DNA from: Nonomuraea angiospora
Lineage (GTDB): Bacteria; Actinomycetota; Actinomycetes; Streptosporangiales; Streptosporangiaceae
Assembly: GCF_014873145.1 (NCBI RefSeq)
Contig: NZ_JADBEK010000001.1
Location: forward strand, 4,712,001 to 4,776,000
Direction: 5' to 3'
Length of the DNA stretch: 64,000 nt
Made by a program: the position numbers and the translations under genes
Shown here: piece after piece, positions 1 through 64,000 of the stretch
How positions within the stretch are numbered: position 1 is the first letter of the stretch
Layout of the letters: each line of letters opens with the position of its first letter
The notes under the pieces: model-generated
Seen by the model: only the letters and a program-made list of their open reading frames with translations
Database searches by the model: none
Told to the model about the DNA's origin: nothing

Positions 1-1
1 C

Positions 2-418
2 ATCGGCCCCGTGGTGTGGGGCAGCGCCGGCGACAAGTCCGAGGCGATCGCCATCAAGGACCGCCAGGACTTCCTCCGCCAGGAGGGCCAGACGGTGTTC
101 CGCTGGGCGACCACCGCGCTCCACCCGGTGGCGCTCGAGGCCTGCGAGCGCGCGGGCGTGGACCCGTCGGAGCTGACGGCGTTCGTGCCCCACCAGGCCA
201 ACCTGCGCATCATCGAGGCCATCGCCCGTAAGCTGGGCGCCGACAAGGCCGTGATCGCCCGCGACATCGTCAACGCCGGTAACACCTCGGCCGCCTCGAT
301 CCCGCTGGCGCTCTCGCGCATGCTGGAGCGCGGCGAGGTCCGCTCCGGCGGTCTCGCGCTGCTGCTCGGCTTCGGCGCGGGGCTGACCTATGCCGGCCAA
401 GTGATCGAGATCCCTTAG
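2..418 (+). CDS. fabH: 3-oxoacyl-ACP synthase III, C-terminal part
   Basis: This is the 3' end of a KAS III gene, cut by the window edge, with about 138 codons left. KAS III starts fatty-acid chains by condensing an acyl-CoA primer with malonyl-ACP in the cytosol. The catalytic His is visible in HQANLRI and the catalytic Asn in NAGNTSAAS; the active-site Cys half lies outside the window. The C-terminus GFGAGLTYAG is typical of the family. acpP follows 76 bp downstream on the same strand, then fabF and a carboxyltransferase, which is the usual actinobacterial fab operon order; fabD would be expected just upstream of the window. Family assignment is firm; the primer specificity cannot be read from this fragment. 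Confidence 0.95.
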   Translation: MGPVVWGSAGDKSEAIAIKDRQDFLRQEGQTVFRWATTALHPVALEACERAGVDPSELTAFVPHQANLRIIEAIARKLGADKAVIARDIVNAGNTSAASIPLALSRMLERGEVRSGGLALLLGFGAGLTYAGQVIEIP

Positions 419-494
419 CCTCCCCCCGCACTTCATCCAGAGCTTGTACGGCACAGCCGTGCAGAAACCAGAAATCAAAAGGAGAACCAGCGAC

Positions 495-734
495 ATGGCT
501 GCCAACGAGCAGGACATTCTTGCCGGCCTCGGCAAGATCATCAACGAGATCACCGGCATCCCGGCCTCGGACGTGACCCCCGAGAAGAGCTTCGTCGACG
601 ACCTCGACATCGACTCCCTGTCCATGGTCGAGATCGCCGTGGCCGCCCAGGACGAGTTCGGCGTCGAGATCCCCGACGACCAGCTCAAGAACCTGAAGAC
701 GGTCAAGGACGTCCTCAACTTCATCCAGGGCTGA
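495..734 (+). CDS. acpP: acyl carrier protein
   Basis: A 79-residue acidic acyl carrier protein that carries growing chains on a 4'-phosphopantetheine arm. The attachment serine is Ser41 in the DIDSLS motif, and the flanking helix reads SLSMVEIAVAAQDEFG as expected. The ATG at 495 is chosen because AAAAGGAGAACC lies just upstream at a good distance; an upstream TTG at 444 would add 17 residues that do not fit the family. It sits between fabH and fabF in the operon. Length and motif match the family exactly. Confidence 0.96.
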   Translation: MAANEQDILAGLGKIINEITGIPASDVTPEKSFVDDLDIDSLSMVEIAVAAQDEFGVEIPDDQLKNLKTVKDVLNFIQG

Positions 735-771
735 CAGAGAAAACCAAACTGACTAGCAAGGAGCGCGAAAC

Positions 772-2004
772 GTGAGTGCGAACCGGGTACGTGTCGTCGT
801 CACCGGGCTTGGCGCGACGACGCCCGTCGGTGGAGACGTCACCTCGACCTGGTCGGCGCTCCTCGCCGGTCAGTCGGGTGTCGAGACCCTCACCACGGAC
901 TGGATCGACACCGTCCCCGTGAAGTTCGCGGGGACGGCCGCGGTGGACCCCACCGAGGTGCTGCCGCGGCCGGAGGCCCGCCGGCTCGACCGCAGTGAGC
1001 AGTTCGCGATGGTCGCCGCCCGGGAGGCCTGGCAGGACGCCGGCGCCCCCGAGGTCGCGCCGGAGCGGCTGGGCGTCGTGGTCTCCAGCGGCATCGGCGG
1101 CATCAACACCACGCTGAGCGCGTACGACACCTACCGGGAGCGCGGCTGGAACCGGCTGTCGCCGTTCACCGTGCCGATGCTCATGCCCAACGGCCCGGCC
1201 GCCTGGATCGGCCTCGACCTGGGCGCCCAGGCCGGGGTGCACGCCACCGTGTCGGCGTGCGCGTCCGGCGCGGAGGCGATCGGCCACGCGATGGACATGA
1301 TCAGGGTGGGCCGCGCCGACGTGGTCGTGGCCGGCGGCACCGAGGCCGCCATCCACGGGCTCAACATGGCGGCCTTCGCCGCCGCGCGGGCCATGTCCAC
1401 CCGCAACGACGACCCGCAGGGCGCGTCCAGGCCGTGGGACCGCGACCGCGACGGGTTCGTGCTCGGTGAGGGCGCCGGCATCGTGGTGCTGGAGTCCGAG
1501 GAGCACGCCAAGGCGCGTGGCGCGCGCATCTACGCCTACTGCGCCGGGGTCGGCTACTCCGCCGACGCCCACCACATCACGCAGCCCGAGCCCGAGGGCC
1601 GGGGCATCATCATGGCGATGACCCAGGCGCTCAACGACGCCGGCCTGACCGGCCTCGACATCAAACACGTCAACGCGCATGCCACCTCCACCCCTGCCGG
1701 CGACGTCGGCGAGGTGCAGGCCGTGGCCAAGGCCATCGGCACCCACCCGCTCGTGACCTCGACCAAGTCGATGACCGGTCACCTGCTCGGCGGGGCCGGC
1801 GGCATCGAGTCCGTCTTCACCATCAAGGCGCTGCAGGAGCGGATCGTCCCCGCGACCATCAACCTCGACGACCTCGACGACGGCATCGAGGTGGACCTGG
1901 TCTACGGCAAGAACCGCCCCCTGCCCGACGGAGACATCGCCGCGGTCAACAACTCGTTCGGATTCGGGGGCCACAACGTGGCCGTCGTGTTTAAGGGGGC
2001 ATAA
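772..2004 (+). CDS. fabF: 3-oxoacyl-ACP synthase II (KasA/FabF type)
   Basis: A 410-residue elongating condensing enzyme of FAS-II that extends acyl-ACP with malonyl-ACP. The Cys-His-His triad is visible: Cys163 in SACASG, His303 in NAHATSTPAGD and His337 in KSMTGHLLGGAG, with the C-terminal NNSFGFGGHN loop. It begins with GTG behind AAGGAGCGCGAAAC. Its stop codon is followed directly by the ATG of the carboxyltransferase gene, so the two are probably translationally coupled. The acpP-fabF-accD order resembles the mycobacterial acpM-kasA/B-accD6 operon. Confidence 0.95.
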   Translation: MSANRVRVVVTGLGATTPVGGDVTSTWSALLAGQSGVETLTTDWIDTVPVKFAGTAAVDPTEVLPRPEARRLDRSEQFAMVAAREAWQDAGAPEVAPERLGVVVSSGIGGINTTLSAYDTYRERGWNRLSPFTVPMLMPNGPAAWIGLDLGAQAGVHATVSACASGAEAIGHAMDMIRVGRADVVVAGGTEAAIHGLNMAAFAAARAMSTRNDDPQGASRPWDRDRDGFVLGEGAGIVVLESEEHAKARGARIYAYCAGVGYSADAHHITQPEPEGRGIIMAMTQALNDAGLTGLDIKHVNAHATSTPAGDVGEVQAVAKAIGTHPLVTSTKSMTGHLLGGAGGIESVFTIKALQERIVPATINLDDLDDGIEVDLVYGKNRPLPDGDIAAVNNSFGFGGHNVAVVFKGA

Positions 2005-3429
2005 ATGACCGTGCTGGACAACGGGGTGGCGGCCGACGGCACCGAACAGGAGCCTGCCGATCCCCGCGATCCAGTCGTCCGCCTGACCGCGCTGCTCGAC
2101 GAGGGCTCGCTGCGGCCGATCACCTCCGAAGACAAGAGCGGCGTGCTGGCCGCCATGGGCCGCGTCGAGGGTGTTCCCGTCGTCGCCTTCTGTAGTGACG
2201 CCCGCTTCCAGGGCGGCGCGATGGGCAGCGAGGGCTGCGAGCACATCGTGCACGCCTACGACGTGGCCGTCCGTGAACGGGTGCCGGTCATCGGGATCTG
2301 GCACTCCGGCGGTGCGCGACTCGCCGAAGGCGTCGAGTCGCTGCACGCCGTCGGGCGGGTCTTCGCCGCCATGACCAAGGCGTCCGGCGTGGTGCCGCAG
2401 ATCTCCGTGGTCGTCGGCCCCGCCGCCGGCGGCGCCGCCTACGGTCCCGCGCTGACCGACCTCGTCATCCTGGCCGAGTCCGGCCGCATCTTCGTCACGG
2501 GCCCCGACGTGGTCCGCAGCGTCACCGGCGAGAGCGTCGACGCCGCGGCCCTGGGCGGCCCGGAGCCGCACAGCAAGCGCAGCGGCGTCGTCCACGTCGT
2601 CGCCAAGACCGAGACCGACGCGTACGTCAAGGCGCGCCAGCTCGCCACGCTCCTCGGCCACCAGGGCCGGGTGCGCACGGGAGAAATCGAGGAAGTGGAC
2701 TTCTCCACGCTGCTGCCCGACTCGGCCAGGCGCGCCTACGACGTCAAGCCGCTGGTCAACGGCCTGCTCGACGAGCCTGGCATCGAGCTGCACCCCAAGT
2801 GGGCGCCGAACATCGTCACATCGCTCGGCCGCCTCGGTGGCCGGACGGTCGGTGTGATCGCCAACAACCCGCTGCGGCTCGGCGGCTGCCTCGACGCCAC
2901 GTCCGCCGAGAAAGCCGCCCGCTTCGTACGTATGTGTGACGCTTTCGGGGTGCCATTGGTTGTCCTCGTGGACGTTCCCGGCTACCTGCCCGGCGTCGGG
3001 CAGGAGCACGACGGGGTCGTGCGGCGGGGGGCCAAGCTGCTGCACGCCTTCGCCGAGGCCTCGGTGCCCCGGGTCACGCTGGTGACGCGCAAGGCGTACG
3101 GGGGCGCGTACATCGCGATGAACTCCCGCGCGCTGGGGGCCACCAAGGTGTTCGCCTGGCCGACCACCGAGGTGGCGGTCATGGGGTCGGTGGCGGCCGT
3201 ACGCATCCTCAAGCGGCGCGAGCTGGCCGCGGCGCCGGAGGAGGAGCGGGCCGAGCTGGAGCAGCGGCTGGCCGCCGAGCACGAGAAGCTGGCCGGTGGG
3301 CTCGACCGGGCCCGGGACCTGGGGGTCATCGACGAGGTGATCAAGCCGGAGGAGACGCGCGGCGCCATCGCCAAGCTCCTCGCCCAGGCCACGCCCGCCC
3401 GCGGCGCCCACGGCAACATCCCGCTGTAG
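2005..3429 (+). CDS. accD6: acyl-CoA carboxylase carboxyltransferase, AccD6-like
   Basis: A 474-residue carboxyltransferase with an N-terminal AccD-like half and a C-terminal AccA-like half in one chain. It moves the carboxyl group from biotin to acetyl-CoA (or propionyl-CoA) to make malonyl-CoA for the neighbouring FAS-II enzymes. Oxyanion-hole type Gly/Ala runs are visible (PAAGGAAYGPALTD in the first half; YGGAYIAMNSR in the second), as is VDVPGYLPG. Length and operon position match mycobacterial AccD6 (about 473 residues, downstream of kasA/kasB). The gene starts immediately after the fabF stop. No biotin carrier or carboxylase subunit is in the window, so those must be encoded elsewhere. 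Substrate preference is inferred from context. Confidence 0.88.
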   Translation: MTVLDNGVAADGTEQEPADPRDPVVRLTALLDEGSLRPITSEDKSGVLAAMGRVEGVPVVAFCSDARFQGGAMGSEGCEHIVHAYDVAVRERVPVIGIWHSGGARLAEGVESLHAVGRVFAAMTKASGVVPQISVVVGPAAGGAAYGPALTDLVILAESGRIFVTGPDVVRSVTGESVDAAALGGPEPHSKRSGVVHVVAKTETDAYVKARQLATLLGHQGRVRTGEIEEVDFSTLLPDSARRAYDVKPLVNGLLDEPGIELHPKWAPNIVTSLGRLGGRTVGVIANNPLRLGGCLDATSAEKAARFVRMCDAFGVPLVVLVDVPGYLPGVGQEHDGVVRRGAKLLHAFAEASVPRVTLVTRKAYGGAYIAMNSRALGATKVFAWPTTEVAVMGSVAAVRILKRRELAAAPEEERAELEQRLAAEHEKLAGGLDRARDLGVIDEVIKPEETRGAIAKLLAQATPARGAHGNIPL

Positions 3430-3443
3430 CTCTCTTCACGAGC

Positions 3444-3650
3444 GGCCCCGCACCGACCATCGGTGCGGGGCCGCTCGCGTACTTCCCAGAAGACCCCGCA
3501 CTGACCATCGGTGCGGGGCCGCTCGCGTACTTCCCAGAAGACCCCGCACTGACCATCGGTGCGGGGCCGCTCGCGTGCTTCCCAGAAGACCCCGCACTGA
3601 CCATCGGTGCGAGGCTGCTCGCGTGCTCCGCGCTGGCCATCGGCGCGGGG
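3444..3650. repeat. 48-bp tandem repeat with GC hairpin in each unit
   Basis: The stretch between the accD6 stop and the DUF3145 stop holds no gene. It is a tandem array: the core ACCATCGG recurs at about 3456, 3504, 3552 and 3600 (exact 48-bp spacing), with a shorter degenerate fifth unit at 3636. Each unit can fold as CCCCGCAC...GTGCGGGG around a 9-nt loop, followed by CGCTCGCGTACTTCCCAG or a close variant. The array lies between convergent genes, so the hairpins could act as stacked transcription stops. Confidence 0.85.
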
Positions 3651-3664
3651 TATTTCGCGTGCTT

Positions 3665-3706
3665 CCCAAGAGGCCCCGCACCGGCGTGGGTGCGGGGCCT
3701 CTTGGG
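3665..3706. terminator. strong bidirectional hairpin terminator
   Basis: A perfect 18-bp stem (CCCAAGAGGCCCCGCACC and its complement) encloses a 6-nt loop. It follows the 48-bp hairpin array and separates the convergent accD6 and DUF3145 genes. There is no T tract, as is common for high-GC actinobacterial terminators. Confidence 0.85.
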
Positions 3707-3735
3707 CGCGGCGTTCGCCCGTGGCGTGGGCAGGG

Positions 3736-4230
3736 TCAGACGGCGGCGTGGAGCCAGCGGACGGGCGCACCGTCGCCCGCGTACCGGAACGGCTCCAGCT
3801 CCTCGTCCCAGGGCCGCCCGAGCATCTTGTCCAGCTCGTCCTCCAGCACACAACGCCCCTGCGCGGCCATCATCATCGCCGCCCGGAGCCGTTCCTCGGG
3901 GATCATGATGTCGCCCGCCGCGCCGATGACCGCGGTGTAGGCACCGAGGGTCGGCGTGTAGGCATGGCGGGACCCGTCGACTCCCGGCGAGGCGTCCTCG
4001 GTGATCTCGAACCTGAGGCGCTGCCAGCCCATGAGTGAGGAGGCGATGGCCGCGGCGATGCCGGCGCGACCCTCCCACTCCGCCTGGGCCCGCACGACAT
4101 TGGGCGCGGCGGGTTGCGGAGTCCACGTCAGATCAACGGGCACGCCAAGGACACCCGCGACTGCCCATTCGATATGAGGGCACAGCGCGGGCTGAGCCGA
4201 GTGGACGTAAAGGACGCCACGAGCAGACAC
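3736..4230 (-). CDS. DUF3145 family protein
   Basis: A 164-residue cytosolic protein that I recognise as the actinobacterial DUF3145 family: N-terminal RGVLYVHSAQPALCPHIEWA, a central WTPQPA and the end EPFRYAGDGAPVRWLH are hallmark stretches. Its function is unknown. It begins with GTG behind GGGAGGT. It converges on the fab operon, and in other actinobacteria a gene of this family is also found near fab genes as far as I recall, which would hint at a link to lipid metabolism, but that is inference. Confidence 0.85.
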   Translation of the reverse strand: MSARGVLYVHSAQPALCPHIEWAVAGVLGVPVDLTWTPQPAAPNVVRAQAEWEGRAGIAAAIASSLMGWQRLRFEITEDASPGVDGSRHAYTPTLGAYTAVIGAAGDIMIPEERLRAAMMMAAQGRCVLEDELDKMLGRPWDEELEPFRYAGDGAPVRWLHAAV

Positions 4231-4405
4231 CGGACCTCCCGTTTCGGTACGAGGTGCGCCTTCCCCAACGGCCTCGCCCCGGGATGATCACAAGTGACTA
4301 GGGAGAGACTACCGTCGGTCGCTATCCGGCACCAGAGGGGGGCCATACCAACTTGGTGCGGGAGTGGCATGTGACAGTTGGACCAGCGGGGAAACATACC
4401 GCCTC

Positions 4406-5419
4406 ATGGAAATTGAATCTGTCGGCGCGTCGCTCATCCGGCCTGGTCAGGTGCTGACCGACCGCGCGGCGCTGTCGGCCGTCTCGCGCTGGACCCAGGC
4501 GGTCTCGGAGGCGGACGGCGTCTGCGTGATCCACCTGTCGCCCGGCGCCGACCCCTGCGAGATCACCGCCGAACTCCGCGATCGGGGCCTGCGGGCATCG
4601 CCGAACCACGTGTTCCGCGGCCAGCCCCTGTTCTTCGGTGGTCCCGCGTCCAGACCCTTCCCCACCCCGCCCATCGCCCACAAGCCGGGGCGCTCCCGCT
4701 CGGGCGTGGTCGTCGGGCTGCTCGACACCGGCATCGCCAAGCACCCGTGGTGGTCCGGCAGCGACTGGTACGGCGAGACCGCCCCGGAGTGCGCCGACGC
4801 GACGGAGGGCGCGCAGGCGGGGCACGGCACGTTCATCGCGGGCCTGCTGACCAGGCGGGCGCCGGGCGCGGAGCTGAGCGTGCACCGGGTGCTCGACGGC
4901 GACGGCATCGGCGACGAGGCGACCGTCGTCCGCGCCCTCCACCGCATGCGCGAGCGCCCCCCGCAGGTGCTCAACCTCTCCTTCGGCGGCCACACCTACG
5001 ACGACCGCCCGCCACCGCTGCTGAGCGACGCCCTCGCCGCGCTGCCCGACACGGTGGCCGTGGCCTGCGCCGGCAACACGGGGTCCGACCGGCCGTTCTG
5101 GCCGGCGGCGCTGCCCTCCGTGGTGGGCGTGGCCGCAGTGGACGCCTCGGAGGAGCAGCGCGCCCCCTACTCCGGCTACGGCATCTGGGTGGACGCCTGC
5201 GCCCGCGGCGACTGGCTGACCAGCAGTTTCCTGGACGGCGGCGACTTCGCGGGATACGCGGCGTGGAGCGGCACGTCGTTCGCCACCGCCCTGGTGGCGG
5301 GCGCCGTCGCGGACGGGGCCAAGAGCGAGCCGGCCAAGGAGGTCGCCAGACGGCTCTTCGAGTCCGAGCGGGCCCGGCAAATTCCCGATCTGGGAGTTCT
5401 GATCCCGGCGAGTCTGTAG
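4406..5419 (+). CDS. cytosolic S8 subtilisin-like serine protease
   Basis: A 337-residue subtilase. The catalytic triad is complete: Asp107 in GLLDTGIA, His140 in GHGTFIAG and Ser291 in SGTSFATALVAG; the oxyanion Asn is in CAGNTGSD. It has no signal peptide and no membrane segment, so it should act in the cytosol; about 70-90 N-terminal residues precede the catalytic core and could act as a short pro-region. The ATG at 4406 was chosen; a GTG at 4364 would extend it by 14 residues. It is the first gene of a four-gene cassette with an ECF sigma factor (73 bp downstream), a small protein and a TPR-CHAT protease. Known family: subtilases are broad endopeptidases. Inferred role: a protease inside a signalling or cell-fate cascade, either activated by or acting on the CHAT protein or the sigma/small-protein pair. 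Confidence 0.9.
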   Translation: MEIESVGASLIRPGQVLTDRAALSAVSRWTQAVSEADGVCVIHLSPGADPCEITAELRDRGLRASPNHVFRGQPLFFGGPASRPFPTPPIAHKPGRSRSGVVVGLLDTGIAKHPWWSGSDWYGETAPECADATEGAQAGHGTFIAGLLTRRAPGAELSVHRVLDGDGIGDEATVVRALHRMRERPPQVLNLSFGGHTYDDRPPPLLSDALAALPDTVAVACAGNTGSDRPFWPAALPSVVGVAAVDASEEQRAPYSGYGIWVDACARGDWLTSSFLDGGDFAGYAAWSGTSFATALVAGAVADGAKSEPAKEVARRLFESERARQIPDLGVLIPASL

Positions 5420-5492
5420 AGTTTACGCTCAGTCCTCAGCCAATCACGGGGAGGCATGATCGCCTACTCGTGCCGGACGGAAGGAGGCCGCG

Positions 5493-6020
5493 ATGCGCGA
5501 TTCAGCGGAGCTGCTCGCAGCGGCGGCCGAGGGCGACCGGACGGCCTGGGACGAGCTGGAGTCCAGGTTCGGGCCGCGCATGTGGGCTGTGGCCCGCGCG
5601 TGCGGCCTGAGCCCCTCCGACGCGGCGGACGCGGTCCAGGGTTCCTGGTTGCGCCTGCTGCAGCACCTCCCGAGCATCAGGGATCCGGCCGGGGTGGGGG
5701 CCTGGCTCGTGACGACCGTGCGCCGTGAAGCCCTCCTGCTGCTGCGCAAGGATCGTCCCGGGGTCTCCTCCTTCGAGGTCGTCGAAGACCCCGACCCGGA
5801 GTCCGCCGTCCTGGAGGCCGACGGCCGCCGCCTGCTCTGGAAGACGGTCTCCGACCTGCACGAGCCCTGCCGCTCACTCCTCCAGCTGGTCGCCGTCGAC
5901 TTCGGCAACCAGCAGATGGCGTCACGGCTCGGACTGCCCGTGGGCAGCATCGGTCCGACCAAGGCCCGGTGCCTGGAAAAACTGCGCACTCTGATCTCGA
6001 TACAGGAGACAGCGCAATGA
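5493..6020 (+). CDS. ECF-type RNA polymerase sigma factor
   Basis: A 175-residue sigma-70 family factor with only regions 2 and 4. Region 2 spans roughly residues 10-80 (DAADAVQGSWLRLLQHL corresponds to the -10 recognition helix area), and region 4 roughly 115-165, with a helix-turn-helix at MASRLGLPVGSIGPTKARCL. GGAAGGAGG precedes the ATG. Its TGA overlaps the ATG of the next gene (ATGA), so the sigma factor and the small protein should be made in step. There is no recognisable classic zinc-binding or membrane anti-sigma factor next to it, so control probably comes from the small downstream protein and/or the proteases of the cassette. Its target promoter is unknown. Confidence 0.92.
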   Translation: MRDSAELLAAAAEGDRTAWDELESRFGPRMWAVARACGLSPSDAADAVQGSWLRLLQHLPSIRDPAGVGAWLVTTVRREALLLLRKDRPGVSSFEVVEDPDPESAVLEADGRRLLWKTVSDLHEPCRSLLQLVAVDFGNQQMASRLGLPVGSIGPTKARCLEKLRTLISIQETAQ

Positions 6021-6463
6021 TCAACGATGAGTATTTCCTGGCAGCCCTCCGGTTGGCCTCCGGGAACGACCCGATCCCCGGCCACGTGTCCGCCGCCGCG
6101 CGCGACGCCTACCGGTTCCGGGTCCCCGGAGGGGTGACGGCCGACCCCACCGACCGTGGCGCCGCCGGCGGCGTACGCGATGACGAAGGCTCCCATCTGG
6201 TGCGCTTCGTCGTGGCGGGCCTCACCTTCGACCTGGAGATCACGATCGGCGACGGGCTCATCGACGTGGCGGGGCACGTCTCCCCGTACCCGGGGGAGGG
6301 CGCGCTCATCGACGTGCGCACTCCCCATCTGACGCTCACCCGGCGGATCGCCGGCTCCGGCGACTTCGCCGCCACCGGCCTGCCGCCGGGCTGGCTGAGC
6401 GTGGTCTGCCACCGCCCCGGCTACAAGCCCGTCCAGACGCGGTGGGTGCGCATCCGGCCCTGA
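6017..6463 (+). CDS. small beta-rich protein coupled to the ECF sigma factor
   Basis: A 148-residue protein without signal peptide, transmembrane segment or cysteine cluster. Residues 1-35 form a predicted helical head (YFLAALRLASG, then VSAAARDAYRFR); residues about 60-148 are a predicted beta sandwich (LVRFVVAGLTFDLEI, DFAATGLPPGWLSVVCH, ending TRWVRIRP). The start overlaps the sigma factor stop by 4 bp. I recall proteins of this outline recurring between an ECF sigma factor and a CHAT gene in actinobacteria, but I cannot confirm that by search. Best guess: an anti-sigma or adaptor protein that holds the sigma factor and is cut or released by the protease(s) of the cassette. The function is not established. 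Confidence 0.7.
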   Translation: MINDEYFLAALRLASGNDPIPGHVSAAARDAYRFRVPGGVTADPTDRGAAGGVRDDEGSHLVRFVVAGLTFDLEITIGDGLIDVAGHVSPYPGEGALIDVRTPHLTLTRRIAGSGDFAATGLPPGWLSVVCHRPGYKPVQTRWVRIRP

Positions 6464-6489
6464 CGCGACCCTGATCCCCTTGCCGACCA

Positions 6490-6518
6490 GCCGAGAGAGC
6501 CGCGTCGCTGCTCTCGGC
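6490..6518. terminator. small hairpin between the sigma operon and the CHAT gene
   Basis: GCCGAGAG at 6490-6497 pairs with CTCTCGGC at 6511-6518 around a 13-nt loop. It lies after the small-protein stop and before the CHAT start, so it may attenuate read-through from the sigma operon into the CHAT gene. The stem is only 8 bp and has no T tract, so termination is uncertain. Confidence 0.4.
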
Positions 6519-6520
6519 CG

Positions 6521-6559
6521 TTTCCGTACCAAGGCACCGAGTTTCCACCCCAAGGCACC
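6521..6559. promoter_or_regulatory. 21-bp spaced direct repeat upstream of the CHAT gene
   Basis: TTTCC-NN-CCAAGGCACC occurs twice, starting at 6521 and 6542. The spacing of 21 bp is about two helical turns, which suits side-by-side binding of a regulator or polymerase contacts. The second copy ends 3 bp before the ATG at 6563 and no clear Shine-Dalgarno sequence lies between. Function is inferred only from position and repetition. Confidence 0.4.
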
Positions 6560-6562
6560 CAT

Positions 6563-9088
6563 ATGAGCGCATCACCAGAGCGACCCGACGACCGAGATCC
6601 ACTCGTCGTGGCGGCCGAGGCCGCTGTCATGCGCTCCCTGGTCGATCCCGACCACGCCCTGCGCGCCGCCCGTACCGTGCTCTCCTCCGCCCGCCGCGCC
6701 GGCGACCCCGAGGCCGAGGCCGTCGCGCACAGGGCCATCGCGCTGGCCGCCCGCGAGCTCGGCGATCTGCGCAGCGCCGAGCACCACCTCCGCGAGGCCA
6801 TCGCCATCCCGGGCGCCCCGCCGGAGCGCATCGCCCAGGCCCGGCTCTCCCTCGTCACCGTACGCACCGAGCTCGGCCACCCGATCCAGGCCCTGCGCGT
6901 GGCCGCCCTGGCCTGGGCCCACCTCTCGCCGCTCGACCGCGCCAAGCTCGACACCCAGCGCGCGGTCGCGCTGGCCCGGCTCGGCCGCCACCAGGAGGCC
7001 ATCGCCTCCTGCGACCGCGCGCTGCGGGTCCTCGTGACCGCTCCCGGCACCATCGACGACCGCCGGTTTCTCGCGGGCGGGCTGCTCAACCGCGGTCTCG
7101 TCCACTCCTACCGCGGCGACTGGGACGCCGCCATGCGCGACCTCACCGCCTGCCTGGAGATCTCCCGGCAGGCGGGGCTGCGGCACCTGGGACGCCTGTC
7201 CGCCGCCAACCTGCCTTTCCTCGCGGTACGGCGGGGCGACATCGCGGGGGCGTTCAAGCTCTACCGCGAGGCCGAGGACACCCTGTTCGGCTTCCCCGAG
7301 CGGCTGGCCACGATGCGGGCGGACTTCGCCGGCGCTCTGCTGGCCGCCCATCTGCCGGGCGAGGCCAGGGCCATGCTGAGCCTGGCCGTACCCGATCTCG
7401 AGGCGTCGGGGGCGCACGTGGCGCTGGCCGAGGCCCGGCTGAAGCTGGCCCAGGTGGAGCTGCTGACCGGTGACCCGCGCCGGGCGCTGGAGGTGGCCGA
7501 GCAGGCGGCCGGCGAGCTGGCCGCGCAGGACCGGACGTCCTGGCTGCCGCTGGCCAGGGAGGTCGTCCTGCGGGCCCGGCTGACGCTCGAACCCGTCACG
7601 CCCGCCCTGGTCGCCGACCTGGTCGCGTGCGCGGACGAGCTGGAGGACGGCCTGGCGCACCTGGCGGGCGCCGCCGCGCTGCGGCTGGTGGCGGCGGAGG
7701 CGGCGCTGGCCGTGGACGACCACCCGACGGCCTCGGCGCAGCTGGCCCTGCTCACCGAGCACGCCGAACGCGAAGAGCCCTTCGCCCCGATCGGCACCCG
7801 GCTCACCCCGCGGGACTCCGAGTCCGCGCGGGAGGCGGAGATCCCGGTGCCGGTACGGCAGCACGCGCTCGCCCTGGAGGCGTCGCTGCAGGAGGACGCC
7901 ACGGGGGCCTTCCGGGCGGTCCGCGTCGGGCTGTCGGAGGTGAGCGAGCGGGTGGAGACGTTCGACGATCCATCGCTGCGCGCCCACGCGGCCAGGGCCG
8001 GGGAGCGGCTGGCGGGGTTCGGGCTGGGGCTGGCGGTGCGGGGCGGGTCCGCCGGGGAGGTGTTCGAGTTCGCGGAGCGGTGGCGGGCGGTGGCCGCGCC
8101 CTCGCACGCGTGCTCGCTGGTGGATCCCGAACGGGTGCGGGCGGAGCTGGGCTCCGGGGCGCTGGTGGAGTTCGTGGCGGACGGGGACGCGCTGCTGGCC
8201 GTGCTCGTCACCGGCGAGCGGGTGACGCTGCGGCGGGTGGGTGACGTCCGGCAGGTCAAGGAGGCGATCGTCCGGCTCCGTTACGCGCTGCGCCGCCAGT
8301 GCTCCGCGACGCCGCAGCCTCGCTGCGACCTGGAGAGCGTCGAGGTGGCGGCGCTGGAGGTCGAAGGGCTGCTGCTGCGCCCGCTCCTCGCCGAGCTGGG
8401 TGACGGGCCGCTGGTGGTGGTGCCGGTGGACGCCCTGCACACGCTGCCGTGGGGGGCGCTGCCGTGCCTGCGCGAACGCCCGGTCAACGTGGTCGCCAGC
8501 GCGGCCGGCTGGGTGCGGGCCCGGGAGCTGGCCCGCGCCCGCCGGAGCGGCCCGCCGGCGGTGGTGGCGGCGGCCGGGCCGGCCCTGGCGCACGCGCACG
8601 CCGAGGTGCGCAGCGTGCTCGCCTGCCATCCGGACGGGCGCGAGGCGCCGGGGCGCACCGGGCCGGTGCTGGAGGCCCTGGCGACGGCCGACGTCCTGCA
8701 CCTGGCCGCACACGGGGTCTTCCACGCGCGCAGCCCGCTGGTGTCCGGAATCACGCTGGAGGACGGCTCGCTGATGGCCTACGACCTGCTGGACATCCCG
8801 CGGTCGCCGGGGCTGGTGGTGCTGTCGGCGTGCAACTCGGGGATGTCGCGTACGCCGGTGGAGGGGGCGCCGCTGGGGCTGCCCGGCACGTTCCTGGCCA
8901 AGGGGTCGGCGTGCGTGGTGGCGGGGCTGGTGCCGGTGCGGGACGAGGGGGCCTGGGCGCTCATGAGCATGTTCCACGAACTGCTGGTGGCGGGCCGGCC
9001 CCCGGACGCGGCCCTGGCCTCCGCCGCCGCCAAGACCGGCGAAACCGGCTTCGTCTGCTTCGGCGCGGGCGACCATCCGTTGTACTAG
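6563..9088 (+). CDS. TPR-CHAT caspase-like protease
   Basis: An 841-residue cytosolic protein. Residues about 15-450 are a helical tetratricopeptide array (repeats such as RLGRHQEAIASCDRAL); residues about 580-841 form a CHAT domain, a clan-CD caspase relative. The catalytic dyad is intact: His717 in HLAAHGVF and Cys757 in VVLSACNSGMS. TPR arrays normally sense a partner or ligand and gate the protease, as in the TPR-CHAT (Csx29) subunit of the type III-E CRISPR Craspase. It is the last gene of a cassette with a subtilase, an ECF sigma factor and a small protein, all on the same strand. The ATG at 6563 is the only good start. Inference: it is the trigger of a proteolytic circuit that frees the sigma factor or activates the subtilase. 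Substrate and trigger are unknown. Confidence 0.9.
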   Translation: MSASPERPDDRDPLVVAAEAAVMRSLVDPDHALRAARTVLSSARRAGDPEAEAVAHRAIALAARELGDLRSAEHHLREAIAIPGAPPERIAQARLSLVTVRTELGHPIQALRVAALAWAHLSPLDRAKLDTQRAVALARLGRHQEAIASCDRALRVLVTAPGTIDDRRFLAGGLLNRGLVHSYRGDWDAAMRDLTACLEISRQAGLRHLGRLSAANLPFLAVRRGDIAGAFKLYREAEDTLFGFPERLATMRADFAGALLAAHLPGEARAMLSLAVPDLEASGAHVALAEARLKLAQVELLTGDPRRALEVAEQAAGELAAQDRTSWLPLAREVVLRARLTLEPVTPALVADLVACADELEDGLAHLAGAAALRLVAAEAALAVDDHPTASAQLALLTEHAEREEPFAPIGTRLTPRDSESAREAEIPVPVRQHALALEASLQEDATGAFRAVRVGLSEVSERVETFDDPSLRAHAARAGERLAGFGLGLAVRGGSAGEVFEFAERWRAVAAPSHACSLVDPERVRAELGSGALVEFVADGDALLAVLVTGERVTLRRVGDVRQVKEAIVRLRYALRRQCSATPQPRCDLESVEVAALEVEGLLLRPLLAELGDGPLVVVPVDALHTLPWGALPCLRERPVNVVASAAGWVRARELARARRSGPPAVVAAAGPALAHAHAEVRSVLACHPDGREAPGRTGPVLEALATADVLHLAAHGVFHARSPLVSGITLEDGSLMAYDLLDIPRSPGLVVLSACNSGMSRTPVEGAPLGLPGTFLAKGSACVVAGLVPVRDEGAWALMSMFHELLVAGRPPDAALASAAAKTGETGFVCFGAGDHPLY

Positions 9089-9119
9089 CGGCCGCCCGCC
9101 CTCTGGGTGAGCGGCCGCT
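9087..9119. terminator. bidirectional hairpin terminator
   Basis: AGCGGCCGC at 9087-9095 pairs perfectly with GCGGCCGCT at 9111-9119 around a 15-nt loop. It lies exactly between the convergent CHAT and rhodanese stop codons. Confidence 0.75.
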
Positions 9120-9938
9120 TCAGCCGGTGGCGACCGGCCGGGAGGGGTCGGCCACCCAGTTGGACCAGGAGCCGACGTACAGCGCGGCGGGCAGGCCGGC
9201 CACCTCCAGGGCCAGCACCTCGTGCGCGGCCGTCACGCCGGAGCCGCAGTAGGCGCCTGCCTGGACCCCCTCCCGGACCCCCAGCCCGGTGAAGCGGTCC
9301 CGGAGGGCGGCGGGCGGGAGGAAGCGGCCGTCGGGCCCGACGTTCTCCGTCGTGGGGGCGCTGACGGCCCCGGGAACGTGCCCGGCCACCGGGTCGACCG
9401 GCTCCACCTCGCCCCGGTAGCGTTCGGCGGCCCGGGCGTCGAGCAGCACGCCCTGGGTGGCCAGCGCCGCCGCCTCGTCGGCCGTCAACGCCGGCATCCC
9501 GCCGGGCCGCGCGGTGAAGTCGCCGGACGCCGCGAGGTCGGGCGAGTCCTTCGTGGTGGGCAGCCCGGCCCCGGTCCACGCGGGCAGCCCGCCGTCGAGG
9601 ACGCGGACGTCCTGGTGGCCGAAGTAGCGCAGCGCCCACCACGCCCTGGCCGCGACCGTGGACCCGGCGTCGTCGTAAACCACCACGGGGCGCCCGTCCG
9701 ACACGCCGAGCCGCCGCATCGCGCTCTGGAACGCGCCCGCCTCCGGCAGCGGGTGCCGCCCGCCCGCGCCGGGCGGGGCCGCGAGATCCTGGTCGAGGTC
9801 GCAGTAGACGGCGCCCGGGATGTGCCCCTCGCGGTAGAAGTCCACCCCGGGCGGCCCGCCGAGCCGCCAGCGGACGTCGAGCACCGTCACGTCATCGAGC
9901 GCGGCGAGCTCGGCCGGTGTGATCAGCGGGCTGGTCAA
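9120..9938 (-). CDS. sseA: sulfurtransferase with two rhodanese domains
   Basis: A 272-residue tandem rhodanese: an inactive N-terminal domain (about 1-130) and an active C-terminal domain (about 150-272) with the active-site Cys231 in YCGSGVTAAH. The CGSGVTA loop resembles 3-mercaptopyruvate sulfurtransferases more than thiosulfate sulfurtransferases. It moves sulfane sulfur to thiol acceptors or cyanide in the cytosol. The start is TTG at 9938 behind a GGGGG stretch. It stands alone, upstream of the CHAT terminator and downstream of a phosphodiesterase gene on the same strand. Confidence 0.88.
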   Translation of the reverse strand: MTSPLITPAELAALDDVTVLDVRWRLGGPPGVDFYREGHIPGAVYCDLDQDLAAPPGAGGRHPLPEAGAFQSAMRRLGVSDGRPVVVYDDAGSTVAARAWWALRYFGHQDVRVLDGGLPAWTGAGLPTTKDSPDLAASGDFTARPGGMPALTADEAAALATQGVLLDARAAERYRGEVEPVDPVAGHVPGAVSAPTTENVGPDGRFLPPAALRDRFTGLGVREGVQAGAYCGSGVTAAHEVLALEVAGLPAALYVGSWSNWVADPSRPVATG

Positions 9939-9992
9939 GGCGTACCCCCAGAGAATTCGGCGCCGGAACTGGTCACAGTATCCCCGGCCAGG

Positions 9993-11177
9993 TCACGTGC
10001 GTGCCTGCAGGAGCGGCACGTGCTGCTCGGCCGCCGTCATCGAACCGTGGTAGCCGATGAACAGGGCCTCGATCCGGTGGCGGGAGGGCGCGATGATCGC
10101 CAGGTCGGTGCAGGGAACGGCCACGACGTCGCCGATGCGGCCCAGCCACGCGTCCCGCACCCGGGGGCCGAACCAGCCCGACTCCACCGCCTCCCGCCTG
10201 GAGACCACCCAGGCCTTCCCGCGCAGGGTCTCGCGCCACGCCTCCAGCACGTCCGGCCCGGCTCCGGGCTCGGCGTAGACGTGCCTGGCCCTGGCCTCGC
10301 CGCCGAGCAGCGCCACGCCCTCCGCCAGCTCGGGCACGCTCTCGGCGTCGATCTTCTCGGTGGCGTTGACCATGCCGTGGTCGGCGGTCACGTAGAGGGC
10401 GGATCCGGCGGGCAGGCCCGCCGCGAGCCGCTGGGCCATGTCGTCGACGATGGCGAGCTGCCGCAGCCACTCCTCGCTGCCCCACCCCGTCATGTGGCCG
10501 GCGGCGTCCAGATCGCCGTAATAGACGGTGACATGCGCCGCCCCTTGGCGCATCGACTCGTGTACGCGGGCCACGCGCTCGTCCACGGTGTCGGCGGCCA
10601 CGTAGCGTACGCCTCGGTAGACGGCCTTCGTCAGGCCGGTGCCCTCGAACTCGGCGGGGCCGACGTAGACGGCGTCGAGCCCGGCCCGGGTGGCGCGCTG
10701 GTAGACGGTCGGGGCGGGCTGCCAGAGCTCGGGATCCATGGTGAGGCCGTCGGGGAGGGTCCACCGCAGGCAGTTGAACAGGTGGCCGGTGCCGGGGACG
10801 GCCAGCGTCAGGCCGAGCATGCCGTGCTCGCCCGGGGTCAGGCCGGTGCCCAGGGAGCAGAGGCTGGTGACGGTCGTGGCCGGGAATCCGGCGGTGAGCG
10901 TCCGGCCCGCCAGGCCGGACAGGAACGGGGCGGCCCCGGCGTGCGCCCTCAGCAACTCGGCGCCCAGGCCGTCGACCAGGAACAGGCACACGCGATCGGC
11001 CGGCTCCAGGACGAGCGGCCCGCCGCCTGCCGCGCTGGGCGGACTCGCCGGATCCGAGGCGTGCGCCGCACCGGGCGGACTCGCCGGGTCCGGGTCGGGT
11101 GCGCCTACGCCCAGCGCCGCCAGCAACGCGTCAGGCAGGTCCGCGAGTGACCCGCCGCCGTACCCCGGCACCAGCAT
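9993..11177 (-). CDS. alkaline-phosphatase superfamily phosphodiesterase/nucleotide pyrophosphatase
   Basis: A 394-residue soluble metal-dependent hydrolase of the type I phosphodiesterase/nucleotide pyrophosphatase group. The N-terminal metal Asp is in FLVDGLGAELL, the nucleophile Thr in FPATTVTSL, and metal ligands in YYGDLDAAGH and VTADHGMVN. Residues 25-50 are a low-complexity Ala/Pro/Ser insertion made of imperfect repeats (PASPPGAAHASD and a second copy). It has no signal peptide. The ATG lies 6 nt behind a TAGGAT box, pointing to a leaderless mRNA. Natural substrate unknown. Confidence 0.85.
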   Translation of the reverse strand: MLVPGYGGGSLADLPDALLAALGVGAPDPDPASPPGAAHASDPASPPSAAGGGPLVLEPADRVCLFLVDGLGAELLRAHAGAAPFLSGLAGRTLTAGFPATTVTSLCSLGTGLTPGEHGMLGLTLAVPGTGHLFNCLRWTLPDGLTMDPELWQPAPTVYQRATRAGLDAVYVGPAEFEGTGLTKAVYRGVRYVAADTVDERVARVHESMRQGAAHVTVYYGDLDAAGHMTGWGSEEWLRQLAIVDDMAQRLAAGLPAGSALYVTADHGMVNATEKIDAESVPELAEGVALLGGEARARHVYAEPGAGPDVLEAWRETLRGKAWVVSRREAVESGWFGPRVRDAWLGRIGDVVAVPCTDLAIIAPSRHRIEALFIGYHGSMTAAEQHVPLLQART

Positions 11178-11183
11178 GTCGTC

Positions 11184-11189
11184 ATCCTA
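11184..11189 (-). promoter_or_regulatory. -10 box of a leaderless promoter (phosphodiesterase gene)
   Basis: TAGGAT on the minus strand lies 6 nt before the ATG at 11177. A -10 element this close leaves no room for a 5' leader, so transcription probably starts at or next to the ATG. Confidence 0.5.
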
Positions 11190-11209
11190 TGCCCTGGCGG
11201 AGCTCTCCC

Positions 11210-11797
11210 TCAGGAAGCGCGGGCGGTGGCCTCGGAGAGGGCCTTGGCGAAGGCGAGGACGTGGGTGACCGCTTCCGGGCCGTCGGCCGCCTCGCTGACC
11301 CGGAGGGACAGGTCGTCGGCCGTGATCGCGCCCGTGTAGCCGTGGTCGGCCTCGCAGTTTTCGTCGCCGCAGGTGGCCGGCTCCAGGTCCACGTGGGAGA
11401 TGGCGCCCCAGCCGATCGTGAGCGTCACCTCCGTGGGAGGCACGCCGGGGACGTAGGAGGCGGGGTCGGGCACCACGCGCGTGACGGCGACCGACTGGAC
11501 GCGGCTCAGGCGCACGGCCTCCGTGGTGGTGGAGGCGTGGGACGTCGAGACGCCCTCCACCGCGGGATGCTCGTCGGTGTGGCAGACCAGCAGCCGGGTC
11601 GCCGACAGCACCAGCACCGTGACGTGCCTGCGCACCTCCATGGCGGGATCGAAGGTGGCCTCATGATGGACCACGAAGGCGGTCACCGCCTCCTTGCCCA
11701 GCGCGGATTCGACCGCATCGGTGACGAGGTCGGGATAGTAGCCGCTGCGCTCGATCGCTTCACGCAGGCCCGCGGCTGAGACTCGGGTTTCCCTCAT
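11210..11797 (-). CDS. DUF5998 family protein
   Basis: A 195-residue actinobacterial protein of unknown function, recognised as DUF5998 from its middle stretch VVHHEATFDPAMEVRRHVTV and the late TCGDENCEADHGY. The latter Cys/His/Asp-rich loop might bind metal. No signal peptide or membrane segment. It ends 33 bp before the phosphodiesterase start on the same strand, so the two may be cotranscribed, and the upstream PatA-type gene faces the same way. Confidence 0.8.
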   Translation of the reverse strand: MRETRVSAAGLREAIERSGYYPDLVTDAVESALGKEAVTAFVVHHEATFDPAMEVRRHVTVLVLSATRLLVCHTDEHPAVEGVSTSHASTTTEAVRLSRVQSVAVTRVVPDPASYVPGVPPTEVTLTIGWGAISHVDLEPATCGDENCEADHGYTGAITADDLSLRVSEAADGPEAVTHVLAFAKALSEATARAS

Positions 11798-11932
11798 GGG
11801 TCCATCCTGCCAGGGCGAGGCTGTGTGCTCACCCGCCGGATATAACGCTCTATAACGTCTTTTATCCAGGCATCAGGGGGCACTTCGGTTCACCCCATTC
11901 GCACCCGTCGGCCGCCCTTCGCTGAGAGCTGA

Positions 11933-14644
11933 TCACGACAGCCTCCGGGGGCCGCCGTCGAGGCGTGGGCCCGCCGGGGTGCGGAGGGTGGCGCGGGCGC
12001 CGAGGACGATGACCCCCGACTCGCCGACGAGCACCTGGTCCAGGTCGAGCCGGGCCACCTCCGGCAGGTCGTGGGCCAGGCGGCCGACGCGTACGAGGAG
12101 GTCTTCCAGGGCGTCCACGGCCACGGGCGGGTAGCCGTACTCGCCGAAGAGCAGCGGGGCCGCGCGGACGGAGCGCACGAGCGCGGCGGCGTCCTCGCGG
12201 GTCAGCGGGGCCAGGCGGAAGCCCTGGTCGAGGAGGAGGCGCGCGGTCACCTCGCCGAGCCCGAACGAGACGAAGGGGCCGAACGCGGGGTCCTCCACGA
12301 CGCCCACGACGGTCGGGACGGCCGGCTGCGGGGCCATGCGCTGGACGGCCAGCTCCACGCGTTCGCCGAGCTGGTCGGCGAACTCGGCGTAGGCGTGGCG
12401 GACCATCTCGGGCCCGGTCAGGCCGAGCCGCACGGTGCCGGCGCGCCGCGAGGCGCCGGGATCGGCCACCTTGAGCACGACCGGCCAGCCGAGCCGCTCG
12501 GCCGCCCGCACCGCCTCGTCCGGCGACCGCACCACTTCGGCGGGCCAGACGGTGAGGCCGTAGCAGGACAGGAGCTCGGCGGCGTCCACCTCGACCGGCG
12601 GGCCGGGCTGCGCGAACGCCCCCTCTTCCGACGCGCCGGTCCGCGCCGGAACGGTCGCGGTGAGGGCCGTCCCGACGAGGGCCTTGGCGCCGGCCGTGTC
12701 GATGCCGTCGAGCTCCGGCGGCGGCACCGCCGGGTGGGCGAACCACTTGGCGTAGCGGACCACATGGGCCAGCGCGCGCACGGCCTCCTCGGGCGCCGCG
12801 TACGAGGGGATCGAGCCGCGCGAGGGCGCCGCCCCGCACCCCGGCGGGCCGGTCTCGACGCGCAGGGCCGGGTGCATGCCCAGATGCCCCTGGAACGTCG
12901 CCAGCACCGGCTTGCCGGAGTCCTTCGAGACCCGCAGCAGCTCGGCCGCCACCGCGTCCGTGTCGCCGGGGATGGGCGGCATGTAGATCACGACGGCGGC
13001 GTCCACGTCGGGCGAGGCCAGCTCGCCCGCGAGGGCCGCGCCGAACTCGGAGGCCCCGGCGGCGGCGCCCAGGTTGACCGGCGAGCGGGGGTCGAGGCCC
13101 GCGGCGAGGCAGGCGTCGGCGGCCAGGAGGCCGAGCGCGTCGGAGTTGGTCACGAGCGCGACCCGGGGCCCGGCCGGCAGCGGCTGATAGGCCAGCAGCT
13201 GGCCCACGTCGAACAGCTGGATGAGGTCGTCGACCCTGATCAGCCCCGCCTGCTCGAACAGCGAGCTGATCGCCGAGTCGGGCAGCCGCAGCTCCTCGGC
13301 CGAGTGCCCGGCGGGGGTGCCGCCGCTCTTGACCACCACGACCGGCTTGCTGCGGGCGATGCGCCTGGCCAGCCGGGTGAACTTGCGCGGATTGCCGAGC
13401 GACTCCAGGTAGAGCAGGACCACCTCGGTCGAGTCGTCCTCCTCCCAGTACTGCAGCAGGTCGTTGCCGGACACGTCGGCCCGGTTGCCCGCGGAGACGA
13501 ACGTCGAGATGCCCATGCCGCGCTGTGCCACCCGCTGGAGCAGCGCCGTGCCGAGCGCGCCCGACTGGCTGAAGAACCCCACCTTGCCCCTGCACGGCAG
13601 GGTGGCGGCGAGGGTCGCGTTGAGCTGGACGGCGGGGTCGGTGTTGGCGATGCCGAGGCAGTTGGGGCCCACGACGCGCAGCCCGTACGAGCGCGCGAGG
13701 CGAGCCAGCTCGTCCTGCCTGGCCTTGCCCTCCGGGCCCGTCTCCCCGAACCCCGAGGAGACCACGACCAGCCCGTGCACCCCCTTCTCCGCGCACTCCT
13801 TGACCACGTCGATCACGCCGGAGGCGGGCACGGCCACCACGGCCAGGTCGACGTCGCCGTCGATGGCCCCCACGCTCGGATAGGCCCGCACGCCCGCCAC
13901 GGCCCGCACCTCCCGGTGCACCGGGTAGACGGGGCCGGTGAAGTCGGCGCCCAGCAGGTTGCGCAGGACGGTCTGGCCGACCCCGCCGGGCTCGCGCGAG
14001 GCGCCGATGACGGCGACCGAGCCGGGGGCGAGCAGCCTGGCGATGGAGCGGGACTCGGCGCGGTGCTCGCGGGCGAGCGTCACCTCCGTCGAGGTCTCGG
14101 TGGGGGTGAGGTCGAGCGTCATGCGTACGACGCCGTCCTCGAACTGGCTCTGGGCCGTGTAACCGGCCTGGCGCAGCAGGCCCGTCATGCGCATGTTGGC
14201 GGGCAGGACGTCGGCGACGAAGCGTTCGATGCCGTTCTCGCGGGCCGTGGCCGCCAGGTGCTCCAGGAGCACGGAGGCCACTCCCCTGCCCTGGTGGGCG
14301 TCCTCGACGAGGAAGGCGATCTCGGCCTCGCCGGGGGCGGTGCGGTCGTAGCGGATGACGGCGACCATCTCGGCGCCGATGGTGGCGATCAGCGCGACCC
14401 GGTTGACGTAGTCGACGTTGGTGAACCGCTCGACCTCCCGGTCGGACAGCCGGGGCCGCGGCCCGAAGAACCGGAAATAGATCGACTCGTCCGACAACCG
14501 CGAGTAGAAAGAGCGGAGGCGGTCGGCGTCGGCGGGCTTGATCGGCCGGACGTGCGCGGTGCCTCCGTCGGCCAAAACGACGTCGGCCTCCCAGTGGGCC
14601 GGATAGTGTGCCTCCACAGTGACGAGCGTAAACCCGCATTTCAC
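11933..14644 (-). CDS. PatA-type protein lysine acetyltransferase: GNAT plus NDP-forming acyl-CoA synthetase-like domains
   Basis: A 903-residue fusion. Residues about 20-175 are a GNAT acetyltransferase (acetyl-CoA loop in EDAHQGRGVASVLLEH). Residues about 190-480 are the CoA-binding and ligase-like domains of an NDP-forming acyl-CoA synthetase (VIGASREPGGVGQTVLRNLL; VGPNCLGIANT). Residues about 650-890 are an ATP-grasp domain (GWPVVLKVADP). The canonical SHTG phosphohistidine motif of active synthetases is not found where expected; the region reads AGHSAEELRLPDSAI, so this half is probably a sensor rather than an enzyme, as in PatZ/Pat. The N-terminal GNAT order matches the Streptomyces lividans PatA layout known to acetylate acyl-CoA synthetases. 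Start is the GTG at 14644; a GTG nine codons in is also possible. Confidence 0.85.
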   Translation of the reverse strand: MKCGFTLVTVEAHYPAHWEADVVLADGGTAHVRPIKPADADRLRSFYSRLSDESIYFRFFGPRPRLSDREVERFTNVDYVNRVALIATIGAEMVAVIRYDRTAPGEAEIAFLVEDAHQGRGVASVLLEHLAATARENGIERFVADVLPANMRMTGLLRQAGYTAQSQFEDGVVRMTLDLTPTETSTEVTLAREHRAESRSIARLLAPGSVAVIGASREPGGVGQTVLRNLLGADFTGPVYPVHREVRAVAGVRAYPSVGAIDGDVDLAVVAVPASGVIDVVKECAEKGVHGLVVVSSGFGETGPEGKARQDELARLARSYGLRVVGPNCLGIANTDPAVQLNATLAATLPCRGKVGFFSQSGALGTALLQRVAQRGMGISTFVSAGNRADVSGNDLLQYWEEDDSTEVVLLYLESLGNPRKFTRLARRIARSKPVVVVKSGGTPAGHSAEELRLPDSAISSLFEQAGLIRVDDLIQLFDVGQLLAYQPLPAGPRVALVTNSDALGLLAADACLAAGLDPRSPVNLGAAAGASEFGAALAGELASPDVDAAVVIYMPPIPGDTDAVAAELLRVSKDSGKPVLATFQGHLGMHPALRVETGPPGCGAAPSRGSIPSYAAPEEAVRALAHVVRYAKWFAHPAVPPPELDGIDTAGAKALVGTALTATVPARTGASEEGAFAQPGPPVEVDAAELLSCYGLTVWPAEVVRSPDEAVRAAERLGWPVVLKVADPGASRRAGTVRLGLTGPEMVRHAYAEFADQLGERVELAVQRMAPQPAVPTVVGVVEDPAFGPFVSFGLGEVTARLLLDQGFRLAPLTREDAAALVRSVRAAPLLFGEYGYPPVAVDALEDLLVRVGRLAHDLPEVARLDLDQVLVGESGVIVLGARATLRTPAGPRLDGGPRRLS

Positions 14645-14785
14645 ATGCCAAGACCGGAGCCCCTGTTGGGCAACGCTTGTGCATCGACTGCAGCCCGGTG
14701 TCGTGGGACCGCCCCACGGGCAGCCCGGAAGCTGTTAGTTTTGCCGTGGCCAGGCTCGTTCTGAAGGCAGCAAGGTGGTGACATC

Positions 14786-15679
14786 ATGACGCGGGTCGTC
14801 GTGGTGGGCGATCTCATGACCGACGCGGTCGCGCGCGCCCGTTATGCGCTCGCCAGGGCGAGCGACACCCCGGCGATCGTGACCATGCACGGCGGCGGCT
14901 CGGGGGCCAACATCGCCTCGTGGCTGGCCGTCGAGGGCGGCGAGGTGGCCTTCATCGGCCGCAGGGGCGCCGACATCACGGGGCGTAACCGTGACATGGA
15001 GCTGATGGGCTACGGCGTCGACGCCCGGCTCGTCATGGACCCGGAGCGGCCCACCGGCACCTGCGTGGTGCTCGTCACGCACAAGGGCGAGCGCACCATG
15101 CTCTCCGACCCCGGCGCCAACGCCGCGCTGTCGCCCGAGGACCTGCCGCGAGACCTGTTCTCGAGCGGCGCGCACCTCCACCTGTCCGGCTACACGCTGA
15201 TCAACGAGGGCTCGCGCGACGCGGGCCTCGCGGCGCTCGACATGGCCAGGCGCGGCGGGATGTCGATCTCGGTCGACTGCGCCTCGTCCGCGCCTCTGGA
15301 GCGTACGGGCGCCGAGTCGTTCCTGGAGTGGACCAACGGCGTCAAGCTGCTGTTCGCCAACATCGAGCAGGCCAAGGTGCTGACCGGCCGCGACGACGCC
15401 GAGTCCGCCGCCAAGGTGCTGACGGCGTGGTTCCCGCAGGTCGTCATCAAGATGAACTCCGAAGGCGCGCTGTGGTACGCCAACGGCCGCCCCGACCCGG
15501 TCCACGTGGCCGCCGAGCCGGTCGACAAGATCGTGGACGGCACGGGCGCCGGAGACGCGTTCAGCGCCGGTTTCCTGCCCGCCTGGCTGGCGGGCAAGCC
15601 GCCGGCCGAGTCGCTGGCCGCGGGCTGCCGCCTGGCCGCCAAGGCCATCATGCACCTGGGCGCCCGCCCGCCGTTCTAG
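14786..15679 (+). CDS. PfkB-family carbohydrate kinase
   Basis: A 297-residue ribokinase-like sugar kinase. The N-terminal GGGSGANIASWLA is the substrate-binding signature and the C-terminal DGTGAGDAFSAGF carries the catalytic Asp257 and the anion hole. It phosphorylates a sugar or nucleoside using ATP. The ATG at 14786 follows AAGGTGGTGACATC. The gene is divergent from the PatA-type gene and upstream of the receptor-like kinase. Substrate cannot be deduced; ribokinase, adenosine kinase and fructokinase-like activities are all possible. Confidence 0.88.
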   Translation: MTRVVVVGDLMTDAVARARYALARASDTPAIVTMHGGGSGANIASWLAVEGGEVAFIGRRGADITGRNRDMELMGYGVDARLVMDPERPTGTCVVLVTHKGERTMLSDPGANAALSPEDLPRDLFSSGAHLHLSGYTLINEGSRDAGLAALDMARRGGMSISVDCASSAPLERTGAESFLEWTNGVKLLFANIEQAKVLTGRDDAESAAKVLTAWFPQVVIKMNSEGALWYANGRPDPVHVAAEPVDKIVDGTGAGDAFSAGFLPAWLAGKPPAESLAAGCRLAAKAIMHLGARPPF

Positions 15680-15698
15680 TCCCGGGGTCTCCGTTGTG

Positions 15699-15715
15699 AG
15701 CGGTCCCGCACCGCT
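15699..15715. terminator. short hairpin after the sugar kinase gene
   Basis: AGCGGT and ACCGCT form a 6-bp stem around a 5-nt loop, 20 bp past the PfkB stop and 43 bp before the next start. It is weak and may not terminate. Confidence 0.3.
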
Positions 15716-15757
15716 ATGGTGGAGAAAATCGGGATGAGGGCGAAATAAGGGAGCCGG

Positions 15758-18466
15758 ATGCGCGGCGTGCGTCCGTTACGGCCGGGCGACCCCACGTCGG
15801 TGGGCTCGTACAAGGTCACCGGCTTTCTCGGTGAGGGCGGTCAGGGCAGCGTCTACCTCGGCGTCTCCCCGTCCGGCGAGCAGGTCGCGATCAAGTTGCT
15901 GCACGCCAGGTTCGCCGACGACGAGCAGGCGGTACGCCGCTTCCGCCGCGAGGCCGAGGCGGCGCGGCGAGTGGCGGAGTTCTGCACCGCGCGTGTGCTC
16001 GAGGTCGGAGCCGTCAACGACCAACCCTTCATCGTCGGCGAGTATGTGGACGGGCCCTCTCTGCAGCACCAGGTCACCAAGGAGGGCCCCGTCCAGGGCC
16101 CGGCGCTCATGCGGCTGGCGATCACCACGGCCACGGCCCTGGTGGCCATCCACGGGTCCGGGGTCGTCCACCGGGACTTCAAGCCCAGCAACGTGCTGCT
16201 CGGGCCGGACGGGCCCCGGGTGATCGACTTCGGCATCGCCCGGGCGCTGGACATCAGCCAGAGCCTGACCACCGGAATCGTGGGGACGCCCGCGTTCATG
16301 GCCCCCGAGCAGTTCCTCGGGGAGGCCTCTCCGGCCAGCGACGTGTTCGCCTGGGCGGGCACCATGATCTTCGCCGCCACCGGGCGCGGGGCCTTCGGCT
16401 TCGGGCCGCTGCCCGTGGTCATGCACCGCATCCTCAACCTCGACGCCGACCTGAACGGCGTGCCGCCGGAGCTGGCGCCGCTGCTGTGGGCCTGCCTGGC
16501 CAAGGACGCCCGGCGGCGGCCCACCGCCGAGCAGCTGATGCGGGACCTCATCCGCGCCGGCACCGCCCCGCCACCCGCCCCGGCACCTCCGGGATCGCAG
16601 CCGGTCAGTGGCCCTCAGGCGCAGGGCCCCCAAGGGCAGACGCCTCAGGGCCGAGGTCCGCTGCCCTATCCGGTGAGCGGCCCCGTGAGCCCGTTCCCGC
16701 CGAGTGCCGCGACCGAGCCTTCGCGGCAGCGCGGGCAGCGAAGGGCGCTGGTCTCGATCGGGGCGGCGGCCACCGCTCTCGTGACCGGGGTCGCGGTGTG
16801 GCTCGTGGCGCGGACCCATCCCGAGGACCTCGCCTCGGACCCCACGCCCGCACCCGTGCAGGCGGCGGCCTTCGGGGCGGCCGTGACGTCCGTGGCGGAA
16901 CCTTCGGCCAGGAAGGGCGGGACTTTGCGCGTCGTCTCGCCGTACGAGCTGGAGTCCGTCGATCCGGGGAACATGTACCAGCCGTTTTCCCGGAACCTGG
17001 TCCGGCTCTACGGGCGTTCGCTGACGATGTTCAGGCCGGCGCCGGGAGCCGCCGGGACGCAGATCGTGCCGGATCTGGCCGAATCGCTCGGGGTGCCGGG
17101 CGACAGCGGCAAAACCTGGACGTACAAACTCCGGCAGGGCGTGAAATATCAGGACGGCACGCCGGTCACCTCCGAGGACGTCAAGTACGCGATCCTGCGG
17201 AGCATGGATCCCTCCCGCAACCTGGGATCGAGCTACTTCGACCTCATGCTCGACCTCCCGTCCGGCTACCAGGGCCCCGCCAGGTCACCGGGCGCGAACA
17301 CCGACTCGGCCATCCAGACCCCTGACGACCGGACGATCGTCTTCCACCTCAAGCAGCCGTACGCGACGTTCGACAACGTCGTGCAGCTCCCCGAGACCAT
17401 CCCCGTGCCGAAGGCCAAGGACACGCAGGACGGCGTCCTCGCCTCGGGCCCGTACAAGATCGAGAGCGTGTCCGCCGACAAGAAGCGGGTCGTCCTCACC
17501 CGCAACGACCAGTGGGCCGCCGCCACCGACCCCAACCGCGTTCCGCTCCCCGACCGGTACCAGATCGACTACCAGGTCACCGACGCCGATCAGCGGCTGC
17601 GGGCCGGCACCGCGGAGTTCGGCCCGTCCATCACCTCGTCGGACGCCGCGGCGGTGCTCGCCGTGCCGGCACTCAAGCAGCGGGCCGACGCCCCGGTGAG
17701 CGCGTCGGCGCGCATGCTGGCGATCAACCCGCAGGTGCCGCCGTTCGACCGGATCGACTGCCGCAAGGCCGTGGTCCGCGCGCTCAACCTCAAGAACCTC
17801 GCCCAGGCGTACGGCCCCGGATCCGCGCAGTCCCGGCTGCCCACCTCGCTCGTGCCGCCCACGGTCTCCGGCAGCCACTGGCCCGATCCGAACCTGAAGA
17901 CCGAGGGCGACCGGCAGGCCGCCAGGCAGTCGCTGGCCGCGTGCGGGAAGCCGGCCGGGTTCTCCACCAACTACGTCTACCGGGACCTGCCCGGCGAGAG
18001 GCAGATGGCCGAGGTCGTACAGCGCGACCTCGCCCAGGTCGGCGTCGGCGTCAAGCTGCGGCAGGTCTCCACCGCGGAGTTCCACAAGAGCTACGGCGGC
18101 AACCCGGGCCGGCTCAAGGAGCAGGGCATCGGCCTGATCCCCAGGTCCTGGTCACCCGACTGGCCCGACCCCGACTCGTTCCTGTCGTCGATCGCCGACA
18201 GCAGGCAGATCACCGACTCGTACTCGTTCAACGTGAGCGTCCGCGTCAAGGCGATCGACGACCTCATGGACCGGGCCAGGGCCGAGCTCGACGCGGGCAG
18301 GCGGGCCGGCCTGTGGACCGAGGTGGAGCAGCGGCTCGCCGGCGAAGCCGTGCTCGTGCCGATGGTCTGGCTCAGCCCCCTGCTGCTGCGCGGCCGCAAC
18401 GCCGTCAACGTCCACGTCAGCCCCGTCTACGACGACTACGACCTGCTCACCATGGGCGTCAGGTAG
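15758..18466 (+). CDS. receptor-like Ser/Thr kinase fused to an extracellular family-5 solute-binding domain
   Basis: A 902-residue membrane protein. Residues 17-275 are a Hanks-type Ser/Thr kinase with Lys46 (VAIKLL), catalytic Asp140 (HRDFKPSN), DFG Asp157 and the activation-loop end GTPAFMAPEQF. Residues 275-325 are a Pro/Gln/Gly linker, 328-352 one transmembrane helix (SIGAAATALVTGVAVWLVA), and about 385-895 an SBP_bac_5 peptide/nickel-binding domain outside the cell (GGTLRVVSPYELESVDPGN; YKLRQGVKYQDG). The design is a receptor kinase: an importer-type binding protein senses a peptide-like ligand and the kinase signals inward. It converges tightly on recQ (6 bp between stops). Ligand and kinase targets are unknown. 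Confidence 0.9.
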   Translation: MRGVRPLRPGDPTSVGSYKVTGFLGEGGQGSVYLGVSPSGEQVAIKLLHARFADDEQAVRRFRREAEAARRVAEFCTARVLEVGAVNDQPFIVGEYVDGPSLQHQVTKEGPVQGPALMRLAITTATALVAIHGSGVVHRDFKPSNVLLGPDGPRVIDFGIARALDISQSLTTGIVGTPAFMAPEQFLGEASPASDVFAWAGTMIFAATGRGAFGFGPLPVVMHRILNLDADLNGVPPELAPLLWACLAKDARRRPTAEQLMRDLIRAGTAPPPAPAPPGSQPVSGPQAQGPQGQTPQGRGPLPYPVSGPVSPFPPSAATEPSRQRGQRRALVSIGAAATALVTGVAVWLVARTHPEDLASDPTPAPVQAAAFGAAVTSVAEPSARKGGTLRVVSPYELESVDPGNMYQPFSRNLVRLYGRSLTMFRPAPGAAGTQIVPDLAESLGVPGDSGKTWTYKLRQGVKYQDGTPVTSEDVKYAILRSMDPSRNLGSSYFDLMLDLPSGYQGPARSPGANTDSAIQTPDDRTIVFHLKQPYATFDNVVQLPETIPVPKAKDTQDGVLASGPYKIESVSADKKRVVLTRNDQWAAATDPNRVPLPDRYQIDYQVTDADQRLRAGTAEFGPSITSSDAAAVLAVPALKQRADAPVSASARMLAINPQVPPFDRIDCRKAVVRALNLKNLAQAYGPGSAQSRLPTSLVPPTVSGSHWPDPNLKTEGDRQAARQSLAACGKPAGFSTNYVYRDLPGERQMAEVVQRDLAQVGVGVKLRQVSTAEFHKSYGGNPGRLKEQGIGLIPRSWSPDWPDPDSFLSSIADSRQITDSYSFNVSVRVKAIDDLMDRARAELDAGRRAGLWTEVEQRLAGEAVLVPMVWLSPLLLRGRNAVNVHVSPVYDDYDLLTMGVR

Positions 18467-18472
18467 GCGGCC

Positions 18473-20578
18473 TCACGAGGTGACCGCCAGGGCGAGCGGG
18501 AGCACCGCAGGAGCGCCCGCGTGCCGGATCAGAGCCGCCCCCAGCGTCATGGTCCACCCGGTGTCGACGCGGTCGTCCACCAGCAGCACCGGCCCGCCGC
18601 ACTGCGCGATCGCGGCGCCGAGTTCCTTGGGCATGGCGAGCGTCCCCCGGATCGCCTGCACCCGCTTCGCGCTGTTGAACTGCTGCCCGGGCGCCCCCGC
18701 CCGATAGCCCAGCTCGCCGAGGTAGGACAGCCGCCCCACGGACGCCAGCCGCTCGGCGAAGCTCCGCACCAGCGCGGGGCGCGTCGCGGACGGAACGCTG
18801 ACCACGGCCACGGGCCGCTCGCGCCAGTCCCAGGCCGCCAGCACCTGCACCACGGCCTTGAACACCTCGTCGGGCACCGGCCCGTCGCCCCCGTGGAAGA
18901 GCTCCCGCAGCCGGTTGCCCCAGCCGATGTCGGTCAGCCGCCCGAGCGCGCGGCCGGGCTCGGCGCCCAGCTCCGGCTTGATCCGCCCGGACAGGTCGGC
19001 CAGCCCGGTGGGCCACTGCCTGCGGGCCTCGATCTCGACGCCGGGCCTGCTCAGCCGCTGGCGGGCGCCCTCGACGGCCTGCGCGCCGATCTCCGGCGAG
19101 CGGTGCCGCCCGGTGCAGTTGTCGCAGCGCCCGCACGGCGTGGCGGTCTCGTCGTCGAGGTGCCTGCGCAGGAACTGCTCCCGGCACTCGGACGTCGTCA
19201 GATAGGCCAGCATGGCCTCCTGCTCGGCCCTGCGCTCGGCGGCGATGCGGGTGTAGCGCTCGACGTCGTAGGCCCACGGCTCGCCGGTGGCCTCCCAGCC
19301 GCCCTTGACCCGCCGGACCGCGCCGTCCACGTCGAGCACCTTGAGCATCATCTCCAGCCGGCTGCGGCTCAGGTCGACCGCCGTCTCCAGCGCCGGGGTG
19401 GACATGACGCCGCGCTCTTCGAGGGTCTGGAGCGTGGTCCGTACGACGGGCTCGGGCGGGAACGCCAGCGAGGCGAAATATGACCAGATATCCCGATCCT
19501 CGGTGCCCGGCAGCAGGATCACCTCGGCCCGCTCGACCCCGCGCCCGGCCCGGCCGACCTGCTGGTAGTAGGCGACGGGCGACTGCGGCGCCCCCACGTG
19601 CACCACGAACCCCAGGTCCGGCTTGTCGAACCCCATCCCCAGCGCGCTCGTCGCCACCAGCGCCTTGAGCTTGTTGGTCAGCAGCGCCTCCTCGGCCGCC
19701 AGCCGCTCGGCCGGGTCGGTCTGCCCGGAGTAGGCGGCCACCTCGAACCCCTGGTCGCGCAGGTATCCGGCGATCTCGTGGGCGGCGGCGACGGTGAGGG
19801 TGTAGACGATGCCGGAGCCGGGCAGCTCGCGCAGCGTCTGCGCCAGCCAGGCCAGCCGCTGCTCGGCGCTGGGCAGGCGCACGACGCTCAGATGCAGGCT
19901 CTCCCGCTCCAGCGGCCCGCGCAGCACCATCGTGCCGTCGCCGTCGTCGCCCGGCAGGCGCATCTGCTCGGCCACGTCACGGGTGACGCGGGCGTTGGCG
20001 GTGGCGGTGGTGGCCAGGACGGGGATGCCCGGCGGCAGCTCCTCGAACAGCGTGGCCAGCCTGCGGTAGTCCGGCCGGAAGTCGTGGCCCCAGTCGGAGA
20101 TGCAGTGGGCCTCGTCCACCACCACCAGCCCGGCGCTCTCGGCCAGCTCGGGCAGGACGTTGTCGCGGAAGTCGGGGTTGTTGAGCCGCTCGGGGCTGAC
20201 CAGCAGCACGTCGACCATGCCCTCGGCGACCTCGCCGTAGACCTCCTCCCACGCCTCGGGGTTGGCGGAGTTGATCGTGACGGCCCTGATGCCGGCCCGC
20301 TCGGCGGCGGCGATCTGGTTGCGCATGAGCGCCAGCAGCGGCGAGACGATGACCGTGGGGCCCTCGCCGAGCTCGCGCAGGAGCGCGGTGGCCACGAAGT
20401 AGACGGCCGACTTGCCCCAGCCGGTGCGCTGCACGACGAGCACCCGCCGCCGGTCCAGCACCAGCGCCTCGATCGCGGCCCACTGATCCTCGCGCAGCAC
20501 GGCGTGCTCGCCGGCCAGGGCCCGCAACCGCTCCTCGGCCTCTTCACGCAGCATCGCGACATCGGGGGCTTCACTCAT
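18473..20578 (-). CDS. recQ: RecQ-family helicase with C-terminal phosphoribosyltransferase-like domain
   Basis: A 701-residue 3'-5' DNA helicase. Walker A is [11 protein letters not shown], Walker B is [20 protein letters not shown], motif VI lies in QQVGRAGRG, and a zinc-binding set is formed by the Cys in [12 protein letters not shown] and CGRCDNC (about residues 450-485). From about residue 585 the protein leaves the RecQ plan: the end contains [20 protein letters not shown] (starting at residue 664), a PRPP-binding phosphoribosyltransferase signature. No HRDC domain is seen. It lies 54 bp downstream of a TauD-like gene on the same strand. Helicase assignment is firm; whether the PRTase domain is catalytic or a nucleotide sensor is open. 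Confidence 0.9.
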
Positions 20579-20632
20579 GCCCCCCTTGTTACCAGCTTTC
20601 TCCGACGGAATGGGCCAGTGGGCCTCAAGCCG

Positions 20633-21454
20633 CTACTTGTCGGCGTGCTCGGGGAAGGCGTTGATGGTGACCCGGTGCATGCGGCGGCGCTCGGTGTAGT
20701 CGGCCACCGCGTAGTGCTGGGTCGGGCGGTTGTCCCAGAACGCCAGCGTGCCGGGTCGCCACCGCAGCCTGAGCTGGTACTCCGGCGACCGGATGTGGTC
20801 GATCAGGAGCGGCAGCAGCGCCTCGTTCTCCCGCTCCGTCAGCCCCACCAGGCGGGTCGTGGAGGCGCGGTTGACGAAGAGGGCCTTGCGGCCGGTCTCC
20901 GGGTGCACGCGCACCACCGGCCGCTCCACCGGCGGCCACTTGGCCTGGATCTCGGCCAGGTCGAACGGGTGCCCCTTCGCGATCGCCTTCTTCATCGACA
21001 TCGTGATGTCGTGCACGGCGGTCAGCTCGTCGCACAGCCGCTGCAGCGACGGCGAGAGCGTCTCGTACGCCAGGTACGTGTTCGCCCAGCACGTGTCCCC
21101 GCCCACGCTGGGCAGCTGGACGCAGCGGAGCAGGGAGCCCATCGGCGGGGTGGGCTCGAAGGTGTTGTCGCTGTGCCACTCGTCGCCGCCCTCACCCTTC
21201 GGCGAGGTCTGGTCGAGGACGTGGATGGGACTGGCGGAGTCCTTCTTGAAGGCGGGGTGGTTGAGCGTGCCGAAGTTCAGGGCGAACTGCAGGTGCTGCT
21301 CGTCGTCGATGTGCTGGTCGCGGAAGAACAGCACGAGGTGCCTGAGCCAGCCGGCCCGCAGGGTGGCGACCTCTTCCTGCGACAGGGGTTTGCGCAGATC
21401 GACCCCGGTGACCTCGGCGCCGATGTGCATGGTCACGGGATGGAACTCGATCAT
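20633..21454 (-). CDS. TauD/TfdA-family Fe(II)/2-oxoglutarate dioxygenase
   Basis: A 273-residue dioxygenase. The iron ligands are His94 and Asp96 (EWHSDNTF) and His247 ([11 protein letters not shown]); Arg261 in HRVTI should hold 2-oxoglutarate. TauD-family enzymes hydroxylate substrates such as taurine, alkyl sulfates or herbicide ethers. The ATG at 21454 fits the family's N-terminus ([17 protein letters not shown]). The open frame runs far upstream of this ATG only because the opposite strand codes for parC. A perfect 16-bp palindrome lies 46 bp upstream of the start, so it is probably repressor-controlled. Natural substrate unknown; recQ follows on the same strand. Confidence 0.87.
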
Positions 21455-21499
21455 GACGCCTCCGGATACAGGTGGGAACCCTCGGCCCGAACGTACGAC

Positions 21500-21515
21500 C
21501 CAAGCAATTGCTTGG
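21500..21515. promoter_or_regulatory. 16-bp perfect palindrome, TetR-type operator candidate
   Basis: CCAAGCAATTGCTTGG is a perfect inverted repeat between the divergent dioxygenase and parC genes. Its form (CAAGCA-TGCTTG halves) resembles operators of TetR-family repressors. It sits 46 bp from the dioxygenase start and 87 bp from parC, so the dioxygenase gene is the likelier target. No TetR gene is adjacent. Confidence 0.6.
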
Positions 21516-21588
21516 TCAAGGGTCGTCCGGGAGAGCCTTCCGTACACGCCGGGCGACTTGTGACGCCAACGAGTCGCGGGCACCCGAA

Positions 21589-21594
21589 TACCTT
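21589..21594 (+). promoter_or_regulatory. -10 box of a possible leaderless parC promoter
   Basis: TACCTT lies 7 nt before the ATG at 21602. No Shine-Dalgarno sequence precedes that ATG, which favours a leaderless transcript and the 21602 start over the ATG at 21611. Confidence 0.4.
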
Positions 21595-21601
21595 CGGCAC
21601 A

Positions 21602-24112
21602 ATGTTCGACATGGCCCGACGCACGACTGCACCCCCGCCCGAGGACTTCGAGGAGCGGATCGTCGACATCGACGTCACCTCCGAGATGCGCACCAGCTAT
21701 CTCGAGTACGCCTACTCGGTGATCTACCAGCGTGCCCTGCCCGACGCGCGCGACGGCCTCAAGCCCGTGCAGCGTCGCATCCTCTACTCGATGAGCGAGA
21801 TGGGCCTGCGCCCGGATCGCGGCCACGTCAAGTCGTCGCGCGTCGTCGGCGACGTCATGGGCAAGCTGCACCCGCACGGCGACAGCGCCATCTACGACGC
21901 CCTGGTGCGCCTGGCGCAGCCGTTCTCCATGCGCCTGCCGCTGGTCGACGGCCACGGCAACTTCGGCTCCCCCGACGACCTGCCCGCCGCCATGCGATAC
22001 ACCGAGGCCAGGCTGGCCCCGGCGGCGATGCTCATGGTCGACGCCCTCGACGAGGACACCGTCGACTTCAAGCCCAACTACGACGGCCAGGAGACCGAGC
22101 CGGTCGTCATGCCGTCGGCGTTCCCCAACCTGCTGGTCAACGGCACCAGCGGCATCGCGGTCGGCATGGCCACCAACATGGCGCCGCACAACCTCAACGA
22201 GGTCGTGGCCGCCGCCCGCCACCTGATCAAGAAGCCGGACGCGACGCTGGACGAGCTGATGACGTTCGTGCCGGGTCCCGACCTGCCGACGGGCGGCTCG
22301 ATCATCGGGCTGCAGGGCGTGCGCGACGCGTACGAGACGGGGCGCGGCACGTTCCGCATGCGGGCCAAGTGCGCGGTCGAGCAGATCACGCCCCGCCGCA
22401 AGGGCATCGTCGTCACCGAGCTCCCCTACAACGTCGGCCCCGAGCGCGTCGTCACCAAGATCAAGGAGCTGGTGAACGCCAAGAAGCTCCAGGGCATCGC
22501 CGACCTCAAGGACCTCACCGACCGCCACAAGGGCCTCCGGCTGGTCATCGAGATCAAGAACGGCTTCATCCCCGAGGCCGTCCTGGAGGAGCTCTACCGG
22601 CTGACGCCGATGGAGGAGACGTTCGGCATCAACAACGTCGCCCTCGTCGACGGCGAGCCGCGCACGCTCGGCCTGCGCGAGATGCTCCAGGTCTACGTCG
22701 ACCACCGGCTCGAGGTCGTGCGCCGCAGGTCGGAATACCGGCGGCGCAAGCGCGAGGAGCGCCTCCACCTGGTCGACGGCCTCATCATCGCCCTGCTCAA
22801 CATCGACGAGGTCATCCAGGTCATCCGCTCCTCGGACGACTCGGCCGAGGCCCGCACGCGGCTGATGGACGTGTTCGACCTGACCGAGATCCAGGCCTCC
22901 TACATCCTGGACACGCCGCTGCGCCGGCTCACCAGGTTCGACAAGCTGGAGCTGGAGCGGGAGAAGGAGACGCTGAGCGACGAGATCGCCAAGCTGACCG
23001 AGATCCTCTCCTCCGACACCAAGCTGCGCCAGGTGGTCTCGGGCGAGCTCGCCGACGTGGCCAAGAAGTACGGCATGCCGCGCCGCACGGTCCTGCTGGA
23101 GTCGCCGGGCGTCGCCCGCACCCCGGCCGCGGTCGTGGACCTGCAGGTGGCCGACGACCCGTGCCTGGCGCTGCTGTCCTCGACCGGCCTGCTGGCCCGC
23201 ACCTCCGACGCCACGCCGCTGTCGGGCGAGGGCGAACGCTCGGCACACGACGTGCTGGTGTCGGTCGTCAGGACGTCCGTACGCGGCGAGGTGGGCGTGG
23301 TGACGTCGCTGGGCCGGCTCATCCGGATCCAGGTCGTCGACCTGCCGACCCTGCCGACCACGGCCAACCCGCCGTCCCTGTCGGGCGGGCACCCGGTCTC
23401 CGAATACGTCTCGCTGCAGCCCGACGAGAAGGTCGTCGGCCTGGGCTCCCTCGACCCCGACGGCCCCGGCCTGGCCCTGGGCACGGCTCAGGGCGTGGTC
23501 AAGCGGGTCGTGCCCGACTATCCGGCCAACCGCGACGACTTCGAAGTGATCACGTTGAAGGACGGCGACACCGTGGTGGGCGCGGTCGAGCTGGTCTCGG
23601 AGTCGCACGACCTGGTGTTCATCTCCTCCGACGCCCAGCTCCTGCGCTACCAGGCCGCGCAGGTGCGCCCGCAGGGCCGCCCGGCGGGCGGCGTGGCGGG
23701 CATCCGGCTCGACGGCGGGGCGCGGGTGATCTGGTTCGGAGTGGTGGATCCCGAGCGTCCCGCGCACGTGGTCACGATCGCGGGCTCCTCGACGGCGCTG
23801 CCCGGCACGCAGGTGGGCGGCGGCAAGGTCTCCGACTACGCCGAGTTCCCGCCCAAGGGGCGGGCCACGGGCGGGGTCCGGGCGCAGCGGTTCCTGAAGG
23901 GCGAGGACGAGCTGCTGCTGGCCTGGGCCGGCCCGGCTCCGGCCAAGGCGGTCTCGGCGGTGGGCAAGCCCGTGCCGCTGCCCGAGGAGATCGGCCGCCG
24001 CGACGGCTCGGGCGTGCGGCTGACCAACACCATCGGCGCGATCGGCGGCGCCCTCGCCTCCGGGCCCGAGGACCTGCCGTCCGGGCCTGCCCCGGCGGCC
24101 CCGGCCGAATAG
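21602..24112 (+). CDS. parC: DNA topoisomerase IV (ParC-type) subunit A
   Basis: An 836-residue type IIA topoisomerase breakage-reunion subunit. The active-site Tyr133 is in [19 protein letters not shown] and the [20 protein letters not shown] region (quinolone area, about 88-108) are typical. The C-terminal 330 residues are a beta-pinwheel with repeats such as [16 protein letters not shown] and [15 protein letters not shown] GyrB/ParE-type partner lies at 30806-32872 in the same window, which is the arrangement of the second (topoisomerase IV) pair in streptomycetes, so ParC is favoured over GyrA. It should decatenate replicated chromosomes with ParE. An ATG at 21611 is an alternative start. 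Confidence 0.88.
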
Positions 24113-24122
24113 ACGTCCCTTT

Positions 24123-24158
24123 GCCGCTGCCGGGTGCCCGCGGGCGCCCGGCAGCGGC
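24123..24158. terminator. parC terminator hairpin
   Basis: GCCGCTGCCGGG pairs perfectly with CCCGGCAGCGGC across a loop that can pair further; it begins 10 bp after the parC stop. Confidence 0.75.
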
Positions 24159-24192
24159 TGTTATGAATCACCGATCGGCACCGATCTCATCT

Positions 24193-24208
24193 GGGAGAGC
24201 GCTCTCTC
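24193..24208. promoter_or_regulatory. LacI-type operator upstream of the GH3 gene
   Basis: GAGAGCGCTCTC at 24195-24206 is a perfect 12-bp palindrome inside GGGAGAGCGCTCTCTC. It resembles the CebR box (TGGGAGCGCTCCCA) used by LacI-family sugar regulators in actinomycetes. It ends 17 bp before the GH3 start codon, so a bound repressor would block transcription or initiation. The regulator itself is not adjacent. Confidence 0.65.
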
Positions 24209-24224
24209 TCCTACTGGAGGTACC

Positions 24225-27200
24225 GTGTTCCGATCCAGACGCCCGTTATGGGTGGCTCTGTCCCTGGTCGCCGCCCTGATCGTCGCCCCACGGGCGGCCG
24301 CGGCCGCCGGCCCCCTCACGATCACCGATTTCGAGTCGGACAGCGTTCCCTCGGGCGTGTACGCCTGGGGCAACGACGCGGCCTCGACCCCCGCGCTCAC
24401 CATCGAGCCCGGCCCCGGCAGGCCCGGAGCCCCGGCGACCAACCGGGTGCTCAAGTCGGTCTACAACGTGAGCCAGTGGGGCGGCTGGTCACACGACCTG
24501 GCCGCCCCCCAGGACTGGTCCCCGTACGAGGGCTTCTCCTTCTGGGTGAACGGCGCCGCCTCGGGCCAGAAGATCTTCTTCGAGATCAAGGACGGCGGCG
24601 GCGGGGCGGGCGCGGCCGAGCTGTTCGAGTCGTCGTTCACCGACGACACGGCGGGCTGGCGGCAGGTGAAGGTGCCGTTCGGGAGCTTCACCAGGCGCGC
24701 CGACTACCAGCCCGGCGGCGCGCCGTCCGACGGCGAGCTGGACCTGGTCGCCATGTGGGGCTACTCGATGCGGCTCCCGGCCTCCTCCCAGGGCACGCTG
24801 GAGTGGGACCAGGTCGAGCTCTACGGGACCGCTCCCCCGCGCCCGGTCAGGCTGTCCACCGACCGGCCCGTCTACCCGGTGAACGAGAAGGGCGAGGCCA
24901 AGGTCAGCGTCACCGTCACCACCGCCGACGGCCGCCCCCTGCCCGCCGGCCTGGCCGTGACCTACCGGACCGGTACGGGCACCGCCACCCCCGGCGCCGA
25001 CTACACGCCCGCCGAAGGCACGCTGACGTTCCCCGCGGGCACGGTGTCCGGGGCCGCCAAGGCGTTCACGGTCAAGACGCTGAAGGACGGCCAGGACGAG
25101 GTCGCCGAGACCATCCCGATCGAGCTGTCCGGCACGGGCACCAGGCCCCCGGCCGAGGCCCCGGTGGTCGTGATCAACGCGCACGGCCTCCCCTACCTGA
25201 ACCCCCGCAAACCGGTTAGCGAACGCGTCGCCGACCTGCTCAAGCGGATGACGCTGGAGGAGAAGATCGGGCAGATGACGCAGGCCGAGCGCGGCGCGCT
25301 GGGCAAGCAGAGCGACATCGCCACGTACGTGCTCGGCTCCCTGCTGTCGGGCGGCGGCTCCACCCCCTCGTCCAACACGCCGCGGGCCTGGGCCGACATG
25401 ATCGACGCGTTCCAGCTCCAGGCGCAGCGGACCCGGCTCCAGGTGCCGCTGATCTACGGCGTGGACGCCGTGCACGGCCACAACAACGTGGTCGGCGCCA
25501 CGATCTTCCCCCACAACGTGGGTCTGGGCGCCACCCGCGACCCCGGCCTGGTCGAGCGGGCGGGCGAGATCACCGCCCGCGAGGTCAAGGCCACCGGCAT
25601 CCCCTGGGACTTCGCGCCGTGCCTGTGCGTGTCGCGCGACGACCGGTGGGGGCGGGCCTATGAGTCGTTCGGGGAGGACCCGGCGCTGGTCTCGCGGATG
25701 GCCACGGTCATCGACGGCCTGCAGGACCACGGGGTGCTGGCCACGGCCAAGCACTACGTCGGCGACGGCGGCACCGGGTACGGCTCCTCGACCAGCGGCG
25801 ACTACACGATCGACCAGGGCGTCACCAAGGTCGGCCGCCAGGAGCTGGAGGCGGTCCACCTGGCGCCGTTCGTGGAGGCGGTCAAGCGCGGCGTGGCCAC
25901 CGTCATGCCGTCGTTCTCCAGCGTCGACTTCGGCGACGGCCCGCTCAAGATGCACGCCCACAAGGAGCTGATCACGGACGTGCTCAAGGGCCGGCTGGGG
26001 TTCAAGGGGTTCGTGATCAGCGACTGGCAGGCCATCGACCAGATCCCCGGCGACTACCCGAGCGACGTGCGCGCCTCCGTCAACGCCGGGCTCGACATGA
26101 TCATGGTGCCGTACGCCTACCCGGCCTTCGAGAGCACGCTGAAGGCCGAGGTCGAGGCCGGGCGGGTGCCGCTCGGCCGGGTGGACGACGCGGTCGCCAG
26201 GATCCTGACCCAGAAGTTCCGGCTGGGGCTGTTCGAGCACCCGTACGCCGACCGGTCCGGGATCGACGACGTCGGCTCGGCGGCGCACCGGGCGGTCGCG
26301 CGCACGGCGGCGGCCAGGTCGCAGGTGCTGCTGAAGAACGACGGCGGCCTGCTCCCCCTGCGCCGCGACGCCAGGATCTACGTGGCCGGCTCGAACGCCG
26401 ACGACATCGGCAACCAGACCGGCGGCTGGACGATCACCTGGCAGGGCTCGTCCGGGCCGATCACCCCTGGCACCACGGTCCTGTCGGCCATCCGCTCCCG
26501 GGCGTCCTCCGTGACGTACTCGCGCGACGCCTCGGCCGACCTGGCCGGGCACGACGTGGGCGTCGTGGTGGTGGGCGAGACCCCGTACGCCGAGGGGCAG
26601 GGCGACGTGGGCCGCGCCGGGCGCACGCTGGACCTGTCGGCCGCCGACCGGGCCGCGATCGACAAGGTGTGCGGGGCGATGAAGTGCGCGGTCCTGGTCG
26701 TCTCCGGGCGTCCGCTGCAGCTCGGCGACCTGTCGGGCGTCGAGGCCGTGGTGGCCTCCTGGCTGCCGGGCACCGAGGGCGCGGGGGTGGCCGACCCGCT
26801 GTTCGGGGCCGCGCCGTACACGGGGCGGCTGCCGTTCACCTGGTTCCGCTCGGTGGCTCAGGTGCCGATCAACGTGGGCGACGCGGCTTATGACCCGCTC
26901 TGGCCTTACGGGTGGGGGCTGCGTACCGACCGGGCCCGGGACCGGCTCAAGGCGGCGCGCGACCGGCTCGCCTCCGGTGACGGCTTCTCCAAGGCCGCGT
27001 CGCTGGTCCTCGCGCTGCCCGCGCGCGCTTGGAACGCCGACGGGTCCGTACGTGACGCGCGGGCCGTCCTGGGCGCCCTGGGCACGGCCGCGTCGCTGCT
27101 CGAACGGTCGAAGACGGACGCGTACACGGTGGACGACGCCGTGGTGTCGGTGGCCAGGGATGTCGCGCAGAGCGCGGGCAGGCGGCCCGACCTGCAGGCG

Positions 27201-27272
27201 GCGGCCGACCACGAGCTGGCGGCGGGCAACCTGAGGAAGGCGGTGGACCTGCTGGCCCAGGCCGCCCGTTGA
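24225..27272 (+). CDS. secreted multidomain GH3 beta-glycosidase
   Basis: A 1015-residue exported glycosidase. Residues 1-28 are a signal peptide (RSRRPLWVALSLVAALIVA, AXA end). Residues about 30-205 look like a CBM11-type carbohydrate-binding domain, 207-315 like a Calx-beta domain (GTATPGADYTPAEGTLTF), about 330-650 the GH3 catalytic barrel with nucleophile Asp600 in FVISDWQAI, and about 700-900 the GH3 C-terminal domain. About 100 further residues after WPYGWGLRTD are helical and not part of a standard GH3. The GTG at 24225 follows TGGAGG. The family cleaves beta-glucosides or xylosides from oligosaccharide ends; a cellobiose-type operator upstream favours a beta-glucan substrate. Exact specificity is not readable. 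Confidence 0.9.
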   Translation: MFRSRRPLWVALSLVAALIVAPRAAAAAGPLTITDFESDSVPSGVYAWGNDAASTPALTIEPGPGRPGAPATNRVLKSVYNVSQWGGWSHDLAAPQDWSPYEGFSFWVNGAASGQKIFFEIKDGGGGAGAAELFESSFTDDTAGWRQVKVPFGSFTRRADYQPGGAPSDGELDLVAMWGYSMRLPASSQGTLEWDQVELYGTAPPRPVRLSTDRPVYPVNEKGEAKVSVTVTTADGRPLPAGLAVTYRTGTGTATPGADYTPAEGTLTFPAGTVSGAAKAFTVKTLKDGQDEVAETIPIELSGTGTRPPAEAPVVVINAHGLPYLNPRKPVSERVADLLKRMTLEEKIGQMTQAERGALGKQSDIATYVLGSLLSGGGSTPSSNTPRAWADMIDAFQLQAQRTRLQVPLIYGVDAVHGHNNVVGATIFPHNVGLGATRDPGLVERAGEITAREVKATGIPWDFAPCLCVSRDDRWGRAYESFGEDPALVSRMATVIDGLQDHGVLATAKHYVGDGGTGYGSSTSGDYTIDQGVTKVGRQELEAVHLAPFVEAVKRGVATVMPSFSSVDFGDGPLKMHAHKELITDVLKGRLGFKGFVISDWQAIDQIPGDYPSDVRASVNAGLDMIMVPYAYPAFESTLKAEVEAGRVPLGRVDDAVARILTQKFRLGLFEHPYADRSGIDDVGSAAHRAVARTAAARSQVLLKNDGGLLPLRRDARIYVAGSNADDIGNQTGGWTITWQGSSGPITPGTTVLSAIRSRASSVTYSRDASADLAGHDVGVVVVGETPYAEGQGDVGRAGRTLDLSAADRAAIDKVCGAMKCAVLVVSGRPLQLGDLSGVEAVVASWLPGTEGAGVADPLFGAAPYTGRLPFTWFRSVAQVPINVGDAAYDPLWPYGWGLRTDRARDRLKAARDRLASGDGFSKAASLVLALPARAWNADGSVRDARAVLGALGTAASLLERSKTDAYTVDDAVVSVARDVAQSAGRRPDLQAAADHELAAGNLRKAVDLLAQAAR

Positions 27273-27323
27273 GGTCATGAGGGACCGCCAGCCTGCCCAG
27301 GCGGCCCGTTGAGGTCATGAGGG
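27255..27323. repeat. 40-bp offset direct repeat over the GH3 3' end
   Basis: A 29-bp block running from GCCCAGG through GTTGAGGTCATGAGGG occurs at 27255-27283 and again at 27295-27323 with one mismatch. It includes the last GH3 codons and stop, so the 3' end was partly duplicated. Confidence 0.8.
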
Positions 27324-27351
27324 GCCGTCCCCGCCGGGGCAGGGACGGCCC
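27322..27351. terminator. bidirectional terminator between GH3 and VOC genes
   Basis: GGGCCGTCCC at 27322-27331 pairs perfectly with GGGACGGCCC at 27342-27351 around a 10-nt loop, between two convergent genes. Confidence 0.8.
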
Positions 27352-27357
27352 TTCACG

Positions 27358-27738
27358 TCAGGCGCGGCACAGGCAGAACGGATGCCCGACCGGATCCAGG
27401 AACACCCGGAAGCTGTCGTCCTCGCTCGGCTGGTGCTCGTGCTTGGTCGCGCCGATCTCGATCACCTGCTTCTCCGCCTCGTCCATGTCGGCCACCGTCA
27501 GGTCGAGGTGAAGCTGCTGGGGGCGCTCCGGATCCGGCCAGGTGGGCGGCCGGAAGTCGGAGACGCGCTGGAACCCCAGCCGCTTGGGAGCCCCGCCGTC
27601 GCTCACCACCGCCCACTCGTCATCCGCGTAGGTGACGGGCCATCCCAGCAGCCGGGAGTAGAACTCGGCCAGCCCCCGGGGGTCGGGACAGTCGAGCACG
27701 ACCGTGCGGAACTCCGCGATACCACTCACTCGAATCAC
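27358..27738 (-). CDS. VOC (glyoxalase-like) family protein
   Basis: A 126-residue single-chain vicinal-oxygen-chelate fold protein with two beta-alpha-beta modules: TVVLDCPDPRGLAEFYSRLLG at the start of the first and LHLDLTVADMDEAE opening the second, ending FLDPVGHPFCLC. Candidate metal ligands are the His in LHLDL and the acidic residue near the end. Such small members act as glyoxalases, dioxygenase-like enzymes or antibiotic-binding proteins; the actual role is unknown. It is divergent from the thioredoxin-like gene. Confidence 0.82.
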   Translation of the reverse strand: MIRVSGIAEFRTVVLDCPDPRGLAEFYSRLLGWPVTYADDEWAVVSDGGAPKRLGFQRVSDFRPPTWPDPERPQQLHLDLTVADMDEAEKQVIEIGATKHEHQPSEDDSFRVFLDPVGHPFCLCRA

Positions 27739-27776
27739 CTCTCATATTCGTTTTGCGGGCACATCCGCAGACAAGA

Positions 27777-28349
27777 ATGGATGCCATGGCTGCCAACTCG
27801 TACATGGTGCCGCTCGGCACCCCAGCACCCGCCTTCGACCTGACCGCCATCGACGGCGGCAGCGTCTCACTCGGGGATCTCAAAGGCTCGCCCGCCACTC
27901 TGGTGGTCTTCCTTTCCAACCACTGCCCGTATGTGCGCCACATCGAGAAGGGCCTCGGCGCCTTGGCCGCCGACTACGGCGCCAGGCTCTCGATCGTCGC
28001 GATCTGCAGCAACGACAGCGTGAACTACCCGGACGATGATCCGACACACCTGGCGGAGCAGGCGGCGCGGGCCGGGTTCGCGTTCCCGTACCTGCTGGAC
28101 GACACCCAGGAGGTCGCCAAGGCCTACCGGGCGGCCTGCACCCCGGACTTCTTCCTGTACGACGCGCACCTGCAGCTCGTCTACCGGGGCGAGTTCGACG
28201 GCGCGAGGCCGGGCAACTCGGTGCCGGTGACCGGCGAGTCGCTGCGCGCGGCCATCGACGCCGTGCTCGAGGGCGAGCCGGTGCCCGGGGAGCAGAACCC
28301 GTCGCTGGGCTGCGGCATCAAGTGGAAGCCGGGCAACGCGCCCGCGTGA
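27777..28349 (+). CDS. thioredoxin-like (AhpC/TSA-type) protein
   Basis: A 190-residue thioredoxin-fold protein. PLGTPAPAFDL opens the domain and NHCPYVRHIEKGL is the active-site helix; only the first Cys of the classic CXXC is present (CPYV), so it is more like a peroxiredoxin or one-Cys redox protein. A second Cys pair (CSND and ACTP) and GCGIKWK at the end may take part. No signal peptide. Start is the ATG at 27777 or the ATG at 27786; neither has a strong ribosome site. Likely function: thiol-dependent peroxide or disulfide reduction. Confidence 0.82.
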   Translation: MDAMAANSYMVPLGTPAPAFDLTAIDGGSVSLGDLKGSPATLVVFLSNHCPYVRHIEKGLGALAADYGARLSIVAICSNDSVNYPDDDPTHLAEQAARAGFAFPYLLDDTQEVAKAYRAACTPDFFLYDAHLQLVYRGEFDGARPGNSVPVTGESLRAAIDAVLEGEPVPGEQNPSLGCGIKWKPGNAPA

Positions 28350-28444
28350 TCCGGGTTTCGCCCTGCTGATCGTGGCCCGCGTCGACCAGGACATGGGCAG
28401 CGCCCAGCCGAACAGCACCAGGAGGCGGCGACTGCCGATCGACT

Positions 28445-28715
28445 TCGGCAAGCCAGTCGCGGGGCGCCTCACTGCCCCCGGCAAGCCATTCGAGGCGCCT
28501 CACTGCCCCAGCAATCCGGTCGCAGGACGCCCCACTGGCCCCCGCCAAGCCCGTCGGGGTGCTGCCCCCGCCCTCGGCAAGCCATTCGGCGCCTCACTGC
28601 CCCAGCAATCCGGTCGCGGGGCGCCCCACTGGCCCTCGGCAAGCCAGTCGAGGCGCCGCCCCGCCCTCGGCAAGCCGGTCAGGATGCCGCACCGCCCCTC
28701 GGCAGTCACCTGGTC
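28445..28715. repeat. degenerate ~31-bp tandem repeats in a gene-free stretch
   Basis: The 28350-28905 interval holds no convincing gene. It contains about eight imperfect units of roughly 31 bp, each beginning GGCAAGCC or GCAATCCGG and containing GGCGCC and CACTGCCC variants. Open frames crossing it are Pro/Arg-rich by composition only. Outside the repeats nothing stands out. Confidence 0.75.
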
Positions 28716-28905
28716 GCACCGCACCGACGACGCGGGGGTGGCGGCCAGGGAGGTGTGCGAGGACGCCGATGCGCCGCAGCCACGGGAGGGTGGCACGCAT
28801 CTTCGCCGGGCTCGCCAAGCCGGGCAAGCTCGCCGGGTTCGACGCGCTCGTACCCGGCGGCCCCCATGTGGCTGAGCCCCCCGGGCGAGTGGGCGTCCCG
28901 GCCGC

Positions 28906-29223
28906 TCAGGCGTCGGCGGCGCTGACGGCGGGCGGGAGAGCCAGCAGCAGTTCGTGCGGCTCGCCGCCGTCCCAATGGCGGATGAGCTGGTTGCCCCCCT
29001 CACCGGGGTCGAAGCTTTCGCACCCCAGGGGCCCGTAGCAGCCCGCCTGGTCCAGCATGAGGATCAGCGGGTCGTCCTCGGGCAGGCTGGCCGCGTAGGC
29101 GGCGGTGTCGAGGAGAGCCAGGGCCAGCCTGGCGTTGCGACCGCCGTCCTTGGACTCCACGCGGTCGAGGCGGCGCCGGGCTTGGGCACGGAGATACGCG
29201 GCGAGCGATTCGGTCCTACTCAC
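28906..29223 (-). CDS. small conserved-looking hypothetical protein
   Basis: A 105-residue soluble protein, GTG start. The first half is a basic amphipathic helix (LAAYLRAQARRRLDRVE) followed by a second helix (LALALLDTAAYAASL); the second half has a Cys pair in GCYGPLGCESFDPG and a Trp/His loop. Codon-position GC bias and the ordered residue pattern suggest a real gene. It is divergent from the carbonic anhydrase gene. I do not recognise the family. Confidence 0.55.
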   Translation of the reverse strand: MSRTESLAAYLRAQARRRLDRVESKDGGRNARLALALLDTAAYAASLPEDDPLILMLDQAGCYGPLGCESFDPGEGGNQLIRHWDGGEPHELLLALPPAVSAADA

Positions 29224-29362
29224 GACTAACCTTCTTCGATCACGTACATACGGCTACGACATCATCACGCAAGGTGACGGTTTTTCGTGGGACGTTTGCC
29301 AACTTCAGCCAGTCGCCACCCCGTCCATCACTGACTTTGGGCCGCAGTGCATCATTTGTTGC

Positions 29363-29857
29363 ATGAGTGCGTTCGACGACCTGTATGACGCCAACGCGAG
29401 ATTTGCCAAGAAGTTCGGAGACTCCGGCCTCACCGGCCGCGCCGGCCGTGGCCTGGCCGTCGTGACCTGCATGGACTCCCGCATCGACCCGCTCGGCCTG
29501 CTGGGCCTGAAGCCCGGCGACGCCAAGATCCTGCGCAACGCGGGCGCCCGGGTGACGGACGACGTCCTGCGCACCCTGGTGCTGGCCGTCTACCTGCTCG
29601 GCGTGGAACGCGTGCTCGTCATGCCCCACACGGACTGCGGCATGGCGAAGGTCACCGACCCGGACGTTCACGCCCTCACCCAGGAACGCGGGGTGGACAC
29701 CCGCAGCCTGGAGTTCCACACGGTCCCCGACCAGAGCGAGGCGCTCCGCCACGACCTCACCCGCATCAGGACCAGCCCGTTCCTGCCGGAGGGCATGCCG
29801 ATCGCGGGAGCCATCTACGACGTCCGCACGGGCCGGCTGACGCCTGCCGCGTTCTGA
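29363..29857 (+). CDS. beta-class carbonic anhydrase
   Basis: A 164-residue carbonic anhydrase that interconverts CO2 and bicarbonate. The zinc and catalytic residues are all present: Cys36, Asp38 and Arg40 in CMDSRID, and His89 and Cys92 in HTDCGM. It is shorter than the 200-230 residues of many beta enzymes, like the small actinobacterial subtype. The ATG at 29363 starts right at the family's N-terminus; there is no Shine-Dalgarno sequence and CATCAT lies just upstream, so a leaderless start is possible. Confidence 0.92.
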   Translation: MSAFDDLYDANARFAKKFGDSGLTGRAGRGLAVVTCMDSRIDPLGLLGLKPGDAKILRNAGARVTDDVLRTLVLAVYLLGVERVLVMPHTDCGMAKVTDPDVHALTQERGVDTRSLEFHTVPDQSEALRHDLTRIRTSPFLPEGMPIAGAIYDVRTGRLTPAAF

Positions 29858-29953
29858 AAGAATTCACCTGACCTGAGTGGTGCCCGGTTGTGCGGCCGTA
29901 CAACATGACCGGGCGCCCCGGACCCGCCCTGAGCGCGTACGAGAGGACGTGCT

Positions 29954-30297
29954 TTGGGCGATCTGAGCTCTCCCCCCGTCCCCGACGGCACGAGCGCGGA
30001 CGACTTCGTCGGGGCACTGCGTCGGTTGCGGTTGTGGGCAGGCTCGCCGTCGATGCGACGTCTGTCCGGGCTCGGTGGAACCAAGGTGGTCTCAGGGACC
30101 GAAGTCGCCGTCATTCCCTCCAGCACGATCTCGTACGTGCTGACGGGGGCCGGGGCTGCCCAAACTGCCGCGCCCGGAGTTCGTGGAGGCGTACAGACGC
30201 GCAGCCCACGCATCCAAAGCCCCGGACACCCCACTCAACCGAGCAGCCCACGCCGAAGACCTCAGACCACCCGAGCGACCCGCGCGCCAAAGCCCTT
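29954..30297 (+). pseudogene. frameshifted remnant of a helix-turn-helix regulator
   Basis: A TTG start behind GAGAGGA opens a frame whose first 65 residues look like the N-terminal DNA-binding part of an actinobacterial regulator (DDFVGALRRLRLWAGSPSMR, then VIPSSTISYVLTG). At about 30143 one extra G shifts the frame: the family-like continuation GLPKLPRPEFVEAYRRA is encoded in the +1 frame and soon ends at a TGA. The rest of the expected gene is missing and replaced by tandem repeats. I read it as a dead gene fragment. An alternative is two unrelated short frames, which is less likely because the second segment continues the motif exactly. Confidence 0.5.
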
Positions 30298-30304
30298 GAG
30301 ATGA

Positions 30305-30480
30305 CGCCATCAGCCCGCTCACCAAGGCCCTTGAGACACCACGACCAGCCCGCACACCAAAGCCCTTGAGACACGGACACCACGACCAGCCGCGCCCAAA
30401 GCTCCTGGGGCAGCCCGACCAGCCGCGCCCAAAGCTCCTGGGGCAGCCCGACCAGCCCGCACCCAAAGCACCTGAGGACC
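30305..30480. repeat. 33-41 bp tandem repeats after the regulator remnant
   Basis: About five units share CAGCCCGC-NNCAAAGC-CTTGAG/CCTGGGG. The two best copies (30384-30416 and 30417-30449) are identical over 33 bp. The stretch from 30480 to the parE stop at 30806 shows no gene or clear structure. Confidence 0.75.
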
Positions 30481-30805
30481 GTCGCTGAGGAGCGCGCGGG
30501 GCACGCGCAGGGATCTGGAGCCCCGCTCCGCGCGTCAGAGCCTCAAGAGGCCACGCTGAGCAGCGACCCGGCGCGCCACCCCAGGAGATCGCCAAACGGC
30601 CCTGAATGGCACCTCAGAGCCGCTCCTGCATGCCTCGGGAGCGCCCCCGACCGTTCCCAGCGACCTCACCAGCCGCTCTGAGCGTCTCCGTGGGGGCCTT
30701 GGACAGTCTCGCCTGGGCGCCTGGGGCAGGCTCCCAGGCGCCGGCCGCGTACCCAACCTCACCCCACGGCAGAACGGCTACGCGTCCCACCGGACGGCAG
30801 GACGG

Positions 30806-32872
<2,067 letters not shown>

Positions 32873-33119
32873 TCCAGCTCCCCTGGTCTAGGCATCGAAC
32901 ACGTGTGCGCAGCTTACCGTTCTTCCCGCACGCGCGCGTACAAGCTTGCCACGCCGGCACGTTTGCCGTTACCAACCGGCTGATCGTCATTACTTTGGGA
33001 CACATTCCGCTCTGGGCGTAGAGAGGGGGCGGTTGGGAACGTCCACGTCCGGTTAGATGTTGTTCCAAGTGACTGACGCCAGATCCTCGCTTCGGCGGGG
33101 GTGACCCGAAAGGCGATAC

Positions 33120-33350
33120 GTGACTGGAGCTCTCGCCCCCGTTAAGCCGCTGACGGCCCTCGACCGCTGCGACCGCTGCGGCGCCCAGGCCTACATTCGC
33201 GCGACCCTGCCTGTGGGTGGGGAGTTGCTGTTCTGCGCCCACCACGGGCGTCAGCACATCGCAGCGCTGCGCGAAAAGGGTGCCGACATCCTGGACGAGT
33301 CGGCTCGACTCAGCGAAACCTCTTCAATTGCCCCCAACGACGAGCGCTGA
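33120..33350 (+). CDS. small zinc-ribbon-like protein (DUF7455 type)
   Basis: A 76-residue protein with a Cys/His set CDRCGAQAY and CAHHGRQH that should bind one zinc ion. It matches the short actinobacterial family found next to parE and hrdB; function unknown. It starts with GTG behind CGAAAGG and is divergent from parE. A strong terminator follows 42 bp downstream. Confidence 0.82.
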   Translation: MTGALAPVKPLTALDRCDRCGAQAYIRATLPVGGELLFCAHHGRQHIAALREKGADILDESARLSETSSIAPNDER

Positions 33351-33391
33351 CGCAGCGCCTGTCGTGCTGAGATAACCACATATAGCGATAA

Positions 33392-33435
33392 CGCAGAACG
33401 GCGACCCCGGCACCGCCCGGGGCCGCCGTTCTGCG
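33392..33435 (+). terminator. terminator after the zinc-ribbon gene
   Basis: CGCAGAACGGCG pairs perfectly with CGCCGTTCTGCG, and the inner CCCCGG/CCGGGG parts extend the stem. It lies 42 bp after the stop. Confidence 0.85.
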
Positions 33436-33514
33436 TTCAGCCACTCGGGTATGCCCAAGGACACGCCGTTATGCACGGAGAACGGCGGTATGCAGGCGGA
33501 ACGGATGGTGCACA

Positions 33515-33640
33515 CGCAAACACGCGGCGAAGCGACAGATACGCGGCTTCGCAGGTGGACACGCCACTACGCGACAGATGCGCGACTTCACGGACGACAC
33601 GCGACTTCACGGGAGACACGCGGCTTCGCGGACAGACGCG
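33515..33640. repeat. 19-20 bp tandem repeats
   Basis: GCGGCTTCGC or GCGACTTCAC recurs at 33543, 33582, 33601 and 33620, each followed by a GACACG-like spacer. No gene is supported in 33436-33891; this array and the 17-bp array downstream are the only structure seen there. Confidence 0.65.
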
Positions 33641-33818
33641 CAGCTGTGCGCGTAGCAGCGACCATTTCCTTGAGCGCAGACGCCGCCATCGGCTGTGCGC
33701 GCAGGCATCTCGCCGTGCGCGCTGCCATCCATCCTCGTGCGCTCACAGGCGTTCGAGTGCGCGGCATCGCAGGACGCCAGAGCCGCAAGGCCACCGGGAC
33801 CGATGACGAAGCGGCCGT

Positions 33819-33886
33819 GCCCAAAGCAGTGGCGTGCCCAAACCAGCGGCGCGCCCGAAGCAGCGGCGTGCCCGAAGCGACAGGGA
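33819..33886. repeat. 17-bp tandem repeat, four copies
   Basis: Four units of the form GTGCCCAAAGCAGTGGC, with GCGCCCGAAG variants, run up to the stop of the GNAT gene on the opposite strand. Confidence 0.7.
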
Positions 33887-33891
33887 CGCGG

Positions 33892-34632
33892 TCAGCGGAC
33901 CCGATAGTGGTACCGGTCCACGATCTCGAATCCCTCACCACGATAGAGAGCCTGTGCGGCCACATTCGAGGCTGTCGTGACCAAGTAGGCGGATTTCGCA
34001 TCCGCATGCCCCACGAGCGCCCGGATGACCGCGCGAGCCAGCCCTCGGCGGCGGGCCTGGGGCAGGGTGGCCATGCAGTAGATCCCAAGCGTGTCACTCT
34101 GCGAGGACACCTCATCCCGAGACGCACCGTACGTGCCGGTCTGGGGCACGGCCCGGCCGACGGCCAGCGCCACGCCGTCCTCCTCGAACGCCGCATACCA
34201 GGCGGGCACCCCGGTGCAGATGCGCTCCGCGTCCTCGAACCCGGTGCCGTAACGACCGTCCACGGCCCACCACGTCTCCAGCCAGCCCTGCCACGGCCGG
34301 TCCTCGATCCTCACCGGGTGAAGGGGCGGAGGGCCGTCGGGCGAGCCGGCCATGATGACGGTCGGATCGACCAGCTCATAGCGTCTCCGCTCCAACTCCT
34401 CGTCCAGCCCGGGCGTGGCGTTCGGCCCCAGCGAGAAGACGCAACGCTGCCCGCGCTCCCTGTAAAAGGCCTCCGCCGCCTCGATCGCCCCGTCCAGGTC
34501 GGTGGGCTCGTCCAGAGGGAGCACCGAGTTGGCCCGCTTGGTCACGCCACCGGCGTAACGAAGCACCCATCCGTCATGAATGCGCTGCTCGTAGGCGGGC
34601 CAGGCCTCATGGACAAGGAGGTCGAAATTCAC
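33892..34632 (-). CDS. GNAT-family N-acetyltransferase
   Basis: A 246-residue acetyltransferase with two GNAT-like halves; the C-terminal half has the acetyl-CoA loop QARRRGLARAVIRAL and the end VAAQALYRGEGFEIVDRY. The N-terminal half begins with the recurring EAWPAYEQRIHDGWVLRY. The substrate is unknown. It starts with GTG 6 nt behind a TAGGCT box, so the message is probably leaderless. It is divergent from yaaA. Confidence 0.87.
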   Translation of the reverse strand: MNFDLLVHEAWPAYEQRIHDGWVLRYAGGVTKRANSVLPLDEPTDLDGAIEAAEAFYRERGQRCVFSLGPNATPGLDEELERRRYELVDPTVIMAGSPDGPPPLHPVRIEDRPWQGWLETWWAVDGRYGTGFEDAERICTGVPAWYAAFEEDGVALAVGRAVPQTGTYGASRDEVSSQSDTLGIYCMATLPQARRRGLARAVIRALVGHADAKSAYLVTTASNVAAQALYRGEGFEIVDRYHYRVR

Positions 34633-34638
34633 CCGCGC

Positions 34639-34644
34639 AGCCTA
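34639..34644 (-). promoter_or_regulatory. -10 box of a leaderless promoter (GNAT gene)
   Basis: TAGGCT on the minus strand stands 6 nt before the GTG at 34632. No ribosome site fits between. Confidence 0.45.
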
Positions 34645-34687
34645 GCCGACCTCCAAATACGCCCACCCTCCTGCATGCCGGGCGCCG

Positions 34688-34703
34688 GTTGAAACGCTTC
34701 AAC
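34688..34703. promoter_or_regulatory. LacI-type palindrome without an obvious target
   Basis: GTTGAAACGCTTCAAC has 6-bp arms around ACGC, in the style of LacI/GalR operators. It lies 56 bp upstream of the GNAT start and 260 bp from yaaA. The remaining bases of 34645-34949 show no gene or other structure. Confidence 0.4.
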
Positions 34704-34949
34704 AGCCTGCCTCCGGGGCGGGCCGGGCCGACGCCAGAGCAGGGCTCGCCGCCACGCCCCGGAGCTTGCGCCCGAGGCCGACGATTCAGCGAAGAACGTG
34801 GCCCAGCGGGCGCCGTTGCGGCGGCCGGCCACGCCCACCCGGTGAGCGTCACCCTGGACAGGGCCCGGCCATGGTCGGCGGGTGGCGCCTGCTTGGGCCA
34901 CCGTAAAAGATCGTGACGGGACGGCGGGAGAGCCTCCGACCAGGGGCAA

Positions 34950-34955
34950 TAAGGT
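34950..34955 (+). promoter_or_regulatory. -10 box of a leaderless promoter (yaaA)
   Basis: TAAGGT is followed by exactly 8 nt and the GTG at 34964. The G run between them is too close to the start to serve as a ribosome site. Confidence 0.45.
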
Positions 34956-34963
34956 AGGGGGTT

Positions 34964-35710
34964 GTGCTGATCCTGTTGCCGCCGTCCGAAGGGAAGGCGC
35001 CCGAAGGCAGCGGGCCGCCCGTCGGCGAGCTGTCCTTCCCCGCCCTCGACAAGGCCCGCAAGCGCGTGCTGAACGCGCTCGTACGGGCCTCCAAACGCCG
35101 CGACGCCCTCGACGTGCTCGGCCTCACGCCCGGGCTGGCGGGCGAGCTGGTCAAGAACGCCGCTCTCAAGACCGCCCCCACCCTGCCGGCCGCCGGCCTC
35201 TACACCGGCGTCCTCTACGACAATCTCGGGCTGGGCACCCTCGACGACGAGGCACGCAGGCGGGCGGAGGAGTCGGTGCTGATCTTCTCCGGCCTCTGGG
35301 GTGTGGTGAGAATCACAGATCTCATCCCGCCGTACCGGCTCTCGATGGGTGTCAATCTCCCGCCCCTGGGAGCACTGGCCTCCTTCTGGCGTCCGTTGAT
35401 CGCCAAGGAGCTGGATCGGATCCCGGGGCTGGTGGTGGATCTCCGTTCGGCCACGTACGCGAGCGCCTGGCAGCCGGGTGCGCGGTCGGTGACAGTACGG
35501 GTGTTCCGGGACGGCAAGGTCGTCAGCCACATGGCCAAGGCGACCCGGGGCGAGATCGCCCGAGCCCTTCTGCGGCACGACACCGCCCCGGACAGCCCTG
35601 ATGAGCTGGCCAAGATCCTGGATGCCCTGGGCTACACCGTCGACCTGGCCGAGCCCGCCCGCGCCAACCGCCCATGGACCCTTGACGTGCACGTCACCGA
35701 TCCGGCGTGA
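34964..35710 (+). CDS. yaaA: YaaA-family peroxide stress protein
   Basis: A 248-residue cytosolic member of the YaaA (DUF328) family. The N-terminal MLILLPPSEGK, the middle LIFSGLWGVVRITDLIPPYR and the late MAKATRGEIAR are hallmark motifs. In E. coli YaaA lowers free iron during hydrogen peroxide stress and binds DNA through a helix-hairpin-helix-like element. The gene starts with GTG and appears monocistronic. The role here is by homology only. Confidence 0.9.
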   Translation: MLILLPPSEGKAPEGSGPPVGELSFPALDKARKRVLNALVRASKRRDALDVLGLTPGLAGELVKNAALKTAPTLPAAGLYTGVLYDNLGLGTLDDEARRRAEESVLIFSGLWGVVRITDLIPPYRLSMGVNLPPLGALASFWRPLIAKELDRIPGLVVDLRSATYASAWQPGARSVTVRVFRDGKVVSHMAKATRGEIARALLRHDTAPDSPDELAKILDALGYTVDLAEPARANRPWTLDVHVTDPA

Positions 35711-35865
35711 GGGTCGCGGGGCGGCTAATCCCCCGGCGCGCCGATCGCAGGAGGCCGTTCAAAGGCGGGCCTGCCCTGATGGTGCGCGCCTCTCGACGGT
35801 GACGGTCGGTAGCGGCGCCCCTCTGACGGTGAGTGCGTCCTCACGAGTCCTGTCACCACGGGCTC

Positions 35866-35950
35866 GGGGTGGTGGTGGACGTGCTTTGAGCCAAGCGCCG
35901 CCGGGGGTGGTGGTGGACGTGCTGCGGGGCAAGCGCCGCCGGGGGTGCTG
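35866..35950. repeat. 38-bp tandem repeat
   Basis: GGGGTGGTGGTGGACGTGCT recurs with 38-bp spacing (35866, 35904) and a partial third copy at 35942, separated by CAAGCGCCGCC. The gap 35711-36683 between yaaA and hrdB holds this array and the 84-bp array below; no gene is supported. Confidence 0.75.
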
Positions 35951-36283
35951 GGACTGCCGACCGTCGCGGGCGCGGGGTATAGGTCTGGGCTCGCGCACGG
36001 CGCATCAGCCCGGGCTCGGTCCGCGGCGGAGGCATGCTGCGGGTGCGGGCGATGATCGTCGGTGTAGCGCCCCGGAGATCTCACGCGATCGCCGGGTTGC
36101 CCGGGCGTGTCGTGCGACCGTGGACGCTGGATATGCGCCTTATCGGTGACGCGACCGGGGACGCTCCGTAATACGCCGGCAGCGCGACAGAGGCGCCAGG
36201 GGGCCACTAGGCCAGGGTGCCGAGGCGGGGCAGCGGGCCCAGGCGGGGCAGCGGGGGTAGGGGCAGCCGAGGGCAGCGGGGGC

Positions 36284-36600
36284 GATGGTAGTGCGCCAGG
36301 CCATGGACGGCGCCGTGGCGGCCGTCGGAGTGCGGCTGGTGGTGCCACTGCGGCGTTGGGACTGCGAGCGAGAAGCGACCGATGGTGCGGTGGCGGTGCT
36401 ATCGGCCGGTGTGCCAGGGGCGGGCGATGCCGCCCCACTGGCGTTAGGACGGCGAGAAGCCACCAGCGGTGCACTGGCGGCGCCATCGGGCGGTGTGGCG
36501 GGGACGGGCGATGCTGCCCCTGCGGCGCTGGGACGGCGAGAAGCCGCCAGCGGTGCACCGGCGATGCCATCGGCCGGTGGGGCGGGGCGGGGCGGCGGCA
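36284..36600. repeat. 84-bp tandem repeat
   Basis: GCGAGAAGC recurs at 36368, 36452 and 36536 (exact 84-bp steps), with a more diverged unit before the first. Each unit contains GGTGC-CTGGCGG, GCCATCGG and GGGCGATGC elements. Because 84 is divisible by three, frames stay open across it on both strands, but the peptide is only an Ala/Gly/Pro-rich repeat with no start signal, so I do not call a gene. Confidence 0.8.
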
Positions 36601-36630
36601 GTGTGACCAGTCGCCGTGGGATGGGGGTGG

Positions 36631-36669
36631 AAAAGCCGCCGCCCCGCTCGGAAGAACCGGGCGGGGCGG
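36631..36669 (-). terminator. hrdB terminator with T tract
   Basis: A 13-bp stem (36639-36651 with 36657-36669, one G-U pair) and a 5-nt loop, followed on the minus strand by TTTT at 36634-36631. This is a classic intrinsic terminator 15 bp after the sigma factor stop. Confidence 0.88.
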
Positions 36670-36683
36670 GGGATTCGTGCGGG

Positions 36684-38336
36684 TCAGTCCAAGTAGTCCC
36701 GGAGGACCTGGGAGCGCGAGGGGTGGCGCAGCTTGGACATGGTCTTCGACTCGATCTGGCGGATGCGCTCACGGGTGACCCCGTAAACCTTGCCGATCTC
36801 GTCCAGCGTCTTCGGCTGGCCGTCGGTGAGACCGAAGCGCATCGAGACGACGCCCGCCTCCCGCTCCGACAACGTGTCGAGAACGGAGTGCAGCTGCTCC
36901 TGGAGCAGCGTGAAGCTGACGGCGTCGGCTGGGACGATGGCCTCGGAGTCCTCGATGAGGTCGCCGAACTCGCTGTCGCCCTCCTCACCCAGCGGGGTGT
37001 GGAGGGAGATGGGCTCACGGCCGTACTTCTGGACCTCGACGACCTTCTCGGGCGTCATGTCCAGCTCGCGGGCCAGCTCTTCCGGCGTGGGCTCGCGGCC
37101 CAGGTCCTGCAGCATCTGCCGCTGGACGCGGGCCAGCTTGTTGATCACTTCGACCATGTGGACCGGGATGCGGATGGTCCGCGCCTGGTCGGCCATGGCA
37201 CGCGTGATCGCCTGCCGGATCCACCACGTGGCGTAGGTGGAGAACTTGTAGCCCTTGGTGTAGTCGAACTTCTCGACGGCCCTGATCAGGCCCAGGTTGC
37301 CTTCCTGGATCAGGTCGAGGAAGAGCATGCCGCGGCCGGTGTAGCGCTTGGCCAGCGAGACCACGAGCCGGAGGTTGGCCTCCAGCAGGTGGTTCTTGGC
37401 CCGGCGGCCGTCCTCGGCGATCCACTCCAGCTCGGCCTTGACGTCGACCGGCAGACCCTCGGTCTCCCCGCCGCCGAGCTGCTCCTCGGCGAACAGGCCC
37501 GCCTCGATGCGCTTGGCGAGCTCGACCTCCTGCTCGGCGTTGAGCAGGGGGACCTTGCCGATCTGCTTGAGGTAGTCCTTGACCGGGTCGGCGGTGGCGC
37601 CGGCGGCGGCCACCTGGGCGACCGGGGCGTCATCGTCGTCGTCGGACAGGATGAGGACCTCGTCCTCGGTCTTCTGAGCCGCGACGACCTCGGAGGGCTT
37701 GGGCTCGGCGTCGGACTCGTCCTCGGACTCGTCGTCACCTTCGGACTCGGAGTCCTCGGCCACGATCTCGTCGTCGTCGACGTCGAGATCCTCGAGGTCC
37801 TCCAGCTCCACGTCGCCGTCGAGCTCGATGTCCTCGTCGTCGTCCGCGTCAGCCCGGGGCTCGGGCTTGGGCTTGGTCTCGGCAGGCCCAGCGCTCTTCG
37901 GCTCGGCCTTCTTGGCGGCGGCGGGAGCCGCGGCCTTCTTCGCCGCCGGGGCGGCCTTCTTGGCAGGGGCCGCCTTCTTGGCGGCCGGCTCGGCTTCTGC
38001 GGTGCCCACGACCGCGGTCACGGTCTCGGGCTGCTGCTCTTTGGCGGCTGCCGCCGTCTTGGTCTTGACGGGGGCGGCAGTGCGGCGCTTTGCTGGACCA
38101 CGAGACTTCTTCGGCGCAGCCGAATCCGCGGCGGTCACCACCACGGTCACGCCCTCTTTGCTGAGGTTCCGCAAGAACGCGGCGGCGTGCGACATGGGGA
38201 TGTCCGCCTCCTCGAAGGCCTGACGGACATCCTCAGACTCGAGGAAACCCTGCGAGCGCCCACGCTCGAGCAGTCGCTGAATGACGGGCTCGTTCAGCTC
38301 TTGTGGCTTCGAGCGAGTCGAACTTGCAGGCGACAC
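36684..38336 (-). CDS. hrdB: principal RNA polymerase sigma factor, HrdB/SigA type
   Basis: A 550-residue primary sigma factor. Region 1.1-like helices are in the first 80 residues ([19 protein letters not shown]). Residues about 85-170 are Lys/Ala/Pro-rich and about 170-245 strongly Asp/Glu-rich. Region 1.2 starts at [16 protein letters not shown], region 2 has [17 protein letters not shown] and [17 protein letters not shown], region 3 follows, and region 4 ends with [20 protein letters not shown]. The GTG at 38336 has GAGAGG upstream and gives the family N-terminus; an earlier start at 38450 would add 38 unlikely residues. It directs transcription of housekeeping genes. Confidence 0.94.
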
Positions 38337-38578
38337 GAACACCTCTCGAACGAACGCGTGGCGACTATGGACCCAGATGCCCGCTGGGGGGCTGTTGCCT
38401 CTCTCGGAGATCGGTGAGGCCGTGCGGACCGCGACGGACCTGCACAGCATTCTGGCACGACCCCGCGCTCCATACGGCCACCTCCCGGCGGTTGACCTCC
38501 ACCCTAGGCCGACCGAGACAGTAGTGCGTACGTAAGCGGGGCACTGATACCCGAAAGCAACCGTTATGACTGTTTCAT

Positions 38579-40675
38579 TCAGTCACTCTTCGTGGCTGGC
38601 GGGACGTGAATTGCTAGCGCGGTAACGTCATCATCCTGTTCATATCCAGACAACATCCGGTCAACCAGGAAGTCCAGCAACATGTGCGGACTACTCACAA
38701 CTTCAGGCGGAGCTTCGGTCACAACACTGCAAAGGTCTGCCAATCCGGCATCCAGCCCGCGCTTCCTGTTCTCGACGAGACCGTCGGAGTAGAGCACGGC
38801 GGTATGGCCGGGCGGCACCACGAACCGGAACTGCCTGCGGCTGGTCGGCCAGCCTAGCGGAGTGCCAGGCTCGCCGTCGACCAGGATCGCCGTGCCCTGC
38901 GGGGAAACCAGGACGGGAGGCGGGTGGCCGGCCAGGGCCAGGGTGCCCTCGCCGGTGACCGGCTCCACGACCATGTACGCCAAAGTCGTGACCTGTTCTT
39001 CCTCTTCCGTGGCCTCGAAGACCCGGTCGAGCCCGGTCAGCACGGCCGCGGGCGGCGGGTTGGTCAGCGCCAGCGCCCGCATGGCGTTGCGGATGCGGCC
39101 CATGCCCGCCGCGGCCTTGACGCCCTTGCCCATGACGTCGCCGACGACGGCCGCCACGCGCCCGTCCTGCAGCACGAAGGCGTCGTACCAGTCGCCGCCC
39201 ACCTGGACGTGGCGGCTGCCGGAGCGGAAGCGCTGGGCCAGCTCCAGGCCCTTGATCACGGGCAGGCGGTCGGGCAGCAGGCTGCGCTGGAGCGTCTCGG
39301 CGGTGCGGTGCTCGCGCTCGAACAGCGTGGCTCGCTCGACCGCCAGCGCGCACTGGCCGGCCAGCGCCTCAAGGAAGACACCGTCCTCCTGGGAGATCTT
39401 CACCGGCCTGGTGAAGGAGAATCGGAGCGCTCCCAGAGCCCGCCCCGCCGCCAGCAGCGGCAGGCCCACCCAGGCCCGCTCGTCGCCGTGGGTGATGAAG
39501 TTGGCCAGGATCTCCTCGTCGTCGCCCGCCTCGAGCAGTTGGGCCTTCAGCGACTCGGGCGACTCGGCGAAGACCGGCCGGCGGCTGTTGACGGCCATGG
39601 TCATCACGTTGGAGTGGGACAGCGGGATCTCGTCACCCGTGATCCCGGAGGCCTCCATGATGCCCTCGCCGTTGATCAGCTTGAGCGCCGCGCGGTCGGG
39701 GTCGAGCAGCGCCACGGCCGAGCGGTCGGCGGCCAGGGCCGTGCGGCCCACGTCGATGATGACCTGCACCACCTGCTCGACCGTCAGGGCCTCGGCCAGC
39801 TGGGCCGTCGCGCCCTGGAGCCGGGCGGTGCGCAGGGCGGCCGCGCCGAGCTGGTCGGTCAGCCGGCCGCGCATCTCCTCGGCCTCGCGCTGCGGGGTGA
39901 CGTCGGTGTTGGCGCCGACCCACTCCACGACCCGGCCGTGCCTGATGATCGGCACGGCCCGCACCTCGAAGTGCCGGTAGCCGCTGGCCCGGGTGCGCAC
40001 GCGGTAGTTCCACTCGAACATGGTGCGCCCGCGCAGCGCCTCCCTCCAGGCCTCCTCGGTCTGCTGGCGCTCCTCGGGGTGGACGACCTCCAGCCAGCCG
40101 TTGGCGAGGTATTCCTCCAGGCCCTGGCCGGTGATGGCGCGCCACTGGGGCGCGTCCTCGACGACCGCGCCGGTGGGGGAGGTGATCCAGACGAGCTGCG
40201 ACTGGGCCTCGACGAGCGAGCGGTAGCGCTCCTCGCTGCGGCGCAGCGCCTCCTCGGTCTGGCGGCTCTCGGTCACGTCGAGCCCCACGAGCGCGATGGC
40301 GCGCAGCTCGCCCGCCGCCTCGTCGTGGACCGGCGAGAACGACAGCGACCAGTGCCTGGTGTCGCCCTCCGCCGTCCGCACGCGTACGCGGCCCTCGGTG
40401 ACGGGCGCGTCGGTCTGGATGACGGCCTGCACGGCGTGGGTGATGATCTGGCTGAGGTCGGCGGCCAGCACCTCGACCGGCTGCCTGCCGGCCATGCGCT
40501 CGGCGGGCACGTTGACGACGTCGCTGAACACGTCGTTGACCCGCTGGATGCGGCCGTCGCCGTCGAAGAACGCGAAGGCGAACTCGGCCTCCGACAGCAT
40601 GCCCTTGAACAGAGCGGAGTCCGAGATGTCCACATCCGACTCCCGGGGACGGGGAACGGAGGTCTCGGCGCTCAT
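38579..40675 (-). CDS. PAS-PAS-GAF-PP2C (SpoIIE-type) serine phosphatase
   Basis: A 698-residue cytosolic signalling phosphatase. Two PAS domains lie at about 20-135 and 150-275 ([38 protein letters not shown]), a GAF domain at about 300-455, and a PP2C/SpoIIE domain at about 475-690 with metal-binding motifs [17 protein letters not shown] and YSDGLVE, ending [10 protein letters not shown]. Such proteins dephosphorylate anti-anti-sigma factors in partner-switching systems. The ATG at 40675 has ACGGAGGTGC upstream. It is upstream of hrdB on the same strand, but a 242-bp gap separates them. The sensed signal and the target antagonist are not in the window. Confidence 0.9.
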
Positions 40676-40896
40676 GGTCCGCACCTCCGTCGCGTGCCAG
40701 GGTCTCCCACGCGGCACATCTCCATAACTGTGTATCGGCGTAGCGCAGCTCCGGGCGACCGGATTCTGCAGTACATCATCGGCGATGGGCATGTGCGGAC
40801 GGAAGCCCCCGTCGCGGCCCGGTCGCCTTTAGGGTCTACGCATCCTGTCAAAGTCGCTCCACGTTGCGCAGCAAGATCAGGTTACAGCGCTCGATC

Positions 40897-40916
40897 GCCG
40901 GGGCCGAGACCCCGGC
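40897..40916 (-). terminator. hairpin after the HhH-GPD gene
   Basis: GCCGGGG and CCCCGGC form a 7-bp stem around 6 nt, 6 bp past the stop on the minus strand. Confidence 0.5.
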
Positions 40917-40921
40917 CCCAA

Positions 40922-41485
40922 CTACTTCGCCGCGCGCTTCGCCTCCTGCTTGAAGGCTCGCACTCGGGCCAGGCTGTCGGCGTCGACCACGTCGGCGACC
41001 GACCGGCTCGACCCCTCCTCGCCATAGTGTCCGGCCGCCTCCCGCCAGCCCGGCGGCTGGACCTCCAACTGCTTCCCCAGCAATGCCAGAAAGATCTGGG
41101 CCTTCTGTTTGCCGTATCCCGGCAGGGCCATCAGTCGTTGCAGCAGCTCTTTGCCGTCGGCGGCGTCCGCCCACAACTTCTCCGGCCGGCCGTCGTAGTG
41201 CTCGACGAGGTAGGCGGCGAGCTGCTGGACCCGGGCCGCCATGGACTTGGGGTAGCGGTGCACAGCCGGCTTCTCGGCCAGCAGCGCCGTGAACGCCTCC
41301 GGGTCATAGGAGGCGATCTCCCCGGCGGTCAGGTCGTGGCCCAGACGCTGGGAGATCGTATATGGCCCCGTGAACGCCCATTCCATAGGAATCTGCTGGT
41401 CGAGCAGCATGCCGACGAGCAGGGCGAGCGGGCTGCGGCCGAGGAGCTCGTCTGCCTCGCTCCGCTGGGCGAGCTGGATGCGCAT
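40922..41485 (-). CDS. HhH-GPD-type base-excision repair protein
   Basis: A 187-residue helix-hairpin-helix protein. The hairpin is LMALPGYGKQKAQIFLALLG; the N-terminus reads LVGMLLDQQIPMEWAFTGP, close to the Gln-rich DNA-binding loop of HhH-GPD glycosylases. After the hairpin the usual catalytic Asp is not obvious (EVQPPGWREAAG), and there is no iron-sulfur cluster. It may be a divergent DNA glycosylase or a DNA-binding relative. The start is the ATG at 41485, where homology begins. Confidence 0.8.
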   Translation of the reverse strand: MRIQLAQRSEADELLGRSPLALLVGMLLDQQIPMEWAFTGPYTISQRLGHDLTAGEIASYDPEAFTALLAEKPAVHRYPKSMAARVQQLAAYLVEHYDGRPEKLWADAADGKELLQRLMALPGYGKQKAQIFLALLGKQLEVQPPGWREAAGHYGEEGSSRSVADVVDADSLARVRAFKQEAKRAAK

Positions 41486-41639
41486 GGAGACAGCTTCGCA
41501 CGAATGGGCACCGGGTGAAGTGAACACAACCGCCGCAGAGCCTTGACAGCCGCCCGAGAAAAGGTGAAATGAGAGCGCAAGTCGCCCTGCCGACATTCCT
41601 GGGGGTTTGCCCCCTGGTCTCCAGAGGAATCTCACTTCT

Positions 41640-41864
41640 ATGCTCGCTCTGGCCACACGGTTCCTGCGGGAACCGGTCAGTCTCAGGCTGGCCGAAGAGT
41701 TCCTGACCGTGCCCGTGGACACGATCGACCGCTGCGTGGCCGACGTGTGCGCGTGTGCGCAGCATCTCGGCGTCTCGGCGACGCCGGAGATCGTGGAGCG
41801 CATCGCTCGCGAGCATCTGCTCGCGATCGTCAACTCAGCGCCCCCGCCCCGAAGTTCCCGGTAG
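41640..41864 (+). CDS. small helical protein of unknown function
   Basis: A 74-residue protein behind CCAGAGGAATC. It is predicted to be three short helices (LALATRFLREPVSLRLAEEF; DTIDRCVADVCACAQHLG; PEIVERIAREHLLAIV). The outline resembles short three-helix dimerisation domains, but I do not recognise it with certainty. A hairpin follows 44 bp after the stop. Confidence 0.55.
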   Translation: MLALATRFLREPVSLRLAEEFLTVPVDTIDRCVADVCACAQHLGVSATPEIVERIAREHLLAIVNSAPPPRSSR

Positions 41865-41907
41865 ACAAACAAAAGCCCGGAAGTCCAGTTAAGTCCCATC
41901 CAGAACT

Positions 41908-41924
41908 CCCCGATAACATCGGGG
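41908..41924 (+). terminator. compact hairpin after the small helical gene
   Basis: CCCCGAT and ATCGGGG form a perfect 7-bp stem with a 3-nt loop, between the small gene and the next start. Confidence 0.5.
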
Positions 41925-41979
41925 TCACCAGGCCGAGTTCTACGCACCGTTTACGCCTGGAATACGAGAGAGTGAGGGT

Positions 41980-43530
41980 GTGCGCCGACACCGACGAGAT
42001 CCCCGGGAGAGCACCCCGCCAGACGACGTGTTCAAGGAGATGGTGCAGGCGGCTCGCGAGCTGCTCGCCGTTCGCACCCCTCTCGACGCGGAGCTGATGG
42101 TCTCCGACATGATCGGGGCCTGGTGGGGCAGGCGGGTCAGGGGCGGCGACGTGGAGCAGGTGCTCGGGGAGGGATTGGTCGACTACGCCGCCAAGGCCGG
42201 CACGCCGGCCTCGCTGACGCTGCTCATCTGCCTGGCCTATCTGGGCACGGCCCGCCAGGGCGCCAAGGCCGAGGGCGCGGCGCTGGCCATGATGGAGTCG
42301 GGGGTGGCCAGGCCGGGCTGGGCCGACCGGGTGGGCGCGGTCAAGCCGGCGGGCTGCTACGTCTCCCGCGACTCCTACGGCGACCAGGACACGGTGATCT
42401 GCACCTTCGCCTACCGGCGCGACGAGGACTCCCTGCCCGTCGACCGGCACGCGCTCGTCATGGTGGTCGACTACAACATGAGCGGCATGGCCCGGGACGC
42501 CTGGGTCTCCTCGCAGGTCGACAAGCTGCTGGAGCAGGCCAGGGCCGAGGCGGCGGGCAATCCCCTGCTGCTGTTCGAGGAGATCGAGCCCGAGCAGGCC
42601 AGGGCGCTGCTGGAGTCGGCCATGAAGGCCACCAGGGAGCCGAAGACGCCGCCGCCGGTGAGCGACAGCTACAGCGCCTACCACGCCTTCGCCCGCGCCA
42701 GGCTCAAGGCGCTGCCGCCCGGGCGCAAGCGGCCGGCGCCGCGGCACACCGAGGCCCCGTACAGCAGGGAGCGGCGGGCCATGCTGGCGGCGGAGTTCCT
42801 GGCGTCCGACGCGGCCGAGCACCTGTCCGACCCGTCGGCGGCCTCGCGCTGCGCCGACCACATCATCGACTACGGCTGCGACCAGGACTTCAACCGTCCG
42901 CTGCGGGTCAGCCCGACCAAATGTGAAACGTTCCTGCTCGACTGGCTGCCGCGCAAGGTGATGCTGAGCGTGGCCGAGCAGGAGGCGATGCCGCACGTGC
43001 TGTCGGCGTGGGTGCGCTTCGCCGCCCGCCGCACGGGCCTGCCGGAGCAGGGGCTCAAGGCCACGCTGGACGCGGTGTGGGAGGCGATCGGCAAGTTCCC
43101 CGAGGCCTACCGGGACCCGACGTCCTTCGGGCTCGACCGGCCGCTGCTGGAGCGGCTGCTGCCGGACGGCGACCTGTCGGCGCTGGCCAGGCGCGCCTTC
43201 GCGTTCCCCTACCTGCAGGGCGTGCACAACGGGATCGAGCTCGACAAGCTCAACCCCGCCGACGAGGCGGACCGGCGTACGCTGCTCGAGATCGACCACG
43301 GCGGCACGATCGACCAGGAGCACCTGGCCTGGCACGAGGAGATCGCCACCCGGCTGTGGGAGGGCGACCCGCCGCAGCTGTGGGAGGCCGCGCAGCGCCT
43401 GCTCGACCTCGGCCACGACCGCCACGACGTGCTCCACGTGCTGATCGAGATCGCCGAGCGGATCGGCGGCGACCCCGACGAGCTGGCGGCGGCGCTGGAC
43501 GACATCGCCGACATCCCGGACGAGTTCTAG
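41980..43530 (+). CDS. hypothetical protein, 516 residues
   Basis: A soluble protein without signal peptide. It starts with GTG. Three parts can be told apart: residues 10-215 with a mostly helical start and a beta segment (QDTVICTFAYRRD; HALVMVVDYNMSG); a basic Pro-rich linker at about 230-265 (PPGRKRPAPRHTEAP); and a helical region 265-516. The C-terminal 90 residues (EEIATRLWEGDPPQLWEAAQ; RHDVLHVLIEIAERIG) resemble DUF1841-type tails seen in proteins related to pRiA4b ORF-3. Function unknown; the similarity claim is from memory and moderate. Confidence 0.7.
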   Translation: MRRHRRDPRESTPPDDVFKEMVQAARELLAVRTPLDAELMVSDMIGAWWGRRVRGGDVEQVLGEGLVDYAAKAGTPASLTLLICLAYLGTARQGAKAEGAALAMMESGVARPGWADRVGAVKPAGCYVSRDSYGDQDTVICTFAYRRDEDSLPVDRHALVMVVDYNMSGMARDAWVSSQVDKLLEQARAEAAGNPLLLFEEIEPEQARALLESAMKATREPKTPPPVSDSYSAYHAFARARLKALPPGRKRPAPRHTEAPYSRERRAMLAAEFLASDAAEHLSDPSAASRCADHIIDYGCDQDFNRPLRVSPTKCETFLLDWLPRKVMLSVAEQEAMPHVLSAWVRFAARRTGLPEQGLKATLDAVWEAIGKFPEAYRDPTSFGLDRPLLERLLPDGDLSALARRAFAFPYLQGVHNGIELDKLNPADEADRRTLLEIDHGGTIDQEHLAWHEEIATRLWEGDPPQLWEAAQRLLDLGHDRHDVLHVLIEIAERIGGDPDELAAALDDIADIPDEF

Positions 43531-43604
43531 GAACGGTCCCCGCGACGGCCTGCCGTGGGCGCGGTTCCCGCGACCTGCGGCGGACCGCTGGACGTGACGC
43601 GCCG

Positions 43605-43610
43605 TAGAAT
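43605..43610 (+). promoter_or_regulatory. TAGAAT box 8 nt before the thioesterase start
   Basis: TAGAAT fits the -10 consensus and is followed by 8 nt and the ATG at 43619, indicating a leaderless mRNA. Together with TTCTA just before the ATG it also forms the palindrome TAGAA-N5-TTCTA, which recurs at the haloalkane dehalogenase gene. Confidence 0.55.
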
Positions 43611-43618
43611 TTTCTTCT

Positions 43619-44389
43619 ATGGCGATGTACACCCGCTTGGCCGAAGGGCGTTACCGGGCCTCCGAGCACACGCAGGGCCCGTGGGACCCGCGCGCCCAGC
43701 ACATGGGCCCGGTCACCGCCCTGATCGTCCACGAGCTGGACCGGACCGCGCCGCGCCCGGGCCTGGAACTGTCCAAGCTCGTGGTGGACGTGTTCGCCCC
43801 GGTGCCGGTGGCCGAGCTGGAGATCGCCACCGACGTGACCCGCGACGGCAAGCGCGTGCAGTGCCTGTCGGCGAGCGTCTCGTCCGGGGGCCGCGAGTAC
43901 GCCAGGGCGAGCGCCTGGCGCATCCGTACGGCCGCCACACCCGCCTCACCGGTCCCCGGGCCGCCTGGACCGATCCCGCCGCCCTCGGCGGAGGTCGCCC
44001 GCTCGTGGCTCGGCTCGGGATTCGGGTACGGCCGCGCGCTCGACTGGCGCTTCACCGAAGGCGGCCTCACGCGGCCCGGCCCCGCCACGGTCTGGGGCCG
44101 GTTCACGGTCCCGCTGGTGGAGGGCGAGGAGATCACCCCGATGGAGCGCCTGGCGGCCTTCGCCGACAGCGGCAACGGCGTCAGCGCCGCCCTCGGCTTC
44201 GACACGCACGTGTTCGTGAACGTGGACCTGACCATCTCGCTGTTCCGGGCCCCGCAGGGCGAGTGGATCTGCATGAACGCCGCCACGGTCATCGGCCCGT
44301 CCGGCCGTGGCCTGACGCGCTCCACGCTGTATGATGAATATGGGGAAGTAGGCATGGGGATGCAGACGTTGTACGTCACATCGAGATAG
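43619..44389 (+). CDS. double-hotdog acyl-CoA thioesterase-like protein
   Basis: A 256-residue thioesterase of the TesB-like double-hotdog type: first hotdog about 1-110 (the MGPVTALIVHELDR helix), Pro-rich linker at 110-130, second hotdog 135-256 (the MERLAAFADSGNG helix). The family hydrolyses acyl-CoA to free acid and CoA. The ATG lies directly behind the TAGAAT box. It is 22 bp upstream of pxpA but pxpA has its own -10 element. Substrate unknown. Confidence 0.82.
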   Translation: MAMYTRLAEGRYRASEHTQGPWDPRAQHMGPVTALIVHELDRTAPRPGLELSKLVVDVFAPVPVAELEIATDVTRDGKRVQCLSASVSSGGREYARASAWRIRTAATPASPVPGPPGPIPPPSAEVARSWLGSGFGYGRALDWRFTEGGLTRPGPATVWGRFTVPLVEGEEITPMERLAAFADSGNGVSAALGFDTHVFVNVDLTISLFRAPQGEWICMNAATVIGPSGRGLTRSTLYDEYGEVGMGMQTLYVTSR

Positions 44390-44397
44390 CGCCGAGA

Positions 44398-44403
44398 TAG
44401 CCT
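44398..44403 (+). promoter_or_regulatory. -10 box of a leaderless pxpA promoter
   Basis: TAGCCT stands 8 nt before the ATG at 44412, with no ribosome site between. The pxpABC operon can therefore be transcribed on its own. Confidence 0.45.
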
Positions 44404-44411
44404 CTACTGCC

Positions 44412-45167
44412 ATGGTGATCGACCTCAACGCAGACCTGGGTGAAGGCTTCGGGATCTGGCGGCTCGGTGACGATCTCGCCCTGCTCGACATCGTCACCAG
44501 CGCCAACGTGGCCTGCGGCTTCCACGCGGGCGACCCGGTGACGATCAGACGCACATGCGCGGCGGCGGTCGATCGCGGGGTGACGATCGGGGCGCAGGTG
44601 TCTTACCACGACCTCGCGCACTTCGGACGCAGAGAGATGGACGTCGAGCCGGAGGAGCTCTGCGCCGAGGTGCTTTACCAGATCGCCGCCGTCGACGGCA
44701 TCGCCAGGGCGATGGGCGGCCGGGTCTCCTACGTCAAGCCGCACGGCGCGCTCTACAACCGGGTCTATCGCGACGAGATGCAGGCGACGGCTGTGGTCAA
44801 CGCGGTGGCCGACTACGACCCCTCGCTGTCAGTGGTGACCCTGCCCGGTTCCGCGGTGCACGCGGCGGCGGCGGCCGTGGGCGTTTCGACGGTGAGCGAG
44901 GCTTTCGCCGACCGCGCGTACACACCCCAGGGGACGTTGGTGGCGCGAGGGAAGCCGGGCGCTGTCATCCACGACCCCGCCGAGGTGGTCGCGCGTGCCT
45001 GCCAGATGGCCATTGAAGGCTCTGTGACGGCCGTTGACGGAAGTTCCCTATCCATTTCCGCCCGGACCATCTGCATTCATGGGGACACGCCAGGCGCTGT
45101 TCGGCTGGCGAAAGAGGTGCAGAACGCGTTGCTGGCGGCCGGAGTGGTCCTGCAGGCGTTCACATGA
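44412..45167 (+). CDS. pxpA: 5-oxoprolinase subunit A (LamB/YcsF)
   Basis: A 251-residue LamB/YcsF protein, beginning VIDLNADLGEGFGIW with the family signatures NVACGFHAGDP and VKPHGALYN. With PxpB and PxpC it opens 5-oxoproline to glutamate using ATP, removing a damage product of glutamate and glutamine. The three genes overlap by 4 bp each (ATGA), so they are translationally coupled. Confidence 0.93.
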   Translation: MVIDLNADLGEGFGIWRLGDDLALLDIVTSANVACGFHAGDPVTIRRTCAAAVDRGVTIGAQVSYHDLAHFGRREMDVEPEELCAEVLYQIAAVDGIARAMGGRVSYVKPHGALYNRVYRDEMQATAVVNAVADYDPSLSVVTLPGSAVHAAAAAVGVSTVSEAFADRAYTPQGTLVARGKPGAVIHDPAEVVARACQMAIEGSVTAVDGSSLSISARTICIHGDTPGAVRLAKEVQNALLAAGVVLQAFT

Positions 45168-45778
45168 TCCGCGCGGTGGGAGAGCACGGGTTGCTCGTGG
45201 AGACCGGCTCACTGGAGCTGTCGCACCGGCTGGACGCGGCGCTGCGGGCCGATCGGCCCGCCGGTGTCGTCGAGATCGTAGCCGGCCCCAGAACCGTGCT
45301 CATCGTGGCCCCTAGAGCGAATCATGGACGGTTGCGGGCGCATCTGGCGGGCGTGATCGCACAGGAACGTGACAAAGGCGACGCGACGTCGGCCGATGCG
45401 GCGGTCATGACGATCCCCGTCGTCTATGACGGCGCGGATCTCGAGTCCGTGGCGGCACTGGCCGGGATCTCGGTGGACGAGGTCGTCTCCCGGCACGCGG
45501 CGCAGGAGCTGGTGGTGGGCTGGCTGGGGTTCGCCCCGGGGTTCGCCTATCTGACGGGGCTGGATCCGGTGCTGGAGACGCCCAGGCTCGACACGCCGCG
45601 CACGTCGGTGCCGGCCGGGTCGGTGGCGGTGGCGGGGCCGTACTCGGCGGTCTACCCGAGCGCCTCGCCGGGCGGGTGGCGGCTGATCGGGCGCACCTCC
45701 GTGCGGGTGTGGGACGTGACGGCCGACCCGCCCTCGCTGTTCAGGCCGGGCGTGCGCGTACGGTTCCAGCCCGCATGA
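45164..45778 (+). CDS. pxpB: 5-oxoprolinase subunit B (KipI-like)
   Basis: A 204-residue PxpB/KipI protein with the family stretch VVGWLGFAPGFAYLTGLD and the end VPAGSVAVAGPYSAVYP followed by GGWRLIGRT. Its ATG overlaps the pxpA stop and its own stop overlaps the pxpC start. It forms the catalytic complex with PxpC and receives substrate activated with PxpA. In Bacillus the paralogue KipI inhibits the sporulation kinase KinA; nothing here points to that role. Confidence 0.92.
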   Translation: MIRAVGEHGLLVETGSLELSHRLDAALRADRPAGVVEIVAGPRTVLIVAPRANHGRLRAHLAGVIAQERDKGDATSADAAVMTIPVVYDGADLESVAALAGISVDEVVSRHAAQELVVGWLGFAPGFAYLTGLDPVLETPRLDTPRTSVPAGSVAVAGPYSAVYPSASPGGWRLIGRTSVRVWDVTADPPSLFRPGVRVRFQPA

Positions 45779-46611
45779 TCGAGGTGCTGGCGGCGGGGCC
45801 GTACGCGACCGTGCAGGACCTGGGGCGGCCGGGCCTGGCCCACCTGGGGGTGCCCCGCTCGGGGGCGGCCGACGCGCCGAGCCTGCGGCTGGCCAACAGG
45901 CTCCTGGGCAACCCGGAAGGGCTGGCGGGGATCGAGCTGACGTTCGGCATGGCGCGGCTGCTGTTCCACGACGGGGCGTGGGTGGCGCTGGCGGGCGCGC
46001 CCGTGGACAGCGCGGCGGGGATGGGGGCGCCGTTCTGGGTCGCCAAGGGCAGGGAGCTGCGGCTGGGCATGCCGGAGTGGGGGCTGCGCACCTATGTGGC
46101 CGTGCGCGGCGGGATCGCGGTGGAGCCGGTGCTCGGCAGCCGCTCCACCGACTCGCTGTCCGGGCTCGGCCCGGAGCCGCTGCGGGCGGGCACGCTGCTG
46201 CCCGTGGGGCGGCCGGAAGGCGTGATCTCCGTCGACCTGGCGCCGCCGCCCGGGCCCCGGCCCGCCGTGCTGCGGGTGACGCCGGGGCCGCGGGACGACT
46301 GGTTCGTGCCGGACGCGCTGGCCGGGCTGTGCGCGCGGCCCTACTCCGTGAGCCAGGACAGCAACCGCGTCGGCGTGCGGCTGAGCGGCGCCGAGCTGGT
46401 CAGGGCCAAGGAGGGCGAGCTGCCGAGCGAGGGGATGGTCACCGGGGCGATCCAGGTGCCGCCGAGCGGGCAGCCGATCGTCTTCCTCGCCGACCACCCG
46501 CCGACGGGCGGCTACCCGGTGATCGGCGTCGTACGCGAGGCGGACCTGCCGGTGGCCGCCCAGCTGCGGCCGGGCGACGAGGTGCGGTTCACAGTTCGAC
46601 CTGCCCGGTGA
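45775..46611 (+). CDS. pxpC: 5-oxoprolinase subunit C (KipA-like)
   Basis: A 278-residue PxpC protein, recognised by EVLAAGPYATVQDLGRPG, GVPRSGAADAPSLRLAN and VFLADHPPTGGYPVIG. The ATG at 45775 overlaps the pxpB stop. The last 23 bp overlap the 3' end of the convergent phzF-like gene. Confidence 0.92.
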   Translation: MIEVLAAGPYATVQDLGRPGLAHLGVPRSGAADAPSLRLANRLLGNPEGLAGIELTFGMARLLFHDGAWVALAGAPVDSAAGMGAPFWVAKGRELRLGMPEWGLRTYVAVRGGIAVEPVLGSRSTDSLSGLGPEPLRAGTLLPVGRPEGVISVDLAPPPGPRPAVLRVTPGPRDDWFVPDALAGLCARPYSVSQDSNRVGVRLSGAELVRAKEGELPSEGMVTGAIQVPPSGQPIVFLADHPPTGGYPVIGVVREADLPVAAQLRPGDEVRFTVRPAR

Positions 46612-47419
46612 CGCAGGTCAGCACGGAGCCGCCCACCCACACGTCCCCCTCGGCGTCGGTGGAGATGTGCACCCGCCCCGAGAAGCCCAGCACCGTGCCC
46701 TGTCTGGCCACATACGGGGCCTTGGCCCGGCCCGAGCGCAGCAGCCACTGGGCCATGGAGGCGTTGAGGCTGCCCGTCACCGGGTCCTCGATGGTGGAGC
46801 CGTGCGCGTGCGTGAAGGCCCGCACCTCGAAGTCGTACGGCGACCCCTCGGGGTAGGGGCCGGCCACGCCCACGAAGCTGGGGACCAGGCCGGGGCGCAG
46901 CGCGAGCACGGACTCGGCGTCCGCGAGCAGCACCGCCACCCAGCCGGGGCCGTTGTCGGCCCACTCCATGTCCACGATGTCGGCGCGCCCGATCCCGAGG
47001 GACTCGGCGATCCTCCCGACCAGCGGCTCCTCCACGGGGCCCGACCGCACGAGGGGCGGCGCGTGGAAGGCCAGCCCGTCGCCGGTCCTGCGCACCCGTA
47101 CCGGCCCGGCCGCGCACTCCTGGACGATCTCGCCCTCCTGGCGCGGCACTCCCCCGGCCTCCAGCCAGGCGTGGCAGGTGCCGAGCGTCGGATGCCCGGC
47201 GAAGGGCAGCTCCTTGGACGCGGTGAAGATCCGCACCCGGTAGTCGGCCTCGGGCGTGGTGGGCGGCAGCACGAAGGTGGTCTCGGCCAGGTTCGTCCAG
47301 GTGGCGAACCGCTGCATCTCCTCGGTCGTCAGCCCCTGGCCGTCGAGCACGACCGCGAGCGCGTTCCCGTGGTACGGGGTGGTGGTGAAGACGTCAACCT
47401 CGGTGAAAGGGCGCAACAT
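46589..47419 (-). CDS. PhzF-family isomerase/epimerase-like protein
   Basis: A 276-residue PhzF-fold protein. The catalytic Glu46 is in NLAETTFVL, FTASKELPFAGHPTLGTCH is the family signature, and GSTIEDPVTGSLNASMA closes the second half. PhzF itself isomerises a phenazine precursor, but no other phenazine genes are here, so this is one of the many orphan family members of unknown substrate. It starts with ATG at 47419 and is divergent from sthA (60 bp). Confidence 0.88.
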   Translation of the reverse strand: MLRPFTEVDVFTTTPYHGNALAVVLDGQGLTTEEMQRFATWTNLAETTFVLPPTTPEADYRVRIFTASKELPFAGHPTLGTCHAWLEAGGVPRQEGEIVQECAAGPVRVRRTGDGLAFHAPPLVRSGPVEEPLVGRIAESLGIGRADIVDMEWADNGPGWVAVLLADAESVLALRPGLVPSFVGVAGPYPEGSPYDFEVRAFTHAHGSTIEDPVTGSLNASMAQWLLRSGRAKAPYVARQGTVLGFSGRVHISTDAEGDVWVGGSVLTCVTGQVEL

Positions 47420-47479
47420 AATCCGGAGTCTCGCAGACAGGTCTTTTCCCGTTAACACGGCACCAGCAGACTGGACGGT

Positions 47480-48895
47480 GTGGCGGACTTTGATGTTGTG
47501 GTCCTGGGTTCCGGACCAGGTGGGCAGAAGGCCGCGATCGCGGCGGCGAAGCTCGGCAAGCGTGTCGCGGTGGTCGAGAAACGACACATGATCGGCGGCG
47601 TGTGCATCAACACGGGGACGATCCCCTCCAAGACCCTCAGGGAGGCCGTCCTCTATCTCACAGGGCTCAACCAGCGGGAGCTGTACGGCGCCAGCTACCG
47701 CGTCAAGGACGAGATCACGGTCACCGACCTCGGGATGCGCACCCAGCACGTGATCGGCCGCGAGATCCAGGTGATCCGCAGCCAGCTCGCCCGCAACCAC
47801 GTGACCGTGCTGCAGGGCACCGGCCGGTTCCTGGACGCGCACACGATCGGGATCACGCACGAGGAGGGCAAGTCCGAGGAGACGAAGATCACCGCCGAGA
47901 AGGTCGTGATCGCCACCGGCACCTCGCCCGCCCGTCCCGACAGCGTCGAGTTCGACGACCGGACGATCATCGACTCCGACGCGATCCTGCACCTCGACCG
48001 GATCCCCGAGACCCTGGTCGTGGTGGGGGCCGGGGTCATCGGCATCGAGTACGCCTCCATGTTCGCCGCGCTCGGCACCAAGGTGACGGTGATCGAGCGG
48101 CGCGAGCGCATGCTGGAGTTCTGCGACCTGGAGATCGTCGAGGCGCTGAAGTACCACCTGCGCGACCTGGCCGTGACGTTCCGCTTCGGGGAGAACGTGG
48201 CCGCCGTCGAGCGCCGCCCCGGCGGGGCGCTGACCCTGCTGGAGAGCGGCAAGAAGATCCCCGCCGACTGCGTCATGTACTCGGCCGGTCGCCAGGGCAA
48301 GACCGCCGAGCTGTGCCTGGAGGCCGCCGGATTGGCCGCCGACGCCCGCGGCCGCATCTCGGTGGACTCCAACTACGCCACCGAGGTGCCGCACATCTAC
48401 GCCGTGGGCGACGTGATCGGCTTCCCCGCGCTGGCGGCCACCTCCATGGAGCAGGGACGGGTGGCCGCGCAGCACGCGTGCGGGGAGCCGGTCGAGGACA
48501 CCCGCGAGCTGCCGCCCATCGGGATCTACACCATTCCCGAGATCAGCTTCGTCGGCCGGTCGGAGGACGAGCTGACCCGGGACAAGGTGCCGTTCGAGGT
48601 GGGCATCTCGCGCTACCGGGAGCTGGCCAGGGGGCAGATCATCGGCGACTCGTACGGGATGCTCAAGCTCCTCGTCTCCCCCGAGGACCGGCGGCTGCTC
48701 GGCGTCCACGTGTTCGGCACGGGGGCGACGGAGCTCGTGCACATCGGGCAGACGGTCATGGGGTGCGGAGGGACGATCGACTACCTGGTCAACGCCGTGT
48801 TCAACTATCCGACGCTGGCCGAGTCGTACAAGGTGGCCGCGCTGGACGCGATGAACAAGATGCGGGTGGTCGCCCGCCTCACCGCCGGCATGTGA
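47480..48895 (+). CDS. sthA: soluble pyridine nucleotide transhydrogenase
   Basis: A 471-residue flavoprotein of the pyridine nucleotide-disulfide oxidoreductase group. FAD-binding [11 protein letters not shown] and NAD(P)-binding [15 protein letters not shown] are clear. In the redox-site position it reads [14 protein letters not shown]: Cys42 is present but the second Cys is replaced by Thr47, which marks the non-disulfide SthA group and not lipoamide dehydrogenase. It converts NADPH and NAD+ to NADP+ and NADH. Start is GTG behind CAGACT at 7 nt, possibly leaderless. Its stop abuts the stop of the convergent GH30 gene with no terminator between. Confidence 0.92.
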
Positions 48896-50740
48896 TCACG
48901 ACAGCGTCCATTTCTGGTTGGCGGCGCCCGTGCAGGTCCAGATCTGCAGCCGGGTGCCGTCGGCGCTGGAGTTGCCGGTGACGTCGGCGCACTTGTTCGC
49001 GGCGGGGTTCACCAGGTCGCGGCCCGAGGTGTAGGTCCACTGCTGGTTGGCGCCGCCCGAACACGACCAGAGCTGGAGCTTGCTGCCGTCGGCGGTGCCG
49101 CGGTCGACCACGTCGAGGCACTTGCCGAGCGCGCGCAGCGTGCCGTCGCCCGGGCGGGTCCACTGCTGGGCGGCGGTGCCGTTGCAGGTGTAGAGCTGCA
49201 CGGCCGCGCCGTCCGCGCTGCTGCCGCCGGCCACGTCGACGCACTTGCCGCCCAGGCCGGTGATCGCGCCGGCCGGGTTGCCGCCCGGCGTGCCCGACCA
49301 GGTGAAGGTCGCGGTGGTGCGGGCGGGCAGCGTGTACACGAACGACTGGTTGCCCCAGTTGACCCTGACCGACTGGGCCGAGGTGCCGCCGTTGTGGGCG
49401 ATCAGGGCCTTGGAGCCGTCGGGGTTGCGCCAGGCGACGTTCTGCACGGTGGCGTTGGCGGTCGAGTCGATCCGGTACGCCCCAGGTCTGACGAACTTGG
49501 TGAGGTGGCCGGTCGTGTAGTACTCGATCGTGTAGTCCACCTGACCGGCGCGCGAGCCGCCCTCCTGCACCGTGATCAGGCCGGTGCAGGTGTCGCAGCC
49601 GCCGTTGTGCGGGCCCATCTGCTGGTTGAGCGCGAGGCTCCACTTGACCACACTGCGGCTCCAGTTGCGGGTGTAGTTCACGATGTCGGCCATGTCCTCG
49701 TTGTGCTGGTTGCCGATCCAGGTGCCGCCGGAGTGCTCGGTGCTGAACTGGGGCACCGACGGGTACTGGTCGTGCACCTGCGAGCCGACCGCCGGATCGC
49801 CGAAGTAGCCGTGCCAGGCGATGCCGCCGAACAGCGGGTCGTTCCGCAGCGCCGCGTCGGCCAGGATGGGGCCGCCGATCTGGCCGTAGTCGCCGTAGTT
49901 CCAGTCGTGTACGAGCACCTTCGTGGTGATGCCGGCGGCCCGGAAGGCCGGATACACGAAGTTCTTGGTCAGCTCGATGAGGCCGGAGGAGTTCCAGTTC
50001 ATGCCGGGGTAGTTCATGGCGGTCGGGTTGGACGCCTGGCAGCAGTTGGGCTCGTTCTGGACGGAGATGTAGTTCACCGGGATCCCGGCGGCCTGGTAGC
50101 TCTGGACGTACTTGACGAAGTACTGGGCGTACATGGCGTAGTACTGCGACTTCAGCCAGCCCATCTGGTCCATCCGGCCGTTGTCCTTCATCCAGCCGGG
50201 CGCGCTCCACGGCACGGCCTTGACCCGCAGCTCCGGGTTGAGCTGCTTGGCCTGGACGGTCAGCAGGCGCACGTTGGTGTCGTAGCCGTTGGCGCCGAAG
50301 TCGTTGAGGTCGCAGCAGGTGTCGTCGAGCGAGACCATGCCGGGGCGCGACAGGTCGGAGGCGCCGATCGGGTTGCGGACGAACGACAGGCCGATCCCGT
50401 CCGCGGGCGAGAACAGCTTGCGCATGACCGCGTCCCGCGTGGCCGCGCTGACGGGGCCGCCGCGCAGCAGGTACGCGGTCGTGTCGGTGATCGACGCGCC
50501 GGCGCCCTCGAACTGCTGGTACGTGGTGCCCTCGTTGACGGTGATCGTCTGGTTGGCGCTGCCGCCGGCGGGGCCGAAGGCGATCGGGGTCTGTTGCGCG
50601 AGGCCGCGGGTGACGTTCCGGCCTCCTGCGTCCGAGGTGGTGGTGAGCCAGACGTTCACCGTCTCGCCGGCGGCGTACGCCGGGACGGGCACGGCCAGCG
50701 CCAGGGCGGCCGCGCAGAGGAGCGTGAGTATTCGGGACAC
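48896..50740 (-). CDS. secreted GH30 glycosidase with ricin-type lectin domain
   Basis: A 614-residue exported enzyme. Residues 1-24 form a signal peptide (LLCAAALALAVPVPAYA). The GH30 barrel carries acid/base Glu230 in SVQNEPNCC and nucleophile Glu335 in FSTEHSGG; a beta domain follows to about 480, and residues 485-614 are three ricin B (CBM13) repeats with QQW/QKW ends. GH30 members split glucosylceramide, beta-1,6-glucan or glucuronoxylan; the subfamily cannot be set by eye. It starts with GTG behind GGAAGGGAAG. The LacI-type gene lies upstream on the same strand (134 bp), and a palindrome in that gap fits local repression. Confidence 0.9.
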   Translation of the reverse strand: MSRILTLLCAAALALAVPVPAYAAGETVNVWLTTTSDAGGRNVTRGLAQQTPIAFGPAGGSANQTITVNEGTTYQQFEGAGASITDTTAYLLRGGPVSAATRDAVMRKLFSPADGIGLSFVRNPIGASDLSRPGMVSLDDTCCDLNDFGANGYDTNVRLLTVQAKQLNPELRVKAVPWSAPGWMKDNGRMDQMGWLKSQYYAMYAQYFVKYVQSYQAAGIPVNYISVQNEPNCCQASNPTAMNYPGMNWNSSGLIELTKNFVYPAFRAAGITTKVLVHDWNYGDYGQIGGPILADAALRNDPLFGGIAWHGYFGDPAVGSQVHDQYPSVPQFSTEHSGGTWIGNQHNEDMADIVNYTRNWSRSVVKWSLALNQQMGPHNGGCDTCTGLITVQEGGSRAGQVDYTIEYYTTGHLTKFVRPGAYRIDSTANATVQNVAWRNPDGSKALIAHNGGTSAQSVRVNWGNQSFVYTLPARTTATFTWSGTPGGNPAGAITGLGGKCVDVAGGSSADGAAVQLYTCNGTAAQQWTRPGDGTLRALGKCLDVVDRGTADGSKLQLWSCSGGANQQWTYTSGRDLVNPAANKCADVTGNSSADGTRLQIWTCTGAANQKWTLS

Positions 50741-50796
50741 GGCGTTGCTTCCCTTCCGGGCGGGGGGGTGATGCCCATGTAACAAAATGAAACAAT

Positions 50797-50811
50797 AAAG
50801 AAACTTTCTTT
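50797..50811. promoter_or_regulatory. LacI-type operator upstream of GH30
   Basis: AAAGAAACTTTCTTT has 7-bp arms around one central base and contains GAAACTTTC, close to the CGAAANTTTCG boxes of xylan/xyloside LacI regulators in streptomycetes. It lies 57 bp upstream of the GH30 start, in an AT-rich patch that is unusual for this window. Confidence 0.6.
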
Positions 50812-50874
50812 TAGGTGACCACGGGTCATGGGCAGCGTCAAGGCCCATCTGAGGTGATGAAACAAATGAAACAG

Positions 50875-51897
50875 TCAGGCGGGGCCGGTGGAGCCGCGGA
50901 CGATCAGCTCGGTTCCGAGCGAGACGTGCAGCGCCTCCACCGTGTGGCGGCTCAGCAGCCGCATCAGCAGCGTGACCGCCATCCGGCCCATCTCCTGCAA
51001 AGGCTGGCGCACCGTGGTGAGGGCGGGTGAGGTGGCCCTGCTGACGTCGATGTCGTCGAAGCCGGCCACCGACAGGTCCCCCGGAACGCTCAGCCCGCGC
51101 TCGGCCGCCGCCCACAGCGCCCCGACGGCCATCTTGTCGTTGAACGCCACCAGCGCCGTCGGCCGCTCCGGCAGGTCGAGCAGCTCGCAGGCCGCCAGGT
51201 AGCCGTACTCGGTGCTCGGCTCCGGCACGCTGCGCAGCAGCTCGGGCTCCGGCAGCACCCCGGCGTCCGCCAGCGAGGCCGTGTAACCCGCGAGCCTGGC
51301 CTCGCTCGGCAGCCACTCCACCGGCCCGCCGATGATCCCCACCCGGCGGTGGCCCAGCCCGACCACGTGCGCCATCAGCTTGCGCCCGCCCGCGAAGTGA
51401 GCGGCCGAGACCGCCGCGATGTCCTTGGGGGGCGGGGTCCTCGGGTCGATCACCACGAAGGGGAAGCCGCTGTCGCGCAGGCGTACCAGCTCGTCGCCCG
51501 GCTCCGGGGGCAGGACCAGGATCGCGCCGGCCACGCCCTGCCTGCCGGGCAGCCCGGCGAGCACCGGGGCGTCCTGGGCGGCCTCGCCCGCGCCGAGGAT
51601 CATCTGCCTGCCGTGCAGCTCGATCGTCTCCCCCACCGAGGAGACGATGAGCCCGAAATAGTCGGTCAGCACGTACGGGCAGCGCACGTAGACGGCGCCG
51701 GCAGACGGGTCGTGGACCGTGCGCGGCCGCGGCGCCTGGTCGCCGAGGCGCCCGACGGCGCGCAGCACCAGCTCCCGGGTGTGCGGGGCGACGTTGGCCT
51801 GGCCGTTGAGCACGCGGGAGACCGTGGCGATGGACAGCCCCGTCTCCGCCGCGACGTCACGCACCGTCGCGCGCGCCCTGCCGGACCTGGCCGCCAT
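50875..51897 (-). CDS. LacI-family transcriptional regulator
   Basis: A 340-residue repressor. The N-terminal helix-turn-helix is TVRDVAAETGLSIATVSRVL followed by the hinge NGQANVAPHTRE; the rest is a sugar-binding-protein-like ligand domain ending SPALTTVRQPLQEMGRMA and LGTELIVRGST. The ATG at 51897 is chosen over longer upstream frames. It sits directly upstream of the GH30 gene on the same strand and probably controls it through the palindrome at 50797. The inducer would be a product of the GH30 enzyme, by inference. Confidence 0.92.
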   Translation of the reverse strand: MAARSGRARATVRDVAAETGLSIATVSRVLNGQANVAPHTRELVLRAVGRLGDQAPRPRTVHDPSAGAVYVRCPYVLTDYFGLIVSSVGETIELHGRQMILGAGEAAQDAPVLAGLPGRQGVAGAILVLPPEPGDELVRLRDSGFPFVVIDPRTPPPKDIAAVSAAHFAGGRKLMAHVVGLGHRRVGIIGGPVEWLPSEARLAGYTASLADAGVLPEPELLRSVPEPSTEYGYLAACELLDLPERPTALVAFNDKMAVGALWAAAERGLSVPGDLSVAGFDDIDVSRATSPALTTVRQPLQEMGRMAVTLLMRLLSRHTVEALHVSLGTELIVRGSTGPA

Positions 51898-51940
51898 CCA
51901 CGCCCCTCGCTCCGCCCTGCCGCCAGAATAGCCGGGGTGG

Positions 51941-53512
51941 TCACGGCTTGGCCGCGGTGGTCGCCTCCCACGTGCGGAGGTAGGACTCGGCGCCGGCCGC
52001 CAGATCCCGGACGATCTCATCGCCGGCGATGACCCGCATGTCCTCGATCCAGTCGGGCACCAGGCCGTAGTTGGCGACGCCGTCCGTGTTGACGTCCCAC
52101 ACCCGCTGGCCGGTGCGCAGCCGGTCCAGGAGCACGCTGCCGTCGTACGACCTGAACGGGTACGTCACCCCGCCGGCGCCCGCCCGCGGGGCCGGCAGCC
52201 TGCCCATGCCGTTCACGTCGAGCCCGTAGCCGTAGCCGGCGACCTGGTGCGCCTGCCTGGAGGGTCTGGTACGGGCCCACTCGGCGACGAAGTGCTCCGC
52301 GTCGTGGCCGTACTGCGTGATCATGCCGCCGAGGGCGTAGATCCGGTCGAAGTAGAGCGGGTCGGCCCAGCTGTGGGAGGAGATCACGCCCGGGTAGCGG
52401 GCGGCTTCGAGCAGGTCGAGCGTGCGGTCGGCGGCCTTGACGCTCATGTGGTCGAGCTCGATCAGCATGCCGCGGCGGATCATGCCCTGGACCATGTACT
52501 CGCCCAGCGCCGTCAGGCCCCTGGTGTTGCAGTGCGGGGCGGGGGGATAGACCGGCAGCGAGACGCCGGGAGGCAGCAGTCCCGCGATCGGGTCGGGCAG
52601 GATGCCGCCCGGGTCGATCGGGTTGTCGTGCTCGGCGGTCGTACAGGTGCGGGCCTGCCAGAAGGAGCCGGTGCCGAGGAAGTTGCCCAGGTTGACGATC
52701 GCGCCCTGCGTGCCGGAGTCGAACCGTACGCCGCACAGGGCGTTGTCGTACTTGTGGCAGACGAACATGCTGCGTACGCCCAGCGCGTACATCTCGTCCA
52801 GGCCGCGGTCGATCTGCGCCCTGGTGCACTGGGGGATGCCCAGGATCTGCCGGCAGCCGAACGGCTCGGACGTCTCGATCCCCAGGACCACGGCCAGCTT
52901 GCCGGCCTGAATGACCTGCCGGGCCTCGGCCGGATCGGCCACGATCCGGAACCAGCCCCTGCCCGGCCCGCCCTGCTCGGCGTCGATGTGATCCTGCAGC
53001 TCCCTGGCCCGCTGGGCCTGGAGCCTGATGATGGTCATCTCGTCGCACGAGTTCTTCTTCAGCGGGTAGATCGCGCACAGCTGGCGGTTGGCCACCAGGT
53101 CGTTCACCAGGATCCGCAGCCCGCCCCGCCAGGCGCGCTCGACCCAGGTGTAGTACGCCTGCTGGTGGGTCAGCGAGTCGTACGCCGGCCAGTCCCTGAA
53201 CGTGGGCCAGCCGACGGGGTCGTGGGTGCCGGTGACCGTGCCCTTGCGGGTGAAGTTCTCGAACCAGGCCAGCTCGCCGTTGGGGTAGTGGTCGGGACAG
53301 TCGGTCAGCGCCGTGGCGATGCCGTCCGGGTCGAACGGCTTGCCGCACATGAGCCTGCCTCCGAACGCCTCGTAGGAGAAGAGGTGGCTGTGGGCGTCGA
53401 TGAAACCGCTGACCTGGGCCGCCTTTGCTGTGGCTGTGGCCTGGGGGATCACCAGGGTGCTGGTGAGGAGGAGCACGAGGACGATCAACCGGTGGGCTGA
53501 GCGACGCGGCAT
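51941..53512 (-). CDS. secreted peptidase M19-type (membrane dipeptidase family) protein
   Basis: A 523-residue exported metallohydrolase. Residues 1-32 are a signal peptide (LIVLVLLLTSTLVIPQATA). Metal ligand candidates are visible: His pair in FIDAHSHLF, Glu in VLGIETSEP, His in ELDHMSVKAADR and His in VISSHSW. M19 enzymes split dipeptides and some beta-lactams with zinc. It is longer than the usual 400 residues because of insertions rich in Cys (CHKYDNALC; GCRQILGIPQC), suitable for a disulfide-stabilised secreted protein. The ATG at 53512 has GTGAGGTG upstream. Confidence 0.8.
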   Translation of the reverse strand: MPRRSAHRLIVLVLLLTSTLVIPQATATAKAAQVSGFIDAHSHLFSYEAFGGRLMCGKPFDPDGIATALTDCPDHYPNGELAWFENFTRKGTVTGTHDPVGWPTFRDWPAYDSLTHQQAYYTWVERAWRGGLRILVNDLVANRQLCAIYPLKKNSCDEMTIIRLQAQRARELQDHIDAEQGGPGRGWFRIVADPAEARQVIQAGKLAVVLGIETSEPFGCRQILGIPQCTRAQIDRGLDEMYALGVRSMFVCHKYDNALCGVRFDSGTQGAIVNLGNFLGTGSFWQARTCTTAEHDNPIDPGGILPDPIAGLLPPGVSLPVYPPAPHCNTRGLTALGEYMVQGMIRRGMLIELDHMSVKAADRTLDLLEAARYPGVISSHSWADPLYFDRIYALGGMITQYGHDAEHFVAEWARTRPSRQAHQVAGYGYGLDVNGMGRLPAPRAGAGGVTYPFRSYDGSVLLDRLRTGQRVWDVNTDGVANYGLVPDWIEDMRVIAGDEIVRDLAAGAESYLRTWEATTAAKP

Positions 53513-53719
53513 GGGGCACCTCACGGGGCTGGGGGTACCGGGGGCTCGCCCACCAGCATCCGCCGCGTCCGCGCGGCCAACAAGACCCAAACATGAGCCC
53601 ATCTCACATGCCACCCGCCGCCTGACACCGGGAGCCCCGGACGCGACAACGGCCGCGCATCAGGACGCTCCAAGCGCACGCACGAGCACGAGGCGCAGCC
53701 GCGCGGGGTGAGCAGGGCG

Positions 53720-53776
53720 GGCAGCGCGATGCGGGGTGGGGCAGCGCGGCATGGGGCGGCACGGCATGGGGCCAGG
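53720..53776. repeat. short ~19-bp tandem repeats in a gene-free stretch
   Basis: GGGCAGCGCG and GCATGGGGC elements recur about three times. The interval 53513-53838 between the M19 and DoxX genes has no supported gene and no other clear structure. Confidence 0.5.
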
Positions 53777-53838
53777 GCCTCCAGGCGCATGTGACCGGCC
53801 ACCTCCGCCTCAACCGGCGCCGGGTCGGCCGGGGTGGG

Positions 53839-54531
53839 TCAGTCGGAGGGTGGGCGGCGGGTGCGGGCCGGGGGTTTCTTGCGGCCGGCGACCAGCGTGT
53901 CGCCCGGCGCCGGGGCGGGGTCCTCCGCGCGGCGCGGCTCCCCGCTCTTGGCGCGCGGCCGGGGATGGGGCGCCGTGTCCTCCGTGGCCGCGGTGTCGGC
54001 GGGCTCGCCCTGCGGTTCCGCCTCGGGCGCAGGCGGCTTGTCCGGATCCCGGAGCGAGGCGATGACGCGGTCGGCCTCCGTGTCGGCCGCGAACTCGTTC
54101 GCCGCCTCCGACTCCCTCCGCCTGATCACCACCATGTGGTCCACCGACACCCGCCCCGCGCCCACCACGGCGAGCAGGAGGGCGGCGGCGCCGAGGAGGA
54201 TGAGCTCGTTCAGGCTGATGGGGTTGAGCGGCGTGGCCACCACGAAGACCCCCAGCGCCTCGGCGAAGAGGATCAGGCCCGTGATCGAGACGGCCAGGCC
54301 CGCGATCAGCAGCGCGCCGCCGATGAGCTCGCTGAGCATGGTCACCGTGGCCCAGGCGCCGGGTGCGGGGGCACCCTGTGCGAGAAACTTCGCCCCGGTG
54401 GCCTTCAGCCCGTCTTCCAGCTTGGTCCAGCCGTTCGCGAAGAAGATGCCGCCCACGCCGACGCGGGCGACTAAAGCTGCAAGATCACGGAGGGCCTGTT
54501 TCACGGTAGTTGTCTGCCCTAATCGGGACAT
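53839..54531 (-). CDS. DoxX-family membrane protein with long charged tail
   Basis: A 230-residue membrane protein. Four helices lie at about residues 18-35, 62-80, 84-102 and 108-126, and the N-terminal ARVGVGGIFFANGWTKLEDG is the DoxX signature. From about 140 on it is a Pro/Glu/Ala-rich cytosolic tail of about 90 residues, which most DoxX proteins lack. DoxX proteins take part in thiol and redox stress functions. The ATG at 54531 has GAGGTG upstream and lies 8 bp past the MFS stop, so the two form an operon; a TTG overlapping the MFS stop is an alternative. Confidence 0.82.
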   Translation of the reverse strand: MSRLGQTTTVKQALRDLAALVARVGVGGIFFANGWTKLEDGLKATGAKFLAQGAPAPGAWATVTMLSELIGGALLIAGLAVSITGLILFAEALGVFVVATPLNPISLNELILLGAAALLLAVVGAGRVSVDHMVVIRRRESEAANEFAADTEADRVIASLRDPDKPPAPEAEPQGEPADTAATEDTAPHPRPRAKSGEPRRAEDPAPAPGDTLVAGRKKPPARTRRPPSD

Positions 54532-54539
54532 GGCACACC

Positions 54540-56069
54540 TCAATCACGGCTGAGCAGCGTGGCCACCGCGACGGCGGTCAGGCTGAGCAGGACGACGCTC
54601 ACGACCACGGTCGTGTGCAGGGCGTTCACGAAGGCCCACCGGGCGGCGTCGAGCAGGGCGCCGCCCGCGCTGCCGCCCACCTCGTGCGCGACGTGCGCCG
54701 CGCCCGCGAGCGACTGCCTGGCCTTGTCCATGCCGCTGGCGGACACGCCGGGCACGGAGTGCAGGCCGGGGGCGTACACGATGGCGGTGATCGTGCCGAG
54801 CACGGCCACGCCGAGGCCGGCGCCCAGCTCGTACGCGGTCTCCTCGATGGCCGCGGCCCCGCCCGCCTGGGACTCCGACGCCGCGGACATGATCGTGTCG
54901 GAGGCGGCCAGCAGCGCGACCTGGACCCCGAACCCGATGCCCACGAAGCAGAACGCCAGCATCACGGGATGGCTCTCGACGCCCCAGGACAGCGTGGGGG
55001 TCAGGGAGAGCGCGACGAGCCCGAGCCCGCCGCTCATCGTGGTCCGCATGCCGATGCGCGGCAGGATGTGGGCGGCGGCGAGCCCGCCGGAGATGGCCGC
55101 GATCACCAGCGGCAACATCCTGACCGCCGCGCGCAGCGGGCTGTCGCCGAGCACGAGCTGCAGGTATTGGGCGAGCATGAGCTGCAGGCCCACCAGCGCG
55201 AACACGCCGAGCAGCACGCCGGCCACGCCGGTCGTGAACTCGCGCCGCCGGAACAGCCCGACCTCGAGCAGCGGGTGGCGCAGGCGCGACTGGCGGCGTA
55301 CGAACAGGAAGAGCAGCCCCAGCCCGGCCAGGAACACCAGCACCGACGCCCACAGCGGCATCAGGCTGCCCGAGCCCGCCTCTTTCAGCCCGAACGCCAG
55401 CGCGAGGATGCCGAACACCGACAGCACCGCGCTCAGGCCGTCCCATCCCCTGTCCTTGCGCCCCGGCGAGTCCGGCAGCAGGCGGACGGCGGCGGGGATG
55501 AGGGCCAGCAGGATCGGTACGTTGATCAGGAAGACGGCGCCCCACCAGATGCCGACGAGCACGCCGCCGATGAGCGGGCCGACGGCCGCGCCGGCCGCCG
55601 CCACCGCGCTCCAGATGCCCAGCGCTATGGCGCGCTCGCGCCTGTCGGTGAAGATCTGGCGGATCAGGGACAGCGTGGCCGGCATGATCATCGCTCCGCC
55701 GATGCCGAGCAGCGCCCTGGCCAGGATCAGGGTCAGCGGCGTGGGGGCGAACGCGGCCCCGGCCGAGGCCAGGCCGAACAGCAGGTAGCCGCACAGCACC
55801 AGCCGTTTGCGCCCGTACCGGTCGCCGAGCGTGCCGAACATGATCAGCAGCGGCGCGACCACCAGCGAATAGATGTCGATGATCCACAGCAGTTGCACCG
55901 CGGACGGCTCCAGCGCGGCCGTGAGCGCGGGCACCGCGATGTGCAGGACGGTCGCGTCGACGGTGATCAGCAGCAGGCTCACGCAGAGCAGCACGAGAAT
56001 GGACCAGCGGCGGTCCCCGTGCTCCCGATCGGCAGTCCGTACGAGGGGTGCGGCCTGTATGACGGTCAT
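54540..56069 (-). CDS. MFS transporter, DHA2 (14-helix) type
   Basis: A 509-residue major-facilitator efflux pump with 14 predicted helices. Helix 1 region VDATVLHIAVPAL, the motif A loop GTLGDRYGRKRLVL, and motif C in GPLIGGVLVG mark the DHA2 drug/proton antiporter group. It likely exports a drug or metabolite. The ATG at 56069 has AAGGAGGCCC upstream. DoxX follows in the same operon. No regulator gene is adjacent. Confidence 0.9.
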   Translation of the reverse strand: MTVIQAAPLVRTADREHGDRRWSILVLLCVSLLLITVDATVLHIAVPALTAALEPSAVQLLWIIDIYSLVVAPLLIMFGTLGDRYGRKRLVLCGYLLFGLASAGAAFAPTPLTLILARALLGIGGAMIMPATLSLIRQIFTDRRERAIALGIWSAVAAAGAAVGPLIGGVLVGIWWGAVFLINVPILLALIPAAVRLLPDSPGRKDRGWDGLSAVLSVFGILALAFGLKEAGSGSLMPLWASVLVFLAGLGLLFLFVRRQSRLRHPLLEVGLFRRREFTTGVAGVLLGVFALVGLQLMLAQYLQLVLGDSPLRAAVRMLPLVIAAISGGLAAAHILPRIGMRTTMSGGLGLVALSLTPTLSWGVESHPVMLAFCFVGIGFGVQVALLAASDTIMSAASESQAGGAAAIEETAYELGAGLGVAVLGTITAIVYAPGLHSVPGVSASGMDKARQSLAGAAHVAHEVGGSAGGALLDAARWAFVNALHTTVVVSVVLLSLTAVAVATLLSRD

Positions 56070-56320
56070 GGGCCTCCTTGCAGGCCGATCCGTTGACAGG
56101 GCCCGCACGTGCTCTTTGGTCGGCGGCGGGAGCCCGGCTCGACGCTCGCTCCTCCCGAGCTGCTGCGCCACGACTCCTCGCACTCCGGCTTGCGTCGCAG
56201 CTTAGGGCATGTCCAGCACTTGTCATAGCAGTATCGACTGATCCACAGATGCCCCAGTACCTCTCTAGAGAGATACAGCCATATGTCGGCATCTATCCAG
56301 TATTCGGCCTCGACCCGATC

Positions 56321-58105
56321 ATGGAGACCGTGGGGAGCGACGGAAGTGACATAAAAGGCGATTTTTCCGACCGATCCTCACGTGAATGGTGTGACGAGGC
56401 CCTGACCAGGCTGAACGCCGGCCGCCCCGAGTCCGCGCTCGACGCCGCCCGCCGCGCCGCCGACCTGGACCCGGGCGCGGAATGGGCGTACCGCCTCATC
56501 AGCCTCGCCCACGAGCGGCTGGGCCGCGACGCCGACGCGCTGCCCGCCGCCGAACGCGCCGTGGAGCTGGCCCGCGGCTCCTGGCCGGCCCGCCTGCGCC
56601 TGGCCGCGGTCCTGCGCCGCTCCCCCGGCCGCTGGCGGGAGGCGGTGGAGCACGCCACGATGGCCGGGAAGTTCGCGCCGGAGCGGCCCGGCCCCGGGGT
56701 CATGCTGGGCGACCTGGCCCTGCTGGGCGGCGACCACACCCGCGCAGAGCGGTCGTACCGGGCCGCGCTCGCCGCCGACCCCGCCGACCCCCAGGCCCGC
56801 GTGAACCTCGGCCTGTCCCTGCTGCGCTGGGAGCACCCCCGCCCGCACCACGACCCCGCCTGGCCGGTGGACCCGCGCGAGACGGGCCGGGTCAGGCGGG
56901 CGCTCGAGGTCTGGTCCCGCCAGGTCCGCCTGCTGGTCGCGCTCGCCACGCTCGCGATCGCCGGGGCCGCGCTCCTCCTCGACCGGGGCGCCCAGGCCCA
57001 GCTCGGCGGGTTCGCCGTGCTGGTGCTGCTGGCGCCGCTCACGGTCAGGCAGGCGCGGCGGGTGGGCCTGTGGCCGTACGTGCCCGCGATGCTCTGCCGG
57101 GATCCCTGGCTCGGCGCGGCGGTGGTGTCGGCGGCCGTGTCGGTGGTCGCGTTCGCCGCCTGGCTGCTGCTGGGGGCGGTGCCTTCCGTTCCGTCCGCGC
57201 TCGACCCGGTCTGGGCGGGGCTGGCGGGCATCGTGGTGCTGGGATGGCCCGCGCTGGCCGCCGTACGGGCGCTGGCGGAGACGTGGCGCGGCCGCCCGCT
57301 CCTGGCGCTGGCCGAGACCACGCGCGCCCGGGAGGCTCCGGAGCACGCCCACGCAGCGCAGATCGACCGAACCGCCCGCAGGAACGCCGGCGTGCTGCTC
57401 TGGATCCTGCTCGGCAGGACCTGGTCCGTGCTGGTCCCGCTGGTGGGCGGGGCATTGGCGGTGGAGCCCAGGGCCGCCGTCGCCGCCCTGGCGGTGCCGT
57501 ACCCGATGGTGCGCGGCTACCTGCGCGCCCGCCATCGCACCGACCGGTGGCTGCCCGCCGCGACCGCGCTCGTCGTCCTGGCCGCGGCCGCCTGCGCGGC
57601 GGGCGGGCTGCTGGAGGCCTGGCGGGCCGAGCCGGCGGCGACGTGGGCGTGGCGGATCGGGCTGGGCGCGCTCGCGGCGGCGCCGGTCGTGTACGGGGCG
57701 CGGGCGGCACGTGCCTGGTGGCGGGGCGGGCCGGGCCCGTGGCGGACCTCCCTGATCATGTGCGACCTGCCGGTGGGCGCCGAGCCGTCCGTCGTGCTCA
57801 ACCCGGAGGTGCGCCAGACCTTCTCGTACGCCCGCAGCATCGTCCTGTCCTACGGCGACGCCCTCGGCCCCCGGGTCGCCGGCGCGGTGGCGACCGTCAC
57901 CTCGTCGGGCGAGCTCCGGGTGATCACGGGCCTGGAGGCGTGGGACGCCGTCGAGGCCGACCCGGCGGTGTTCGCGGCGGACCCGCTGCAGCGGCGGTTC
58001 TGGGTGGAGGTACGCGGGATCGCCGTGCCCGGCTCCGACGCACTGCGCGTCACCCCCAAGCAAGTGCTCGTCGGCGAATTCCCCGGGCGACACCAGCGCC
58101 GCTAG
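56321..58105 (+). CDS. TPR-containing multi-pass membrane protein of unknown function
   Basis: A protein of about 594 residues. Residues about 20-165 form four TPR-like units (EALTRLNAGRPESALDAARR; RLGRDADALPAAERAVEL). Then come six or so hydrophobic segments between about 205 and 490 and a soluble C-terminal part of about 90 residues (SLIMCDLPVGAEPSVVLN; RFWVEVRGIAVPG). The start is uncertain: the ATG at 56321 lacks a ribosome site, and a GTG at 56330 with GGAGA upstream is equally good. I do not recognise the family. The TPR part should face the cytosol. Confidence 0.65.
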   Translation: METVGSDGSDIKGDFSDRSSREWCDEALTRLNAGRPESALDAARRAADLDPGAEWAYRLISLAHERLGRDADALPAAERAVELARGSWPARLRLAAVLRRSPGRWREAVEHATMAGKFAPERPGPGVMLGDLALLGGDHTRAERSYRAALAADPADPQARVNLGLSLLRWEHPRPHHDPAWPVDPRETGRVRRALEVWSRQVRLLVALATLAIAGAALLLDRGAQAQLGGFAVLVLLAPLTVRQARRVGLWPYVPAMLCRDPWLGAAVVSAAVSVVAFAAWLLLGAVPSVPSALDPVWAGLAGIVVLGWPALAAVRALAETWRGRPLLALAETTRAREAPEHAHAAQIDRTARRNAGVLLWILLGRTWSVLVPLVGGALAVEPRAAVAALAVPYPMVRGYLRARHRTDRWLPAATALVVLAAAACAAGGLLEAWRAEPAATWAWRIGLGALAAAPVVYGARAARAWWRGGPGPWRTSLIMCDLPVGAEPSVVLNPEVRQTFSYARSIVLSYGDALGPRVAGAVATVTSSGELRVITGLEAWDAVEADPAVFAADPLQRRFWVEVRGIAVPGSDALRVTPKQVLVGEFPGRHQRR

Positions 58106-58106
58106 C

Positions 58107-58112
58107 TAGAAT
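58107..58112 (+). promoter_or_regulatory. TAGAAT box 8 nt before the haloalkane dehalogenase start
   Basis: The same layout as at 43605: TAGAAT, then 8 nt ending TTCT, then ATG. It overlaps the end of the upstream gene and suggests a leaderless message with its own promoter. Confidence 0.55.
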
Positions 58113-58120
58113 CTTGTTCT

Positions 58121-59017
58121 ATGCGTATCCTGCGCACGCCAGAAGAGCGCTTCGCCGACCTGCCGGACTTCCCCTACGAGCCCCGCTACGCCGACGTCCC
58201 CGGCGGCCTGCGGATGGCGTACGTCGAGGCGGGCCCCGCCGACGGCGAGCCCGTCGTGCTCCTGCACGGCGAGCCGAGCTGGTCGTTCCTCTACCGGCAC
58301 GTCATGCCCGAGCTGGCCGCGGCCGGGCTGCGCGCGATAGCGGTGGACCTCATCGGGTTCGGCCGCTCGGACAAGCCCGCCGACCAGGCCGAGCACACCT
58401 ACGCCAGGCACGTCGAGTGGACCCGCGCCCTGCTGTTGGACGCGCTCGGGCTGGGGCGCGTCACCGTCGTCGGCCAGGACTGGGGCGGCCTGATCGGGCT
58501 GCGGATCGCCGCCGAGCACCCCGAGAGGGTCGCCCGGATCGTGGCCGCCAACACGGGCTTTCCGTCGGGTGACATTCCCATGCCCGAGGTGTGGCACCAG
58601 TTCAGGAACGCCGTGCTCAAGGCCCCGGTGCTGGACATCGCCCGGCTCGTCCAGGCCGGCTGCAGGACGCGGCTGTCCGAGGAGGTGCGGGCGGCCTACG
58701 ACGCGCCGTTCCCCGACGAGTCGTACAAAGCGGGCCCCCGCGTCATGCCGAGCCTCGTCCCGATCACGCCCGACGACCCGGCCGCGCCCGCCAACCGCGC
58801 TGCCTGGCAGGTTCTCACGACACTCGAACGGCCGTTCCTCGTGGCGTTCTCCGACGGAGATCCGATCACCGGGGGCATGGCGCCCATTCTGCTCAAGTCG
58901 ATCTCGGGCACGTCCGGCCTGCGGCATCCCGTCATCAAGGGCGCCGGGCACTTCCTGCAAGAGGACGCGGGGGCCGAACTCGGGCGACAGATCGCCGCTT
59001 TCGTGACCTCCACCTAG
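58121..59017 (+). CDS. haloalkane dehalogenase-like alpha/beta hydrolase
   Basis: A 298-residue hydrolase with the HLD-I plan: HGEPSWSFLYR (oxyanion and halide side), nucleophile Asp120 followed by the halide-binding Trp121 in VGQDWGG, acid Asp247 in SDGDPIT and His277 in GAGHFLQED. Nucleophile Asp rather than Ser, plus that Trp, favours a dehalogenase over an esterase. The enzyme would split carbon-halogen bonds with water. The message is probably leaderless. Natural substrate unknown. Confidence 0.85.
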   Translation: MRILRTPEERFADLPDFPYEPRYADVPGGLRMAYVEAGPADGEPVVLLHGEPSWSFLYRHVMPELAAAGLRAIAVDLIGFGRSDKPADQAEHTYARHVEWTRALLLDALGLGRVTVVGQDWGGLIGLRIAAEHPERVARIVAANTGFPSGDIPMPEVWHQFRNAVLKAPVLDIARLVQAGCRTRLSEEVRAAYDAPFPDESYKAGPRVMPSLVPITPDDPAAPANRAAWQVLTTLERPFLVAFSDGDPITGGMAPILLKSISGTSGLRHPVIKGAGHFLQEDAGAELGRQIAAFVTST

Positions 59018-59081
59018 CGTGTCAGGAGCGCCCAATCGTCGGTCCGGTGCGGTATAACCGGGGGCGGACCGGGGAGGCGTG

Positions 59082-61433
59082 ATGCAGGAGTCCGGCAGGG
59101 CCCAGGCCGCGGGGCGGGCCGCGGCGCGGGATCTGTTCGAGAAGGTTCGGCTGCGTTATTACCAGATTCCCCCGGCCGTGCGCCGGGTCCTCTACGTGGT
59201 GGTGCTGGTCGCCGTCATGGGTCTGGGGGCGGCGCTCGGGTGGAACCTGCTCAACACCTTCCCCCTCGTCCTGCTGGGGCTCGCGTTCGTCGCGCTGACC
59301 ATGCGCTTCCCGCGCGCCGCCGCCACCGTGCTGGTGGTCGCGGGCTGGGTCGTGCTGACGCTGCCCGTCTTCTCCGGGCTGTTCCCCGCGGGCTCCGGCG
59401 CGGTGCACCTGATGGTCGCGCTGGCCCTGCCCGCCGCCGCGGGCGCCCACCTCATCCGCTGGGTCGCGCCGTGGGTGACCACGCTGCTGGCGCTGGCCCC
59501 CGCCGGCGTGCTCGCCGTGCCGCTCTCGTTCGTCTCGGCGAACGTGGCGGTCTGGGTGGCGTACGCGGTGGCCGCCGCGGTGCTGGTCTACCGGTTCGTG
59601 CTGGCCCGCAAGATCAGGGCGGAGAACGCCGCGGCCGAGGAGCAGCAGGTGCGCGTCAGGGTGCGCGAGGGCAGGCCCGAGTCCCCGCAGGACAAGCAGG
59701 GCGGCCCGCCGCAGATCTCCGTCGAGGAGGCGCTCAGCGAGCTGGAGAGCATGGTCGGCCTGGCCCCCGTCAAGGAGCAGGTGCGCTCGATCGCCGCCTC
59801 CATCGAGGCGTCCCGGCTGCGCGCCGAGGCCGGCTACACCACCGACCGGCCCACCAGGCACTTCGTCTTCCTCGGCCCGCCCGGCACCGGCAAGACCAGC
59901 GTCGCGCGCGCCCTGGCCAAGATCTTCTACGCGTTCGGCCTGCTGGAGACCCCCTACGTGGTCGAGGCGCAGCGGGCCGACCTGGTGGGCGAGTTCCTGG
60001 GCGCGACCGCGATCAAGACCAACGAGCTGGTCGACCGGGCCCTGGGCGGCGTGCTCTTCATCGACGAGGCGTACGGGCTGGTCAACTCCTCCGACGGACA
60101 GCCCGACCGGTTCGGTGCCGAGGCGGTGCAGACGCTGCTCAAGCGCGCCGAGGACGACCGCGAGCGGCTGATCATCATCCTGGCCGGCTACGAGCAGGAG
60201 ATGGGCGCGTTCCTGTCCAGCAATCCCGGGCTGGCCAGCCGGTTCGCCACCCGGGTGCGCTTCCCCGGCTACTCCCCCGCCGAGCTGGTCGAGGTCACCG
60301 AGCTGCTCCAGCGGCGCCGGGGCGACACGATGGACGCCGAGACCAGGCGGGTGCTGCTCGGCCTGTTCGACGACGTCCACCGGCGCGGCCTGGTCGACGA
60401 GCTGGGCAACGCCAGGTTCGCGCGCAGCCTGGTCGAGGCCGCCGCGCAGGCCCGTGACGTGCGCGTGGTGGGCGCCGGCGGCACCCCGACCACCCAGGAC
60501 CTGGTGACCACCACCACGCCCGACGTGACCAAGGCGTTCGAGGAGCTGACCGCGCGCTTCCGCGGCTACGTCGCCACTCCCACGCTGGAGGAGGCGCTGG
60601 CCGACCTCGACGGGATGGCGGGCCTCGCGCCGGTCAAGCGGCAGGTCCACGCCATCGCGGCCCAGCTCCAGATGGCGCGCATGCGGCAGGAGCGCGGGCT
60701 GCCCACCCCGCCGCAGATGCGGCACTTCGTGTTCGTCGGCCCGCCCGGCACCGGCAAGACCACGGTCGCCAGGGTCGTCGGCCGCATCTTCGCCGCGCTC
60801 GGCCTGCTGGCCAGGCCCGACGTGGTCGAGGCGCACCGCGCCGACCTGGTCGGCCAGCACCTCGGCGCCACCGCGATCAAGACCAACGAGCTGGTCGACC
60901 GGGCCCTGGGCGGCGTGCTCTTCATCGACGAGGCCTACAGCCTGGTCAACCCCGGCTACCAGGGCGGCGACGCGTTCGGCGCCGAGGCCGTGCAGACGCT
61001 GCTCAAGCGGGCCGAGGACGACCGCGACCGGCTCGTCGTCGTGCTGGCCGGCTACGAGCGCGAGATGGACGCGTTCCTGTCCACCAACCCCGGTCTGGCC
61101 AGCCGGTTCAGCCAGCGCGTGTCCTTCCCCAGCTACTCGCCGCAGGAGCTGTCCGAGATCGCGGTGCTGCTGGCCGGGAAGGCCGGCGACACCTTCGACG
61201 AGGAGGCGCTGCGCGACCTCGACGACGTGTTCGCCTGGGTGTGCGAGGAGCGGCTGATCGACGGGCTCGGCAACGGCCGCTTCGCCAGGTCGCTGTTCGA
61301 GCGCGCCGCCATGCGCCGCGACGTGCGGCTGGCCGCCCACGCCTCGCGCGGCGGGTCCGCCAGCTCGGCCGACCTGACGACGATCACGAGCGAGGACGTC
61401 CGCACCGCCGTGGACGAGCTTTCCGGACGCTGA
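59082..61433 (+). CDS. membrane protein with two CbbX/SpoVK-type AAA+ domains
   Basis: A 783-residue ATPase. The first 180 residues carry about six hydrophobic helices (RVLYVVVLVAVMGLGAALGW first), then a charged linker, then AAA+ domain 1 (about 215-470, Walker A GPPGTGKTS near 265) and AAA+ domain 2 (about 505-775, Walker A GPPGTGKTT near 553). Both have GVLFIDEAY as Walker B. The two modules share long identical runs, a recent-looking duplication. CbbX remodels Rubisco; EccA1 of type VII secretion has a similar ATPase but with TPRs, not membrane helices. Here no partner genes are visible, so the substrate is unknown. The ATG at 59082 follows GGGGAGGCG. Confidence 0.88.
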   Translation: MQESGRAQAAGRAAARDLFEKVRLRYYQIPPAVRRVLYVVVLVAVMGLGAALGWNLLNTFPLVLLGLAFVALTMRFPRAAATVLVVAGWVVLTLPVFSGLFPAGSGAVHLMVALALPAAAGAHLIRWVAPWVTTLLALAPAGVLAVPLSFVSANVAVWVAYAVAAAVLVYRFVLARKIRAENAAAEEQQVRVRVREGRPESPQDKQGGPPQISVEEALSELESMVGLAPVKEQVRSIAASIEASRLRAEAGYTTDRPTRHFVFLGPPGTGKTSVARALAKIFYAFGLLETPYVVEAQRADLVGEFLGATAIKTNELVDRALGGVLFIDEAYGLVNSSDGQPDRFGAEAVQTLLKRAEDDRERLIIILAGYEQEMGAFLSSNPGLASRFATRVRFPGYSPAELVEVTELLQRRRGDTMDAETRRVLLGLFDDVHRRGLVDELGNARFARSLVEAAAQARDVRVVGAGGTPTTQDLVTTTTPDVTKAFEELTARFRGYVATPTLEEALADLDGMAGLAPVKRQVHAIAAQLQMARMRQERGLPTPPQMRHFVFVGPPGTGKTTVARVVGRIFAALGLLARPDVVEAHRADLVGQHLGATAIKTNELVDRALGGVLFIDEAYSLVNPGYQGGDAFGAEAVQTLLKRAEDDRDRLVVVLAGYEREMDAFLSTNPGLASRFSQRVSFPSYSPQELSEIAVLLAGKAGDTFDEEALRDLDDVFAWVCEERLIDGLGNGRFARSLFERAAMRRDVRLAAHASRGGSASSADLTTITSEDVRTAVDELSGR

Positions 61434-61532
61434 CCATCTCGGATCCGACCATCTTCGGCGGTTCCCTGCGCGCGACCCGTCACATGGTGTAGCAATATAA
61501 CTACGTGCGGTGCGCGTCGGAGGGGGAGCGCG

Positions 61533-62516
61533 ATGGCGGGGTTTCTGGCCCGCAGGCTGCTCAACTACGCCGTGCTGGTCGTAGTGGCCGCCAGTCTCGC
61601 CTACCTTCTGGCTGCCACGGCTCTCAATCCTCGCTCCAACTACGCGGACCGCACGCCGAAACCGCCGCCTGCCGTCGTGGACGCGCAGCTCACGGCGCTC
61701 AACCTCAACGACAAGACCCCGCTGCTGCAGCGCTACGCCACCTGGGCGGGCGGGGTGCTGCGCGGCGACTTCGGCAAGTCCGTCGGGGGCGCTCCGGTCA
61801 ATGAGGATCTCAAGCGGCGCATGGGTGTGACGTTCCGGCTGGTCGTGCTGGGGATGTTGTTCGGGAGCCTGCTCGGGGTGCTGCTGGGCGCCTTCGCGGC
61901 GGTCCGGCAGTACGGCTGGTTCGACCGGATCTCGACCGCCCTGTCCTTCGTGGTGCTGGCCGTGCCGGTGGTCGTGCTGGCCAACATGCTGATCCTGGCC
62001 GCCGCCTGGGCCAACGAGCACCTCTTCGGCCGCTCGGTGTTCCTGGTCAGCGGCGAGTACACCGACGGGCTGGAGGCCGGGTTCTGGGGGCACGTGGTCG
62101 ACCGGCTGCAGCACCTGATCCTGCCGACGGTCTCGCTGTCGGTGGGGCTCATCGCGGTCTTCAGCCGCTACCAGCGCAACATGATGCTCGACGTGCAGGG
62201 CGCCGACTTCGTCCGCACCGCCCTGGCCAAGGGGCTGAGCAGGCGCCAGGCGCTCGTCAAGCACGCGCTGCGGACCGCGCTCATCCCGGTCGTGACCTAT
62301 TTCGCGTTCACGTTCGGGGCGCTGCTGACGGGGGCGACGTTCACCGAGAAGATCTTCGGCTGGCACGGGCTGGGCGAGCAGCTGATCAACTCCATCTTCA
62401 GCAACGACGTCAACACCGTCGCGGCCATCTCCCTCCTCGCCGCCGTCGCCGTGCTGTGCTCCGCGCTGGCCTCCGACCTGCTGCACGCGGCGCTCGATCC
62501 GAGGGTGCGCGCGTGA
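61533..62516 (+). CDS. ABC peptide importer permease, DppB/OppB type
   Basis: A 327-residue inner-membrane permease with six predicted helices, the first at 8-28 (LLNYAVLVVVAASLAYLLA). The binding-protein-dependent motif is in VRTALAKGLSRRQALVKHALR. The ATG has AGGGGGAG upstream. The stop overlaps the next permease start. There is no solute-binding gene upstream; it may lie after the ATPase genes outside the window. Confidence 0.92.
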   Translation: MAGFLARRLLNYAVLVVVAASLAYLLAATALNPRSNYADRTPKPPPAVVDAQLTALNLNDKTPLLQRYATWAGGVLRGDFGKSVGGAPVNEDLKRRMGVTFRLVVLGMLFGSLLGVLLGAFAAVRQYGWFDRISTALSFVVLAVPVVVLANMLILAAAWANEHLFGRSVFLVSGEYTDGLEAGFWGHVVDRLQHLILPTVSLSVGLIAVFSRYQRNMMLDVQGADFVRTALAKGLSRRQALVKHALRTALIPVVTYFAFTFGALLTGATFTEKIFGWHGLGEQLINSIFSNDVNTVAAISLLAAVAVLCSALASDLLHAALDPRVRA

Positions 62517-63430
62517 TGACGCTTTCCGACGAGGAGCTCGCCGAAGAACTCACCGACGGCACAGCGGCCACGGCGCCCTCCCGGCTGCGGGTGGTGGCCG
62601 GACGGTTCTTCCGCTCCCCGCGGGGGCGGCTCGGGTTCGCGGTGCTGGCCGCGATGTTCCTGCTGGCGTTCGCCGGGCCGATCTTCTCCAGGTGGACCTA
62701 CACCGACAAGGACTTCACCGCGTTCATGCAGCCGCCGTCGGCCACCCACTGGTTCGGAACGCTCCAGACCGGGGCCGACGTCTACGCGGTCACGCTGCGC
62801 GGCATGCAGAAGTCGCTGGTCGTGGGGCTGCTCGCGGCCCTGATCTCCACGGCATTGTCGGCCGTGGTGGGCGCGTTCGGGGGCTACTTCCTCGGGTGGA
62901 CGGACCGGACGCTGAGCTGGGTGACCGACCTGCTGCTCGTGCTGCCCGGCTTCCTCATCCTGGCGATCATGTCGCCGCTGTTCGAGGCCGGGCAGTGGCC
63001 GCTGTTCGTGGTCATGCTGGCGTTGTTCCTGTGGATGGTCACCTCGAAGATCGTCAGGGGGATGACGATCTCGCTGAAGGAGCGGGAGTTCATCCAGGCC
63101 GCCCGCTACATGGGCGTGTCCCCCGTACGGATCATCTTCCGCCACGTGATCCCCAACCTGTCGTCGCTGCTGATCGTGGACGCCACGCTCAACGTCAGCA
63201 GCGCGATCCTCACCGAGACCTCGCTGTCGTACTTCGGGTTCGGCATCCAGCCGCCCGACGTGTCGTTCGGGACGCTCATCGCCGACGGGTCCAGGACGGC
63301 GGTCTACGCGCCGTGGACGTTCTGGTTCGTGGCGGGGCTGCTGGTGGTCACCGTGCTCGCGGTCAACCTCATGGGCGACGCGCTGCGTGACGCGTTCGAC
63401 CCCACGGCCTCGCGGAGGAGGCGGCGATGA
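62516..63430 (+). CDS. ABC peptide importer permease, DppC/OppC type
   Basis: A 304-residue permease partner of the upstream DppB-type gene. An N-terminal cytosolic tail of about 35 residues precedes helix 1; the coupling motif is [19 protein letters not shown]. The ATG at 62516 overlaps the previous stop (TGATG); a GTG one codon earlier is possible. Its stop overlaps the ATPase start. Confidence 0.92.
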
Positions 63431-64000
63431 GCCCGGTCCTCGAGGTCACCGACCTCAACGTGTCCTTCGGCGGCGTGCCGGCCGTGCGCGGGGTGAGCTA
63501 CCACGTGGAGCCCGGCGAGGTCCTGGGCATCGTGGGCGAGTCGGGGTCGGGCAAATCGGTCACCTCGGCGGCCGTCATGGGGCTGCTGCCGCCTGGCGCG
63601 CGCGTCACCGGGTCCGTGCGGCTGCACGGCAAGGAGCTGATCGGGGCCTCCGAGCGGGAGCTGACGTCCTTCCGCGGCAAGGCCATCTCGATGGTGTTCC
63701 AGGATCCGCTCTCGGCGCTCACCCCCGTCTACCGCGTCGGCGACCAGATCGCCGAGGCGGTGCGCGTACACCAGCGGGTGAGCAAGGAGACGGCCCTGGT
63801 CAAGGCCGTCGAGCTGCTGGAGCTCGTGGGCATCCCGCGGCCGGCCGAACGGGCGCTGGCCTTCCCGCACGAGTTCTCCGGCGGCATGCGGCAGCGCGTG
63901 GTGATCGCGATGGCCATCGCCAACGACCCCGACGTGATCATCTGCGACGAGCCGACCACCGCGCTCGACGTCACCATCCAGGCGCAGGTGCTGGAGGTGC
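63427..64000 (+). CDS. ABC importer ATPase, DppD/OppD type, partial
   Basis: The first 191 codons of an ABC ATPase, cut by the window edge. Walker A is GESGSGKS, the Q-loop is VFQDPLSAL, the signature is FSGGMRQR and Walker B is VIICDEP. The ATG overlaps the stop of the permease gene, so the operon is tightly coupled. An OppF-type second ATPase and a binding protein are expected beyond the edge. Confidence 0.94.

Follow-up and report, generated by a model that had tools for sequence, protein, structure and literature searches.

The window, a stretch of 64,000 nucleotides from Nonomuraea angiospora, contained four genes on the forward (+) strand at positions 4406-9088: an S8 subtilase, an ECF sigma factor, a small protein (SP) and a TPR-CHAT protease. 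These four genes are a real module, more than a chance association, and the set is already known as the gene context of ECF54 sigma factors in the account given by PMC8999054. New here is the internal organization of the set: the CHAT protease looks like the hub, SP-ECF and S8-CHAT form pairs, and the subtilase forms an optional arm that was modelled as latent.

Gene content of the module

The module lies in a genome assembled as a single contig of 13.09 Mb. All four genes were confirmed. The S8 subtilase (4406-5419; 337 aa) matched Pfam Peptidase_S8 (E 5.3e-25) and carried Asp107 (4724-4726), His140 (4823-4825) and Ser291 (5276-5278), which were invariant in 117 of 117 relatives. The ECF sigma factor (5493-6020; 175 aa) matched Pfam Sigma70_r2 (E 2.6e-10) and TIGR02937 (52.5 bits; cut-off 42.9). 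The SP gene (6017-6463; 148 aa) overlapped the ECF stop codon as ATGA (6017-6020), an overlap found in all 27 Nonomuraea-type loci (L031-L057). The TPR-CHAT protease (6563-9088; 841 aa) contained TPRs and a CHAT domain at about 8369-9028 (Pfam CHAT, E 2.3e-30) with His717 (8711-8713) and Cys757 (8831-8833). This His/Cys pair was kept in 127 of 134 relatives, the other seven being fragments gapped at these positions. A hydropathy scan showed 114 of 116 S8 N-terminal parts to be free of a signal-peptide-like stretch. The original prediction of four same-strand genes with intact catalytic residues, a small protein whose ATG overlaps the sigma stop and, as far as the subtilase is concerned, no signal peptide was borne out.

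The intergenic region between S8 and a divergent DUF3145 gene (4231-4405) was near-identical in 26 aligned upstream regions, the window included. It contained an 11-bp palindrome, ACCAACTTGGT, at 4347-4357, which read ACCAA(G/C)TTGGT across the alignment, with either G or C at its centre. Part of this conservation may belong to DUF3145, which adjoined the module in 25 of the 27 Nonomuraea-type loci; the other two began at or near a contig end. A further conserved block, TCTGTAGAGTTTACGCTCAGT, spanned the S8 stop codon (5413-5433, + strand), was nearly unchanged in 28 aligned sequences and was kept even in L047, a locus without S8. This block is likely part of a putative ECF-SP promoter; a search for its counterpart in other genera found none.

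Two further arrangements were observed in this genome. The accD-like and DUF3145 genes of the window converge, and the stretch separating them holds three to four tandem copies of a 48-bp unit (3446-3627) whose core is palindromic. A second module (L099, C1:211500-228000) had another gene order: a divergent CHAT, then S8, ECF, and SP.

Conservation of the module

SP, as the most specific of the four parts, served as the search query. It was present in all 36 genomes of the genus examined. Among 27 named loci (26 labelled Nonomuraea and one [Actinomadura] parvosata), ECF, SP and CHAT were found in 27 and S8 in 26, the exception being L047 (N. maritima). Gene order was fixed across Nonomuraea, and S8, ECF and CHAT were also found at 10 of 10 more distant SP loci.

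Within the class, 132 of 393 genomes had SP by profile search. The neighbourhoods of 157 SP loci were compared: 37 earlier loci and 120 from among the matches listed, mostly top-ranked. ECF was directly 5' of SP on the same strand at 153 loci, CHAT was present at 133, S8 at 116, and all four genes at 112, counts that are conditioned on SP and include many relatives as well as several stretches that stop at contig ends. The four genes occurred in eight orders or orientations. The set recurs in actinobacteria, as the original prediction had it, and the contrary outcome of no conservation therefore did not occur.

In the reverse search, SP followed ECF in 93 of the 100 best ECF matches; four of the remaining seven were examined at the locus and were without SP. 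Of the same 393 genomes, 122 had CHAT and 124 had ECF, with SP and CHAT together in 120, SP alone in 12 and CHAT alone in two; the cut-offs behind these counts were unequal (1e-3, 1e-33, and 1e-90), and relatedness would inflate any P value drawn from them. Two of the 12 SP-alone genomes (G163 and G181) have CHAT adjoining SP (L144 and L189) and are thus cut-off misses.

In a phylum sample, which includes members of the class too, SP was found in 31 of 296 genomes. Twenty SP loci from beyond the class sample were examined: ECF was beside SP in 16, all four genes were present in eight, and SP was alone in four (L239, L247, L253, and L255), where ECF, S8 and CHAT gave no match over the thresholds used.

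Two side observations concern the neighbourhoods. ECF sigma factors near this group stood without SP, S8 or CHAT nearby at L235, L236, L237, and L238. In several other families a DUF3071 gene was found near ECF-SP or S8-SP genes, by Pfam match at L143 and by sequence likeness at L136 and L147.

Natural variants and co-variation

In family f21, CHAT was apart from SP in 17 of 17 SP genomes: over 1 Mb separated the two in the four genomes assembled as one contig, and in the rest they lay on different contigs. CHAT loci were examined in eight of these 17 genomes, and S8 was beside CHAT in all eight, once as a contig-end fragment. The module therefore divides into an ECF-SP pair and an S8-CHAT pair.

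S8 was missing from 21 genomes that kept SP and CHAT: the genome of L047 and 20 from the family to which the window belongs. Absence here means no S8-profile match at 1e-25; the profile does find S8 in G000, G148, G193, and G305. SP loci were examined in 17 of the 21 (16 of the 20 in the window's family, and L047), and all 17 had ECF beside SP; in the other four (G208, G284, G408, and G415) ECF did not reach the 1e-33 cut-off in the genome search. Most of the S8-less genomes belong to one family, which points to few loss events. S8 is thus an optional arm of the module. At L047 (7198-7480) the S8 gene was gone and its last codons and the conserved pre-ECF block persisted, as after a recent deletion.

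Protein distances were compared across 86 four-gene modules, from which truncated modules had been dropped and in which, after thinning, the window and four others represented Nonomuraea. Computed without correction for the species tree, the partial correlations were: S8-CHAT 0.57, ECF-SP 0.43, SP-CHAT 0.41, ECF-CHAT 0.31, S8-ECF 0.09, and S8-SP 0.00. CHAT looks like the hub of co-variation, with S8 tied to CHAT and to neither SP nor ECF, a pattern that agrees with two natural pairs and CHAT in the middle. It had been suggested that the subtilase might be cut in order to act on the sigma factor; this is not favoured, because S8 co-varies with CHAT only.

The fixed order in Nonomuraea, taken alone, could be explained by inheritance, and the four genes could then be a frozen operon or neighbours by chance without joint function. 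The eight orders and orientations found elsewhere and the f21 genomes, which keep both pairs although these are unlinked, argue strongly against such an association, which we regard as scarcely credible.

The S8 subtilase and its linker

The AlphaFold2 model of S8 had a pLDDT of 93.4. In this model the N-terminal domain (residues 1-71; 4406-4618, + strand) resembles the prodomain that inhibits pro-subtilisins, and a predicted prodomain fold stands ahead of an S8 domain with the Asp/His/Ser residues, as in pro-subtilisin zymogens. The model thus presents S8 as a pro-subtilisin with putative latency and processing. It differs from subtilisin E and Tk-subtilisin in having no visible signal peptide and in its linker, which has a conserved GQPL..GGP motif or tandem peptides.

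In the window the linker motif is GQPLFFGGP (residues 72-80; 4619-4645, + strand), of which residues 76-78 were modelled with pLDDT <50. The form GQPL(F/W/Y)(F/W/Y)GGP marks the close relatives of this S8, 120 of 121 having it; other module S8s carried CPGDEP-like linkers. In distant S8s, tandem short peptides occupy the same position. Among type-B relatives (the 120 top-ranking of 971, taken irrespective of gene context), at least three tandem peptide copies were found before the catalytic Asp in 47 of 120 and after it in 0 of 120. Linker arrays were found in 17 of 141 S8s from CHAT or SP loci, and the control gave 0. Eleven of these 17 arrays fit an x-P-x-x core and two (L164 and L205) were plain low complexity; the arrays GYGDGV (L197/L202), PQSK (L218), and GVTKTI (L234) did not fit x-P-aromatic. 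At nine loci, repeat units encoding equal peptides, the only units compared, differed in DNA at silent sites only. Short peptides in tandem, differing from lineage to lineage, separated the S8 prodomain from the catalytic domain at, for example, L197, L202, L204, L208, L209, L216, L244, L248, L254, L257, and L258. The linker repeats may serve for docking, may be where processing takes place, or may be released as peptides.

These linkers bear on the position of S8 in the circuit. S8 could act upstream, sensing or processing something and switching on CHAT through the prodomain linker or through freed peptides, with CHAT then acting on SP. The conserved or repeated short peptides fit such an order, as does the S8-CHAT pair, which co-varies most strongly and stays together where ECF-SP lies elsewhere. 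S8 can, however, be lost while CHAT and SP persist, so S8 is not the only input, and we consider it unlikely that S8 comes first.

The linker might also be a peptide cartridge for the TPR-CHAT protease, with a G-x-P-hydrophobic-aromatic element docked by the TPR domain of CHAT, or freed and then bound by it. The element would be present singly (GQPLFF in the window) or as a tandem array of a lineage-specific variant, for example GNPAYQ, NPFTRS, GHPITG or NPYWKVP. We hold this reading to be quite improbable. If it were true, the zymogen of one protease would bring the other a short peptide signal in multiple copies, and the two proteases, coupled by peptide inside the cell, would act as a switch on a sigma factor.

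The small protein and the ECF sigma factor

SP in the window matched no Pfam family over the cut-off; CarboxypepD_reg scored 21.5 bits (cut-off 32.3) and matched weakly in 39 of 92 SP members (E 0.01 or better). No anti-sigma domain was matched in the same 92 members (Pfam, E 0.01). The SP model consisted of two N-terminal helices (residues 4-15 and 22-33) and a beta-sandwich, a common fold whose matches were not telling. Against solved structures, a set that may or may not include Csx30, the SP profile found no relative with E <0.4. The ECF and SP genes are adjacent and overlapping, which is an arrangement of sigma and anti-sigma genes, and we infer that SP is a putative soluble anti-sigma factor or co-factor that would hold the sigma factor inactive.

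Arg54 of SP (6176-6178) was conserved in every one of 158 aligned rows and in at least 90% of a second alignment (A2). Clan CD proteases often cut after Arg, which makes Arg54 a candidate cut site and no more; its role may be structural. The Arg54 loop had a pLDDT <50 in the Nonomuraea SP and was poorly modelled in that protein only.

For the ECF54 group (Huang 2015 and Casas-Pastor 2021, both cited in PMC8999054), the carboxypeptidase, subtilase and CHAT proteins of the gene context have led to the proposal that proteolytic enzymes exert control (PMC8999054). The window has an ECF sigma factor by Sigma70_r2 and TIGR02937 together with subtilase and CHAT genes, and from this gene context its sigma factor would belong to ECF54. 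The "carboxypeptidase" described in PMC8999054 is probably SP, which resembles just a carboxypeptidase regulatory domain, and weakly. The module is like the ECF54 context as described there in its actinobacterial ECF, subtilase and CHAT genes, probably in its "carboxypeptidase" gene, and in the proteolytic control proposed; it differs from that description in that none of the matches found makes SP an enzyme, S8 can be dispensed with and the genes fall into two pairs.

Proteases could also keep the sigma factor off by degrading it directly, with no anti-sigma factor and with SP as an adaptor. Such degradation is the published ECF54 proposal, for which section 3.3 of PMC8999054 gives AntA/ClpXP as a worked example. 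It sits poorly with the almost nil direct co-variation of ECF and S8 (0.09), with the 21 genomes that manage without S8, and with SP itself, which is peptidase-type in that proposal and here matched a regulatory domain weakly and none of the other families named in that section. Direct degradation is therefore considered doubtful.

Relationship to known systems

No experimental study of the module was found among open-access papers. The CHAT profile reached the solved CHAT proteins 8rot (E 3.8e-8) and 7x8a (E 5.4e-5); 7x8a and 8d9f, both among its structure matches, are presumably Craspase entries.

In type III-E CRISPR, Csx29 cuts Csx30, a sigma factor inhibitor (PMC10028731). The module resembles this Craspase set (Csx29, Csx30, and CASP-sigma, as described in PMC10028731) in its TPR-CHAT protease with a His/Cys pair, its ECF-type sigma factor and its third protein. 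It differs in that the genome lacks a RAMP protein, SP found nothing like Csx30 among the solved structures compared, and there is an extra subtilase. The RAMP family (PF03787) gave 0 matches genome-wide in a search that was positive in four of 14 control genomes, so with respect to RAMP the parts do stand without CRISPR, as predicted. In the SAVED-CHAT cascade and CalpL/CalpT/CalpS of type III CRISPR, a protease cuts an anti-sigma factor and frees a sigma factor (PMC11229360). The likeness lies in a CHAT protease that starts a cascade and in sigma factor release through a cut anti-sigma factor; those systems, as described there, use SAVED domains and cyclic oligoadenylates, whereas only TPR and CHAT domains were found here.

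The original prediction of a type III-E-like circuit held in part. The 21 genomes that lost S8 and kept SP and CHAT, 17 of them with ECF seen, retain the same three kinds of parts as the type III-E set of TPR-CHAT, third protein and sigma factor. The suggested defence or cell-fate role was unsupported, given the conserved chromosomal places of the module and PADLOC matches that were weak only. An anti-phage or cell-death system like Craspase would accord with the service of CHAT proteases in CRISPR type III systems (PMC10028731, PMC11229360) and with those weak matches (to subtilase, at E 2.2e-6, and to IetS and BovA). The presence of the module SP throughout the 36 genomes of the genus, the recurrent DUF3145 neighbour and the absence of RAMP from the genome speak against it, and such a role appears improbable.

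Proposed mechanism and significance

The reading we prefer, tentatively and at somewhat less than even confidence, is a signalling module of the cytosol, inherited with the chromosome, whose two pairs are linked through the CHAT protease. In the first pair, ECF and SP would be translated with overlap and SP would keep the sigma factor inactive. In the second, TPR-CHAT would stand with S8, made as a latent pro-subtilisin. A putative trigger sensed by the TPR part would activate CHAT, which would cut SP, perhaps at or near Arg54, and so free the sigma factor to act on a putative regulon. In most lineages CHAT would also cut or unseat the S8 prodomain linker, making the subtilase a second arm. 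Counted against this mechanism are the lack of an anti-sigma match for SP, the ECF sigma factors without SP nearby and the SP loci without partners.

To our knowledge, sigma factors that a protease sets free with no membrane anti-sigma factor involved have been described chiefly in type III CRISPR systems. An ancient module passed down vertically within Actinomycetota and free of CRISPR would indicate a possible origin of such circuits. The ECF54 sigma factors gain a concrete, testable order of events, and the "carboxypeptidase" identity in this group is probably corrected. The natural variants, those without S8 and those split in two, are ready-made experiments.
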